In this document: positions 1 through 44,647 of the stretch, one piece after another
Numbering within the stretch: position 1 is the first letter of the stretch
How the letters are laid out: every line of letters begins with the position of its first letter
From: Methanobrevibacter olleyae
Lineage (GTDB): Archaea; Methanobacteriota; Methanobacteria; Methanobacteriales; Methanobacteriaceae
Direction: 5' to 3'
NCBI RefSeq assembly: GCF_900114585.1
Contig: NZ_FOTL01000018.1
Location: 1-44,647, forward strand
Length of the DNA stretch: 44,647 nucleotides
The notes under the pieces: model-generated
What the model saw: only the letters and a program-made list of their open reading frames with translations
Told to the model about the DNA's origin: nothing
Database searches by the model: none
Position numbers and translations under genes: made by a program

Positions 1-90
1 GCTTGTATTCTCTTGTGCTGAGACAGCCGAAATAGATAAAAAAATTAAAAATAAAAACACTATAACAATTTTATTCAAATCATTTATCAT
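1..90 (-). CDS. N-terminus of exported, probably adhesin-like protein (partial)
   Basis: Only the first 30 codons lie in the window; the rest is beyond the left edge. The reverse strand reads MINDLNKIVIVFLFLIFLSI and continues SAVSAQENTS. This is a classic signal peptide: a short charged start, a hydrophobic core at residues 8-20, and an AVSA/Q cleavage site. Such signals are common on large adhesin-like surface proteins of Methanobrevibacter, so that class is an inference, not something visible here. GGAGG stands 9 bases before the ATG at 88-90 and only 3 bases before another in-frame ATG at 94-96, so I prefer the inner start. The protein is probably secreted through Sec. Confidence 0.6.
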   Translation of the reverse strand, partial: MINDLNKIVIVFLFLIFLSISAVSAQENTS

Positions 91-96
91 TTTCAT

Positions 97-1210
97 TTAC
101 CTCCGTTATTTTTTATTATTTTATTTAAATAAATGAAATTAAAAAGATAAATATGTACAAGTAATTAATAATAATTCTATACATCCACCTATAAATAATT
201 AACGACACTGAATATAAAAAAATTTATATGATTAAAATTAAACTAATATCTATATAATGCTATGATAATAGCTTAGTATTAATATAAAATATTTATAATT
301 ATTACTTATTTATAAAAAAACTTTTTTTCTAAATCATTTTTCTTTAATGATCTTTGCTAAAAATGTGATATCTTTTCTTTTTATGAAAAAAACTTTTTCT
401 AGTCCAAATTATGTCTTTAAAATATTTCATTTTTTTTATTAGGCTTTTGTTGAGATTCTATTTTATTTCTATTTTTATATTAAATTTTGCTTTTCTTCTT
501 AAATTCCTTTCCAGAGTCTCTTTTATTATTTTTTCTATACTATTAATATAGCAATGCCTTTTCCAAAATTAAAAAATCACCTTAGATTTAATTGTAATTA
601 ATGATTAAAATAAGATTTGAGAATTGATATTTTCGGATAAATAATAATTTTTATTCCTTTTTTTAATAAATACGATTTATTGTCTATTATTTTTTTAATT
701 TTAAACTAATATTTAAAGTATAACTAAGTTTAAATCATTTTTAAAGCTTTATATTTTAACTTGATATAGCTTAATTTTTTTAGCCGATATCTAATTTCAA
801 TTTAAAAAGGATTTCAACATAGTGCTATTAAAATGATAGCTTATAGTTTAAAATAATCTATCTTTCATTAAGGTTTAAATAATTCTTTAAATAACTTGAA
901 TCATTAATTTATCATAAATTTATAAAGTAAATTATTGCAAATTTATATAATAAAAAAATATGTATTATAAAAAAGTATAAAAAAGAGAATAATTTAGGTA
1001 AACTTTTTTTAAAATCCCATTCTAATAGCTAAAAATGTTGAAATACACTCCCCATAAATAATTATAAACACCTTCTAAAAATAGTGTAAAAAGGAAAAAA
1101 TAGTAAGAATTTAAAATATTTCTTTAAACCACCTTTAGATAGAAATACTTAAAAATGAATAAAAATTATTTCGTTGAATTTAAGATGAGGTATTGATTTA
1201 AAATAAATGA
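97..1210. other. Long AT-rich intergenic region
   Basis: More than 1.1 kb separates the exported-protein gene from the PAP2-like gene. I found no credible open reading frame, RNA gene or strong hairpin in it. It is dominated by short A/T runs, with T-rich stretches around 310-540. It may hold the long promoter region of the surface-protein gene and decayed sequence, but nothing recognisable remains. Confidence 0.5.
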
Positions 1211-1330
1211 TTAATGGGAATTCTTTCTTAATGATATGGGGGTATTGGATAAATGAAATTAATGGAAATCCTTTCTTAACGTTATGGGGGTATTGGATAA
1301 ATGAAATTAATGGGAATTCTTTCTTAACGC
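1211..1330. repeat. 48-bp tandem repeat overlapping the end of the PAP2-like gene
   Basis: Units begin with TTAATGG at 1211, 1259 and 1307, an exact 48-bp period. The first two units are nearly identical (TTAATGGGAATTCTTTCTTA against TTAATGGAAATCCTTTCTTA, then TATGGGGGTATTGGATAAAT in both). The third is partial and is the 3' end of the coding region, including its stop codon at 1307-1309. The gene's tail therefore seems to have been duplicated downstream. The minus-strand ORF across the array is simply the translated repeat. Confidence 0.8.
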
Positions 1331-2002
1331 TAGATAGGAAACTATTGAAATCAATATTAAACCTAAAATTAAGCAAATAGCTAAATAAATACTTATTTTA
1401 AAATTCATAACATTCAGCAATATGTACATTTGTATAAAAGTTAATAAATACCCGCAAATAGATCCAGCTAATACTTGATTAGGGGAATGTTTACTTAAGA
1501 CAACTCTACTCCACATAACTAAAGGAGCAATCAAGCCCATTAAAAATCCTAATGGATTAAAGAATATTAAAGCAGTAGCTGGACCAGTTACTCCCATAGC
1601 ATGTACGCTTATTTTCCATTTTAGATTTATGAAAAAAACTATTAAAGTGTTAGTTCCATAACAAAACATTAAAGCAGTAGTTAATGGATTTGCATTTAAA
1701 AACCATAGGACAATGGCACCAGTTAAATAAATGATTACTGCAATTATAAAAGGAAAATGTCTGGAATGCCTATCTGTATAATCTCTATCGATTTCTTTAT
1801 ATTTGCTCCAAGATACAACAAAGAGAATTGGAAATATAGTGCCAAAAATCAATGATATAGATTCAATCAATAAGAGATTGCTATAATCAAGGGATAGATT
1901 GAATATTAAAAAAACGAATATTGCTAAAATTGGAGCTTCACAAAGGTAGGATACAGATTTAGCTATTTTATCATTAAAATCATCTGAATAGTGATTGTTC
2001 AT
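1307..2002 (-). CDS. PAP2-like membrane phosphatase family protein
   Basis: A 231-residue integral membrane protein with about six hydrophobic helices. It shows the third signature of PAP2/type 2 phosphatidic acid phosphatases, SRVVLSKH (SRxxxxxH), followed by PNQVLAGSICGY. The HxxxD aspartate is replaced by Gln. The central PSGH signature is relaxed to SVHAMGVTG. Family members hydrolyse lipid phosphates such as prenyl pyrophosphates or phosphatidylglycerophosphate at the membrane, and an archaeal lipid-phosphate substrate is plausible. The chosen ATG (2000-2002) follows AGGAGATATTAT; a start 12 codons further upstream lacks a ribosome site. The altered catalytic residues mean activity is uncertain. 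It is a single gene facing away from rtcB. Confidence 0.6.
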   Translation of the reverse strand: MNNHYSDDFNDKIAKSVSYLCEAPILAIFVFLIFNLSLDYSNLLLIESISLIFGTIFPILFVVSWSKYKEIDRDYTDRHSRHFPFIIAVIIYLTGAIVLWFLNANPLTTALMFCYGTNTLIVFFINLKWKISVHAMGVTGPATALIFFNPLGFLMGLIAPLVMWSRVVLSKHSPNQVLAGSICGYLLTFIQMYILLNVMNFKISIYLAICLILGLILISIVSYLALRKNSH

Positions 2003-2309
2003 ATAATATCTCCTATTGCTGCAAAAGAGAATTTTCACCTTAGCTAGACATTTGCCTTAAGCTTTAAATTAAAGAATCAGCTAGAAAATTTCTATTGGCT
2101 GTTTTTCTATCGATAGTAATGTTTAATATTTCTATTATCTTATATTAATTTTAGCTTATAAATTTGTATAAATCCCTGTTTAATGTTTTTGTTAGTTCCT
2201 GTTTTAACAATTAATTTTAAATGTATAATAAAACATAACTATAATATCATATTGAAACTTATAATTTTTATAAAAATCTAAATTATTATTTTAACCTATA
2301 GTGATAGTT

Positions 2310-3758
2310 ATGTCAATTAAAGAAAGTCTTGAAAAAGTTAGAGATAATGTATGGGAACTACCAAGTGATTATAAGAAGGAAATGAGGGTTCCTGGAAGAT
2401 TGTATCTTGATGATGAATCTATTAAAGATATTGAAGAAGGGGCTCTTGAACAAGTGGCTAATGTAGCTTGTATGCCAGGTATTCAAGGTGCATCAATAGC
2501 TATGCCAGATATTCATTTTGGATATGGATTTAGTATTGGTGGTGTGGGAGCTTTTAATTATAATAATGGTGTTGTAAGTCCTGGAGGAGTTGGTTTTGAT
2601 ATTAACTGTGGAGTTAGAATGCTTAGAACCAACTTAAGTGAGGATGAAATCAAACCTAAACTTAAGGAACTTACTGAAGTTTTATTTAAAAATATTCCAT
2701 CAGGTGTAGGAAGTAAAGGCCAAATAAGGCTTAAGGACAATGAAATTAATGAAGTTTTAGACTATGGTGCTTGGTGGGCTGTTGAACGTGGATTCGGTTG
2801 GGAAGAAGACCTTAAATTCCTAGAAGAAAATGGTAGGATGAAGGAAGCTGAATCTGCTATTGTTAGTGACAAGGCTAAAAAAAGAGGAATTCCCCAATTA
2901 GGTTCATTAGGTTCTGGAAACCACTTCTTAGAAGTTCAAAAAATTGATGAAATTTATGATGAAAATGTAGCTAAGGCATTTGGCCTTGAAGCGGGATCAA
3001 TAGCTATTATGATTCATAGTGGTTCAAGGGGATGCGGACACCAGATCTGTTCTGATTATTTGAGGAAAATGGATAAGGCCTATAGGAATTATAAGATTAA
3101 CCTTCCAGATAGGCAATTAGCCTGTGCACCTATTGACTCTAAGGAAGCACAAAGCTACTTAAAATCTATGGCTGCCGGAGCTAATTATGCATGGGCAAAC
3201 CGTCAAATGATGTCTCATTGGATCAGACAATCCTTTGAGGAGGTATTCTCCCGTGATGCTGAAGATATGGGAATGACTACAATCTATGATGTTGCACACA
3301 ATATTGCTAAAAAAGAGGTTCATAAAGTTAAAGGCTCTCATATGGAGGTTCTTGTTCACAGAAAAGGGGCTACTCGTGCATTTGGCCCTGGAAGACGTGA
3401 AATTCCTAAGGAATATAGTTCTGTAGGACAACCAGTTTTAATTCCTGGAACTATGGGATCAGCTTCTTATATTTTGCATGGTACTGACCTTGCTATGGAG
3501 GAAACCTTTGGTTCAACTGCTCATGGTGCAGGAAGGGTTTTATCTAGAACCGCTGCTAAAAAGCAATTTACTGCAGAGCAAATAGAAAAAGATTTAAATG
3601 CAAAAGGAATTCATGTAAAAGCGAATTCTGCTCCTGTTTTAGCTGAGGAAGCACCTGATGCATATAAGAATGTGGATTCTGTTGTTAAAACCTCTCACGA
3701 TGCAGGTATTGCTAAATTAGTAGCAAAAGTTCTTCCTTTAGCAGTTACAAAAGGCTAA
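2310..3758 (+). CDS. rtcB: tRNA-splicing / RNA-repair ligase RtcB
   Basis: A 482-residue RtcB, the GTP- and Mn2+-dependent ligase that joins 2',3'-cyclic phosphate or 3'-phosphate ends to 5'-OH ends. In archaea it joins tRNA exons after intron cleavage. Visible signatures are the metal-site Cys in FDINCGVR (Cys100), [20 protein letters not shown], and the guanylylated His in STAHGAGR (His405). Length is normal and no intein interrupts it, unlike several archaeal copies. The track-style GTG at 2301 is probably part of the ribosome site: GTGATAGTT precedes the ATG at 2310, matching the GGTGAT sites of neighbouring genes. The phosphorylase gene starts 58 bases downstream on the same strand, so co-transcription is possible. 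Confidence 0.95.
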
Positions 3759-3816
3759 TGTTTTCATTTAAATTATCATTAATTCTTTGTTTTTTTATTT
3801 TTATTGAGGTTGTTCT

Positions 3817-4590
3817 ATGATTGGAATTATTGGTGGTAGTGGAGTTGAAGAGATAAGTGGCTTAGCAGAGGCATCTGAAAAAAGAATTGTTGATACTGAA
3901 TATGGCTCTGTTGAAGTTTCTCTTTTAACAATCGGGGATAAGACAGTTGCCTTTTTACCAAGGCACTCTTTAGGCCATAGCTGTCCTCCCCATAAAATCA
4001 ATTTTAAAGCAAACATTATGGCATTAAAGCAAATAGGGGTTAATCAGATTATAGCTACAAATGCAGTAGGCTCTCTAGATAGGGATATTGGCCCTGGATC
4101 TATTCTTATTCCAGATGACTTTTTGGATTTCACTGTAAATAGGGATAGAACTTTCTATGATGATAGAGTTATTCACATTGATATGACTGAACCTTTCTGT
4201 AATAGGTTAAGGGGAGCTATTTTAGCTAATTCTAATTCTGCTAATAAAGATTTGGTTGATGGAGGGACAATTGTTTGTACAGAAGGCCCTAGATTTGAAA
4301 CCCCTGCTGAGATTAAAATGTTTAGGATCATTGGAGGAACAGTTGTTGGTATGACTACCCTACCTGAAGCAGTTCTTGCAAGGGAGAAAGAGATGTGCTA
4401 TGCATCTATAGCAATTGTTTCTAATTATTCCACTTCAATTTCTAAAGAAAAATTAGGAGCTGAAGAAATCTATGAGATTATGGAAGTTAAAAAAGAGGAA
4501 TTGATTAAATTAATGTATAATATAATTAAAGATTTGCCAGATGAGTATGATTGTGATTGCCATCATGCTTTAGGTGATGCAGAGATGTGA
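3817..4590 (+). CDS. S-methyl-5'-thioinosine / purine nucleoside phosphorylase (MTAP/PNP family)
   Basis: A 257-residue member of the MTAP/PNP class II trimeric phosphorylases. These split a purine nucleoside with phosphate into base plus sugar 1-phosphate, salvaging the methylthio by-product of S-adenosylmethionine. Visible are the N-terminal phosphate loop MIGIIGGSG, PRHSLGHSCPPHKIN, TNAVGSL, TEGPRFETPAEIKM and MTTLPEAVLARE. Where adenine-specific MTAPs carry an Asp pair (TDYD), this protein reads SNYSTS. Asn at that position is typical of 6-oxopurine enzymes, which fits methylthioinosine or inosine rather than methylthioadenosine. This is inference from one motif. GAGGTTGTTCT precedes the ATG. 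The short Cys/His-containing C-terminal tail CDCDCHHALGDAEM-like region is unusual. Confidence 0.8.
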   Translation: MIGIIGGSGVEEISGLAEASEKRIVDTEYGSVEVSLLTIGDKTVAFLPRHSLGHSCPPHKINFKANIMALKQIGVNQIIATNAVGSLDRDIGPGSILIPDDFLDFTVNRDRTFYDDRVIHIDMTEPFCNRLRGAILANSNSANKDLVDGGTIVCTEGPRFETPAEIKMFRIIGGTVVGMTTLPEAVLAREKEMCYASIAIVSNYSTSISKEKLGAEEIYEIMEVKKEELIKLMYNIIKDLPDEYDCDCHHALGDAEM

Positions 4591-4683
4591 TTTTTTATTC
4601 TATTTCTTTCTGATTCTTTTAACTCTTGTATATTCTTTTTAATTCTTTTAGCTTATATTGTCATTTATTTTTAAATAATTTAA

Positions 4684-4757
4684 GGAAATAGGGGGTTTAA
4701 TCTCTATTTTTCTATTTTTTTAAAGAAATAGGGGGATTAATCTCTATTTCTCTATTT
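4684..4757. terminator. Duplicated stem-loop terminator between convergent genes
   Basis: Two tandem 41-bp units each form a hairpin. GAAATAG at 4684-4690 pairs with CTATTTT at 4704-4710, and GAAATAG at 4725-4731 pairs with CTATTTC at 4744-4750. GGGGG begins each loop, and T-rich sequence follows each right arm. The element sits between the phosphorylase gene (plus) and the Ada-like-domain gene (minus) and could stop transcription from both sides. Confidence 0.6.
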
Positions 4758-4790
4758 TTACACATGTTTATCAGGCTCTTTATTTCTTAA

Positions 4791-5780
4791 TTAGGGATTA
4801 CATACTCCACAAGGTGATTTTCCATCGGCTATTGCTGATTCTCTTGATTTATAGGTAATTAAATTTTTATCTTTTATTTTTTGAGCCCATTCACAGCTTG
4901 GCTTGTGGAATGAATCTGTTTTTTTGCTGGCATAGTAAAGGGTTCTATCTTCACTTTCATCATTTGAATCTGTGAGCTTTGTACTTTCATCTGAACTTTT
5001 AACTTCTGTGTTATCATTTGAACTGCTAGCTATTTGGCTTGTATCTTGGAGGTTTGTTGTGCTATTTATAGTAGTGGCAAAAAATGATAAACAAAGTGCA
5101 GTTATTGCTATAATTGCTACGATTCCAATAACTAATATTTTTTTATCCATACTTTCATTTTCCTTTTTTGAATCTTTAGAACTTCCAATTGCTTCTGTTT
5201 TATCGGATTTAAGTTCATTATTTTGAGAATATACTGGATTATGATTGATGTTTGTAATATTGACTGTTTTTGTATTGTTATACGTTTTATTATCGTTGTA
5301 AATGTTGTGGGATTTGGAATGCTGTTCAATAATGGTTTCATTATTGCTTGATGCATATTTCGGTTGTTTGTACTTTGGAATTTCAAAATCTGGATTTATA
5401 TATTTTTTATAGAAATTAGTGCTTATTTTATATAGATTTTCATGGTTATGGTAGGCATCAGCCATTTCATTTTTAATTTTTTTATCATTGTGAACTTCTG
5501 CATTACGCTTTTTACGTATTCTATCATAATATTTAAGCTCATTCTTAGTTAATATTCCTTTTTTATTTAGGTCTCTTGTTCTTGTTTCTTGTGTTTCTTC
5601 ACATAAGTTGTTTAATTTTTCGAATTTACAAATCTCTTTAGAGATTTTTTCTCCCATTTTTCCACATATGTGGATTGCACTCATTCCATCTCCCTCTATG
5701 ATGCGCTGCTCCATTTTTCCACATTCTTCGCACCAATCGGGATATTCATCCTTTAAAAAAATAAAACAATGATCTTCCAT
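4791..5780 (-). CDS. Membrane protein with C-terminal Ada-like zinc-binding domain
   Basis: A 329-residue protein of unknown function with three visible parts. Residues 1-130 are a charged, Cys-containing cytoplasmic region (WCEECGKME near 16-24) with RKKRNAEVH, resembling the R-x-x-R-N-x-x-x-H motif of DUF4145-type domains. Residues 145-205 are Asn/Lys-rich linker. One transmembrane helix follows (KKILVIGIVAIIAITALCLS, about 212-232). After a Ser/Asp-rich spacer, the C-terminus reads YYASKKTDSFHKPSCEWAQK and ends SPCGVCNP. That is the Ada-type metal-binding fold found at the end of many exported bacterial proteins, and H, C and CxxC would bind zinc. This domain probably faces outward. GAGGTAGAATTCT precedes the ATG. 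No partner genes are evident. Confidence 0.6.
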   Translation of the reverse strand: MEDHCFIFLKDEYPDWCEECGKMEQRIIEGDGMSAIHICGKMGEKISKEICKFEKLNNLCEETQETRTRDLNKKGILTKNELKYYDRIRKKRNAEVHNDKKIKNEMADAYHNHENLYKISTNFYKKYINPDFEIPKYKQPKYASSNNETIIEQHSKSHNIYNDNKTYNNTKTVNITNINHNPVYSQNNELKSDKTEAIGSSKDSKKENESMDKKILVIGIVAIIAITALCLSFFATTINSTTNLQDTSQIASSSNDNTEVKSSDESTKLTDSNDESEDRTLYYASKKTDSFHKPSCEWAQKIKDKNLITYKSRESAIADGKSPCGVCNP

Positions 5781-5815
5781 AGAATTCTACCTCTAATCCT
5801 CATGTAAATTAATTT

Positions 5816-5900
5816 CATTGACCCTTTATAATTTTTTTAAGTTATTATGATTTTCATTGATTCTTTATAATTTTTTTTAAGTTATTATGATTTCATTGAG
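5816..5900. repeat. 39-bp direct repeat upstream of the Ada-like-domain gene
   Basis: CATTGA followed by CTTTATAATTTTTTTAAG and TTATTATGATTT recurs at 5816, 5855 and partly 5894, with a 39-bp period. It lies just upstream of the minus-strand gene that starts at 5780, so it may carry duplicated promoter sequence (AAAAAATTATAAAG on the coding strand). The rest of 5900-6200 is AT-rich with no gene that I can see. Confidence 0.7.
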
Positions 5901-6203
5901 CTTTTAAGTTTTTTTAATTTTCCTATCTATTTATAATTATATTATATTTTTATAATTAATTAAATTTATTATAATTTTAGTATTTAATTATATTTTTCTT
6001 GCAATGCTGTTATAATTTTATAACAATTCTCTTATTTTATGAATTTTTTTAAGTTTAATTGGTGTCTGCTAAAATTATATTTTTTAATTTTTTTTGCAAA
6101 TAAATGCATTTTAGGGCTTTTTAAAATAATTTTTATAGTTTTTAGAGACACTCTAATATTTTACTAAATGAAAAGCTTTATATCTAAGCAAGTTTATATC
6201 TTT

Positions 6204-6310
6204 GTTAGCATATCAACCACATAATCTAAAATTTTCAAACTATATCTTAAGCATTAAATTATAGATTTAACGAAGGGGTATAAATCTATAAGATTATGTT
6301 GTTGGCTAAC
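6204..6310. repeat. Nested inverted repeat, about 107 bp
   Basis: The outer left arm GTTAGCATATCAACCACATA-ATCT (6204-6227) is an imperfect inverted copy of AGATTATGTTGTTGGCTAAC (6291-6310). Inside it a perfect 8-bp inverted pair, ATAGATTT (6261-6268) and AAATCTAT (6282-6289), encloses a loop with GAAGGGG. The element could be a structured RNA, a miniature transposon with imperfect terminal repeats, or a terminator. No open reading frame fills it. Confidence 0.6.
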
Positions 6311-6326
6311 ACCAATAACTTACCAT

Positions 6327-6435
6327 CAGAACTTTCCATCATTCCAATCACCTCTGTATTTCGGTTCTAAATCATCAAGGATTCTTTGTAATTTGTGCTG
6401 CTGGTCATCATTTCTCTCATGGTAATTTATTGGCT
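6327..6435 (-). pseudogene. C-terminal remnant of an unrecognised gene
   Basis: On the reverse strand an open stretch of about 34 codons reads PINYHERNDDQQHKLQRILD then DLEPKYRGDWNDGKF and a stop. It is charged, soluble-looking and richer in G+C than its surroundings, unlike random AT-rich intergenic DNA. A TAG lies immediately upstream in frame, and no start codon or ribosome site is seen. I read it as the surviving tail of a lost gene. I do not recognise the family. Confidence 0.4.
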
Positions 6436-6475
6436 AATGGGCTTGGCGGGATTTAATTATTTAATAAGTTTAAAA

Positions 6476-6554
6476 GGGGGGCTTATTTTATAATTTGGGG
6501 GGGAATGCTCTTATTTAATGTGTTTTGTAGTTGAACTTTTTACCTTGAGGGGGG
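6476..6554 (+). promoter_or_regulatory. Three G6-G7 tracts upstream of a hypothetical gene
   Basis: In very AT-rich surroundings, runs of six or seven G occur at 6476-6481, 6497-6503 and 6549-6554. A further G6 lies inside the next-but-one ORF at 7016-7021. The last upstream run forms the ribosome-binding site of the gene at 6562. Between the runs a 14-codon ORF starts at ATG 6518 and its TAA overlaps the next gene's start. Such tracts are prone to slippage and could alter expression. Confidence 0.45.
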
Positions 6555-6561
6555 CTTTTTA

Positions 6562-6822
6562 ATGAATGATTTCGCTTTAGTACAATTGATTTGGATAAAG
6601 AGGCTAGTAAATGAAACAAGTAGGATTAATACTTTAATCGAATGTAAAAAATTATCTCAAAATGATTTAAATAGATATAAATCTCTTATTTCTTCTATTG
6701 ATGATTTTTCTGCATTTGTTATTAATTCTCAAAATTGGGGAGATAATAAAAGTATTTCTAAAATAGTTGATGAAGTTGAAATGGTTTTATTCCAGCATTT
6801 ATATGCAAATGGATGCTTTTGA
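6562..6822 (+). CDS. Hypothetical protein, possibly first half of a frameshifted gene
   Basis: An 86-residue soluble protein that I do not recognise, starting at an ATG preceded by GGGGGGCTTTTTA. The middle contains LSQNDLNRYKSLISSIDDFS, and it ends VEMVLFQHLYANGCF. The last 20 bases overlap the start of the next ORF in the +1 frame. That ORF continues without its own ribosome site, so the two may be one gene of about 240 codons split by a frameshift near 6803-6822, or two translationally coupled genes. Confidence 0.5.
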   Translation: MNDFALVQLIWIKRLVNETSRINTLIECKKLSQNDLNRYKSLISSIDDFSAFVINSQNWGDNKSISKIVDEVEMVLFQHLYANGCF

Positions 6823-7285
6823 AGATGAAGAAGTTCATCTGGATTTGTCTGGAGATGATGAGGTCAATCTTAGGTTCAATAGTCCTTTTATTGAAGATAA
6901 ATCCTTTGCTGTAATTGATGAGGGTGGTTTTAAATCTAATGATGATTCTAGACCTTTTAGCATGCCAGTATTGGAAGGGGATATTCTTCCAGATTCTGAT
7001 AGATTGGATTTTATAGGGGGGAATATTGATTATTCTAGTTTAAGTGAGGATAATCAAAATAATTCAATTGATTCTATATTCGATATGGATGTGGATGAAT
7101 CTTGTGAAATGTCTTTAGAAGAGTTCATAAGCTTAATTAGTGAAAGTCCAGAGAGTTTTTCATTTGCATTAAATCCTGAAGCATGTGGGGATGTTTTCAG
7201 TGAAGATTATAAAGTATCGTTAGAAGAATTTATTGCTAATGTCATTTATAGTTCTTCTAAAGATAAATCAGACTTTGATTTATGA
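6803..7285 (+). CDS. Acidic hypothetical protein with repeated SLEEFI motif
   Basis: A highly acidic protein of about 160 residues, MQMDAFEDEEVHLDLSGDDE at its start, rich in Asp, Glu and Ser. A short motif is repeated near the C-terminus: MSLEEFISLISESPESFSFA and VSLEEFIANVIYSSS. No transmembrane segment, signal peptide or known domain is visible. The start is uncertain: ATGs at 6767, 6803 and 6809 all lack a ribosome site and lie inside the preceding ORF. Coupled translation or a broken single gene are the alternatives. An internal G6 run at 7016-7021 is another possible slippage site. Confidence 0.45.
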   Translation: MQMDAFEDEEVHLDLSGDDEVNLRFNSPFIEDKSFAVIDEGGFKSNDDSRPFSMPVLEGDILPDSDRLDFIGGNIDYSSLSEDNQNNSIDSIFDMDVDESCEMSLEEFISLISESPESFSFALNPEACGDVFSEDYKVSLEEFIANVIYSSSKDKSDFDL

Positions 7286-7363
7286 TTTGGATGATGATTA
7301 GTTTAATATTTTAATTATCTTCTAAATTCTTATTTTCTACTTTTATTTTAATCTCAGTTTTAT

Positions 7364-7558
7364 TCATATTTCACTAATGAATATGTCTTCTATTTTAACA
7401 TCAAACTTATGGGCTATTTTAAAAGCTAATTCAAGTGATGGATTATACTTGTTATTTTCAATAGCTACTATAGTTTGCCTACTAACTTCCAATTCATCTG
7501 CCAATTCTTTTTGAGTAATATTTTCAATAGCTCTATAGATTCTTAAATTGTTTTTCAT
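7364..7558 (-). CDS. Small XRE-family HTH transcriptional regulator
   Basis: A 64-residue protein made of one Cro/CI-type helix-turn-helix: [20 protein letters not shown], then [20 protein letters not shown] and [20 protein letters not shown]. This compact form, ending in an IEDIF-like motif, is widespread in archaea and firmicutes and usually acts as a DNA-binding dimer. GGAGAGAGATT precedes the ATG. It stands alone between the acidic ORF and the zinc-ribbon pair, with paired 15-bp repeats just upstream that could be its own operator. Confidence 0.9.
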
Positions 7559-7586
7559 AATCTCTCTCCTTCATCCATATATAATT

Positions 7587-7643
7587 TATAATTCATGTCA
7601 AGTTATATTTACTTATTGATTAATAGTATATACTTCATGTTAA
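7587..7643 (-). promoter_or_regulatory. Candidate operator pair upstream of the XRE gene
   Basis: Two 15-bp direct repeats, TATAATTCATGTCAA (7587-7601) and TATACTTCATGTTAA (7629-7643), differ at two positions and are spaced 42 bp, about four helical turns. They lie 29-85 bases upstream of the XRE start. Autoregulation by the XRE protein is a reasonable inference. A perfect 14-bp palindrome TGAATATATATTCA follows at 7681-7694. Confidence 0.45.
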
Positions 7644-7800
7644 ATATTATTTACTATTCTTATGTATTTATATAGTATTATGAATATATATTCAAAATGT
7701 AATTGTGCTAAGTTTTAATAAATTATTTAAAAGTTTGGGATTTGAATTTTTTAATTTAATGTTTCTAAATAATTTAGAAAAAATATAAGGTTTTGTTAAT

Positions 7801-8181
7801 ATGGAAAAGGTTTTAACTTTAAAATATAGTTGTAAAGACTGTGGGTTTCAATGGAATAATCCCAAAAAAGAATACACTGCCTGTCCAGACTGTGAATCTG
7901 AAAATATTGAAATAATTAAAGGTAGCTTGAACGGTAATTTTGATGATAAGAATAAATCAATAGAACCATCAAAGCTTCAAATACCTAATGTCGGAGAAAC
8001 TCCAGATTTTCCTTTAAGTGAAAGAAGGTCTTTCGGAGGGCCTGGAGGCGGTAGAGGACCATCAAAAGCATGTGAATGTCCTAAATGCGGTTATACCGCA
8101 CCAAAAATTAGGGGATTTCCATGTATAAATATGAAATGTCCTGAATGTGGAACACCACTATGTGGATTTAAACATAAATGA
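7801..8181 (+). CDS. Double zinc-ribbon protein, first of a duplicated pair
   Basis: A 126-residue protein with an N-terminal rubrerythrin-like zinc ribbon (YSCKDCGFQW, then CPDCES), a linker, a Gly/Arg segment (FGGPGGGRGPSKACECPKCG) and a second ribbon-like site (CINMKCPECGTPLCG). Pairs of CxxC suggest two bound metals. The C-terminal CPKCGY...G.PC...CPECG pattern recurs at the ends of small archaeal ferredoxin or NifX-associated proteins; its exact job is unknown. The start follows AAGGTTTTGTTAAT. The next gene repeats its leader and first 23 or so codons almost base for base, so a recent tandem duplication is clear. Confidence 0.75.
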   Translation: MEKVLTLKYSCKDCGFQWNNPKKEYTACPDCESENIEIIKGSLNGNFDDKNKSIEPSKLQIPNVGETPDFPLSERRSFGGPGGGRGPSKACECPKCGYTAPKIRGFPCINMKCPECGTPLCGFKHK

Positions 8182-8207
8182 TTTAAAAAATATAAGGTTT
8201 TGTTAAT

Positions 8208-8507
8208 ATGGAAAAGGTTTTAACTTTAAAATATAGCTGTAAAGACTGTGGCTTCACCTGGATTACATTAAATGGTGAACATAGCCTCTGTCCAAAATGT
8301 CATAGTGAAAATATTGAATTTTTAGAGGAAGTAAAAGATTTAGATATTGATGCAATACTTGCTCATAATAAAAGAAGTGGGGGATGTTGTGGCTCTGCAC
8401 GTGGAAAAGGCCCTTTAACTTGTGGTAAACCTATGCCTGACCATGCTAATCCAAATATGCCTCACCACAGACATGATAAGAAAACATGCTGCGGTTATAA
8501 TGAATAA
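8208..8507 (+). CDS. Zinc-ribbon protein, duplicated paralogue with His/Cys-rich tail
   Basis: A 99-residue paralogue of the preceding gene, 26 bases downstream. Its first ribbon is YSCKDCGFTW, then CPKCHS. The C-terminal half is different: GGCCGSARGKGPLTCGKPMP is followed by DHANPNMPHHRHDKKTCCGY, rich in Cys and His, and looks metal-binding. The leader (TATAAGGTTTTGTTAATATG) and first codons match the upstream gene nearly exactly, while the rest does not align well. That suggests either rapid divergence after duplication or grafting of a new tail onto a copied leader and ribbon. Possible roles are a metal chaperone or buffer, but this is not shown. Confidence 0.75.
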   Translation: MEKVLTLKYSCKDCGFTWITLNGEHSLCPKCHSENIEFLEEVKDLDIDAILAHNKRSGGCCGSARGKGPLTCGKPMPDHANPNMPHHRHDKKTCCGYNE

Positions 8508-8582
8508 TTAATGTTCATTGCCTCAAATTTTTATAATCTCTCCTTTTTTTTATTTTTTTTAATTTCATGGAATATTCTCATT

Positions 8583-8694
8583 TCATGAAATTTTTTTCTT
8601 TTTATTCTACTTTTTTTTTTTATCTGATTCCTATTTCTTCATGAAATTTTTTTTCTTTTTATTCTACTTTTTTTTTTTTATCTGATTCCTATTT
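8583..8694. repeat. 56-bp T-rich tandem duplication downstream of zinc-ribbon genes
   Basis: TCATGAAATTTTTTT, CTTTTTATTCTAC, a T11-T13 run and ATCTGATTCCTATTTC occur twice, starting at 8583 and 8639. The unit supplies repeated U-rich runs just after the operon and fits a transcription-termination region. The remainder up to 8877 is AT-rich leader of the next gene. Confidence 0.75.
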
Positions 8695-8877
8695 CAAATC
8701 AATTCTCCTATTTATCCCATATTTAAACAATAAATTATTTATTATAAAGCTAATATAAATTAAGTTATGAGATATATTAGTTAACTGTTAATCATTTGAA
8801 TTATTAAAATAGCTTAATAATTAAATTATATAGTTTGCTTAAATTATTTATATTATTTCTTTTTTGGAGGATTTTTA

Positions 8878-10023
8878 ATGAATAAAAGTGATTTGAAAAG
8901 AGACCATTATATGTTGAAAGGTCCCCTTGCTAAGCAAGGCTATGACTGGTGGTGGCATTCTTTAACTGCATATAACAAGGAAACTGGTGAACCAAGGCCA
9001 TTCTTTATAGAATACTTTGTATGTAACCCTGACCTTGCTGAAGATGAACCTACTTTAGGCCAAGACCCTAAAAACATTGAAGAAGGTAAAAAGCCTTCTT
9101 ACTGTATGCTAAAGGTGGGGGCATGGGGAAAGGATCCTAAACAGATTCATAATTTCTATTCTATGAAGGACTTTGAATGTGCTAGTGATAAATTAGATTT
9201 AAAAGTTGGGGAATATAGCTTAACTGAAACTCATATGACTGGATATTGCAAAGTTACAGAAGAAGAAGCTCGTGAACATCCAGAGTATATGTGTGATGCA
9301 GGAGAAATGAAATGGGATTTGGATATTGACAAACAAATCGCTTTTAATGTAGGTTATGGTGCCAATAGCTTCTTTAGAAAATTAAATGCATTTGAAATGT
9401 TTTGGCATGCTGAAGGAATCAAAACTCAATATAAAGGCACTATCGAAATGGATGGTGTTGAATATGAAGTTATCCCTGAAAAATCATTTGGCTATGCCGA
9501 TAAAAATTGGGGAGGGGATTTTACAAGCCCTTGGCTATGGATTTCCTCATCTAATTTAAGAAGTTTAATCACAGGCAAGAAACTTAATAACTCTGCCTTT
9601 GAAGCAGGTGGTGGAAAACCTAAAGCATTTGGCATTTCCCTTCCTCGCAAATTGTTAATTGGTTTCTATTATGAAGGGAAGATGTATGAATACAACTTTG
9701 CAAGGTTCTGGAATAATGTTCATGTGGACTTTGGCTTTAAGGAAGGTGAAGAGCTAAACGAATGGTTTATCAACTGTAGTAATTGGAATAGTAAACTTGA
9801 ATTAAAATTATATTGTAAACGTGATGAAATGTTACTTTTCAATTATGAAGCACCTACTGGCAAAAAATTACACACCCGCCTTTGGAATGGTGGAAATGGC
9901 TATGGTGAAATTAAGTTAATGAAAAAGGATGGAACCTTGATTGACCATATAAAAATAGAAAATGCAGGTTGTGAATACGGAGAATATGATGATGATAGAA
10001 CTCATAATGTTATAGATAAATAG
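8878..10023 (+). CDS. Tocopherol-cyclase-like / AttH-lipocalin-like protein
   Basis: A 381-residue soluble protein without signal peptide, Trp-rich. GYDWWWHSLTAYNKETGEPR with FFIEYFV lies near the N-terminus, and SFGYADKNWGGDFTSPWLWI in the middle. The latter resembles the KNWG...W.W signature of tocopherol-cyclase-like proteins (plant VTE1, bacterial relatives) and AttH/carotenoid-hydratase lipocalin folds. Those proteins bind or modify hydrophobic prenyl compounds. A methanogen does not make tocopherol, so the substrate must differ; a prenyl lipid is a guess. GGAGGATTTTTA precedes the ATG. The next gene, 181 bases on, resembles phytol kinase, another tocopherol-pathway family. That strengthens the link but does not prove it. 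It could also be only a lipocalin-fold protein of unknown role. Confidence 0.5.
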   Translation: MNKSDLKRDHYMLKGPLAKQGYDWWWHSLTAYNKETGEPRPFFIEYFVCNPDLAEDEPTLGQDPKNIEEGKKPSYCMLKVGAWGKDPKQIHNFYSMKDFECASDKLDLKVGEYSLTETHMTGYCKVTEEEAREHPEYMCDAGEMKWDLDIDKQIAFNVGYGANSFFRKLNAFEMFWHAEGIKTQYKGTIEMDGVEYEVIPEKSFGYADKNWGGDFTSPWLWISSSNLRSLITGKKLNNSAFEAGGGKPKAFGISLPRKLLIGFYYEGKMYEYNFARFWNNVHVDFGFKEGEELNEWFINCSNWNSKLELKLYCKRDEMLLFNYEAPTGKKLHTRLWNGGNGYGEIKLMKKDGTLIDHIKIENAGCEYGEYDDDRTHNVIDK

Positions 10024-10050
10024 ATTTAAATCTATAGATTGAATTTTTCC

Positions 10051-10200
10051 TATCTTATCATTTATTCTTATGTTTTAATTTTAAGGGCAGATTCTGTGTT
10101 TTTTTATCTTATCATTTATTTTATGTTTTGATTTTTAAGCTTAGATGCTGTGTTTTTTTATCTTATCATTTATTTTATGTTTTGATTTTAAAGAGTAGAT
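10051..10200. repeat. 54-bp T-rich tandem repeat, three copies
   Basis: TATCTTATCATTTATT, then TTATGTTTT and a GATTCTGTG-like end recur at 10051, 10105 and 10159, with an exact 54-bp period. The last copy runs into the start of the kinase-like gene at 10205, which has only a weak ribosome site (GAGTAGATTATT). The array may combine the 3' end of one transcript with the leader of the next. Confidence 0.8.
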
Positions 10201-10204
10201 TATT

Positions 10205-10894
10205 ATGTTATGGACTGATATAATTACATTAATTATTGTTTATCTTTATGTTGTTATCATATTCTTATTGGCAGAGAAAGTCTTAAAGACTAAAGCTGAA
10301 GTATCTCGTAAGTTTGTTCATATTATGATTGGTAATATGATATTTGCTATGCCATTTTTCTCAGATTCTTCAATTGCATTCTGGTTTATTACATTGCCTG
10401 TAACAATTGCATTGTTTTTCTTAACTGATTATTCGCCAGTAACTATTCACAATAGTATAACTGAATCTGGTCATGCTTTAGGATTATTCTTTTATGCAGG
10501 AATATGGTCAATTTTACTTTTAATATTCCCAATATTGATTGACTCTAATTTACTTTGGATTGTAGCAATGGCTATCGTTCCTTTGGTATATGGTGATGGC
10601 TTTGCAGCTCTTGTTGGTGGAAAATGGGGTACCCTTAAATACCATATATTTGGTGGAGAGAAAACTCTTATAGGTTCTCTTGCAATGTTTGTAGTAACTG
10701 CAGTTCTTTCTGTATTTGTATGGGTTATTTATAGTGCTGTAGGTTACAATATTCCAGAACTTAACGTTTGGTATATCTTGATTATTTCTGCTATAGCAAC
10801 TGTTGCTGAAGCTATTAGTTATGGGGGAATTGATAATCTCACAGTTCCTTCTGTAACTGCAATTCTATATTATTTAGTTGCAAATTTCTTATAA
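10205..10894 (+). CDS. Phytol/dolichol kinase-like membrane protein (VTE5/SEC59 family)
   Basis: A 229-residue integral membrane protein with about seven helices. It carries the family landmarks: VSRKFVHIMIGN near residue 35, the nucleotide-site region VYGDGFAALVGGKWG with IFGGEKTLIGSLAMF, and ISYGGIDNLTVP near the C-terminus. Characterised relatives are CTP-dependent kinases of membrane alcohols: dolichol (yeast SEC59), phytol (plant VTE5) and diacylglycerol (DGK1). In an archaeon the likeliest substrate is a prenol such as geranylgeraniol, salvaged to prenyl phosphate for ether-lipid synthesis. It follows the tocopherol-cyclase-like gene on the same strand, and a DUF92/VTE6-like protein is encoded at 41604. 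A strong hairpin follows the stop codon directly. Confidence 0.7.
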   Translation: MLWTDIITLIIVYLYVVIIFLLAEKVLKTKAEVSRKFVHIMIGNMIFAMPFFSDSSIAFWFITLPVTIALFFLTDYSPVTIHNSITESGHALGLFFYAGIWSILLLIFPILIDSNLLWIVAMAIVPLVYGDGFAALVGGKWGTLKYHIFGGEKTLIGSLAMFVVTAVLSVFVWVIYSAVGYNIPELNVWYILIISAIATVAEAISYGGIDNLTVPSVTAILYYLVANFL

Positions 10895-10896
10895 AA

Positions 10897-10965
10897 GTCA
10901 AGCTTTTAGCCTTCGGCTAAAACCTTGACCAAAAATCTTAACGCACTTTGTAGTGTCTTTTTTAT
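10897..10965 (+). terminator. Strong double stem-loop terminator
   Basis: Three bases after the stop codon, GTCAAGCTTTTAGCC (10897-10911) pairs with GGCTAAAACCTTGAC (10915-10929) across a TTC loop: 15 pairs with one mismatch. A second small hairpin, CACT (10944-10947) with AGTG (10952-10955), is followed by long T runs. This is the most stable hairpin I see in the window. Confidence 0.75.
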
Positions 10966-11162
10966 TTTTTACTTTTCTTAATTAAGTAACTTTAGTTTAT
11001 TTTTATTTTAAATTAATTGTTTAATTTTTAAGGAATTATTTTCATTTATTTGATTATTATTTAAATTTTAAATGATATTTTTGCTATTTTATCCTATTTT
11101 ATATTTTTGTTTTTATTTTAAACAATTTTAAATTAAAATAACTTTTGGTTAATAAAATAGAA

Positions 11163-13871
<2,709 letters not shown>

Positions 13872-14047
13872 TTGGACTAATTCCTTCATTACTTTTTCCT
13901 CCTATGATTAATGTTTTCTAAATTATTAAATCACAAATTATACCAATAACCCATAAAAATACACTATAAAACAAATCATATTTAATATATCATATAATAT
14001 AAAAACACTAAAAACACCTATAATATGTGTAAATGAAATAGGTTTAA

Positions 14048-14101
14048 TAATGAATTAAAGAATAGATTTTTTATGCCTTTTAATCTATCTTTAATTCATT
14101 A
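14048..14101 (+). terminator. Long stem-loop terminator after Cdc48
   Basis: TAATGAATTAAAGAATAGATT (one base longer than its partner arm, 14048-14068) pairs with AATCTATCTTTAATTCATTA (14082-14101), giving 20 pairs with a single bulge around a T-rich loop. The stop codon lies 177 bases upstream, and the T-rich repeat array begins in the right arm. Confidence 0.6.
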
Positions 14102-14220
14102 TCTTGTGTTTTTTATTCTCTTTTATTTATTTATTTTTAATTCATTTTTCTGTGTTTTTTTATTCTTTTTTTATTTATTTTTAATTCGTTTTTCTGTGTT
14201 TTTTATTCTTTTTTTACTAA
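14091..14220. repeat. T-rich tandem repeat, three copies of about 45 bp
   Basis: TTAATTC followed by a TGTGTTTTTTATTC segment recurs at 14091, 14137 and 14181. The first copy is the right arm of the Cdc48 terminator hairpin. The U-rich runs probably serve termination. The rest up to 14376 is AT-rich with no gene. Confidence 0.7.
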
Positions 14221-14376
14221 ATTTTTTATTAAACTTCTAATTATTTTTATCATTTTTTATTTCAAAAATCTATTTATTTAAAAAATAATAAATTAATTAT
14301 TAAGTTGAATTATTAATCTAAAAATTTTTAATAGATATTTGATTGTCTGATTAATTAATAAAATTGTGGGATTATT

Positions 14377-15210
14377 ATGGATAAACATGTGATTGAAGCT
14401 TTAGGTAGAGCTAAAATAACAATTCAAGATGGAAAAGTTGTTGATATAGGGGAACCTATGATTGAATACTGCCCTTTATTTCATAAACATAGGGGAATTG
14501 AGAAATTAACAGAAGATGAAATTAGAAATAATATTCAATTTAGAATAGATGACTTTGGAATGTGTAAATCTAATCGCCAATTGAGATTAAAGGACTTTTT
14601 GTCATTTGGCATTTCTGAAATATTATCTACCTTGCTTGCTGATGAGATTATAGATTGTGCTGTAATGGTTTGTGAAGGTTGTGGAACTGTAATCGTCTCA
14701 GAAAGCGATTTAGCTCAAGGAGTAGGTGGAAGAGTTTCAGGGCTTGTTGAAACTAGTCCAATTCCAGAACTTATCAGTGAATTTTCACCAAATCATATTG
14801 TGGATGGAGAAACTGCAATAATTGATCAGGTTGAAGGATTTAAATTAGCTGTTGAAAATGGATATAAAAATATTGCAGTAACGATTGCATTTCCAGAGGA
14901 TGGGATTATTATTAGGCAGCTAGAAAAAGAGTATGAAGATCTAAATGCTTATTTATTTGCAGTTCATACAACTGGCCTTTCTAGGGAAGAATCAGAGCTT
15001 ATATTTGATTTAAGTGATGTAGTTACTGCATGTGCTAATAAACACTTAAGGGATATTGCTTATGAGGAAGAAATATTCTCTGTAGGTAGTTCTATTCCTA
15101 TTTATGCTGGAAGTGAAAAAGGTGAAGAATTTATTAAACTAAGATTGGACAAAATAGGAGGTCCTAAAAAGAAAACAGGAAACTCTAAACATCCCTATCC
15201 TTTAATTTAA
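14377..15210 (+). CDS. DUF2099 family, methanogenesis marker protein 8-like
   Basis: A 277-residue soluble protein that I match to the DUF2099/methanogenesis marker 8 family, conserved in methanogens but of unknown biochemical role. Features are KITIQDGKVVDIGEPMIEYC near the N-terminus, FRIDDFGMCKSNRQL, the Cys-rich patch CAVMVCEGCGTVIVSE around residue 95, and VDGETAIIDQVEGFKLAVEN. The conserved cysteines could hold a metal or cluster. It probably acts in the cytoplasm in the maturation or operation of methanogenesis enzymes, which is inferred only from its distribution. The ATG follows GTGGGATTATT. It is a single gene on the strand. Confidence 0.7.
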   Translation: MDKHVIEALGRAKITIQDGKVVDIGEPMIEYCPLFHKHRGIEKLTEDEIRNNIQFRIDDFGMCKSNRQLRLKDFLSFGISEILSTLLADEIIDCAVMVCEGCGTVIVSESDLAQGVGGRVSGLVETSPIPELISEFSPNHIVDGETAIIDQVEGFKLAVENGYKNIAVTIAFPEDGIIIRQLEKEYEDLNAYLFAVHTTGLSREESELIFDLSDVVTACANKHLRDIAYEEEIFSVGSSIPIYAGSEKGEEFIKLRLDKIGGPKKKTGNSKHPYPLI

Positions 15211-15353
15211 TTTATTTTATTTATTTAAATCATTTTTCATTTTAGATTTTTAATGCTGCTTTTAGAGAAGTGTCCATTTATAAGCTAATTAAAATTATTA
15301 AAGAATTGATTAATTAAATGAATGTTTTTTAAATAAATATTCAAATAATTAAT

Positions 15354-15537
15354 TGAAAAGCATAAAATTTATCTTGTGAAAAATATAAAATAAAATTGGT
15401 GAAAAGTATAAAATAAATACGATGAAAAGTATAAAATAAATACGATGAAAAGTATAAAATAAAATAGGTGAAAAGTATAAAATAAATATGATGAAAAGTA
15501 TAAAATAAAACAGGTGAAAAATATAAAAAAGTGATTA
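15354..15537. repeat. 23-bp tandem repeat array, eight copies (iteron-like)
   Basis: Copies of TGAAAAGTATAAAATAAATA plus three bases begin at 15354, 15377, 15400, 15423, 15446, 15469, 15492 and 15515, an exact 23-bp period. The unit ends alternate between forms such as CGA and AGG. A degenerate ninth copy is the start of the ATPase gene itself (ATGAAAAAATATTTG). Every unit contains GTATAAAATA, which resembles an archaeal TATA box with purine-rich BRE. There are no spacers, so this is not CRISPR. The array begins within 144 bases of the preceding gene's stop. Confidence 0.9.
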
Positions 15538-15539
15538 TG

Positions 15540-16826
15540 ATGAAAAAATATTTGCCAAGATATACTGACCAGGAACTTAAAGAATCTCTAGAATATATGG
15601 GTGCTGTACTGATAACTGGTCCGAAGTGGTGCGGTAAGACTACAACAGCCAAACAACAATGTAGAAGTCTAAAAGAATTACAACATCCTATTCATGGAAA
15701 ATCTTACTTAAAACTTGCAGACACTAATCCGATAGAACTCTTAAAAGGTGAAAAACCAATCTTAATTGATGAATGGCAAATGGCACCAGAACTATGGGAT
15801 ACTGTAAGATATTTGGTAGATGAATCAGATGAAGATGGACTATATGTCTTAACTGGCTCAACAATAGTAGATGAGAGTAAAATCATGCACTCAGGAGCAG
15901 GTAGGATAAAAAGAATTCTAATGCGTCCAATGAGCTTATATGAAAGTGGAGAATCCACAGGGGCAATATCATTAATTGACTTATTTGACAATGAGGATTT
16001 AAACATTGATGGTATAACATCAAATTTAACAATAACTGATTTAATATTTGCTACTTGCAGAGGTGGCTGGCCAGAATCATTAAGCAAAAAAACTAAAAAA
16101 CAGCAATTGGCAATTGTATCTGATTATATAGACATAATATGCAATAGCGATATCTCAGAACTTGATGGTGTTAAACGCAGCCCTCAAAGAGTAAAGGCTA
16201 TCTTAAAATCTTACGCTAGAAATATATCAACATTAGCAACTAAAAAAACACTCATGAAAGATATAAAGGCAGAATACAACGATATTTCCCTACCAACATA
16301 TAATTCATATATCAATGCTCTTGAAAGATTATATCTTATTCAAAACATTCCTGCATGGTCACCTAACATCAGATCTGCAAATACCATTAGGAAATCCTAC
16401 AAAAAGGAATTCATTGATCCATCAATAGCAGTGGCAAGTCTTAATCTAACACCTGAAAAACTATTAAAAGACTTTGAAACATTTGGATTTATATTTGAAA
16501 ACCTATGTATACGTGACTTATTAGTTTACTCAAGTTCAGTTAATGGGGAAGTATTATATTATAATGATGATAGTGGCCTTGAAGCAGATTGCATCATTTA
16601 TCTAAGTGATGGAAGATATGCATTAATAGAATTTAAATTAGGTAAGAGAGAAATTGATAAAGGAGCAGAAAATTTACTTAAATTAAAAGAATTAATTAAA
16701 AAAAGTGTAAAAAACAAAAAAATTGATTTAGAAGAACCAAGTTTTCTAGCTGTAATTACAGGTGGTGAAATGGCATACACTAGAGCTGATGGAGTGAAAG
16801 TCATCCCAATAGGATGCTTGCGATAA
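15540..16826 (+). CDS. AAA_14 / DUF4143 family ATPase
   Basis: A 428-residue ATPase of the AAA_14-DUF4143 type, abundant in methanogens and gut bacteria and of unknown function. Walker A is GPKWCGKTTT (about residues 28-37), Walker B PILIDEWQ, and sensor LTGSTI. The DUF4143 half carries the PD-(D/E)xK-like nuclease signature GLEADCIIYL with YALIEFKLGK (E-x-K). Related proteins are often linked to mobile or defence loci, but no partner is certain here. GTGATT before tandem ATGs favours the second ATG at 15540. The gene abuts an array of eight 23-bp repeats with TATA-like cores, suggesting unusual control or a DNA target for the protein. Confidence 0.85.
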   Translation: MKKYLPRYTDQELKESLEYMGAVLITGPKWCGKTTTAKQQCRSLKELQHPIHGKSYLKLADTNPIELLKGEKPILIDEWQMAPELWDTVRYLVDESDEDGLYVLTGSTIVDESKIMHSGAGRIKRILMRPMSLYESGESTGAISLIDLFDNEDLNIDGITSNLTITDLIFATCRGGWPESLSKKTKKQQLAIVSDYIDIICNSDISELDGVKRSPQRVKAILKSYARNISTLATKKTLMKDIKAEYNDISLPTYNSYINALERLYLIQNIPAWSPNIRSANTIRKSYKKEFIDPSIAVASLNLTPEKLLKDFETFGFIFENLCIRDLLVYSSSVNGEVLYYNDDSGLEADCIIYLSDGRYALIEFKLGKREIDKGAENLLKLKELIKKSVKNKKIDLEEPSFLAVITGGEMAYTRADGVKVIPIGCLR

Positions 16827-16990
16827 ATGTTTTTTGGATTAGAATGCAGTATGCCCAATTATTAATAGTAATCTTCTCATTGTTTTTGATATTATCAATT
16901 GAATTTTGTGATTGCAACTATTTATTATAGTTTCATGTTCAACTAATTTTTAGAAGTAAATTACAATTTTTTAAGTAATAAATGTAAAAA

Positions 16991-17001
16991 TATTTATATA
17001 A
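16991..17001 (+). promoter_or_regulatory. TATA box of the wHTH/DUF3467 operon
   Basis: AAAAATATTTATATAATC centres on a TATA-like box about 55-65 bases before the ATG at 17056. This would place transcription start near 17025 and give a short leader, as usual for archaea. Confidence 0.5.
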
Positions 17002-17055
17002 TCAATACTAAATTATTAATTACCCTTTAGTATGATAAGTATGTGAGATGGGCAA

Positions 17056-17454
17056 ATGTTATTAAATGAATTATTTGGAGAAAATGCAAGGATAAAAATA
17101 TTGGAAGAGCTTTTAACATATGTTGATTCATTTTTAACTGCTGAAGAAATATCTAGGATGGCTGATGTTTCATCAAAAACAGTTTATATTCATATGAATC
17201 AATTAGAAGAAATTGGCATTTTAGAAGTTGAAAAAAAAGGTGCTAAAAGGTTTAAATTAAATTCTAATGATGAAAGAGTTTTGGCATTAGGATTAATAGA
17301 AGCTAATGAATTTTTAAGAAGATCAAATAAATATGAGTTATCCTTCGAGAGTAGTGAACTTAATCCTGTAGCTATTAAACAATATTCAAATTATGATGAA
17401 ATTGAAGCATTGTCTGATGAAGTTCCTACTTTAGAGTTTTCAATTACATTTTAA
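17056..17454 (+). CDS. Winged-helix transcriptional regulator
   Basis: A 132-residue protein with an N-terminal winged helix: LFGENARIKILEELL, FLTAEEISRMADVSSKTVYI recognition helix, and HMNQLEEIGILEVEKKGAKR wing. The pattern resembles archaeal ArsR/MarR-like repressors. The C-terminal third is acidic and ends PTLEFSITF. The ATG follows GTGAGATGGGCAA. It heads a tight three-gene operon: 12 bases to a DUF3467-like gene and 23 more to a second small HTH-like gene. The arrangement suggests a self-contained regulatory unit of unknown target. Confidence 0.7.
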   Translation: MLLNELFGENARIKILEELLTYVDSFLTAEEISRMADVSSKTVYIHMNQLEEIGILEVEKKGAKRFKLNSNDERVLALGLIEANEFLRRSNKYELSFESSELNPVAIKQYSNYDEIEALSDEVPTLEFSITF

Positions 17455-17466
17455 GGGGATGTTATT

Positions 17467-17733
17467 ATGAATGAAGAAAAAAAAGAATTGAATTTGTTTA
17501 TTCCAGAAGATTTGGCAGAATATTATATTACTGGAGGAGCAATCGCTTCATCTCCCTTTGATATAAGATTAATTTTATTTAAAGATGAAATTGAAAAAAA
17601 CAATGATATTTTAAATGGTCATAATGTAGGGATGATAAGAACTGCAAAAACAGAAATCATCATATCTCCTGTTGTTGCAAAGCAATTAAGGGATTTGCTT
17701 GATAAAGAATTACAGAAATATGAGGATGATTAA
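17467..17733 (+). CDS. DUF3467-like small protein
   Basis: An 88-residue protein resembling DUF3467: YITGGAIASSPFDIRLILFK, then MIRTAKTEIIISPVVAKQLR with DLLDKELQKYEDD. These are the typical SPxDFxLxF and SPxxAKxLxxLL elements of that family, whose function is unknown. It sits between two HTH-type genes with intergenic gaps of 12 and 23 bases and has its own ribosome site (GGGGATGTTATT before the ATG). It may bind or modulate the neighbouring regulators; that is inferred only from position. Confidence 0.65.
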   Translation: MNEEKKELNLFIPEDLAEYYITGGAIASSPFDIRLILFKDEIEKNNDILNGHNVGMIRTAKTEIIISPVVAKQLRDLLDKELQKYEDD

Positions 17734-17756
17734 TTTTTGATTATTTTGGAGGCATT

Positions 17757-18080
17757 ATGATAAATATTGATGATGATCCAAAAGAGATAATCAAGGAATT
17801 ATGTGAAACTGAAAAAAACATTTTATTTATTTTAGGTAAAATGAGAATTTCAGTTAAAAAGAATTTCAATGAGCATTCTCTAAAAAAGAGATTAAGCAAT
17901 GATGATTTAAAGGAATATAATAAAGCATTTTCTAATTTGTGTACTAGTGGAATAATAGTTATGTATAGACCTGGAAATTTTGGAGTTTCTAAGCAAGGTC
18001 GAAGAATAACGGATGAAATTGTTGAGCAAAAAAGACAGAAGATATATTCTGATTTGAGGATTTTAATACTTCAAGTTTAA
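17757..18080 (+). CDS. Small HTH-like protein
   Basis: A 107-residue protein, third gene of the wHTH/DUF3467 operon, preceded by GGAGGCATT. Segments KRLSNDDLKEYNKAFSNLCT, SGIIVMYRPGNFGVSKQGRR and ITDEIVEQKRQKIYSDLRIL look like a winged helix in which LxxxGII...F.vs.kG forms helix 3 and wing. Basic residues in the C-terminal half fit DNA binding. I do not recognise a named family. Confidence 0.6.
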   Translation: MINIDDDPKEIIKELCETEKNILFILGKMRISVKKNFNEHSLKKRLSNDDLKEYNKAFSNLCTSGIIVMYRPGNFGVSKQGRRITDEIVEQKRQKIYSDLRILILQV

Positions 18081-18275
18081 TTTTGTTTAAGATATTAAAA
18101 TTATTGAGGTTTTTTATGGTTGTTGTATAGGTAAAGCAAAAAATCTTCTTATGAAAAAATTTTATAAACTTAATCTGCATATAGCACTTCAGAAATATTA
18201 TAGAATTTACGAATTTCATTTCTGTGATTTTCTAGAATCAATAATTTTAAATATTTCTTTTAACAAAATATAATT

Positions 18276-18405
18276 TAGGTCTTTGATATATGAATTTAAT
18301 TTATCCTTCATTATTATTATTATTAATCATATATGTATAAGTATTTTATTTAAATCTATCAAAGACCTACTTTTTATATAGCTAAAAATACAGTTGTATT
18401 TTTAG
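18276..18405. repeat. Nested inverted repeats in the wHTH-queC intergenic region
   Basis: TAGGTCTTTGATA (18276-18288) and TATCAAAGACCTA (18357-18369) are perfect 13-bp inverted copies. Inside them ATATATGA (18286-18293) and TCATATAT (18327-18334) are also perfect inverted copies. Directly after the outer arm, CTAAAAATACA (18382-18392) and TGTATTTTTAG (18395-18405) form an 11-bp hairpin. The surrounding 650 bases hold no credible gene. Possible readings are a structured RNA, a small transposon derivative or a compound terminator. Confidence 0.65.
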
Positions 18406-18734
18406 AAATAAAACTATTTTTTAGGTGAATGAATAAAAATAGGGAATATTTAAAGGAATTTACCTATTAAAAAATTCAGACTCCTAATGATTTTTTAATC
18501 GTTATTTTATTCTTTTTTGATTATTTTAGTTAATAACTGTTGAATATTAGTTAAGTTTATATAATTTTTAAAACATATTTTTTTTTAATGAGAAGACTTA
18601 ATTATAACTTTTTTTTAAGTATTTTTCTTTTTAATTTTTTTAAAATTATTTATTTTTATTAATTTTTTATATAAAAATTAAGTATTTTATCAATTTATCA
18701 ATTTATCAATTTACTTAGATTATGGTGTAATTAT

Positions 18735-19376
18735 ATGGATTCAAAAAAGGAAGTAGTTCTTATATTATCTGGGGGATTAGACTCATCTACTTTATTATAT
18801 AAATTATTAGATGAAGGCAAGGATGTAACTGCTCTTAGTTTCAACTATGGTCAAAAAGCAAGTATAGAGATTGAAAGGGCATCTGAAATATGCAAAATGA
18901 ATGATGTGAATCATTTTGTATTTGATATACAGAATATTGTAGACTTGCTTAGCAGCAGTTTAACAGATAAAGATAATGATAATGTTCAAGAGCCAATCAA
19001 CACAGTAGTTCCAAGCAGAAATACAATATTGCTTGAACTTGCAACTGCCTTTGCAATTAGCAATGAAAAGCAAGAGGTTTATTATGGTGCAATTAAAGCG
19101 GATATTGGAGATTATCCAGATACCACTCCTGAATTTTTAAAACAGATAAATGAATTAAATAAAGTTAATAATTATGAATACATTCCTATTTGCGCTCCTT
19201 TTATTAATACAGATAAAAAAGATGTTGTAAAAGAAGCTTTAAAATTGGGAGTGCCAATAGAAAAAACTTGGAGTTGTTATGTAAACAATGATGGAACTCC
19301 ATGTGGTGAATGTTTTAGTTGCAGATCAAGAATAAAAGCTATTGAAGAAGCTAAAAAAGAATTAGGTATGGATTAA
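18735..19376 (+). CDS. queC: 7-cyano-7-deazaguanine (pre-Q0) synthase QueC
   Basis: A 213-residue QueC, which converts 7-carboxy-7-deazaguanine to pre-Q0 with ATP and ammonia. In archaea pre-Q0 is placed in tRNA position 15 and turned into archaeosine. The ATP-pyrophosphatase loop SGGLDSSTLL lies at residues 12-21, and NTVVPSRNTILLELA and YYGAIKADIGDYPDTTPEF follow. Zinc cysteines are seen in TWSCYVNNDGTPCGECFSCR. GGTGTAATTAT precedes the ATG. It is first of queC-queD-queE on one strand. A long AT-rich leader includes three copies of ATCAATTT near 18688-18712. Confidence 0.95.
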   Translation: MDSKKEVVLILSGGLDSSTLLYKLLDEGKDVTALSFNYGQKASIEIERASEICKMNDVNHFVFDIQNIVDLLSSSLTDKDNDNVQEPINTVVPSRNTILLELATAFAISNEKQEVYYGAIKADIGDYPDTTPEFLKQINELNKVNNYEYIPICAPFINTDKKDVVKEALKLGVPIEKTWSCYVNNDGTPCGECFSCRSRIKAIEEAKKELGMD

Positions 19377-19398
19377 TCAAATTAATTTATTAAATAGT

Positions 19399-19421
19399 TT
19401 AATTAAATAAAATTTAATTAA
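19399..19421. repeat. Short palindrome between queC and queD
   Basis: TTAATTAAAT (19399-19408) and ATTTAATTAA (19412-19421) are perfect inverted copies around an AAA loop, 23 bases after the queC stop. It is a weak A/T hairpin and may mark an RNA-processing or attenuation point rather than full termination. Confidence 0.4.
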
Positions 19422-19487
19422 TCCATTAAATAATTAAATTAAAAAAACTAAATCTGATTAAATTATTATAAATTATGGAGGAATAAT

Positions 19488-19847
19488 ATGTTAAGATTAG
19501 TATCAGAACATAGGATATATGGCTGTCATAAATTAAAAGATCAAGGTGGAAAATGTACTCAATGGCATGGACACCAATATAAAGTTATTTTAACACTTCA
19601 GGCACCTTATAAAGATTTAGATTACAGAAATATGATTATGGACACTTATGACATTGAAGCGATCTTCAATGAATTCATTGGTGTGGATCATTTAAATTTA
19701 AATGAATTTATGGATTCTGAAAATCCTACTATGGAAGAAATGAGCAAATTCTTCTATGACGGATTAAAAGATAAGATTGAATGTTTAGTAAGTGTCGGAG
19801 TTTATGAAACTCCAGAAACTGGCGTAACTTATACTCCAATGGAATAG
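19488..19847 (+). CDS. queD: 6-carboxytetrahydropterin synthase QueD
   Basis: A 119-residue member of the PTPS/QueD family, which turns 7,8-dihydroneopterin triphosphate into 6-carboxytetrahydropterin, step two of pre-Q0 synthesis. Zinc ligands are His14 (YGCHKL) and the HGH pair at 27-29. The catalytic Cys is Cys23 in GGKCTQWHGH. VDHLNLNE carries the catalytic His, and YETPETGVTY near the end carries the substrate-binding Glu. GGAGGAATAAT precedes the ATG. Its place between queC and queE supports the QueD rather than biopterin role. Confidence 0.92.
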   Translation: MLRLVSEHRIYGCHKLKDQGGKCTQWHGHQYKVILTLQAPYKDLDYRNMIMDTYDIEAIFNEFIGVDHLNLNEFMDSENPTMEEMSKFFYDGLKDKIECLVSVGVYETPETGVTYTPME

Positions 19848-19907
19848 TTATAAAGTTTTAGGGTTAATATTTATTTTAGTATGGATTAGTTTTCTTTATT
19901 ATTTATT

Positions 19908-19981
19908 GCAAATTAATATTTTTTAAATTAGGTGATTAAAATTTGCAAATTAATATTTTTTTAAAGTAGGTGATTAAAATT
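19908..19981 (+). repeat. 37-bp tandem duplication covering the queE ribosome site
   Basis: GCAAATTAATATTTTTT plus AGGTGATTAAAATT occurs at 19908-19944 and again at 19945-19981. Each copy contains an AGGTGATT ribosome site. The first is followed by TTG CAA ATT AAT ATT, an eight-codon reading frame closed by TAG at 19967-19969 and in frame with queE. The duplication thus produced a decoy initiation site just upstream. Confidence 0.8.
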
Positions 19982-20578
19982 AAAGTTAGTGAAATCTTCA
20001 CATCATTTCAAGGAGAAGGGCCTTATGTAGGAACTCCTGCTACTTTTTTAAGATTGTACGGCTGTAATTTAAACTGTGAGTGGTGTGATACTGATGTTTC
20101 TACTTATGAAATATTATCTGTTGGGGATGTTTGTGAAATTCTAATAAGTCAAATGGAATTTAACAATATCAAAACATTAATCATAACTGGTGGAGAACCT
20201 ACTTTACAAATGGATGAAATTAAAGGCTTAATTAAAGAACTTCCAAAGGATATCAAAATTCAATTAGAAACTAATGGTTCTATTTTTGATTATATTACTG
20301 AAATAGAATATGTAATTAGCCCAAAAGAAAACAAAGAAAAAGTATTTGAAAATTATTATAAATATGAAAATACATTCTTTAAATTTGTTATTAGCTCTCA
20401 AAAGGATATAAATGAAGTAATCTCATTAAAAAATAAATATAATTATAATAAAACAATTTGGCTACAGCCTGAATTTAGTCAAGATATTGAAATTACTAAT
20501 TTGCTTAGGGAGAATTTCCCTCGCCTAGAGAATGTAAAACTATCTGTTCAAACTCATAAGTATTTAAACCAACGGTGA
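19970..20578 (+). CDS. queE: 7-carboxy-7-deazaguanine synthase QueE (radical SAM)
   Basis: A protein of about 200 residues that makes 7-carboxy-7-deazaguanine from 6-carboxytetrahydropterin by radical SAM chemistry. The QueE signature SFQGEGPYVGTPATFLRLYG precedes the cluster motif CNLNCEWCD (CxxxCxxC, Cys32, 36, 39), and IITGGEPTLQ lies near residue 70. The start is unusual. The only upstream in-frame GTG (19970) overlaps the AGGTGATT ribosome site, and a stop lies right before it. ATT at 19979, or 19973, stands at the distance used by other genes. A non-ATG start is therefore forced, and ATT is plausible. It is last of queC-queD-queE. Confidence 0.9.
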   Translation: MIKIKVSEIFTSFQGEGPYVGTPATFLRLYGCNLNCEWCDTDVSTYEILSVGDVCEILISQMEFNNIKTLIITGGEPTLQMDEIKGLIKELPKDIKIQLETNGSIFDYITEIEYVISPKENKEKVFENYYKYENTFFKFVISSQKDINEVISLKNKYNYNKTIWLQPEFSQDIEITNLLRENFPRLENVKLSVQTHKYLNQR

Positions 20579-20720
20579 GTTTATATTACTATGGATTATA
20601 TATAACTTATCTCAGTTACCTTAAAAATGTACTTATATTATTAAAATAAATATATTAATAAATATTAATAATTTGTTATTTTAAATTGAGCTTTGTATTT
20701 TAAAATTTAAGTGTGGAACT

Positions 20721-21143
20721 ATGTATAAAAAAATTTTATTACCAACTGATGGATCCGAATACTCTGTACGTGAAATTGAAAGAGCTACTAAGCTATTGGC
20801 AGAAGATGGTGAAATTATTATTCTTTCTGTTGCAATGGAATTAAGAAAAACGGCCTTTCAAAGAAGCAAGGACATTGATAAAGCTAATAAAGAAGCTCTT
20901 AAAGAAGCTAATGATAATGTTAAAGCAATGAAAGAAGGTTTTGATGATAGTGTTAATGTAAAAACTAAAGTTGTTGTAGGCTTCCCTGCAGAATCAATTA
21001 ATGAAGTTGCAGAAGAAGAAGGCTGTGATTTAATTATCATTGCTTCCTCTGGTAAAAGTGGACTTAAGAAATTTGTTATTGGTAGTGTTGCAGAGAGAGT
21101 ACTTAAAGACTCTGAAAAAGATGTTTTATTAATTCATAATTAA
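20721..21143 (+). CDS. Universal stress protein (UspA family)
   Basis: A 140-residue single-domain Usp. The N-terminal strand KKILLPTDGSEYSVREIERA and the ATP-binding loop ASSGKSGLKKFVIGSVAERV (GxxG-x9-GS) are intact, so ATP binding is expected. Such proteins act in the cytoplasm in stress and energy-limitation responses; no specific target can be named. GTGTGGAACT precedes the ATG. It is a single gene followed by T-rich tandem repeats. Confidence 0.93.
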   Translation: MYKKILLPTDGSEYSVREIERATKLLAEDGEIIILSVAMELRKTAFQRSKDIDKANKEALKEANDNVKAMKEGFDDSVNVKTKVVVGFPAESINEVAEEEGCDLIIIASSGKSGLKKFVIGSVAERVLKDSEKDVLLIHN

Positions 21144-21159
21144 ATTAATAAATCATTCA

Positions 21160-21300
21160 TTTTTTTTTTAATCTTTGTTATTTGTTGTTGTTTTTTTTTT
21201 CAAATGTTTTTATTTTTTTAATCTTTGTTATTTGTTGTTGTTTTTTTTTCAAATGTTTTTATTTTTTTAATCTTTGTTATTTGTTAGTATTTTTTTAACT
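21160..21300. repeat. 50-bp T-rich tandem repeat downstream of usp
   Basis: ATCTTTGTTATTTGTT, a T9-T10 run and CAAATGTTTTTATT recur at 21171, 21221 and, truncated, at 21270. Period is 50 then 49. Shorter repeats follow: CTATTTCTTATCTTTTTT twice and TAGTTATTTT three times, to about 21375. U-rich termination signal is the likely function. Confidence 0.8.
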
Positions 21301-21426
21301 TTTTATTTCTATTTCTTATCTTTTTTATTTCTATTTCTTATCTTTTTTAGTTATTTTTAGTTATTTTTAGTTATTTTGACTTGTTTTTAGCTATTTTTGA
21401 TATCACATACTTTTTATACTTAATTA

Positions 21427-21445
21427 GTTACAAAATATTTAAATA
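21427..21445 (+). promoter_or_regulatory. Promoter of the MtrA-like gene
   Basis: GTTACAAAATATTTAAATA has an A-rich BRE-like part and a TATA-like box at 21436-21445. The start codon is 172 bases further on, so the leader would be about 150 bases. A very similar TTACAAAA-plus-TATA arrangement precedes thiC. Confidence 0.55.
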
Positions 21446-21616
21446 TTTATTTAAGTATAATCATTTTGTAGATAGTTTACTATGAGATTAAGATTTTATT
21501 AGTTTTTTTTTATTTTTTTTATTTTTTTGTATTAATTAATTTTAGTTTGATTTCATAGTAATTATTTAAAAAGATTTAAAATTGCTAAGATTTAATAAAA
21601 TTAGAGGAGTGATATT

Positions 21617-22201
21617 ATGGTAGATAAAAAACCTACTGCTGATACTTGGCCTGTTGTTAGTGGAGATTATATTGTAGGAGACCCAGAAAGCCCTATTGCT
21701 GTAACTACTTTAGCTTCTCACAATGAAGATATTCCAGCTGCTGCTGGAGCTGCTATTGCGGGGCCTTGTAAAACTGAAAACCTTGGTATTGAAAAAGTTG
21801 TAGCAAACATTATTTCAAACCCAAACATCAGATTTTTAGTTCTTTGTGGTGCTGAAGTGCAAGGTCACATTACTGGTCAAAGTTTCCAAGCATTACATGA
21901 AAATGGTTGCGACCCTGAGAAGAAGAAAATCACCGGAGCTACTGGTGCTATTCCATTCGTAGATAACCTTCCACTGGATGGTGTAGAAAGGTTCCAACAA
22001 CAAGTAGAACTTGTTAGTATGATTGATAATGAAGATGGTGGAGCAATCACTGCTAAAGTTAAAGAATGTATAGAAAAAGATCCGGGTGCTTTAGAAGAGG
22101 ATGCTTTGCTAATTAATTTAGATGAAAAAAGCAGTAAAGAAAGTGCAAAATTGAATGTATCTTCTAGAAATGAAGATGTAGAAATAGATGCCGAAGCATA
22201 A
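21617..22201 (+). CDS. Soluble MtrA-like corrinoid protein
   Basis: A 194-residue protein homologous to MtrA, the corrinoid subunit of Na+-translocating tetrahydromethanopterin:coenzyme M methyltransferase. The corrinoid-binding core is intact: [20 protein letters not shown] includes the His that coordinates cobalt (His84), and [12 protein letters not shown] follows. Normal MtrA has a C-terminal membrane helix at about 220-240. This copy instead ends in a hydrophilic acidic tail ([12 protein letters not shown]), so it should be cytosolic. It is also not in an mtrEDCBAFGH operon. GGAG-TGATATT precedes the ATG, and its own promoter is visible. Possible roles are a soluble methyl carrier or a corrinoid store. 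The family is firm; the function is open. Confidence 0.88.
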
Positions 22202-22225
22202 TTTATTTTTTTATGTATTTTGTGA

Positions 22226-22316
22226 TTGTAAAAAAGTTTAGGCTTAAAAATAAAAATTTATTATTTATTTATAAATAAAATAATTAAAAATAAATTTAAA
22301 CCTATAAAATTTTACA
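22226..22316. terminator. Large imperfect hairpin after the MtrA-like gene
   Basis: GTAAAAAAGTTTAGGCTTAA near 22227 is imperfectly complementary to the sequence ending TTTAAACCTATAAAATTTTAC near 22316. Between them are AT-rich arms such as AATAAATTT and its near complement. The pairing is loose, so this is a tentative terminator. Confidence 0.4.
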
Positions 22317-22340
22317 GTCCCTTTATTTTTTATATTTTTT

Positions 22341-22470
22341 AGTAGTTTTAACTATCCCTATTTTTTTAGTAGTTTTAACTATCCCTATTTTTTTAGTAGT
22401 TTTAACTATCCCTATTTTACATGGTTTTTTCTTTTTTTAGTATTTTTAGCTATCCCTATTTTTTATAACT
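22341..22470. repeat. 27-bp tandem repeat between convergent genes
   Basis: AGTAGTTTTAACTATCCCTA and a T6-T7 run recur at 22341, 22368 and 22395, with an exact 27-bp period. A diverged fourth copy starts at 22439. The array lies between the MtrA-like gene (plus) and the marR-type gene (minus). Each unit has T runs on the plus strand. Confidence 0.85.
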
Positions 22471-22519
22471 AATAAAATGATTTAAATGAGGTATTTTGGG
22501 AATATATTACTTTTTACTT

Positions 22520-22972
22520 TTATTTTTTTATAACATTTATAGATTTATTAGAAATGGTATTAACTTGATTTTCCATTTTTTCTTTTTGGTCTCCAGTTAA
22601 CCCTTCAAAGAGAATTTTATCGAATTCTTCAAATATTTTCATACATTTTTCAAATGTTTTCACTCCTTTTTCTGTTAAATGTAAATTACGGCGAGCATTA
22701 TTCTCTTTGTCAATGGTTTTATAGACTAATTCCTTTTCTTCCAATTTTTTAAAAGTTTTTGTAATATTTGCTTCTGAAACATTTAATCCATTTGCAATTT
22801 TTCTTTGGCTAATTCCATCTTTATAATAAATCCTTGATAAAAACATGGCTTCTGCAGGATTAATGTTTAGATTTTTACTTTTACTTTTAAAAAAATCTTC
22901 AAATCCCTTTCTCATATTATACCAAGAATTTAAAAAACTTTTTTCATGATTAAAAACGGAATCTTTTTTCAT
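22520..22972 (-). CDS. MarR-family transcriptional regulator
   Basis: A 150-residue MarR-type winged-helix protein. The DNA-binding part reads INPAEAMFLSRIYYKDGISQ, RKIANGLNVSEANITKTFKK, LEEKELVYKTIDKENNARRN (wing with DxxxxR) and LHLTEKG. Such proteins are dimeric repressors released by small ligands. GGAGGCATAAT before the ATG at 22970-22972 decides the start, and a further 26 upstream codons are not used. A 24-bp inverted repeat lies just upstream, suitable for autoregulation. The gene points away from a metal-efflux gene 448 bases upstream, which it may control. Confidence 0.9.
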   Translation of the reverse strand: MKKDSVFNHEKSFLNSWYNMRKGFEDFFKSKSKNLNINPAEAMFLSRIYYKDGISQRKIANGLNVSEANITKTFKKLEEKELVYKTIDKENNARRNLHLTEKGVKTFEKCMKIFEEFDKILFEGLTGDQKEKMENQVNTISNKSINVIKK

Positions 22973-22995
22973 ATTATGCCTCCTACTATTGTATT

Positions 22996-23019
22996 TATAT
23001 ATTAAGTTTTTAATATATA
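22996..23019 (-). promoter_or_regulatory. Candidate MarR operator
   Basis: TATATATTAA (22996-23005) and TTAATATATA (23010-23019) are perfect 10-bp inverted copies around GTTT. The site lies 24-47 bases upstream of the MarR start, where the TATA box or transcription start should be. This is the usual position for a MarR autorepression site. The remaining 400 bases up to the CDF gene are AT-rich with no further structure that I can see. Confidence 0.55.
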
Positions 23020-23420
23020 TAAATTTATTGATGAATTTGAATATATACATAATTAAATGGAGATTTCATACTTTAATGTATAATTTTATTCATTTTTAAT
23101 AATTATTTATTTTAAATAAATTTTATTATATTACAATTTTGTTTACTTATTATTGATATATTCATTGATTATTATTAGATTTTTATATCTTGTTTATTAA
23201 TTTATTTAGTAATTTTTTATTTTTTTAATTATCATTAACTTAATTAAGCATGAATCGATTTTAAGAATATCTTTAAATATTTGATTTTAGAATATTATGG
23301 AGCTTTTATTATTTTAAATTGGAATTATTAAATCAGTAAAGATTTAATGATAAAATATATTTAACTTGTAAATCTAATTATAATTAATTATTTTTTTATT
23401 TTATTAATTGGGGTATTTTC

Positions 23421-24518
23421 ATGGATAGGAATAAAATAATAGTAAAAACTAGTGTTATTGGGATAATGGTAAATTTAATTCTTGTTGCATTTAAAGCAAC
23501 TATTGGAATAATGGTAAATAGTATTGCAATTACATTGGATGCAGTAAATAACTTAACTGATGCTTTATCTTCGATTATTACTATTATTGGAACAAAATTA
23601 GCAGGTAAGGCTCCAGATAAAAAACATCCTTATGGTTATGGTAGGATAGAATACTTTTCATCTGTAATAATATCTGTTATTGTTTTATTAGCAGGTATAA
23701 CTGCTTTAGAGGAATCATTTCCAAAAATATTTAATCCAGTTCTTGCAGATTATAATTTTGTTTCAATTTTCATAATTGCTGTAGCTGTAGTTGTTAAATT
23801 CCTTTTAGGAAGATATGTGAAAGATAAAGGAAAAGAGATAAATTCCCAATCATTAGTTGCATCTGGTAGTGATGCATTGTTTGATGCAATTCTATCGTTG
23901 TCTACAGTAGTAGCTGCTATTATTAGTTTAATTTGGAACATTAGTTTGGAAGGTATCCTAGGAACTATAATTGCACTTGTTATTATAAAAGCAGCTATTG
24001 AAATGTTATCTGAAACATTAAGTAGTATGATTGGTACTCGTGTAGATAGTGAGATAACTGATAGGCTTAAAGAAACTGTTAAATCATTCGATGAAGTTTT
24101 AGGAGCTTATGATTTGGTACTGCATAATTATGGTCCAACACAATTGATGGGTTCTGTACATGTTGAACTTAAGGATAATATGACTGCAAGAGACATACAC
24201 AAGCTAACAAGAAAGATTCAATACCATATAAACAATGAATTTGGGATTGTTTTAACTGTAGGTATATATGCATCTAATACAGATAAGGAATTTGGAAAAA
24301 TTAAAGAGGATCTTATAGAAATTATTAAAAACTATCCGGAAATATTGGAAATGCATGGTTTTTATGTGGATGATGATATTAATTTGATTACTTTTGATAT
24401 TATTGTTGATTTTAATGCAAATAGCCATAAAGTAAAAGAGAAGGTTTTAGAGGAAATTAGAAATAAATATCCAAACTATCAATTTGATGCATTATTAGAT
24501 GCAGATTACAGTAATTAA
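23421..24518 (+). CDS. Cation diffusion facilitator (CDF) metal transporter
   Basis: A 365-residue CDF antiporter with six predicted membrane helices and two ferredoxin-like cytoplasmic domains in tandem (about 215-280 and 290-360). Usual members have one, so the C-terminus is duplicated. The helix-2 metal motif reads DAVNNLTDALSS (NxxxD), and helix 5 reads GSDALFDAIL (DxxxD). These differ from the HxxxD pairs of zinc exporters and are closer to manganese-type CDFs. Mn2+ or Fe2+ efflux is thus possible, by inference. The GHPYGYGR-like loop KKHPYGYGRIEYFSS is typical of the family. GGGGTATTTTC precedes the ATG. A MarR gene is divergent upstream. Confidence 0.9.
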   Translation: MDRNKIIVKTSVIGIMVNLILVAFKATIGIMVNSIAITLDAVNNLTDALSSIITIIGTKLAGKAPDKKHPYGYGRIEYFSSVIISVIVLLAGITALEESFPKIFNPVLADYNFVSIFIIAVAVVVKFLLGRYVKDKGKEINSQSLVASGSDALFDAILSLSTVVAAIISLIWNISLEGILGTIIALVIIKAAIEMLSETLSSMIGTRVDSEITDRLKETVKSFDEVLGAYDLVLHNYGPTQLMGSVHVELKDNMTARDIHKLTRKIQYHINNEFGIVLTVGIYASNTDKEFGKIKEDLIEIIKNYPEILEMHGFYVDDDINLITFDIIVDFNANSHKVKEKVLEEIRNKYPNYQFDALLDADYSN

Positions 24519-24750
24519 TTTCACTAGGATTTTCATTGTTTTCATTATTTTCTAATTATTCTTTTTTTTAAATGGCTTTAACAATTTATCTAATTCTAAT
24601 CATTAAAACAATTCCTTAATTATTTTATTTTTTATTTAATTCAATGGGAAATATTATTTGATTCTAGGAGAGGTATTTTAATTTTTTTATAAATAATCTG
24701 GATAAATAGCTTAGAAAAGTAGTATTTAAAATAAGAAAAAAATAAATTAT

Positions 24751-24773
24751 GGGGGAGCTTTAATAGCTCTCCC
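24751..24773. terminator. Bidirectional stem-loop terminator
   Basis: GGGGGAGCT (24751-24759) pairs with AGCTCTCCC (24765-24773) across TTAAT: nine pairs with one G-U wobble. T-rich sequence follows on the plus strand, and an A-rich tract precedes it, giving Ts on the minus strand. It lies between the converging CDF and SDR genes, 27 bases from the SDR stop. Confidence 0.75.
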
Positions 24774-24799
24774 TTTATTATTTATTATTTATTTTTTAG

Positions 24800-25570
24800 T
24801 TATATTGCAGTCCATCCACCGTCAATACAGATTAATTGGCCTGTACAGTAACTGGAAGCATCGGATGCTAAGTAAATTGCAATACCATCCAATTCACCAG
24901 GTTCACCTAAACGGCCTGCTGGACAGTATGCTTTAATAAGATCCATAAATCCGTCTAATGCTATGGAATCTTCGGTTAATTCAGTTGCAAATACTGCTGG
25001 GCCAATTGCATTTACAGTAATGTTGTATTGTGCCCATTCAACAGCTAAATCTTTAGTTAAGTTCATCACTCCACCTTTTGCAGAGGAATATGCACTAATT
25101 CCTCCTCCAGGGAAGATTACTCTACTGTGGATAGAACCAATGTTGATGATTTTACCGTAATTTTGTTTAATCATGATTTCTCCAACAGCTTTACACATAT
25201 AATATACACTGCTTAGGTTAATGTTTATGATACTATCCCAGTTTTCTTTAGGCTGGTCAACAACCATTAAGTTGTTTCCAATACCTGCTGCATTAACTAA
25301 AATATCAATTCTTCCATAAGCATCCATTACTTTTTGAACAGATTCTGCAATGTTGTCTACATCACTAACATCAGTTACTGCATAGATGACTTCGCAGCCA
25401 TATTCGTCTTTTAATATTTTAGCATTTTCTTCTAATCTGTCTTCTCTACGAGCGAATAATGCCATTTTTGCACCTTGGCTTGCGAAAGCCTGAGCAATTT
25501 GCCAACCTAATCCTGATGATGCTCCAGTAACAAGTGCCACTTTATCTTTAATGTCGAAATAGTTTTTCAT
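24800..25570 (-). CDS. Short-chain dehydrogenase/reductase (SDR)
   Basis: A 256-residue classical SDR. The NAD(P)-binding loop TGASSGLGWQIA starts at residue 15, and ARREDRLEE follows strand 2, where the Arg residues favour NADP(H). NAAG, GSIHSRVI with the catalytic Ser, and YSSAKGG with the Tyr-x-x-x-Lys pair are all present. The Rossmann fold ends YCTGQLICIDGGWTAI. The closest annotated types are gluconate 5-dehydrogenase and 3-oxoacyl reductase, but the substrate cannot be told from sequence. Its bacterial appearance fits acquisition from gut bacteria, which is unproven. AGGAGATTTAAA precedes the ATG. Confidence 0.9.
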   Translation of the reverse strand: MKNYFDIKDKVALVTGASSGLGWQIAQAFASQGAKMALFARREDRLEENAKILKDEYGCEVIYAVTDVSDVDNIAESVQKVMDAYGRIDILVNAAGIGNNLMVVDQPKENWDSIININLSSVYYMCKAVGEIMIKQNYGKIINIGSIHSRVIFPGGGISAYSSAKGGVMNLTKDLAVEWAQYNITVNAIGPAVFATELTEDSIALDGFMDLIKAYCPAGRLGEPGELDGIAIYLASDASSYCTGQLICIDGGWTAI

Positions 25571-25826
25571 TTTAAATCTCCTAAAAATTTTCCAACTTTT
25601 GTTGGTTATATAATAATTTAGTTTTTCAATTATTTAAATATATGTTTATTCATTTTTTTCAAAGTTAAAAAAGATAATATCCTTAATTTATTTAGTTTGA
25701 TTAAATTTTGTTCATTTATTTTATATTATGCTATTCAAAGATTATTTTTAATAACTTTATTTTTTTAGGCTGTCAAAAATTTATAAATTTTTCTAAACTT
25801 TTTTTAATTTTAGCATATTGGAGCTA

Positions 25827-25894
25827 TTTTTATTTTTTTATTTTTTTTAATGCAGTGATACATTTGTTTTTTTATTTTTTTTAATGCAGTGATA
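25827..25894. repeat. 34-bp tandem duplication upstream of thiC
   Basis: A T-rich stretch plus TTTTAATGCAGTGATA occurs twice, ending at 25860 and 25894. It lies 110-180 bases before thiC. The rest of 25571-26008 is AT-rich. I see no TPP-riboswitch core in it. Confidence 0.7.
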
Positions 25895-25944
25895 TATTGT
25901 TTTTTTATTAACTTTTTTAAAATATAAAAAATTAATTAAATGAG

Positions 25945-25966
25945 TAATTACAAAATTTTATATGAT
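25945..25966 (+). promoter_or_regulatory. thiC promoter
   Basis: AATTACAAAATTTTATATGA holds a BRE-like A run and a TATA-like box near 25956-25963. The thiC ATG is about 46 bases downstream of the box, implying a leader of roughly 20 bases with GGTGCTTTA as ribosome site. Confidence 0.55.
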
Positions 25967-26008
25967 AAATTATTAAGTTTAGTAAAACTATTGTAAAAAG
26001 GTGCTTTA

Positions 26009-27283
26009 ATGACACAGATGACTGAGGCAAAAAAAGGTAATATTACACCTGAAATGAAAGCTGTTGCTGAATTTGAAAAGGTAGATGTAGATAAGATCTT
26101 AAAGGGACTTGCAAATGGAACTATTGTAATTCCAAAAAATATTGATAGAGAAACAAAAGCTTGTGGTATTGGTCAAGGATTATCTACTAAAATTAATGCA
26201 AATATAGGTTCATCAAATCAAATTGAGGAGATTGATTTAGAAATTAAAAAAGCGAAATTAGCAGTTGATTTTGGTGCAGATGCAATAATGGACTTAAGTA
26301 CAGGTCCTAAATTACTAGAATTCAGAGAGAAAATTATGGATTCTGTAGATGTTCCTATAGGAACTGTTCCTATTTATGAAGCAGGAGTTATTAAATTAAA
26401 TAACGGTAAAGAAATCATTGATATGGATGAAGATGATATATTTAATTCAATCATCCATCAGGCTCGTGATGGTGTTGATTTTATGACGCTTCACTGTGGT
26501 ATTAACTGTGATCTAGTTGATAAACTACAAAAAGCTAAAAGAATGATGGGTATTGTAAGTAGGGGAGGAACTTTCCTTGCATCATGGATTCTACACAATG
26601 AAAAGGAAAACCCATTATATGCTAACTATGATTATCTTCTTGAAATTGCATTAGAGCATGATATTACCCTTTCTTTAGGTGATGGACTGCGACCAGGCTG
26701 CCTATCTGATGCAACGGACACTTCTCAAATTCAAGAGCTGGTTACTTTAGGAACACTTGTAAAAAGAGCTCAAGAGCTTGGAGTTCAAACGATGGTAGAA
26801 GGTCCGGGGCATGTTCCATTAAATCAAATAAAATCAAATATGGAAATACAAAAGACATTATGTCATGGAGCTCCATTTTATGTTTTAGGCCCAATTGTTA
26901 CAGACTTAGCACCAGGTTATGATCATATTACCTCTGCTATTGGAGGAGCTATTGCTGCTTCAAGTGGAGCTGATTTCTTATGCTATGTAACACCTGCAGA
27001 GCACTTATCCCTACCTTCATTAGAAGACGTTAAAGAAGGTGTGGTTGCAAGTAAAATCGCTGCTCAAGCTGCAGATCTTGCTTTAGGTTTAGAAACTGCA
27101 TGGGATAAAGAAGTAAAGATGGCAACTGCAAGGAAAAATTTTGATTGGGAGGGCCAATTCAATCTGGCTTTTGATAAAGCTAAAGCATATCATTATAGAA
27201 ATAAATGTGAACTTAAAGATGATGAAATGTGTTCAATGTGTGGAGAATATTGTGCAGTTAAAATAGCTAAAGGAGACTTTTGA
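26009..27283 (+). CDS. thiC: Phosphomethylpyrimidine synthase ThiC
   Basis: A 424-residue ThiC, the radical SAM enzyme that rearranges 5-aminoimidazole ribotide into the hydroxymethylpyrimidine phosphate of thiamine. Landmarks are TKINANIGSS, GADAIMDLSTG, MTLHCGI, SRGGTFLASW, SLGDGLRPGC and VEGPGHVPL. The C-terminal cluster site reads EMCSMCGEYCAVK, i.e. CxxCxxxC, one residue tighter than the CxxCxxxxC of bacterial ThiC. The length fits the shorter archaeal and anaerobe form without the long N-terminal domain. It has a short leader and no TPP riboswitch. The DNA ligase gene begins 64 bases downstream and may be co-transcribed. Confidence 0.95.
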   Translation: MTQMTEAKKGNITPEMKAVAEFEKVDVDKILKGLANGTIVIPKNIDRETKACGIGQGLSTKINANIGSSNQIEEIDLEIKKAKLAVDFGADAIMDLSTGPKLLEFREKIMDSVDVPIGTVPIYEAGVIKLNNGKEIIDMDEDDIFNSIIHQARDGVDFMTLHCGINCDLVDKLQKAKRMMGIVSRGGTFLASWILHNEKENPLYANYDYLLEIALEHDITLSLGDGLRPGCLSDATDTSQIQELVTLGTLVKRAQELGVQTMVEGPGHVPLNQIKSNMEIQKTLCHGAPFYVLGPIVTDLAPGYDHITSAIGGAIAASSGADFLCYVTPAEHLSLPSLEDVKEGVVASKIAAQAADLALGLETAWDKEVKMATARKNFDWEGQFNLAFDKAKAYHYRNKCELKDDEMCSMCGEYCAVKIAKGDF

Positions 27284-27347
27284 TCAATACTTACCTTTCA
27301 AATATTATAACTAACGATTTTTAAATAGTTTAATTTAGGGGATTAAA

Positions 27348-29000
27348 ATGAAATATGGGGAACTTGTTAAAGTTTACGAGGCATTAGGTGCAACTACAAA
27401 AAGATTAGAAAAAAGAGATATTTTAGCAGATTTTCTTAAAACTGTTGATGTTGAAGATTTAGAAAAGATTACTTTAATGGCTTTAGGGCGTGTTTTTCCT
27501 TCTTGGAGTGAAGATGAACAGGGTATTGGTGATAAGCTAATCATGAGGGCTGTTGGAGATGTTGTAGGAGTATCGGTAGAATTAGTTGAAGATGCTGTTC
27601 GTGATGAAGGGGATATTGGAGCTGCTGCAGAGAAATTATACGCTAAAAAGACTCAAATGACATTTTTTTCACAAGCTTTAACTGTTAACTTTGTTTATAA
27701 TCAACTAAGAAAATTAAGCACAATATCTGGAAGTAGATCTACTACTCGTAAAATTTCTAATATTCTTGAGCTTTTGTCCTCTGCTTCAGCAATTGAAGCT
27801 AAATATATTTGCAGAACTATTTTAGAAGAGCTTAGAATTGGTGTAGGGGAAGGAATTATTCGTGATGCAATATCCCTTGCCTTTGATATTGATAAAGCAG
27901 TTGCTGAGCGAGCTCATATGTTAACAAATGATTTAGGTCTTGTTGCAAAAGTAGCAAAGGAAGAAGGTGAAGAGGGACTTAAAAAATTAACATTGATTCC
28001 TGGTAGGCCAGTAAAACCAATGCTTGCACAGTTATCTGAAGCTATTGATATAAGTATTGAAGAAATGGGATGTGCACTTTGTGAGACAAAATATGATGGG
28101 TTCCGTACTCAGTTCCATAAGAATGGTGATGAAATTACTTTATTTACTCGTCGCTTAGAAAATGTTACATTGGCATTTCCTGATGCAGTTGAATTAATTA
28201 GGGAAGGGCTTCCAGATGAAGATTTTATTGCAGAGGGGGAAATTATAGGTTTTAAAAATGGTAAACCTCAGCCATTCCAAAGTGTATTACAAAGGGTTAG
28301 AAGAAAATATGATATTAAAGAAACTATGAAAAATGTACCTATAAAAATCTTTTTATATGATTTGCTTTACTTTAAAGAGCCAACAGTTGATGAGCCAATT
28401 ATAAAACGTAGAGAAATCTTGGAGAGTATTGTAGATTCCTCAAATCCAGAACTAAATCTTAGTGATATTGTTAAAGTAAGCCCTGAGAATATAGGGGATG
28501 CAGTAGATTTATTTAATAAATCAATTGAAGGGGGACATGAAGGAATAATGATTAAAAACTGTGCAGAACCATATATTCCGGGAATTCGTGGCAAAAAGAT
28601 GTTGAAATTTAAAGCAGAACCTGAAACATTAGATGCTGTTGTTGTTGGAGGAGTGAAAGGAATTGGTAAAAGGGGAGATTTCATAGGTTCTTATGAAATA
28701 GCTCTTCGTGATGAAAATGACCAGTTACAAACTATTACTCATGTAGGAACAGGCCTTTCTGATGATGACTTAGCAAATCTTACTGAAAAGATGGAAGAGC
28801 TTAAAATCACTGAGAGGGGAACTCGTATAACTGTTCATCCAAAAATTATTTTTGAAATTGCATATAGTGAGATTGTAAAAAGCCCAGAATACTCAGCTGG
28901 TTACTCTTTACGCTTCCCAGTTGTAAAAAGAATCAGAACAGACAAAGGATTAGAAGATATTGATACAGTTGAAAGATTAGAATCAATGTTTAATGGCTAA
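27348..29000 (+). CDS. lig: ATP-dependent DNA ligase
   Basis: A 550-residue archaeal replicative DNA ligase. An N-terminal DNA-binding domain (1-220) includes ELRIGVGEGIIRDAIS. The adenylation domain has motif I ETKYDGFRTQFH with the AMP-accepting Lys248, motif III-like IKIFLYDLLYF, motif IV EGIMIKN and motif V LKFKAE. The OB-fold domain ends the chain (GLEDIDTVERLESMFNG). It seals nicks in replication and repair, in contact with PCNA. Length is normal and no key residue is missing. GGGGATTAAA precedes the ATG. The thiC neighbour has no functional link. Confidence 0.96.
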   Translation: MKYGELVKVYEALGATTKRLEKRDILADFLKTVDVEDLEKITLMALGRVFPSWSEDEQGIGDKLIMRAVGDVVGVSVELVEDAVRDEGDIGAAAEKLYAKKTQMTFFSQALTVNFVYNQLRKLSTISGSRSTTRKISNILELLSSASAIEAKYICRTILEELRIGVGEGIIRDAISLAFDIDKAVAERAHMLTNDLGLVAKVAKEEGEEGLKKLTLIPGRPVKPMLAQLSEAIDISIEEMGCALCETKYDGFRTQFHKNGDEITLFTRRLENVTLAFPDAVELIREGLPDEDFIAEGEIIGFKNGKPQPFQSVLQRVRRKYDIKETMKNVPIKIFLYDLLYFKEPTVDEPIIKRREILESIVDSSNPELNLSDIVKVSPENIGDAVDLFNKSIEGGHEGIMIKNCAEPYIPGIRGKKMLKFKAEPETLDAVVVGGVKGIGKRGDFIGSYEIALRDENDQLQTITHVGTGLSDDDLANLTEKMEELKITERGTRITVHPKIIFEIAYSEIVKSPEYSAGYSLRFPVVKRIRTDKGLEDIDTVERLESMFNG

Positions 29001-29020
29001 TATTTTTAAATCCATTTTTT

Positions 29021-29106
29021 TTATTTTCTACTTTTTTTAATTTTTATTGAGTTAATTTATTTTTTATTTTCTACTTTTTTTAATTTTTATTGAGTTAATT
29101 TATTTT
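29021..29106. repeat. 43-bp T-rich tandem duplication after the ligase gene
   Basis: TTATTTTCTACTTTTTTTAA and TTTTTATTGAGTTAATTTA occur at 29021 and 29064, and variations on CTATTTTTAATT follow to about 29200. It starts 20 bases after the ligase stop and fits a U-rich terminator region. The rest to 29366 is AT-rich leader. Confidence 0.75.
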
Positions 29107-29366
29107 TTTACTTTACTTTATTTTTTTAATAAACTTTATTTTTCTATTTTTAATTTACTTTTCTATTTCTAATTCATTATTCTATTTTTAATTTATTTTC
29201 ATATTTTATGGAATATTATTAACTTTTTATAATTTTATAGTTTAATTATAATCTTATTTCTAATTTTAAGAAATATTTATATCTTATTAGTTTAATAAAT
29301 CTATTTAAGTCCTTAATTTATTTTTTAAATAGATTAATTTTATAAATATCTTTTTGAGGTGGTATT

Positions 29367-29765
29367 ATTCAAATTACAGATGAAAAAATATTTAAAATTG
29401 CATTGATTACATCTCTTATGGGGATTATTGGGATGTTGGTTTTTGCATCATATATTGAACCAAAAGAAATACAAATAAAAGAGATTACAAGAGACAATAT
29501 TGGAGAAACAGTAGCTATTACAGGGGTAGTTGAATCTATAAAAGAATCATCAAGTGGCAGTTCTTGTTTTATAGAATTGAATGATGGAACAGGTAAAATA
29601 AATTTAATAATTTTTGAATCAACACTAGTTGAACTTAAAGAAGCAGGTAATGATTTAAATAGTTTTAAAAATCATAAAGTGAGGGTCATTGGCAGTATAA
29701 CTGAATATAAATCTTCAATGGAGTTAATTTTATCTAATTCAAATTCGATTAAACTAGTTTCTTAA
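29367..29765 (+). CDS. Membrane-anchored OB-fold nucleic-acid-binding-like protein
   Basis: A 132-residue protein with an N-terminal membrane helix (FKIALITSLMGIIGMLVFAS, about 10-29) followed by a tRNA-anti/OB-fold domain (IGETVAITGVVESIKESSSG, FIELNDGTGKINLIIFESTL, HKVRVIGSITEYKSSMELIL). Similar small anchored OB proteins occur across methanogens and have no assigned role. The start is notable. No ATG, GTG or TTG exists between the upstream in-frame stop (29355-29357) and TTG 29403, which would cut into the helix. GAGGTGGTATT is followed by ATT at 29367. An ATT start gives the full helix and a properly spaced ribosome site. A shorter TTG start at 29403 is the alternative. Confidence 0.7.
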   Translation: MQITDEKIFKIALITSLMGIIGMLVFASYIEPKEIQIKEITRDNIGETVAITGVVESIKESSSGSSCFIELNDGTGKINLIIFESTLVELKEAGNDLNSFKNHKVRVIGSITEYKSSMELILSNSNSIKLVS

Positions 29766-29918
29766 TTTATCTTATTTATTAGATTAAATTTCTTTCTAAT
29801 TTCTTATATGATATTAAATTTCATAATTGCTACATTCATATAGCTTATAATTATTTTAATTGATTTTTATTATTGTATTTTTAGTTATAATTATTTTATT
29901 TTTTTACAGCTAAAATGA

Positions 29919-30029
29919 AGTTTTAGAGATTCAAGTTTAATATTAATGAAAGAACATAATATTGAAAATCTTCTTAGCTTTGATTGGAAATTCAAAGAAA
30001 TTGAATATATTAATTTAATCATGGGATAA
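29919..30029 (+). pseudogene. C-terminal remnant of a VapC-like PIN-domain toxin
   Basis: An open stretch after a TGA reads SFRDSSLILMKEHNIENLLS then FDWKFKEIEYINLIMG and a stop. The pattern Asp-x-x...hydrophobic-x-x-hydrophobic-x-SFD-x-x-F-x-x-hydrophobic is that of the last two helices and strand of PIN domains, in which Asp and SFD line the metal site. The first two thirds of the gene are missing, and no antitoxin is present. An internal ATG (29946) lacks a ribosome site. I therefore call it debris of a toxin-antitoxin locus. Confidence 0.5.
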
Positions 30030-30105
30030 GTTTATTTTTTTTTTTTTTTTTTTTAATTTGTATGGGATAAGTTTTTTTTAATTTTTGTGGGATAAGTTTA
30101 TTTTT
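30021..30105. repeat. Triplicated TGGGATAAGTTT with long T run
   Basis: TGGGATAAGTTT begins at about 30022, 30063 and 30088, and each copy is followed by T-rich sequence. The first is followed by a run of about 20 T interrupted once. The first copy spans the stop of the PIN remnant, so the repeat arose from that gene's 3' end. Confidence 0.7.
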
Positions 30106-30130
30106 GATAAAGTATTTAAACTTTATAAAC

Positions 30131-30147
30131 AAAAATATATTTAAATT
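30131..30147 (+). promoter_or_regulatory. Promoter of the phosphomannomutase gene
   Basis: AAAAATATATTTAAATTT contains an A-rich BRE-like part and a TATA-like box, about 60-70 bases before the ATG at 30206. AAGGTCATAAA is the likely ribosome site. Confidence 0.5.
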
Positions 30148-30205
30148 TAAGAAACTTTTAACTTACTTAGTATTTAATTAATTATTAATTTTATAAGGTC
30201 ATAAA

Positions 30206-31567
30206 ATGGTAAAAAAAAGATTATTTGGTACATTTGGTGTAAGAAGAACTGCAAATGATGTTTTAACTCCTGAATTTGCATCACGTCTTGCTGCAAGTTA
30301 TGGATCTATTGTTGGAGGAACTATAGCTATTGGTGGAGATACAAGAACAAGTACTCCAATGCTTAAATATGCAATCACTGCAGGATTGCTTTCTTCTGGC
30401 TGTGATGTTGTAGATTTAGGAACTCTTCCTACTCCTGCTATTCAGTATGCTGTAAGAAATTATTATGATGGAGGTATTATTGTAACCGCTTCTCATAATC
30501 CTTCAAAAGATAATGGGCTGAAATTTGTAGATGAGTTTGGTATAGGTACTTCTGATGATATGGAAATTGAAGTTGAGAAACTATACTTCGACTCAGAACC
30601 TAATCGTGCATCTTGGGATAAAATTGGGGATGTTTTCACTAATGATACTATAATTAAAGAGTATATTGCAGAAACATTAAAAAGAGTAGATGTAGAATCT
30701 ATTAGAAATAGAAAACTTAAAGTTGTTCTTGATTGTGGTTCAGGGGCAGGTTCTTATACAGCTCCATATATTCTTAAAAATTTAGGTTGTGAACTAACAA
30801 CAATTAATTGTCAAGCAGACGGATTCTTCCCAGGAAGAGATCCAGAGCCAATTGAAGCAAACCTTCAAGATTTAATTAATACTGTGAAAAAATTAGGTGC
30901 TGATATTGGCCTTGCTCATGACGGTGATGCAGATAGAACCATTTGTATTGATGATAAAGGAAACTTTGTTTTAGGTGATAAAACCTTTGCACTTGTTGAA
31001 AAACAAATGTTAAAAGAAAATGGAGGAGGTATTATTGTAACTACTGTAGCTACTTCTCAAGCTATTTATGATATTGCAGAGGAGTACAATGGTGAAGTAA
31101 TAGCTACTGCTGTTGGCGATTTACTTGTTGCAAGGGAACTTAAAGATACTGATGGTTTATTTGGTGGAGAAGAAAACGGTGGTTTAATTTTCCCAGATTT
31201 TATCTATGGAAGGGATGCAGCTATGACTGTAGCAAAGATACTTGAAATTCTTGTTAAAGAGGATAAACCATTATCTGAACTTGTAGCAGAGCTTCCAGTT
31301 TATTATCAAGAAAAATTAAAAATCAGTTGTCCTGATGATTTAAAAGAAGATGTAATGGATAAAATAGCAGATGAGATTAAAGAAACTACTGATTTTGAGC
31401 TTGATACAACTGATGGAGTTAAAATCTTGAAAGATGATGGTTGGGTAATTATCAGACCTTCTGGTACTGAACCAATCTTTAGATGTTTTGCTGAATCTGA
31501 TTCTCAAGAGAAAGCAAATGAAATGGCTAATTGGGGAATTAGCTTAGTGGAAAAATATAAAAACTAA
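30206..31567 (+). CDS. manB: Phosphomannomutase / phosphoglucomutase family protein
   Basis: A 453-residue alpha-D-phosphohexomutase. The phosphoserine loop is TASHNPSKDNGLKF, the metal loop DGDADR, the sugar-specificity loop GGEENGGLIFPD, and the phosphate loop RPSGTEPIFR. The GEENGG loop matches archaeal phosphomannomutase/phosphoglucomutase enzymes rather than GlmM, so mannose 1-phosphate for glycans is the likely product. Dual specificity is common. The window holds a second paralogue (38559) with a different specificity loop. It is a single gene with its own promoter and an 8-bp hairpin after the stop. Confidence 0.75.
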   Translation: MVKKRLFGTFGVRRTANDVLTPEFASRLAASYGSIVGGTIAIGGDTRTSTPMLKYAITAGLLSSGCDVVDLGTLPTPAIQYAVRNYYDGGIIVTASHNPSKDNGLKFVDEFGIGTSDDMEIEVEKLYFDSEPNRASWDKIGDVFTNDTIIKEYIAETLKRVDVESIRNRKLKVVLDCGSGAGSYTAPYILKNLGCELTTINCQADGFFPGRDPEPIEANLQDLINTVKKLGADIGLAHDGDADRTICIDDKGNFVLGDKTFALVEKQMLKENGGGIIVTTVATSQAIYDIAEEYNGEVIATAVGDLLVARELKDTDGLFGGEENGGLIFPDFIYGRDAAMTVAKILEILVKEDKPLSELVAELPVYYQEKLKISCPDDLKEDVMDKIADEIKETTDFELDTTDGVKILKDDGWVIIRPSGTEPIFRCFAESDSQEKANEMANWGISLVEKYKN

Positions 31568-31600
31568 ACTATAAATGAAGATTTTAAAAATTTCTATAAG

Positions 31601-31617
31601 AGCTATTATTAATAGCT
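31601..31617 (+). terminator. Stem-loop after the phosphomannomutase gene
   Basis: AGCTATTA (31601-31608) pairs with TAATAGCT (31610-31617), perfect eight-base arms around a single T, 33 bases after the stop codon. In practice a few central bases would open to form the loop, and TTTATTT follows. Confidence 0.5.
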
Positions 31618-31618
31618 T

Positions 31619-31780
31619 TATTTCCCTGAGGCTCAATCAAGTCCTCCTTATATAACTTTGCCAGTTGAACAAGCGGGAACTCCTACAATTAACTATGAAA
31701 CATATTCTTATGAACCAATTAATGGAACCTATAATTTAATGGATAAATTTGTTAATGTAGTTGATAATTTAGATTTTTAA
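31619..31780 (+). pseudogene. C-terminal remnant of an unrecognised gene
   Basis: An open stretch of 53 codons reads YFPEAQSSPPYITLPVEQAG, TPTINYETYSYEPINGTYNL and MDKFVNVVDNLDF before a TAA. It is richer in Pro, Gly and G+C than its surroundings, with normal codon usage. A TAG lies just upstream in frame (31613-31615), and no start with a ribosome site exists. It looks like the tail of a lost, possibly extracytoplasmic protein. From 31781 to 32149 there are only T-rich runs and A/T repeats. Confidence 0.45.
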
Positions 31781-32149
31781 CTCTTTTTTAAAACTTTTTT
31801 ATTTTTATTATTTTACTTTTACTTTTTTAATTTTTTTCAAAGAATCTATCTTTAATTTACTTTTAATTTTTTGCTAGGAATTTATATTTTATTCTTTTTA
31901 ATTTTTTACTAAAAATTTATATTTTATTATTTTAGTTTTAAGTATTATTAAATTATAGTTATATATAGTAAACCTATTTTTAATTAATCAATACTTTAAT
32001 TAAATTAATCCAAATCAATTTTTTATTTTTTATCATTGTCCTAATACACATAATTAATTATTAAAAATAGTTAAAATCAATTAAAATTATTAAAATATAA
32101 TAAAATATAGTATTAAATTTGGATTATTAGAAATAGTTAAATGCTAAAA

Positions 32150-33286
32150 TTACATATTGTCAAGACATTCCATTTTTAAAACTCTTGCATCATCATTTGA
32201 TGGGTCTAAAGCAAGAACTTTAGTAAAAAGGATTTCAGCTTCATCAAATTTATCAAGCTCCATTAAAACCACTCCTTTGTTTAGAAGGAAAGATGTGTTT
32301 TTTGGTTCAAGCTCAATAGCTCTGTCATAACATTTAATAGCTTCTTCAAAACGACCAAGATCAAGTAGCGCATTACCTTTTCTATTTTGTGCAGATGCAT
32401 CTATTTCAGAATCTTCTAAACATAATTCTAAAGCTTTATCATAGGATTTTAATGCTTCTTCAGGTCTTTCCATATCAGTTAAAACATTTCCACGTGCATT
32501 CCAGACTTCGGGATTAGAATCATCTATTGTAATTAATTTATCATAAACTGCTAAGGCTTTATCAAACTCTGCTAGGATTTCTAGAATAAATCCTCTCCAA
32601 TAAAGAACTATGGGGTTAGTTGGATTAGCATTTAATGCTCCATCACTTGCAACTAAAGCTTCTTCTACCTTTCCAGAGTTAAGCATAGCTATTGCCTTAT
32701 TGTTCCAAATGTATTCATTACTTCCTTCAAGCTCTAAAGCTTTATCATAACATTCAATAGCTTCATCAAAACGGTCTAATCTACTAAGATTGTCTCCTTT
32801 TTTATTTAAAAGATAAACATCATCAGGATCTATTTTTAAAGCAGCATTATAACATAATGCAGATTTATCATATTTTCCTGTATCAAATAGAATATCTGCT
32901 CTTTGAGTAATCATCTCTTTTTGATCTATTTTTTCTCCTTTCCATTTATTGATGTCTAATTTTTCAAAATAAATAACTTGGAATAGGTCATCATCTGAGA
33001 TTCCATTGGGATACATTTTTTTAAATTCCCTAATCATTTCACGAGAATCTTCGTATCCTTCTTCTTGAGCTAATTCCTCATTATTTTTTATTTCTTTAAA
33101 GGGAAGGGTTTTAACATCAATAACTTCAGCTTCAAAAATTTTCTTTTTTTCTTTAGAAGCTAGGTTCCAATAGCAATGAAGTCTATCTCCTACTTTTAAA
33201 GGTGTTTTCCATAATTTCCTTATAGTCATAGCTTTTTTATTGGTAATTATATTGATATTTTGACTTCCAAAGGACATTATTGGCAT
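32150..33286 (-). CDS. ASCH-like domain fused to TPR repeats
   Basis: A 378-residue protein in two parts. Residues 1-110 resemble an ASCH (PUA-like) domain: NIITNKKAMTIRKLWKTPLK, VGDRLHCYWNL, KKKIFEAEVIDVKTL and LFQVIYFEKL, matching the K-T-x-R...hVGD...W motifs of putative RNA-binding ASCH proteins. From residue 125 to the end there are about seven tetratricopeptide repeats, such as FDEAIECYDKALELEGSNEY and FEEAIKCYDRAIELEPKNTS, which form a protein-binding superhelix. TPR proteins are abundant in methanogens, but I do not recall this fusion. It could link an RNA or nucleotide sensor to a partner. GGTGATAAG precedes the ATG at 33284-33286. It is probably monocistronic, with a palindrome-bearing repeat upstream. 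Confidence 0.7.
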   Translation of the reverse strand: MPIMSFGSQNINIITNKKAMTIRKLWKTPLKVGDRLHCYWNLASKEKKKIFEAEVIDVKTLPFKEIKNNEELAQEEGYEDSREMIREFKKMYPNGISDDDLFQVIYFEKLDINKWKGEKIDQKEMITQRADILFDTGKYDKSALCYNAALKIDPDDVYLLNKKGDNLSRLDRFDEAIECYDKALELEGSNEYIWNNKAIAMLNSGKVEEALVASDGALNANPTNPIVLYWRGFILEILAEFDKALAVYDKLITIDDSNPEVWNARGNVLTDMERPEEALKSYDKALELCLEDSEIDASAQNRKGNALLDLGRFEEAIKCYDRAIELEPKNTSFLLNKGVVLMELDKFDEAEILFTKVLALDPSNDDARVLKMECLDNM

Positions 33287-33460
33287 CTTATCACCTTTTT
33301 TGGAGAATTTTATTAAAAAAGAGTTAATAAAATAATTTAAAAATTGAATAAATTATAGAAAAAATTAAAATTAAATTAAGATTACTTTTTCTATTTTATA
33401 TATTATTATCTTTATAGAAAAATTAATAAACTTATCTATTTAATTTTAATAAATTTTTAA

Positions 33461-33580
33461 AATAACTTATTAGTTTAAACAGATAAAATTTTAAAAATAG
33501 GCATTTTATAGGGATGATATAATAATTTATTAGTTTAAACTAATAAGTTATTTTAAAAATAGATATTTTATAATGCTAAT
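33461..33580. repeat. 60-bp direct repeat with a 20-bp perfect palindrome
   Basis: Two 60-bp copies begin at 33461 and 33521, sharing TTATTAGTTTAAAC and TTTTAAAAATAG-like segments. In the second copy the sequence TTATTAGTTTAAACTAATAA (33527-33546) is a perfect palindrome extended by AA/TT beyond one mismatch. The region is downstream of the NrdG-type activase and upstream of the ASCH-TPR gene, so it may be an operator or a terminator. Confidence 0.7.
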
Positions 33581-33597
33581 ATAATAATTAATTAAAT

Positions 33598-34308
33598 TTA
33601 AACGCTTTTTTGACCAAATTCTGCAGTTTTCACATTTATATTTTGGTTTGGATGTAATTTTTTAATCTTTTTAGCAATATTTTCCATATCATGAGGATTT
33701 GGTTCTTCTGCTTCTGCTAAAGATTCATCTAAAACACATCTATTTCTAAATTGTTGTAAGGTGTATAAATCACAATCTACTTCATTAGCTATTGTAAATA
33801 AGTCTTCTTCTTTAAGTAATGCTGGACAATAGGTAGTTCTGCATTCTAAAATGACATCTTCATGTTCATTTACAATTTTCATACATTCTCTGACTTTATC
33901 TCCAATATCTGCTTTAATTATTTCATTATACTTATCGGATGGAGCTTTAACATCCATAGCGACATAATCAACTAAATCTAAATCTAGGATTTTTCTTAAT
34001 CTATCTGGATAGACACCACTTGTATCTAATTTAGTCTTAAGACCAATTTCTTTAACATATTTAAAGATTTCAATTACATCTTCATATTGTACTAAAGGTT
34101 CGCCACCAGATATTACAACAGCATCAATAAATAGTGCAGAATCATCGATTTTTTCATAGATTTCTTCTAAACTAATTTCAGTTCCCCTTTCTAATATTTC
34201 ACTATTGCTACAGTAAGGACATTTAAGAGGACATTTTGCTAAAAATATTACAAAAGACATATTTTTAGGATATTCAATTGATGAAGTAACTGTTGCACTG
34301 TATTCCAT
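33598..34308 (-). CDS. nrdG: Anaerobic ribonucleotide reductase activating protein (radical SAM)
   Basis: A 236-residue radical SAM enzyme of the archaeal anaerobic RNR-activase type. It begins MEYSATVTSSIEYPKNMSFV, has the cluster motif KCPLKCPYCSNSE (CxxxCxxC; Cys26, 30, 33), the SAM-site VVISGGEPLVQ and DVKAPSDKY. It would install the glycyl radical on class III ribonucleotide reductase, allowing deoxynucleotide synthesis without oxygen. The reductase gene is not in the window, so assignment rests on sequence type; a related radical SAM activase is possible. AGGTTTTTGATAAA precedes the ATG. hisC lies upstream on the same strand. Confidence 0.8.
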   Translation of the reverse strand: MEYSATVTSSIEYPKNMSFVIFLAKCPLKCPYCSNSEILERGTEISLEEIYEKIDDSALFIDAVVISGGEPLVQYEDVIEIFKYVKEIGLKTKLDTSGVYPDRLRKILDLDLVDYVAMDVKAPSDKYNEIIKADIGDKVRECMKIVNEHEDVILECRTTYCPALLKEEDLFTIANEVDCDLYTLQQFRNRCVLDESLAEAEEPNPHDMENIAKKIKKLHPNQNINVKTAEFGQKSV

Positions 34309-34329
34309 TTTATCAAAAACCTATAAAAT

Positions 34330-34460
34330 CTTTTAATTCTTTTTCATTGCTTTTATTTTTATTACTTTTATTTTTATTAATTTTATTTTTATTACTTTTA
34401 TTTTTATTTTTATTATTTTTATTATTTTTATTATTTTTATTATTTTTATTGCTTATTTTA
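34330..34460. repeat. Low-complexity TTATTTTTA tract
   Basis: Repeats of TTTTTATTA and TTTTTATTAC fill the gap between hisC and the activase. On the minus strand this is A-rich leader of the activase gene. The plus-strand ORF across it, almost pure Leu, Phe and Ile, is an artefact. Confidence 0.8.
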
Positions 34461-34476
34461 ATCATCATTTATTGAT

Positions 34477-35601
34477 TTATTCATTTAGAATTTCTTTCAT
34501 AACTTCAATGAATTTTTTGTCTTCTTCTAATGTACAAATGCTTATTCTAATATAATAATCATCTAATCCTTTAAAAGAGCTACAATCTCTAACAATCATT
34601 CCTCTTTTCATAAACTCTCTTGTTAACTCTGCTGCTCGAAATCCAGTATTATGGATATCAATTAAGATAAAGTTAGAATAGGATTTATAGGCTTTTACAG
34701 ATTTCATTTTAGATATTTCATCATATAAGAAATCCCTACTTTCAATTCCTTTTTCAATTGACTCTTCAATATATTCACTATCTTTTATTGTAGTTAAAGC
34801 AGCTATATAAGAAAGCTTTGTAAGTGAGAAAACAGGTTTAATTCTGTGCATGTATTCAATAATCTCTTTAGTTGAAATGCCATAACCAATTCTCATACCT
34901 GCAAGGCCCATTACTTTAGACATGGTTCTAATGATGAAGATATTATCATATTCTTCTAAAAGGTTTACATTATTTGTTTTTGAGTATTCAAAGTATGCTT
35001 CATCTATTACAACTATTGCATCACATACTCCGCCTTTAGATTTATTTGTTTTATTTAAGATTGCTCTAAATTCATCCTGGCTAATTAATCCACCGGTTGG
35101 GTTATTTGGAGTGCATAAAAATAAGATCTTTGTTTTTTCATTGATAGCATCAAGTACAGAATCTAAATCCAAAGTATTGGTTTTGAGATTCCATTTAGCA
35201 TAATGGGGAATTGCACCATAGGGCTTAAATAAAAATTCATAATACATATAAGAAGGTAAAGGGACTATAAATTCATCTTTCTCTTCAATAAAAGTTTTTG
35301 CTAAGGTATCAATAAGCTCATCTGCTCCATCTCCGCCGATGATTATTTGCTCTTGTTTTACATCGGAGTATCTTGCAAATTCTTTTTTAAGTTCTTCTAA
35401 ATCAGATTCCGGATATCTGTTAATGTTTTTAAGTTCTGCTTCAATAGCCTCTTTTACTTTTGGAGATGGTCCCCATGGGTTTTCATTAGATCCTAATTTG
35501 ATGATATCTTCTTTTTTCACTCCGAATTCTTGTGCAATTTCTTCTTTGGATCTTCCTGGAACATATGGGTCTAATTCTTCCACTGCATTACGTACTTTCA
35601 T
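34477..35601 (-). CDS. hisC: Histidinol-phosphate aminotransferase HisC
   Basis: A 374-residue class I/II PLP aminotransferase that converts imidazole-acetol phosphate and glutamate to histidinol phosphate. Signatures are [16 protein letters not shown] near residue 35, [34 protein letters not shown] and the PLP lysine in [17 protein letters not shown]. Length is normal. It is isolated from other his genes, as usual in archaea. GAAGGAAAAATA precedes the ATG. Confidence 0.93.
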
Positions 35602-35867
35602 TATTTTTCCTTCTTTAATAATAAATCTTTAATAATAAGTTTCTTAAATAGTAATTCTCTAAGGATGGTTATAATTTTTAATTTCTTTAAAATTTAATTC
35701 ATTAAAAGTTAGATCATACTAATAATTATATGATTTTAATAGCTATTAAATCTTAATAAAAATAAAAAAAACTTATTTATTTAGCTAAATCTTTTAAGTA
35801 TTAATTATTTTATTTTATTTTTAATAGTTATTTAAATATTTTAAAAAAAAGTAGATGAATAGATGAT

Positions 35868-36344
35868 TTATTCATCATATTCATTTGCAAGTTCAACATA
35901 GTGTTCTGCATTCCAAAGAATGTGCTCTCTTTGTTCTTGACTAGTTTCTTTAATGAATTTTCCAGGAACTCCTAAGATTAAACTATTTTCTGGAAATTCC
36001 TTATTTTCACCAACTACTGCACCAGCACCTACGATTGAATTTTTACCAATTTTAGCACCATCTAATACAGTAGCATTCATTCCTATAAGGACATTGTCTT
36101 CAAGAACACATCCGTGAACTACAGCGCAATGCCCTACAGATACATTATCTCCAATTTTAAGAGTTAAGCCTAAGGAGGAATGTAAGACACAGTTGTCTTG
36201 GATATTAGTATTTTTACCAATTCTTATAGGGCCTGAATCTCCTCTAATTATTGCTCCATGCCAAATAGAGCAATTTTTACCAATTTCAACATCACCGAAT
36301 ACTTGTGCACCAGGGAATATTTTTACGGGTTCATCGAGTTTCAT
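35868..36344 (-). CDS. Gamma-carbonic-anhydrase-like left-handed beta-helix protein
   Basis: A 158-residue protein of hexapeptide repeats (IGKNCSIWHGAIIRGDSGPI, IGDNVSVGHCAVVHGCVLED, VLIGMNATVLDGAKIGKNSI). The histidines expected for the metal of gamma-class carbonic anhydrases are present: CVLHSS, VGHCAVVHG. The RGD and DNC signatures of the YrdA/CaiE/PaaY group also occur. Trimeric assembly is expected. Carbonic anhydrase activity is plausible but not certain for this group. AGGAGTATATT precedes the ATG. GlmU, another beta-helix protein, is encoded 50 bases downstream on the same strand's path, i.e. upstream at 36395-37708, and the two may be co-transcribed. Confidence 0.85.
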   Translation of the reverse strand: MKLDEPVKIFPGAQVFGDVEIGKNCSIWHGAIIRGDSGPIRIGKNTNIQDNCVLHSSLGLTLKIGDNVSVGHCAVVHGCVLEDNVLIGMNATVLDGAKIGKNSIVGAGAVVGENKEFPENSLILGVPGKFIKETSQEQREHILWNAEHYVELANEYDE

Positions 36345-36394
36345 AATATACTCCTTTTTTAGTTTTTTTTATTAATTATGATAAATTAATAAGT

Positions 36395-37708
36395 TTATTT
36401 TGGGTTATGGACTCCTCCTAATGGGACTTGTCCTGTTTCTTTTTTATTTTGAATAATATGTTCTTGTCTTACTAGTACTCTCATATCAGACTCTAGGTCT
36501 TCATATAATAAAACACCAGAACCAATTGTAGACCTTACTCCAATTTTAACTCCAGGACTTAAACTTGAGTTAATACCAGTTTTTACAGAATCTCCTACAA
36601 TTGCGCCTAATTTACGCCTTCCAGTATCAGTTCTTTTATTTTTAATAGTGGTTTTTACAGTTTTATTATCGAAACGTAAATTAGCGATATTAGTTCCAGC
36701 TGCAATATTACAGTTAGAACCTAAGATTGAATCTCCAACATAACTTAAATGACTTACATTCGTATTTTCCATAATAATTGAGTTTTTAATTTCTACAGCA
36801 TTACCAATGTGAACATTATCTCCAAAGTAGGAATTTCCTCTAATATAAGAATTAGGCCCAATATCACAGTTTTTACCAATGTATACTGGCCCTTCAATAT
36901 AAACTCCTGAACGAATGAGGCTGCCTTCGTCTAAAAACACTTCTCCATGGATGGTAGCTCCTTCTTCAACAGTTCCTATAATCTCTCCTTCAATATGATT
37001 AAGTAATTCCTCATTAATTTCAATTAATTCCCATGGCTTTCCAATATCCATCCATTCCTTAGTGGTTTTATGTCCTTTAACTACTTTTCCATCTGCAATC
37101 TGAAGGGATAATGAATCTGTAATTTCATATTCTCCTCTTGGTGAAATTTCAGTTTTTTCAATTTTATCGAAAATATCTTTATTAAAAATATAAATACCTG
37201 TATTGATTAAATTACTTGGAGCTTCTTCTTTTTTAGGCTTTTCAACAATATTAATAATTTTATCTCCATCTAATTCAACAACACCAAATGCACTTGGATC
37301 TTCTACTTCAGTTAATACTATCAATGTGTCTGGTTTGGATTTTTCATAATCTTCAATGATTTCACTAAGTATTTCAACATCTAATATGATATCTCCATTA
37401 AGAGTAATTAGACTGTCTTTGATGAAGTCTTTTCCATAACCAATTGCATCTGCAGTTCCTTCTAATTTACTTTGGGTGGCATAACTGATATTTACTCCAA
37501 GCTGTGAACCATCTTTAAAGTAATCTTTAACTATTTCTTCTTTATATCCCACGACAAGAAGAATATCTTCAATGCCACAATCACGTAATGCCTCTATATT
37601 GTATTGTATAATAGGTTTTCCAGCAACAGGTAACATTGTTTTAGGTTTTGTAAGAGTTAGAGGTCTCATTCTTGTTCCTTCACCTGCACTTAAAATTATA
37701 GCTTTCAC
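36395..37708 (-). CDS. glmU: Bifunctional GlmU-type sugar-1-phosphate nucleotidylyl-/acetyltransferase
   Basis: A 437-residue fusion enzyme. The N-terminal nucleotidylyltransferase has LSAGEGTRMRPLTLTKPKTM, the catalytic TLNGDIIL and VEKPKKEEA. The C-terminal left-handed beta-helix (from about 240) carries NLRFDNKTVKTTIKNKRTDT, typical of archaeal glucosamine-1-phosphate acetyltransferase. It probably acetylates GlcN-1-P and then makes UDP-GlcNAc for pseudomurein and glycans. It starts with GTG (37706-37708) after GGGAGGAATAAG. glmM lies further upstream on the same strand (38559-39905), giving consecutive pathway steps. The order of genes in transcription is apgM, glmM, then, past the rubredoxin gene, glmU. 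Confidence 0.88.
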   Translation of the reverse strand: MKAIILSAGEGTRMRPLTLTKPKTMLPVAGKPIIQYNIEALRDCGIEDILLVVGYKEEIVKDYFKDGSQLGVNISYATQSKLEGTADAIGYGKDFIKDSLITLNGDIILDVEILSEIIEDYEKSKPDTLIVLTEVEDPSAFGVVELDGDKIINIVEKPKKEEAPSNLINTGIYIFNKDIFDKIEKTEISPRGEYEITDSLSLQIADGKVVKGHKTTKEWMDIGKPWELIEINEELLNHIEGEIIGTVEEGATIHGEVFLDEGSLIRSGVYIEGPVYIGKNCDIGPNSYIRGNSYFGDNVHIGNAVEIKNSIIMENTNVSHLSYVGDSILGSNCNIAAGTNIANLRFDNKTVKTTIKNKRTDTGRRKLGAIVGDSVKTGINSSLSPGVKIGVRSTIGSGVLLYEDLESDMRVLVRQEHIIQNKKETGQVPLGGVHNPK

Positions 37709-37790
37709 CTTATTCCTCCCAGTTTACTGATTTTATTATAAGTTATTTAATTTCCGTGTTATTAAATATTTTCCATTTTTTCTTGACTAT

Positions 37791-37925
37791 AATATAAATT
37801 TTTTATATAATTTTATATCTTTAAATCAGAGATTAAATATAAATTTTTTATATAATTTTATATCTTTAAATCAGAGATTAAATATAAATTTTTTATATAA
37901 TTTTATATATTTAAATCAAAGATTA
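37791..37925. repeat. 45-bp tandem repeat, three copies
   Basis: AATATAAATTTTTTATATAA, TTTTATATCTTTAAATC and AGAGATTA recur at 37791, 37836 and 37881, with an exact 45-bp period. The unit holds TATA-like sequence on both strands (TTTTTTATATAA). It lies between the divergent glmU (minus) and rubredoxin (plus) genes, so it could be amplified promoter DNA. Confidence 0.85.
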
Positions 37926-38062
37926 AAATATCTTATTCTTATATTACTTTTTATTCATTTAAATAATTATTTAAATTATTCTAATTTTATCTATTTTTCA
38001 TACCTTAAAAGTGATATATTATAAAAATTGCTTTGCACATATTAGCTATATTAATAAAAAAG

Positions 38063-38075
38063 TTTTTTATATAAG
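38063..38075 (+). promoter_or_regulatory. Rubredoxin promoter
   Basis: AGTTTTTTATATAAG contains a TATA-like box about 75-85 bases before the ATG at 38148, implying a leader of about 50 bases. Confidence 0.45.
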
Positions 38076-38147
38076 TTTGTACATAATAGAATTATAGTTA
38101 ATTTTAACTAATTTTTAATTAATTAAATTATTTAAAAAGGTGATTAT

Positions 38148-38309
38148 ATGGTAAAATATGTTTGTATGCATTGTGAATATACTTGGGACTCTGAAACTGG
38201 GGATGAAACTTATAAAGTACCAGCAGGGCCTATAGAAGACTTCCCAGATGATTGGGTATGTCCTCAATGTGCTGCAGGTATTGAAGGAATTATTACCGAA
38301 GATGAATAA
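38148..38309 (+). CDS. Rubredoxin
   Basis: A 53-residue rubredoxin beginning MVKYVCMHCEYTWDSETGDE, with FPDDWVCPQCAAGIEG near the end. The four cysteines (VCMHC and VCPQC) bind one iron, and the spacing and aromatic residues (Y4, Y11, W13, F32, W36) match the family. It carries single electrons in the cytoplasm, typically to oxygen- or peroxide-detoxifying proteins in anaerobes. The start follows AAAAAGGTGATTAT, a model ribosome site for this genome. It is the only plus-strand gene in the right-hand third, convergent with glmM. Confidence 0.95.
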   Translation: MVKYVCMHCEYTWDSETGDETYKVPAGPIEDFPDDWVCPQCAAGIEGIITEDE

Positions 38310-38558
38310 GTTTTCTTTTAATTCTTTTACCTTTAAAAATTTTTATTTTTATTTTTTATCAATTTTTTCTATTTTTACTATTTTTATAGGCTTTTATATT
38401 TTTAAATAAATTTTTATTCATTTTAAGCTATTTTCTTATTTTTATTAATAAAATTAGGTTTTAAATTCTTTTTTTTTTTTAAATGATTTAATTAAAAATA
38501 GAATATTCTAAATGAATAAAAAAGTGATAATAAGAAAAAAAGAAAGTTTAGAGAATAT

Positions 38559-39905
38559 TTAAATATTCTCTTTAATTATTTTAATACAAGTGTCTTTAAT
38601 TTTGTCTGCTTTTTCTTCGGTTTTAGCTTCTAAAGTTATTCTTACATAATCTTCAGTTCCAGAAGGTCTAACTAAAACCCAACTTCCATCATTGAAACTT
38701 AAACGAACACCATCAATTGTATTAATTTCAGAAATATCATCAAAGGAATTAGATAAAAGTTCTTCCATATTTTCCATAACAGCTATTTTTTCTTCTTTAG
38801 AACAAATAACCTTTTCTCTAATATTTGGATAATCATTGAAGCTATCTAAAAGTTTTGATAATTTTCCCTCTTTAGATACGATTTCTGCCATTCTAAGACC
38901 AGACAATATTCCATCTGGACACATACAGAAGTCTGGATGTAACCAAGTACCAGAAGGTTCTCCTCCAAAGTTAGCATTTTCTTTAATTATAACATCAGCA
39001 ACATTGACATCTCCAACTTTGGTTCTTAAGACTTTTCCACCTACCTCAGTCATTGCTTCATCCATACATAGTCCTGCATCAACAGTAGTAACTACTGTTC
39101 CACCAAATTTCTTTGAAACAAGTGCAAGAAGCTTATCAAAGGCTGAAACATTACCTTTTTCATCAACAGTAATCATTCTATCTGCATCGCCATCATGAGC
39201 AATTCCTAAGTCAGATCCAGTTGCTACAACTGCTTTCATAAGGCTTGAAAGGTTTGCTTCATTTGGTTCGGGGTTTCTAGCTGGGAAGAATCCATCAACC
39301 TGTGAATTTAAGGTAATTACTTCACAGCCTGCTTTTCTAAATATGATTGGTGAAAGTTCAGATCCTGCACCGCATGCACAATCAATAACTACTTTAAGTC
39401 CAGGTTTAATATCTACAATTTCTAATAAATCATCGATATATTGTTTTTTAATTTCATCATTGTAGCTTATTATTCCAATCTTATCCCATTCGACTTTAGC
39501 AAAATCCTCATTATAATAGATTTCTTCTATCCTTTCCTCTTGCTCTGGAGTGTAAGCCATTCCATTTTCATTCCAAAGTTTAATTCCATTGTATTGTGAA
39601 GGGTTGTGAGATGCAGTAATCATTATTCCAGCATCTGCACCAAGCTTTAAAGTTGCATAACCTACAAGAGGTGTTGGAACCATAGCTATTTTAATAACAT
39701 CTAGGCCATCTTCAATTAATCCTGCAGTAATAGCTTGTTCTAACATTCTATTTGTAGTTCTAGTATCATAGCCAATAACAACCTTTCCAGTATTATTCAA
39801 GTATTTAGCTAATGACTTACCTATTTTTAATGCTAATTCTGAGCTAATTTCTGAACCGATTTTGCCTCTGATTCCAGAAGTTCCAAATAGTTTTTTCTCT
39901 TCCAT
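38559..39905 (-). CDS. glmM: Phosphoglucosamine mutase, archaeal type
   Basis: A 448-residue alpha-D-phosphohexomutase: KLFGTSGIRGKIG start, phosphoserine loop TASHNPSQYNGIKL, metal loop DGDADR, specificity loop FGGEPSGTWLHPDF and phosphate loop RPSGTEDYVRI. The GEPSG loop resembles the GExSG of phosphoglucosamine mutases, unlike the GEENGG of the paralogue at 30206. Position near glmU supports conversion of GlcN-6-P to GlcN-1-P. A different hexose substrate cannot be ruled out. It follows apgM by 25 bases, so the two form an operon. AGAGGTTAAATT precedes the ATG. Confidence 0.8.
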   Translation of the reverse strand: MEEKKLFGTSGIRGKIGSEISSELALKIGKSLAKYLNNTGKVVIGYDTRTTNRMLEQAITAGLIEDGLDVIKIAMVPTPLVGYATLKLGADAGIMITASHNPSQYNGIKLWNENGMAYTPEQEERIEEIYYNEDFAKVEWDKIGIISYNDEIKKQYIDDLLEIVDIKPGLKVVIDCACGAGSELSPIIFRKAGCEVITLNSQVDGFFPARNPEPNEANLSSLMKAVVATGSDLGIAHDGDADRMITVDEKGNVSAFDKLLALVSKKFGGTVVTTVDAGLCMDEAMTEVGGKVLRTKVGDVNVADVIIKENANFGGEPSGTWLHPDFCMCPDGILSGLRMAEIVSKEGKLSKLLDSFNDYPNIREKVICSKEEKIAVMENMEELLSNSFDDISEINTIDGVRLSFNDGSWVLVRPSGTEDYVRITLEAKTEEKADKIKDTCIKIIKENI

Positions 39906-39930
39906 AATTTAACCTCTATAAATAATAATT

Positions 39931-41169
39931 TTAAGCTCCAAACTTATGTGCATATCCCATTAAATCAGTAAGAATATTCATTACATCGGCACCTCTGATT
40001 CTACAGAGGCCTCCTTTAGCTACTGCATATTCGTTATATTCACAAACATCATCTACTCTTACTTCAGGACCGTTAATCAAAACAGGAACTGGGTCTCCTG
40101 AGTGATTTTTAACTGAAATTGGAGTTGAATGGTCTGCAGTTAAAAAGATATAAGAATTTTCCAGTTTAAGAACTTCCTTCATAACAACTTCATCTACTTT
40201 TTCAATAAATTTTAATTTTTCTTTTGCATCACCATCATGTCCAGCTTCATCAGCACCATCAATATTAATTAATAAGAAGTCATGTTCACTATTGTTTACT
40301 TGGTCGATGATGGTGTCTCTAATATTTTCTAGGTTAGTATCGGTTCCCCCAGTTACACCTTCCATTTCTATAATATCCATACCTGCAAAACGACCAATAC
40401 CCATAATAAGTCCAGTTTCTGCAATACAAGCAGAATTAACCTCATATTTATCGTTAATAAGTTCTACTTCAGGTACTTCGCCGGCACCACGTGGAATAAT
40501 AATATTTGCAGGTGCTTCACCTTCTTCTATTCTTTTAAGATTTACTGGATGGTCTTTAATCATTTCATAAGATTTAGCCACTAATTTATTTAAAATATCT
40601 GCAGTTTTTTCTGCTTCTGGACTAGTATCAAGAGCTTTAACCTCTTTAGGTTTATTTCCTTCTACTTTAGGGTCAGCATCACTTACTTTACCAGATAATC
40701 CTTCCCCTCTAAGTACTAAAACTGCTCTATGGCCGGTTGATTCCTTGAATATGATTTGAATGTCTTCATACCCTTCAATTTTCATTGTATTTAAAGTTGC
40801 TACAATTTCATCAGTTCCATCTCTGATTCTTCCAGCACGTCTGTCTGTAATGATTCCATCTTTATCTGAAGTTGAAAAATTGCATCTAAATGCTATGTCT
40901 CCAGGAATAACATCTACACCAACACCAGATGCTTCAAATGGCCCTCTTCCAGTGTATACTTCATAAGGGTCGTAGCCTAAAATAGATAAATGTGCTGTAT
41001 CACTACCTGGAATGATTCCAGGAGCAATTGGATCCATTAATCCAGTTATTCCTCTTTCAGCCATTTTATCCATATTTGGAGTTTTTGCTGCTTGAAGTGT
41101 AGTTTGATTGTTAAACTCTTTTAAAGGACGGCCACCCATCCCATCCATAACTAGTATTATTCCTTTCAT
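39931..41169 (-). CDS. apgM: Cofactor-independent phosphoglycerate mutase, archaeal ApgM
   Basis: A 412-residue archaeal-type 2,3-bisphosphoglycerate-independent mutase that interconverts 3- and 2-phosphoglycerate. Metal and serine motifs of the alkaline phosphatase superfamily are visible: [10 protein letters not shown] at the start, [18 protein letters not shown] with the catalytic Ser, [13 protein letters not shown], and LTADHSTPI. CxxC pairs are absent. Length is as expected. GGTGAAAAA precedes the ATG. glmM follows 25 bases downstream, making a two-gene operon that links glycolysis/gluconeogenesis and amino-sugar synthesis by location only. Confidence 0.92.
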
Positions 41170-41399
41170 TTTTTCACCATCACAATAAAATAGAAAATTA
41201 AAATAAAATTATTTTTTTTAAAGATTTTTAATTTTGAACTTAAATTTTGTATCTAAATAAATATTTTCTTACACTATTAAAATATTTCTATTATTTTAAA
41301 AAGCAATTATTAATGACTATAATAATTTACCATTAATAAATAGTATGAATTTATATGTTTATAAAATTTGTTTTTATTTTTTGAATTTTCATTAAAAAA

Positions 41400-41490
41400 A
41401 ATTTTAAAAAAGTAAGTATTAATTAAGTTTTAAAAATAATTTACTAAAAATAATTTATTAAAAATAATTTATTAAAAAAAGTTTTTATAA
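41400..41490. repeat. A/T tandem repeat upstream of apgM
   Basis: AAAAATAATTTA(C/T)TAAA-type units recur three times around 41430-41480 in a 434-base gap between the divergently read stretches of apgM and the DUF92 gene end. Nothing else is recognisable in 41170-41603. Confidence 0.5.
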
Positions 41491-41603
41491 GAATAAGAAT
41501 TAAATAAGCTTAAAACTAAGTAAAAAATGGCTAAATTTAGAAAAATATTTAAAAAATTCAAAGAAAAATTAAATGATTGAATATTAATAAGAATAGAATT
41601 TAC

Positions 41604-42302
41604 TTACATCACCGAAACAATACCTATAATAGCTCCACAAATAGTGGCAAGTAAATTAACATGTTCATTGTTGATGTAATTTCTTCTTTCAAGAACTGCT
41701 CCAAGGATACTATCTATAAAACAGCCTATAGTTCCTGAAATTACTGAAATTTTAATCGCTATTAAAGGGTCTGGCAGTACTCCTAATAAAAATGAAGCAA
41801 TTCCAATTATTCCTGCACCTACAATTGCTGCTGAAGTTCCTAAGATTGATATTGCACCATCAGTTCCTGCAGGTACTTTTTTAAAGGTAGTTATTAAACG
41901 AGGCTCTTGAAGAACACCTATTTCACTAGCTAATGTGTCTGCTGTAGCTGTAGCTATTGCTCCGATAAATCCTCCAGCTAAAGGAAGATAATAACTTCCA
42001 AATGCTGCCATTAGAAAAGCCACTAATCCATTAGAGATTACATTTTTTGCAGTTCTAGTTTTTTCATATTGCCCTATTTCTTTTTTATAAGGTTTTGAAA
42101 AGCGTGTAGCAAGTATACTTAATATAAAAAATAGCACGATTAAAATAAACCAATGAACCCCTGCTGAAAAGATTATTATAATTCCCATAATAATCATTAT
42201 TAAGGAGCCTAGCATGTCTAAACTTTTCCTTTTATAACTTATTCCACCTAAAATAAACAGAAGTATTACATATCCCCAATTTATCATTAAAGTTTCTTGC
42301 AT
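41604..42302 (-). CDS. DUF92 (VTE6/TMEM19-like) membrane protein
   Basis: A 232-residue membrane protein with about six helices and the DUF92 signatures: RTAKNVISNGLVAFLMAAFG, GFIGAIATATADTLASEIGV, FKKVPAGTDGAISILGTSAA and GCFIDSILGAVLERR. The plant member VTE6 phosphorylates phytyl phosphate to the diphosphate, using CTP-type donors. In archaea, an equivalent step would return prenyl phosphates to GGPP for ether lipids. The first kinase of such a route could be the VTE5-like protein at 10205. That function is inferred. TGTGATTCT precedes the ATG at 42300-42302. Confidence 0.8.
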   Translation of the reverse strand: MQETLMINWGYVILLFILGGISYKRKSLDMLGSLIMIIMGIIIIFSAGVHWFILIVLFFILSILATRFSKPYKKEIGQYEKTRTAKNVISNGLVAFLMAAFGSYYLPLAGGFIGAIATATADTLASEIGVLQEPRLITTFKKVPAGTDGAISILGTSAAIVGAGIIGIASFLLGVLPDPLIAIKISVISGTIGCFIDSILGAVLERRNYINNEHVNLLATICGAIIGIVSVM

Positions 42303-42309
42303 AGAATCA

Positions 42310-42770
42310 CATTCTAGTTAAATATAGTATAAGCTAGTAAATTTAGTATAATCATAGAAATTTAGTTTAGTATAATTATAAAAATTTAGTTTAGTATAAT
42401 TATAGAAAATATATCGAATTCATTATAATTATAGTATAATAATACAGTAAGTATAAATATAGTTAAATTTAATAAAGTTTAAGCTGAATTCATAACTTAG
42501 TTATTTATTTAAAGTTAATATTTATTAAATATTTATTTTTATTTATTTAAATAATTTATCTTATTTTATTAGTTTATTTAACTAGAAACTTTAAGTTTTA
42601 TTTTAATTAAGTTATTTTATGACTATTTAAAATAATTAAGCTAAGTTAATATGATTTAAGAAAATTATAATTTAAAAAAGTGGATTTAAAATTAGTATAA
42701 AATTAGTATAAGGCTAGTATAGAACTAGTATAACCTTAATATAAAATTAGAATAGTTAGAATAGTTAAAA
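42310..42770. repeat. A/T minisatellites between eS1 and the DUF92 gene
   Basis: TTTAGTTTAGTATAATTATA-type units of about 25 bp occur three times at 42335-42410. Around 42690-42755 there is a shorter repeat of ATTAGTATAA/ACTAGTATAA every 10-12 bases. The region is non-coding and AT-rich; on the minus strand it is the 3' end of eS1 and the leader of the DUF92 gene. Confidence 0.6.
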
Positions 42771-42824
42771 TTATGCATTATTTAATTTAAAAAGGTTTAA
42801 AAAAGAAAAAATAAAATATTAGAT

Positions 42825-43406
42825 TTATTTATCTAATACTTTACTTTTGATGATTTCTACTCTTTTAAGAGGATAGATCTTTTTAGCTTTGTGGTAAATT
42901 TCAGAAGCTAATCTACCGTTTACAGAGTTTTCTACAAGTTCATCAAAGGTTTTTTCGCTTGCTACTCTAGTAACTAATTCGTTAATAGTTTCTCTCATGA
43001 ATTTTTGCTGGGAGGATTTCGCCCTTCTAGTAGTAACAGCTAATACATGGAGTTTTAATTTACGTTCATCTTGGGTAGTTACAACAACAGGAGCATCGAT
43101 TCTACTGGTTCCTCTTCTAATCATACTTCTTACATAATCAGTAGTGGTTTTGTGTCCAGTAAATTTAGTGTTTGCAGTATTTCCATTAATGTTATCCACT
43201 TCAAATTGTAATTTGATGTATTGTTTGGAGAAGTCTCCAGTTAATTCTCTCATAGTAACTTCTACATTTCTTCCATATACAAATTCTGGATCTCTTGCAG
43301 GTGTGGTACCTATTTCTTTATCTCCAAATGCTACAGGAGTTTTAATAGTATACCAAGATTTTTCTTTCCAAGTGTCACGTACTCTACGTCTTGCTTTTTT
43401 TGCCAT
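42825..43406 (-). CDS. rps3ae: 30S ribosomal protein eS1 (S3Ae)
   Basis: A 193-residue small-subunit protein of the archaeal/eukaryotic S1e (S3Ae) family, starting MAKKARRRVRDTWKEKSWYT with a basic tail for rRNA binding. Conserved segments are APVAFGDKEIGTTPARDPEF-like residues near 25, the GRNVEVTMRELTGDFSKQYI stretch and RRGTSRIDAPVVVTTQDERK. GAGGAATGATATAA precedes the ATG. Its long AT-rich upstream region probably carries a strong promoter. It is a single gene here. Confidence 0.96.
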   Translation of the reverse strand: MAKKARRRVRDTWKEKSWYTIKTPVAFGDKEIGTTPARDPEFVYGRNVEVTMRELTGDFSKQYIKLQFEVDNINGNTANTKFTGHKTTTDYVRSMIRRGTSRIDAPVVVTTQDERKLKLHVLAVTTRRAKSSQQKFMRETINELVTRVASEKTFDELVENSVNGRLASEIYHKAKKIYPLKRVEIIKSKVLDK

Positions 43407-43970
43407 TTATATCATTCCTCTTTTTTTTGACGTAATTATTTTTTTAGAATAATTATTTTTTAATTTTTTAAGTTTTACTTTTTTTTAAATAAAACTTCTT
43501 TTTTTTTTTAAATTGTATAAATAAAACATAGCTATAGCTAAACTATAATTAAAGTATAAAATAGTATAGAAATCTAGCTATTATATGAATTTTAGTTTTA
43601 ATCTAATTTCTAAAATAGTTTTTTATTAGATTAAGTAAAAAATATAATATTAAAATTTTTTTTTTTTTTAACAGGCTAATGGGTTAATGTCACTTAAGAT
43701 ATCTGGAGTGACATTATATCAAAAATAGATACAAAAATAGTTATAAAATTTGATTATAAGCTAAATAATTTTTATAATCTATAATTTGCCTGCTTTGGAA
43801 TATATCCATTTAATTTAAAATAATATCATAAAAGTTTTAAATAAGTTTAAAACCCGCCCATAAAGGTTATAGTTAGTTTTAATTTTCATAGTATTTAAAT
43901 ATTTTCAATATTTTAATTTTGGATAATTTGATATTAAGGTCGTTTAAATTTTTTAACTATTTTATAGTTT
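43407..43970. other. AT-rich upstream region of eS1 with one hairpin
   Basis: This non-coding stretch contains T-runs near the eS1 start and one clear stem-loop: AATGTCACT (43686-43694) pairs perfectly with AGTGACATT (43707-43715) around a 12-base loop, in a G+C-richer patch. The hairpin is 255 bases after the flavin-reductase remnant's stop and could have been its terminator. No gene is seen. Confidence 0.55.
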
Positions 43971-44348
43971 TTATCTAAACTTTCTACCTACATTAAAGGC
44001 ATCAGCTATTTTATCTCCTACTTTAAAGTAGTCATATAAAACATCATCATAAACTATTGGATTAAGTAATTTTAAATCAACCTTTCCTTTTTCACCTAAA
44101 ACATCTTCACTTACTTGTATATTTAAGATTTCTCCTGTAATTTGTGTATGGCTTCCTATCTCAATTATATTTATAGCTCTACATTCAACTGAAACTTTTA
44201 ATTCATTTATTATAGGGGCATTAACTTCCTGAGCTTTAGTTGTAGTAAAACCTAGCTTTTCAAGTTTATCCTCATCATATCCAGATGCAATACCTAAATA
44301 ATCGGTTTCAGCAACTTGATTTATTGGAGGTTGTAAAATTTTATAGGC
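43971..44348 (-). pseudogene. Flavin reductase-like protein, N-terminally truncated
   Basis: An open stretch of about 125 codons on the reverse strand reads AYKILQPPINQVAETDYLGI, ASGYDEDKLEKLGFTTTKAQ, EVNAPIINELKVSVECRAIN and later GSHTQITGEILNIQVSEDVL, ending NVGRKFR and a stop. This is the C-terminal two thirds of a flavin reductase-like FMN-binding split-barrel protein: the D-K-L-E-K-x-G-F and E-C-R...GSHT...GE landmarks are clear. The N-terminal third, with the start and flavin loop, is gone. The preceding in-frame codon TAA (44349-44351) is the stop of the transposase fragment, so an insertion most likely cut the gene here. Confidence 0.75.
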
Positions 44349-44647
44349 TTATTTTATTTTTATGTGATTTTTTGTCCAGTTTTTCATTTGGTAGTCTAAA
44401 AATGTTAGAATTCCATTTTTAGTTTTGTAAGTTTTCTTAATTTTTTCTGGATTTGTTTGTCTGTAGTAATTTTCTACTTTATTTGATGTTTTTTCAATAT
44501 TTTCATCATCTAAGTATTCTATGTATCTTTTGAAGTGATTTAAGACATGTTTGTTTACAAATTGCATTAAAACTTCTGGAATCGAATCATTAATTTTCTA
44601 TAATAATTTTTAAATTTTTCAATCGCTTTTTTTGAAGAATTTTGTTT
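44349..44647 (-). pseudogene. Transposase C-terminal fragment, frameshifted
   Basis: The reverse strand encodes DSIPEVLMQFVNKHVLNHFK, RYIEYLDDENIEKTSNKVEN, YYRQTNPEKIKKTYKTKNGI and LTFLDYQMKNW, ending at TAA 44349. The T-x-N-K-V-E-N-Y-x-x-x-x-x-P-x-x-x-K-x-x-x-x-x-x-G-x-x-T-F-L-x-x-Q pattern is that of the C-terminal part of DDE transposases of archaeal insertion elements. Further upstream the continuing sequence KQNSSKKAIEKFKNYYRK lies in another frame, so there is a frameshift near 44605. The rest is beyond the window. The element's end should be near 44340, where the flavin-reductase remnant begins. I cannot name the IS family. Confidence 0.65.

Follow-up and report, generated by a model that had tools for sequence, protein, structure and literature searches.

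Tocopherol cyclases of photosynthetic organisms carry the motif YxEKNWG, and tocopherol-cyclase-like proteins of unknown function have been known in heterotrophic bacteria since 2016 (PMC4963081). A gene of this kind in M. ruminantium has previously been given the annotation of a tocopherol cyclase (PMC7772410). In plants, VTE6 is a phytyl-phosphate kinase; the enzyme genes named in the accessible part of the review that covers it are plant and cyanobacterial only (PMC9782597). Archaeal proteins of the SEC59 type are annotated as dolichol kinases, a SEC59-DUF92 fusion is reported in Methanosarcina barkeri, and archaeal DUF92 was tied to isoprenoid synthesis in 2015 (PMC5898192). The M. smithii gene msm_0078 is a putative dolichol kinase by name (PMC12134362). 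The malaria prenol kinase contains a clamp formed by Arg29-Lys30-His33 (PMC10849223).

The window analysed here, a stretch of 44,647 nucleotides from Methanobrevibacter olleyae, encodes a PF14249 protein (TocC) followed by a membrane protein (Kin). Its closest relatives suggest a host near the rumen species of Methanobrevibacter. Their positions, and that of a third gene of the same genome (TMK2), are given in Table 1. Upstream of TocC lie two HypA-like zinc-ribbon paralogues in tandem (7801–8181 and 8208–8507), which score below the cut-off of the HypA profile; several relatives of the same genus have one such protein or none at the corresponding place. Downstream of TocC, at a distance of 4.4 kb, the window has a methanogenesis marker 8 homologue (14377); in a Methanomassiliicoccaceae genome, the downstream distance from TocC to such a homologue is about 0.5 kb (L087:7681).

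Table 1 Coordinates of the features discussed
Feature	Position	Strand	Description
TocC, 381 aa	8878..10023	+	PF14249 (tocopherol-cyclase-like); predicted AttH/CrtC/Diels-Alderase fold; gene of Bacillota origin
Kin, 229-aa membrane protein	10205..10894	+	Likely CTP-dependent prenol kinase (SEC59/VTE5 type), from model and sequence
TocC motif Y206-A-D-K-N-W-G212	9493..9513	+	Counterpart of the tocopherol-cyclase motif YxEKNWG
58-bp repeat, 2 tandem copies, directly before TocC	8582..8695	+	TRF score 214
54-bp tandem repeat, 2.8 copies, occupying the TocC-Kin gap	10051..10200	+	TRF score 231
DUF92 (VTE6-type family), 232 aa	41604..42302	-	PF01940, TIGR00297; no specific tie to the TocC-Kin pair
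TMK2, divergent thymidylate-kinase-family (PF02223) protein	G000:C30:12860-13444 (window genome, outside the window)		

The first-pass annotation had described the 381-residue protein as VTE1-like, which is borne out by a match of PF14249 (Tocopherol_cycl) to residues 113–368 (47.6 bits, E = 1.6e-12; the cut-off is 26.6 bits). This is the sole match of the family in the 2.12-Mb genome. Residues Y206, D208, K209, N210, W211, and G212 are invariant across 42 aligned sequences; A207 varies. The genome contains one UbiA-family match, for which the best model is the archaeal-type PRK12884 (330 vs 269 bits). As this only UbiA is of the archaeal type, a prenylquinol substrate is not indicated, and TocC is classified as a PF14249 homologue, not as a tocopherol cyclase.

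For the AF2 model of TocC (pLDDT 89, pTM 0.89), Foldseek reported ten chains of the PDB with E ≤ 0.001, each of which belongs to the superfamily of AttH, kievitone hydratase, decalin synthases (Diels-Alderases), and 25-phosphosteroid lyase. With VIA, Z-scores of 19.3–23.1 were obtained for CghA, Fsa2, Phm7, AttH (2ich), kievitone hydratase, and 25-phosphosteroid lyase, and of at most 5.9 for all other structures listed. The lyase (9g2i) superimposes with a Z of 19.6 and an rmsd of 4.0 over 264 aligned residues. A D-x-x-W-G stretch is aligned between the two proteins, and their sequence similarity is insignificant (E = 0.79 over 29 residues). Of the two folds named for comparison in the first-pass annotation, that of AttH was recovered, within the AttH/CrtC-type superfamily; the VIA list contains no structure of a tocopherol cyclase, which has no bearing on the latter family. 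Since the chemistries of the superfamily include hydration, phosphate elimination, and cycloaddition, that of TocC is not readable from its fold.

Among the families of Pfam and NCBIfam, Kin matched none of a kinase or CTP-transferase at E ≤ 1. PF01148 touches 3 of 36 aligned relatives (best E 0.0031), the Kin of the window itself being without match, and searches of PDB sequences with a single sequence or a profile gave nothing at E ≤ 10. The top structural match of the AF2 model (pLDDT 88, pTM 0.86) is the CDP-DAG synthetase CdsA (4q2g; Z 9.8, rmsd 4.6, 164 aligned residues), with a Z lower than is recommended for folds built of helices. A Z of 6.9 was obtained with an archaeal lipid enzyme (5guf), which we take to be CarS. 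Foldseek gave no match to the model at E ≤ 0.001, the best being 4q2e at 0.11. Residues R35, H39, Y129-G-D-G132, K153, G157-S158, E202, G208, and D210-N211 are invariant in the 36 aligned rows and K36 is kept in at least 90% of them. Kin thus possesses an Arg-Lys-x-x-His clamp, R35-K36-H39, with the spacing of that in the malaria prenol kinase. In two Bacillota, the Kin profile detected homologues that are fused at the C-terminus to DUF92 (L251:1495-2946, L252:700-2145). Near the L252 fusion are genes for an NDK-domain protein and for undecaprenyl diphosphate synthase (L257). The earlier reading of the 229-residue protein as VTE5-like rests on the predicted fold, the clamp, and the DUF92-fused homologues, but not on any Pfam or NCBIfam family. 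From these features and the UbiA context presented below, Kin is probably a prenol kinase.

The gene pair was surveyed in 151 genomes of the phylum Methanobacteriota. TocC is present in 85 of them, including a remnant in G072, and Kin in 104, of which 102 were counted as strong; two Kin matches with E of about 1e-4 (G029, G037) were set aside. In 70 of the 73 genomes with both genes, TocC immediately precedes Kin on the same strand, counting for split genes the piece on the partner's contig. The adjacency, reported from the window alone in the first-pass annotation, is therefore conserved and not due to chance. Gaps range mostly from -11 to +17 bases, and the frames often abut or overlap; the gap in the window, with about 180 bases and the 54-bp repeat, is among the larger ones. 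A clearly more distant TocC (53–58% identical to that of the window) occurs with Kin in four genomes: it is adjacent to Kin in G067 and lies elsewhere in G087 and G118, while contig ends interrupt the locus in G073. TocC without Kin was found in Methanosphaera (nine genomes), G038, and G124; further genera of the order show the converse, Kin but no TocC. Linked-type Kin is intact in one genome where TocC has decayed to a remnant (G072:C4:41366-41473) and in one where it was not found (G057:C53). In the Methanosphaera group, the genes after the Kin-less TocC of G002 (L246:4603-6779) and G053 (L248:5199-7384) encode a 376-aa protein and an ABC-type ATPase of 344 aa, which by eye resemble a MacB/FtsX-type transporter.

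Fifteen of 20 TocC-bearing genomes searched (19 bacteria and one archaeon) gave no Kin match, so that TocC does not depend on Kin. Clustering of the neighbouring ORFs revealed no fixed neighbour of TocC in bacteria; outside Methanobacteriaceae, each cluster besides TocC occurs in at most five loci. A general link between TocC and Kin in bacteria was considered and rejected, as a Kin-like neighbour was found only in Fusibacter among 30 PF14249 loci, which include some two-piece or two-copy cases of one genome. The Fusibacter locus (L253:1441-3117) consists of a Kin-like gene and then a gene for a distant 324-aa PF14249 protein (58.5 bits), and forms a separate VTE5/VTE1-type neighbourhood.

DUF92 had been proposed as the third member of a prenol pathway. 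The gene at 41604 does encode a DUF92 protein, passing the cut-offs of both PF01940 (198.4 bits) and TIGR00297 (250 against 205.85). All three families are therefore present in the window, but the DUF92 gene is about 31 kb from the pair, a distance that is not conserved (about 450 kb from TocC in G051, for example), and most genomes have it at a great distance from Kin or on a different contig. DUF92 is found in 137 of the 151 genomes, with or without Kin. In those at least 95% complete, a set to which no contamination filter was applied, it occurs in 45 of 46 with Kin and 20 of 20 without (45/1/20/0; p = 1.0). DUF92 is rejected as the specific partner of Kin in Methanobacteriota for lack of co-inheritance across the 151 genomes.

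TMK2 tracks Kin instead. Across the survey, 99 genomes have both genes, three have Kin only, three TMK2 only, and 46 neither. For the 66 genomes at least 95% complete, the corresponding numbers are 46, 0, 0, and 20, that is, TMK2 in 46 of 46 genomes with Kin versus 0 of 20 without. A genome was scored as having TMK2 only if its match clearly exceeded those of canonical thymidylate kinases, and a short fragment at a contig edge in G124 was left out. The joint absences are scattered: they comprise all 20 Methanosphaera genomes (g3), all of g4, g6, and g8, four of the five of g16, and isolated genomes, for example G066 within g5. Among the 28 genomes with a Kin outside the TocC-linked type, TMK2 directly follows Kin in 26; the exceptions are G008, where they are 3.3 kb apart, and G014, where they are on different contigs. 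Against the dTMP kinase model TIGR00041, TMK2 scores 57.1 bits, below the cut-off of 83.25, compared with 164.1 for the canonical paralogue of the same genome. The canonical ISDR-S...YQ stretch is replaced in the TMK2 consensus. Co-inheritance, adjacency, and the lost dTMP kinase signature suggest tentatively, with less than even prospects, that TMK2 is the second kinase.

The same neighbourhood was found in a second phylum. The Kin profile matched 41 of 116 Thermoplasmatota genomes, and among the 20 best-matching loci fetched, TMK2 adjoins Kin in all 20 and a UbiA-family gene is nearby in 15, usually directly upstream on the same strand (Pfam was checked on two of these loci). In a first set of 20 loci fetched from Methanobacteriota, UbiA is divergently adjacent to Kin in eight. 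These shared neighbourhoods indicate that a UbiA-Kin-TMK2 gene set is common to the two archaeal phyla.

In a 42-row tree, methanogen TocC occupies three separate positions within Bacillota, one held by the main Methanobrevibacter/Methanosphaera clade, a second by G067 together with G087, and a third by a Methanomassiliicoccaceae genome. A single origin was rejected for the first two groups (AU p = 0.0017) and for all three (p = 5.9e-6); these p-values are optimistic, because the groups were named after the tree was viewed. By this phylogeny, archaeal TocC was acquired from Bacillota at least three times. The description of the genes as occurring in a methanogen is correct and understates the matter, TocC being a bacterial gene acquired several times. 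Two of the acquisitions ended directly upstream of Kin, the second, in G067, with TocC, Kin, and TMK2 in a row.

For the trees of Kin and TMK2, linked and non-linked groups were set beforehand by adjacency; for G057 and G072, in which TocC has been lost, Kin identity was used instead. TocC-linked Kin forms one clade spanning two genera (99/98.8), and monophyly of Kin within the genus of the window was rejected (p = 2e-4). The TMK2 tree follows genus (100/99), the linked grouping being rejected (p = 1.5e-5). In G030 and G051, CofH (named as in PMC12134362) abuts TMK2 where M. smithii-type genomes have CofH-Kin-TMK2. Most simply, a TocC-Kin cassette would have passed between the genera before the native Kin disappeared, which would imply that the linked Kin takes over the function of the old one. 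As Kin has moved away from TMK2, co-location of the two is dispensable. In M. smithii, a 2.9-kb circle with msm_0078 (the Kin gene), cofH, and comD is strongly enriched in extracellular vesicles, and one of its borders falls in the thymidylate kinase gene msm_0077 (PMC12134362). The latter is TMK2, and the Kin locus concerned is G020:C1:76336-77548 (L154). The published circle (76,619–79,634) spans the Kin of G020 (76,898–77,548), which we infer to be that M. smithii strain. Such a circle is a possible vehicle for the Kin cassette.

It is proposed, with a likelihood just short of even and from sequence and model comparisons, that TocC-Kin makes up half of a system for salvaging isoprenoid alcohols which, with TMK2, would feed ether lipids. 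Using CTP, Kin would form the monophosphate of a C20-type prenol, either geranylgeraniol or a chain related to it, TMK2 would put on the second phosphate, and the diphosphate would go to the UbiA-family prenyltransferase building archaeal ether lipids. A polyprenol (C55) may be the substrate of Kin instead of a C20 chain. TocC, as a β-barrel of the VTE1/CrtC/AttH superfamily, would work on the prenyl chain by hydration, dehydration, or isomerization at a tertiary carbon, and would deliver or adjust the alcohol consumed by Kin. Prenol salvage towards ether lipids, suggested in the first-pass annotation, is supported by the Kin-UbiA neighbourhood, the archaeal type of UbiA, and the bacterial Kin-DUF92 fusions. 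That TocC acts on the prenol side is doubtful, although two independent placements upstream of Kin and the Fusibacter locus point that way. A role as prenol supplier is weakly suggested by gene order and is weakened because Methanosphaera, like most of the 20 TocC genomes searched, has TocC without Kin. In a wider version, which is rather unlikely, TMK2 would be the missing soluble archaeal geranylgeranyl-phosphate kinase and UbiA-Kin-TMK2 a general salvage set, to which a bacterial VTE1/CrtC-fold enzyme would have been added at least twice in gut methanogens, letting them use scavenged, possibly plant-derived (phytyl) membrane chains.

Kin could also be a polyprenol (dolichol- or undecaprenol-type) kinase recycling a glycan carrier, with TMK2 an unrelated nucleotide kinase and TocC binding or protecting polyprenyl lipids. 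Methanosphaera has a pseudomurein wall, yet is without Kin; the conserved neighbour of Kin in Methanobacteriota and Thermoplasmatota is UbiA, and the perfect co-occurrence of Kin with TMK2 would be left without explanation. This makes a polyprenol kinase unlikely, despite the dolichol kinase annotation of SEC59-type proteins in archaea (PMC5898192) and of msm_0078 (PMC12134362), and despite the undecaprenyl diphosphate synthase gene near one bacterial Kin-DUF92 fusion. Another arrangement has Kin (VTE5-like) and DUF92 (VTE6-like) as the two salvage kinases and TocC as an extra step. It accords with the phosphorylation of phytyl phosphate by plant VTE6 (PMC9782597), with the Kin-like-DUF92 fusions of two Bacillota, and with the similar one of Methanosarcina barkeri (PMC5898192), but is improbable given that DUF92 is kept in every Kin-less genome at least 95% complete and is mostly remote from Kin.

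The remaining alternatives concern TocC. A kinase/lyase tandem has been proposed for steroids (PMC8449060), and by analogy with 25-hydroxysteroid kinase and 25-phosphosteroid lyase acting on sterol side chains, Kin would phosphorylate a prenyl-type alcohol from which TocC eliminates or rearranges the phosphate. The match of the model to 9g2i and the aligned D-x-x-W-G stretch agree with this. However, the match is at least as good for Diels-Alderases and hydratases (Z 20–23), the sequence similarity to the lyase is insignificant, and many genomes have TocC without Kin, which makes such a tandem very unlikely. TocC could instead be a true prenylquinol cyclase, or a stress or antioxidant protein acting on plant-derived gut quinols, its linkage to Kin being that of a hitch-hiking cassette without metabolic meaning. 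PF14249 membership, the near-intact YxEKNWG motif, and the mobility of the Kin locus on the vesicle-enriched circle of M. smithii (PMC12134362) would fit. Since the only UbiA is archaeal, a prenylquinol made by the plant route is not expected in the window genome, and two separate acquisitions of TocC landed upstream of Kin; this explanation is quite unlikely.

In the literature searched, part of it represented by partial texts, no earlier report was found of Kin-TMK2 co-inheritance, of repeated transfers of bacterial TocC, or of repeated TocC-Kin linkage, nor any earlier proposal of TMK2 as a prenyl-phosphate kinase. Neither the accessible text of PMC12134362 nor the listed entry of PMC1079889 proposes thymidylate kinase and dolichol kinase as a salvage pair in archaea. 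Among the matches listed for phytol, archaeol, and rumen literature, no title was relevant. With the conserved UbiA-Kin-TMK2 set, prenol salvage can be put to a direct test using two small proteins. If this set is fed by TocC, a lipid-salvage step of gut methanogens was taken from neighbouring Bacillota, and such salvage would bear on membrane building in rumen methanogens.

Compared with VTE1 and slr1737, TocC likewise passes the PF14249 cut-off and has a counterpart of their motif (Y-x-[ED]-K-N-W-G) in which the Glu is Asp, but its genome is without a dedicated aromatic prenyltransferase. It is of the same kind as the tocopherol-cyclase-like proteins of heterotrophic bacteria, the bacterial relatives retrieved being 53–65% identical; those described in the accessible text of PMC4963081 are from bacteria only, whereas TocC is found in methanogens, fixed beside the gene of a probable kinase. 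The fold of the TocC model is that of 25-phosphosteroid lyase, kievitone hydratase, and the Diels-Alderases CghA, Fsa2, and Phm7 (Z 19–23), but with 7–14% identity their chemistry is not transferable. The DUF92 protein at 41604 is related to VTE6 and COG1836 by its PF01940 and TIGR00297 scores and differs in that genes of its type are not co-inherited with Kin in Methanobacteriota. Kin resembles VTE5, FOLK, and PfPolK in its predicted CTP-transferase-like fold and RKxxH clamp; it differs from them in having no Pfam match and in its partner, which in Methanobacteriota is TMK2 and not VTE6.

Follow-up and report, generated by a model that had tools for sequence, protein, structure and literature searches.

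A private 23-bp tandem array as the candidate operator of a DUF4143 ATPase-nuclease gene in Methanobrevibacter olleyae

Iteron plasmids encode winged-helix Rep proteins and carry direct repeats of ~20-22 bp. I-TevI and the controller (C) proteins of restriction systems are cases of a nuclease, or the partner of one, regulating its own promoter via a DNA-binding domain, and in type III toxin-antitoxin systems (ToxIN, TenpIN, and CptIN), a repeat array with a family-typical unit length lies upstream of a nuclease gene. We describe a tandem array of 23-bp units beside a DUF4143 gene of Methanobrevibacter olleyae, found on a 44,647-nt stretch of DNA that was analyzed as a whole and is here called the window.

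Like an iteron system, the locus has direct repeats of fixed period beside their own gene, a winged-helix reader (here proposed), and a repeat sequence private to each element. It differs in being a chromosomal cassette with a nuclease domain, a period that follows the protein subfamily, and no replication functions. There is no Rep domain in the window protein, for which Pfam gives only AAA_14 and DUF4143, and the locus is a chromosomal island. The comparison with iterons drawn in a first-pass annotation of the letters holds as an analogy, given the direct repeats, their constant period, and their private sequence. Nothing points to the replication or partition control that it had in mind. 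The likeness to I-TevI and C proteins is a nuclease gene with sites at its own promoter, for which we propose autocontrol. Co-variation and promoter phasing suggest that, as expected of an autorepressed gene, the DNA-binding domain specifies these sites; in contrast to those systems, the array is long, its sequence is private to the locus, and the protein has an ATPase domain. As in type III toxin-antitoxin loci, the array is directly 5′ of a nuclease gene and has a family-specific unit length, but here it lies upstream of the promoter, is unstructured, and appears to be recognized at the DNA level by a winged helix.

By profile, the window protein is a member of PDC-S01, in which an ATPase is fused to a PD-(D/E)XK domain. 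PDC-S01 is reported to be the fourth most common defence across prokaryotes, with 9,986 archaeal and 29,494 bacterial instances and cross-domain transfer; validation is pending for most PDCs (NAR 2026, PMC12988326). A rumen survey reported it as the most frequent single locus (PMC13356809). The window protein, which has the ATPase and PD-(D/E)XK residues, is a candidate phage-defence ATPase-nuclease of the PADLOC PDC-S01 class, and the array is an extra, undescribed component: neither paper yielded a hit for tandem repeats. Neither a published mention of the array nor literature pairing DUF4143 with tandem repeats was found in a search that had bioRxiv and most subscription journals outside its scope. 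Despite the reported abundance of PDC-S01, we also found nothing on its binding target or restraint. The array is a specific candidate DNA ligand, for which two putative reader residues can be named.

The array and its gene

The window makes up a single contig (G000:C18) in an archaeal genome of 2.12 Mb. As the first-pass annotation had read it, the array consists of eight units at exact 23-bp spacing (starts at 15354, 15377, 15400, 15423, 15446, 15469, 15492, and 15515) and abuts a DUF4143 gene, with a gap of 9 bp to the gene start (Table 1). TRF recovered it with a period of 23, 7.6 copies, and higher-order periods of 46 and 69 bp. Its score, 89.5, is the top upstream tandem-repeat score of all window ORFs, the next being 87 and 62.5. 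When one mismatch was allowed, the unit was found elsewhere in the genome once, with one mismatch, which makes the site all but exclusive to its gene. AT-rich tandem repeats detected by TRF are numerous in the window and common in the genome; one example is the three-copy 45-bp array 5' of a nucleotidyltransferase/hexapeptide gene (36398-37669, minus strand).

Only five of the eight units contain an exact copy of the TATA-like GTATAAAATA, initially ascribed to each of them. The copy in unit 7 may serve as a TATA box and GTGAT (15531-15535) as a Shine-Dalgarno sequence; reading the letters in this way, array and core promoter probably overlap across the last two units and the leader (15492..15536). 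The first codons of the gene, which had been taken for a ninth degenerate copy, agree by eye with 11 of the 23 positions of the unit, a resemblance to which we gave no weight. Tiny MKSIK-like upstream frames, readable by eye in most window units, were rejected because the start codon is missing in the units of other loci.

Table 1. Features of the array, the DUF4143 gene, and the surrounding inserted stretch (window positions)
Feature	Position	Strand	Remark
Tandem array, eight 23-bp units	15354..15528	+	Common-register unit AATATGGTGAAAAGTATAAAATA; proposed self-addressed operator array
Units 7 and 8 with leader	15492..15536	+	Direct sequence reading
DUF4143 protein, 429 aa (AAA_14, winged helix, PD-(D/E)XK)	15537..16826	+	PADLOC PDC-S01 profile
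Walker A, residues 28-35	15618..15641	+	GPKWCGKT, the subfamily signature
Walker B, residues 76-80	15762-15776	+	LIDEW
Winged-helix recognition helix, residues 252-264	16290..16328	+	Structure model
Codons 252-253	16290-16295	+	Here Leu-Pro with A16, T17, A18; basis is co-variation
Asp345, N-terminal part of nuclease domain	16569..16571	+	Co-varies with unit column 9
PD-(D/E)XK motif	16581..16637	+	E349-x-D351 ... E365-x-K367
Inserted stretch, 3.25 kb	15251..18501	.	Cassette, HTH gene, DUF3467 gene, and 107-aa ORF
HTH gene (ArsR/Fur-like)	17056-17454		In inserted stretch
DUF3467 gene	17467-17733		In inserted stretch
107-aa ORF	17757-18080		In inserted stretch

The identity of the protein as a DUF4143 ATPase with a PD-(D/E)XK-like motif was borne out. 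Pfam matches to DUF4143 (PF13635, 3.8e-32) and AAA_14 (PF13173, 2.1e-16) are both over the cut-off, and the PADLOC profile for PDC-S01 (PDLC04790) covers residues 2-392 (E 1.8e-63). The nuclease residues D351, E365, and K367 are invariant in 55 homologues, as are G28, P29, K30, C32-T35, and D78/E79. The structure model is confident (mean pLDDT 93) and places helix 252-264 in a winged helix. Its best structural matches are the archaeal STAND-like ATPases PABY2304 (2qen, E 1.8e-7) and SSO1545 (2fna, E 5.7e-7). The order of helices in the model would fit an AAA core followed by a winged helix, as in such ATPases, but the TM-score over the whole protein is low, only ~0.43-0.51, and the matched chains are shorter (350 aa) and cover part of the model. 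A weak PDB sequence match, Win31, was judged to be due to chance. The closest named homologues are from Methanobrevibacter MAGs and are 91-92% identical. The same genome contains five DUF4143 genes, three of which belong to the GPKWCGKT subfamily.

Array period across DUF4143 subfamilies

The array upstream of the window gene is one case of a general rule. Each of the three GPKWCGKT paralogues of the genome has a 23-bp array reaching up to its start, and each has a different unit sequence. In a scan of named genomes, we collected 80 relatives, including members of the Bacteroidales, Clostridia, Spirochaetes, Verrucomicrobia, and Methanomassiliicoccaceae, most of which have a 23-bp array within ~150 bp upstream. 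Comparing the leaders of DUF4143 genes for iterated units of 20-25 bp, as the first-pass annotation had proposed, gave a best period of 23, 46, or 69 in 81 of 87 bacterial and archaeal relatives when 300-bp upstream regions were used. Over the same length, a strong period-23 score was found for 4 of 391 neighboring control ORFs, and no shuffled region (0/435) reached a period-23 score of 15. Five control ORFs with period 23 could be explained: one is another DUF4143 gene, and for the other four, which lie on the opposite strand, the upstream region extends into the array of an adjacent DUF4143 gene. Homologues lacking the repeat, which would have spoken against a link between gene and array, were not a feature of the close relatives; yet in 27 of the 90 held-out relatives no array exceeded the threshold, and thus the array is either not indispensable or able to decay.

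We added ~140 further DUF4143 loci for a comparison of subfamilies, in which the 33-, 34-, and 40-bp subfamilies were compared for period only. With class labels that are crude, being taken from the Walker A motif alone, and counting loci with an array over threshold, the period is 23 in 112 of 116 loci of the GPKWCGK class, 34-36 in 14 of 16 of the GLRGVGK class, 39-42 in 26 of 30 of the GxRR[CS]GK class, and 32-33 in 17 of 24 of the GxR[RQ]xGK and GxRQSGK classes. Period and protein subfamily share 1.26 bits of mutual information, and the maximum of 2000 permutations was 0.185. The rule is valid inside a single genome, that of a Methanomassiliicoccaceae member with 48 DUF4143 matches.

That genome (G070; L107 and L205-L244) carries its 48 matches in 1.6 Mb, with at least three period classes and unit sequences that are mostly different. 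Identical copies within it, considered as a map of mobility, proved to be overlapping contig ends. Genes for ATPase_2 proteins (PF01637) of ~400 aa in Methanobacteriaceae (L336, L340, L347, L349, L353, and L355) often have upstream arrays of 45-48 bp, which in this small sample are possibly a further subfamily of the same phenomenon. No arrays were seen at DUF234-type genes of Methanobacteriaceae, also a small sample.

Unit anatomy and co-variation with the winged helix

We aligned the 23-bp units circularly, leaving protein information out. The conserved frame consists of AAA in columns 1-3, CAAAA in columns 9-13, A in column 20, and T or C in column 22, and the variable columns are clearest at 14-18. 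By position, units agree at 83% within an array and 50% between loci; for columns 14-18, the values are 81% and 32%. Palindromy is absent from units of the 23-bp class and frequent in the 34-bp class. Distance between units tracks distance between proteins (Mantel rho 0.48, 0/500 permutations). As for which part of the protein is involved, a domain-wide Mantel test did not clearly single out any domain, whereas a site-resolved test did give a clear result.

Among protein columns compared with the 23 unit columns by mutual information, residue 253 with column 18 was far ahead (z 11.1). In the model, the first turn of the winged-helix helix 252-264 includes residue 253. All testable pairs were then scored for association between residue charge (Lys/Arg or Asp/Glu) and base (G or C). 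The pairs 253x17, 253x18, and 252x16 held ranks 1-3 of 1332 in the discovery set and again ranks 1-3 of 1694 in a held-out set of 63 new arrays, whose loci encode new proteins that are nonetheless not phylogenetically independent of the discovery set. With both sets combined, Lys/Arg253 occurs with G18 in 26 of 30 cases, Asp/Glu253 with C17 in 31 of 36, and Pro253 with A18 in 44 of 49; of the 26 cases with Lys/Arg252, 20 have G16 and none has C. Pairing of Lys/Arg with G and of Asp/Glu with C is usual where a recognition helix sits in the major groove. The paralogues of the genome itself match the code (Glu252-C16, Leu252-A16, and Arg252-G16).

To control for phylogeny, we used a tree built without the co-varying columns. 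Independent pairs for 253Pro/A18 numbered 6.3 in the same and 0.1 in the opposite direction, and those for Asp/Glu/Gln at 252 with C16 numbered 7.8 versus 0.6. Taken one by one, the phylogeny-controlled tests are weak (median p 0.02-0.7), with the direction as predicted, and the strength of the code lies in its ranking and replication rather than in these single tests. Residue 345 and unit column 9 co-vary as well (Arg/Lys with C in 93 of 104, Asp with G in the cluster of the window protein), with weaker replication, and the residue is perhaps a second DNA contact, on the other strand. A same-genome test for selection toward distinct addresses gave a weak excess in whole-unit distance and none in the address columns. 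This co-variation between recognition helix and unit strongly supports the proposal, one of several in the first-pass annotation, that the units are binding sites for the ATPase: the protein would bind its own units via the winged helix, with residues 252 and 253 addressing columns 16 and 17-18, respectively.

Copies per array range from three to eighteen across loci. The window array has 7.6, arrays of proteins ~89-93% identical have 3.2-5.7, and even a 97% identical pair differs (8.3 versus 5.3), so the number is not fixed. Since copy number varies between close relatives, the suggested tuning of expression by changes in copy number is possible.

Promoter phasing, cassette boundaries, and competing explanations

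With promoters assigned by consensus, the array in bacteria holds a fixed position relative to the core promoter. In 11 of 12 bacterial loci with Firmicutes-type promoters, the -35 TTGA begins 18-20 bp after the last CAAAA. For Bacteroidetes-type promoters, TAnnTTTG begins 39-41 bp after it in ~25 of 36 loci; in four loci it begins at 18-19, placing the last unit inside the core promoter. These fixed offsets put the array upstream of, or overlapping, the promoter, and in most bacteria the last unit is just upstream of the -35. Methanobrevibacter arrays end about ten bases before the start codon. Activators also bind just upstream of the -35, and the position of the array probably favors repression while being compatible with activation.

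The compared sequences indicate that array and gene travel as a compact cassette. The closest relatives are 83-87% identical in DNA over the array and gene only, and their flanks differ. Five bacterial pairs are likewise similar over array and gene only, with similarity stopping 0-12 bp past the stop codon; in one compared pair it stops ~36 bp past, and some near-identical pairs also share flanks. In the window, the cassette is part of a 3.25-kb stretch that is missing from all 12 congeneric genomes with the conserved DUF2099-QueC gene pair. Distribution is patchy (19 of 119 genomes in a Bacteroidales sample, and 7 of 300 across the phylum to which a Lachnospiraceae member belongs), and the cassette is rare in viral contigs (7 loci), phage records (4), and plasmids (7). 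Direct repeats of 45-213 bp flank it at a minority of loci (L053, L058, L082, L091, L103, and L109), immediately outside the array and just past the stop; these resemble dispersed intergenic repeats and may bear on cassette movement. At L003, a second 23-bp array made of that gene's own unit (L003:2240-2402) lies just past the stop of a paralogous gene and is possibly the remnant of a tandem cassette; L075 is similar.

We consider it likely that the array is the private operator of its own gene, through which the DUF4143 protein controls, and probably represses, its own expression. The protein would bind the 23-bp units of its own array via the winged helix, residue 252 reading base 16 and residue 253 bases 17-18 in each unit, and copies of the protein would line up, presumably cooperatively, at the spacing fixed for the subfamily. 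Since the array borders on the core promoter, or overlaps it in some lineages, binding would most likely repress the gene and hold the putative ATPase-nuclease at a low level, with activation as the alternative. Array and gene would move as one cassette, so that each copy would bring its own lock and key. A possible but doubtful variant keeps this reading of the units and makes autoregulation secondary to storing or assembling the ATPase-nuclease on DNA, either inactive or activated. Simple repression usually requires fewer sites than the three to eighteen present, each subfamily keeps to its own period, the nuclease domain appears to make a second contact (residue 345 with column 9), and the Walker and nuclease residues are invariant, all of which would suit such a platform; it would not, however, require fixed phasing at its own promoter, and the genome has no additional arrays of the window unit. 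In the same tentative spirit, the DUF4143/PDC-S01 proteins of bacteria and archaea might be a mobile self-addressed class in which assembly on a private, period-locked array beside the gene's own promoter goes beyond expression control and sets when the nuclease is armed or which cassettes can share a cell.

That the array is instead an end cut for movement of the cassette, like the repeated sites of transposases, seems unlikely to us. Array and gene are the moving unit, similarity ends at the array and mostly 0-12 bp from the stop, the window copy sits in an insertion missing from relatives, and direct repeats flank the cassette at several loci. A second end is lacking, however: there is no conserved terminal pair, own units lie downstream of the gene at just 2 of 108 loci, the loci compared show no consistent target duplication, and promoter phasing would be left unexplained. 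We give very little weight to a mechanism like that of type III toxin-antitoxin systems, in which the array would be transcribed and its RNA would bind the protein. Although a short array directly 5′ of a nuclease gene with a family-specific unit length recalls such systems, a recognizable bacterial promoter between array and gene leaves the array outside that transcript, no RNA structure (fold z -0.43) or Rfam match was found for it, and a code that pairs Lys/Arg with G and Asp/Glu with C is the one a winged helix uses in the major groove of DNA. Tandem TATA boxes or a TBP sink, raised in the first-pass annotation, would account for the TATA-like letters of the window units and for an array close to the start codon, and are just as improbable. 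Bacteria, which lack TBP, have the same 23-bp arrays with the core promoter downstream, and neither their units nor those of other archaea are TATA-like, while period and position are unchanged. Neutral expansion of AT-rich repeats, many of which lie in the window, has a negligible chance of explaining an exact 23-bp period that recurs in two domains of life, is missing at control genes, and co-varies with the protein.

The subfamily periods (23, 32-33, 34-36, and 39-42 bp) suggest that spacing reports the architecture of a protein-DNA assembly. The two-residue code, with its many natural variants, is a readable example of co-evolution between a winged-helix protein and its site, and could supply mutually independent DNA-binding parts. 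The 48-copy Methanomassiliicoccaceae genome offers a natural set for independence of addresses, and L106 one for tolerance of spacing. The upstream array at L106 alternates between 20- and 23-bp spacing (a 43-bp period), apparently through small deletions in alternate units.
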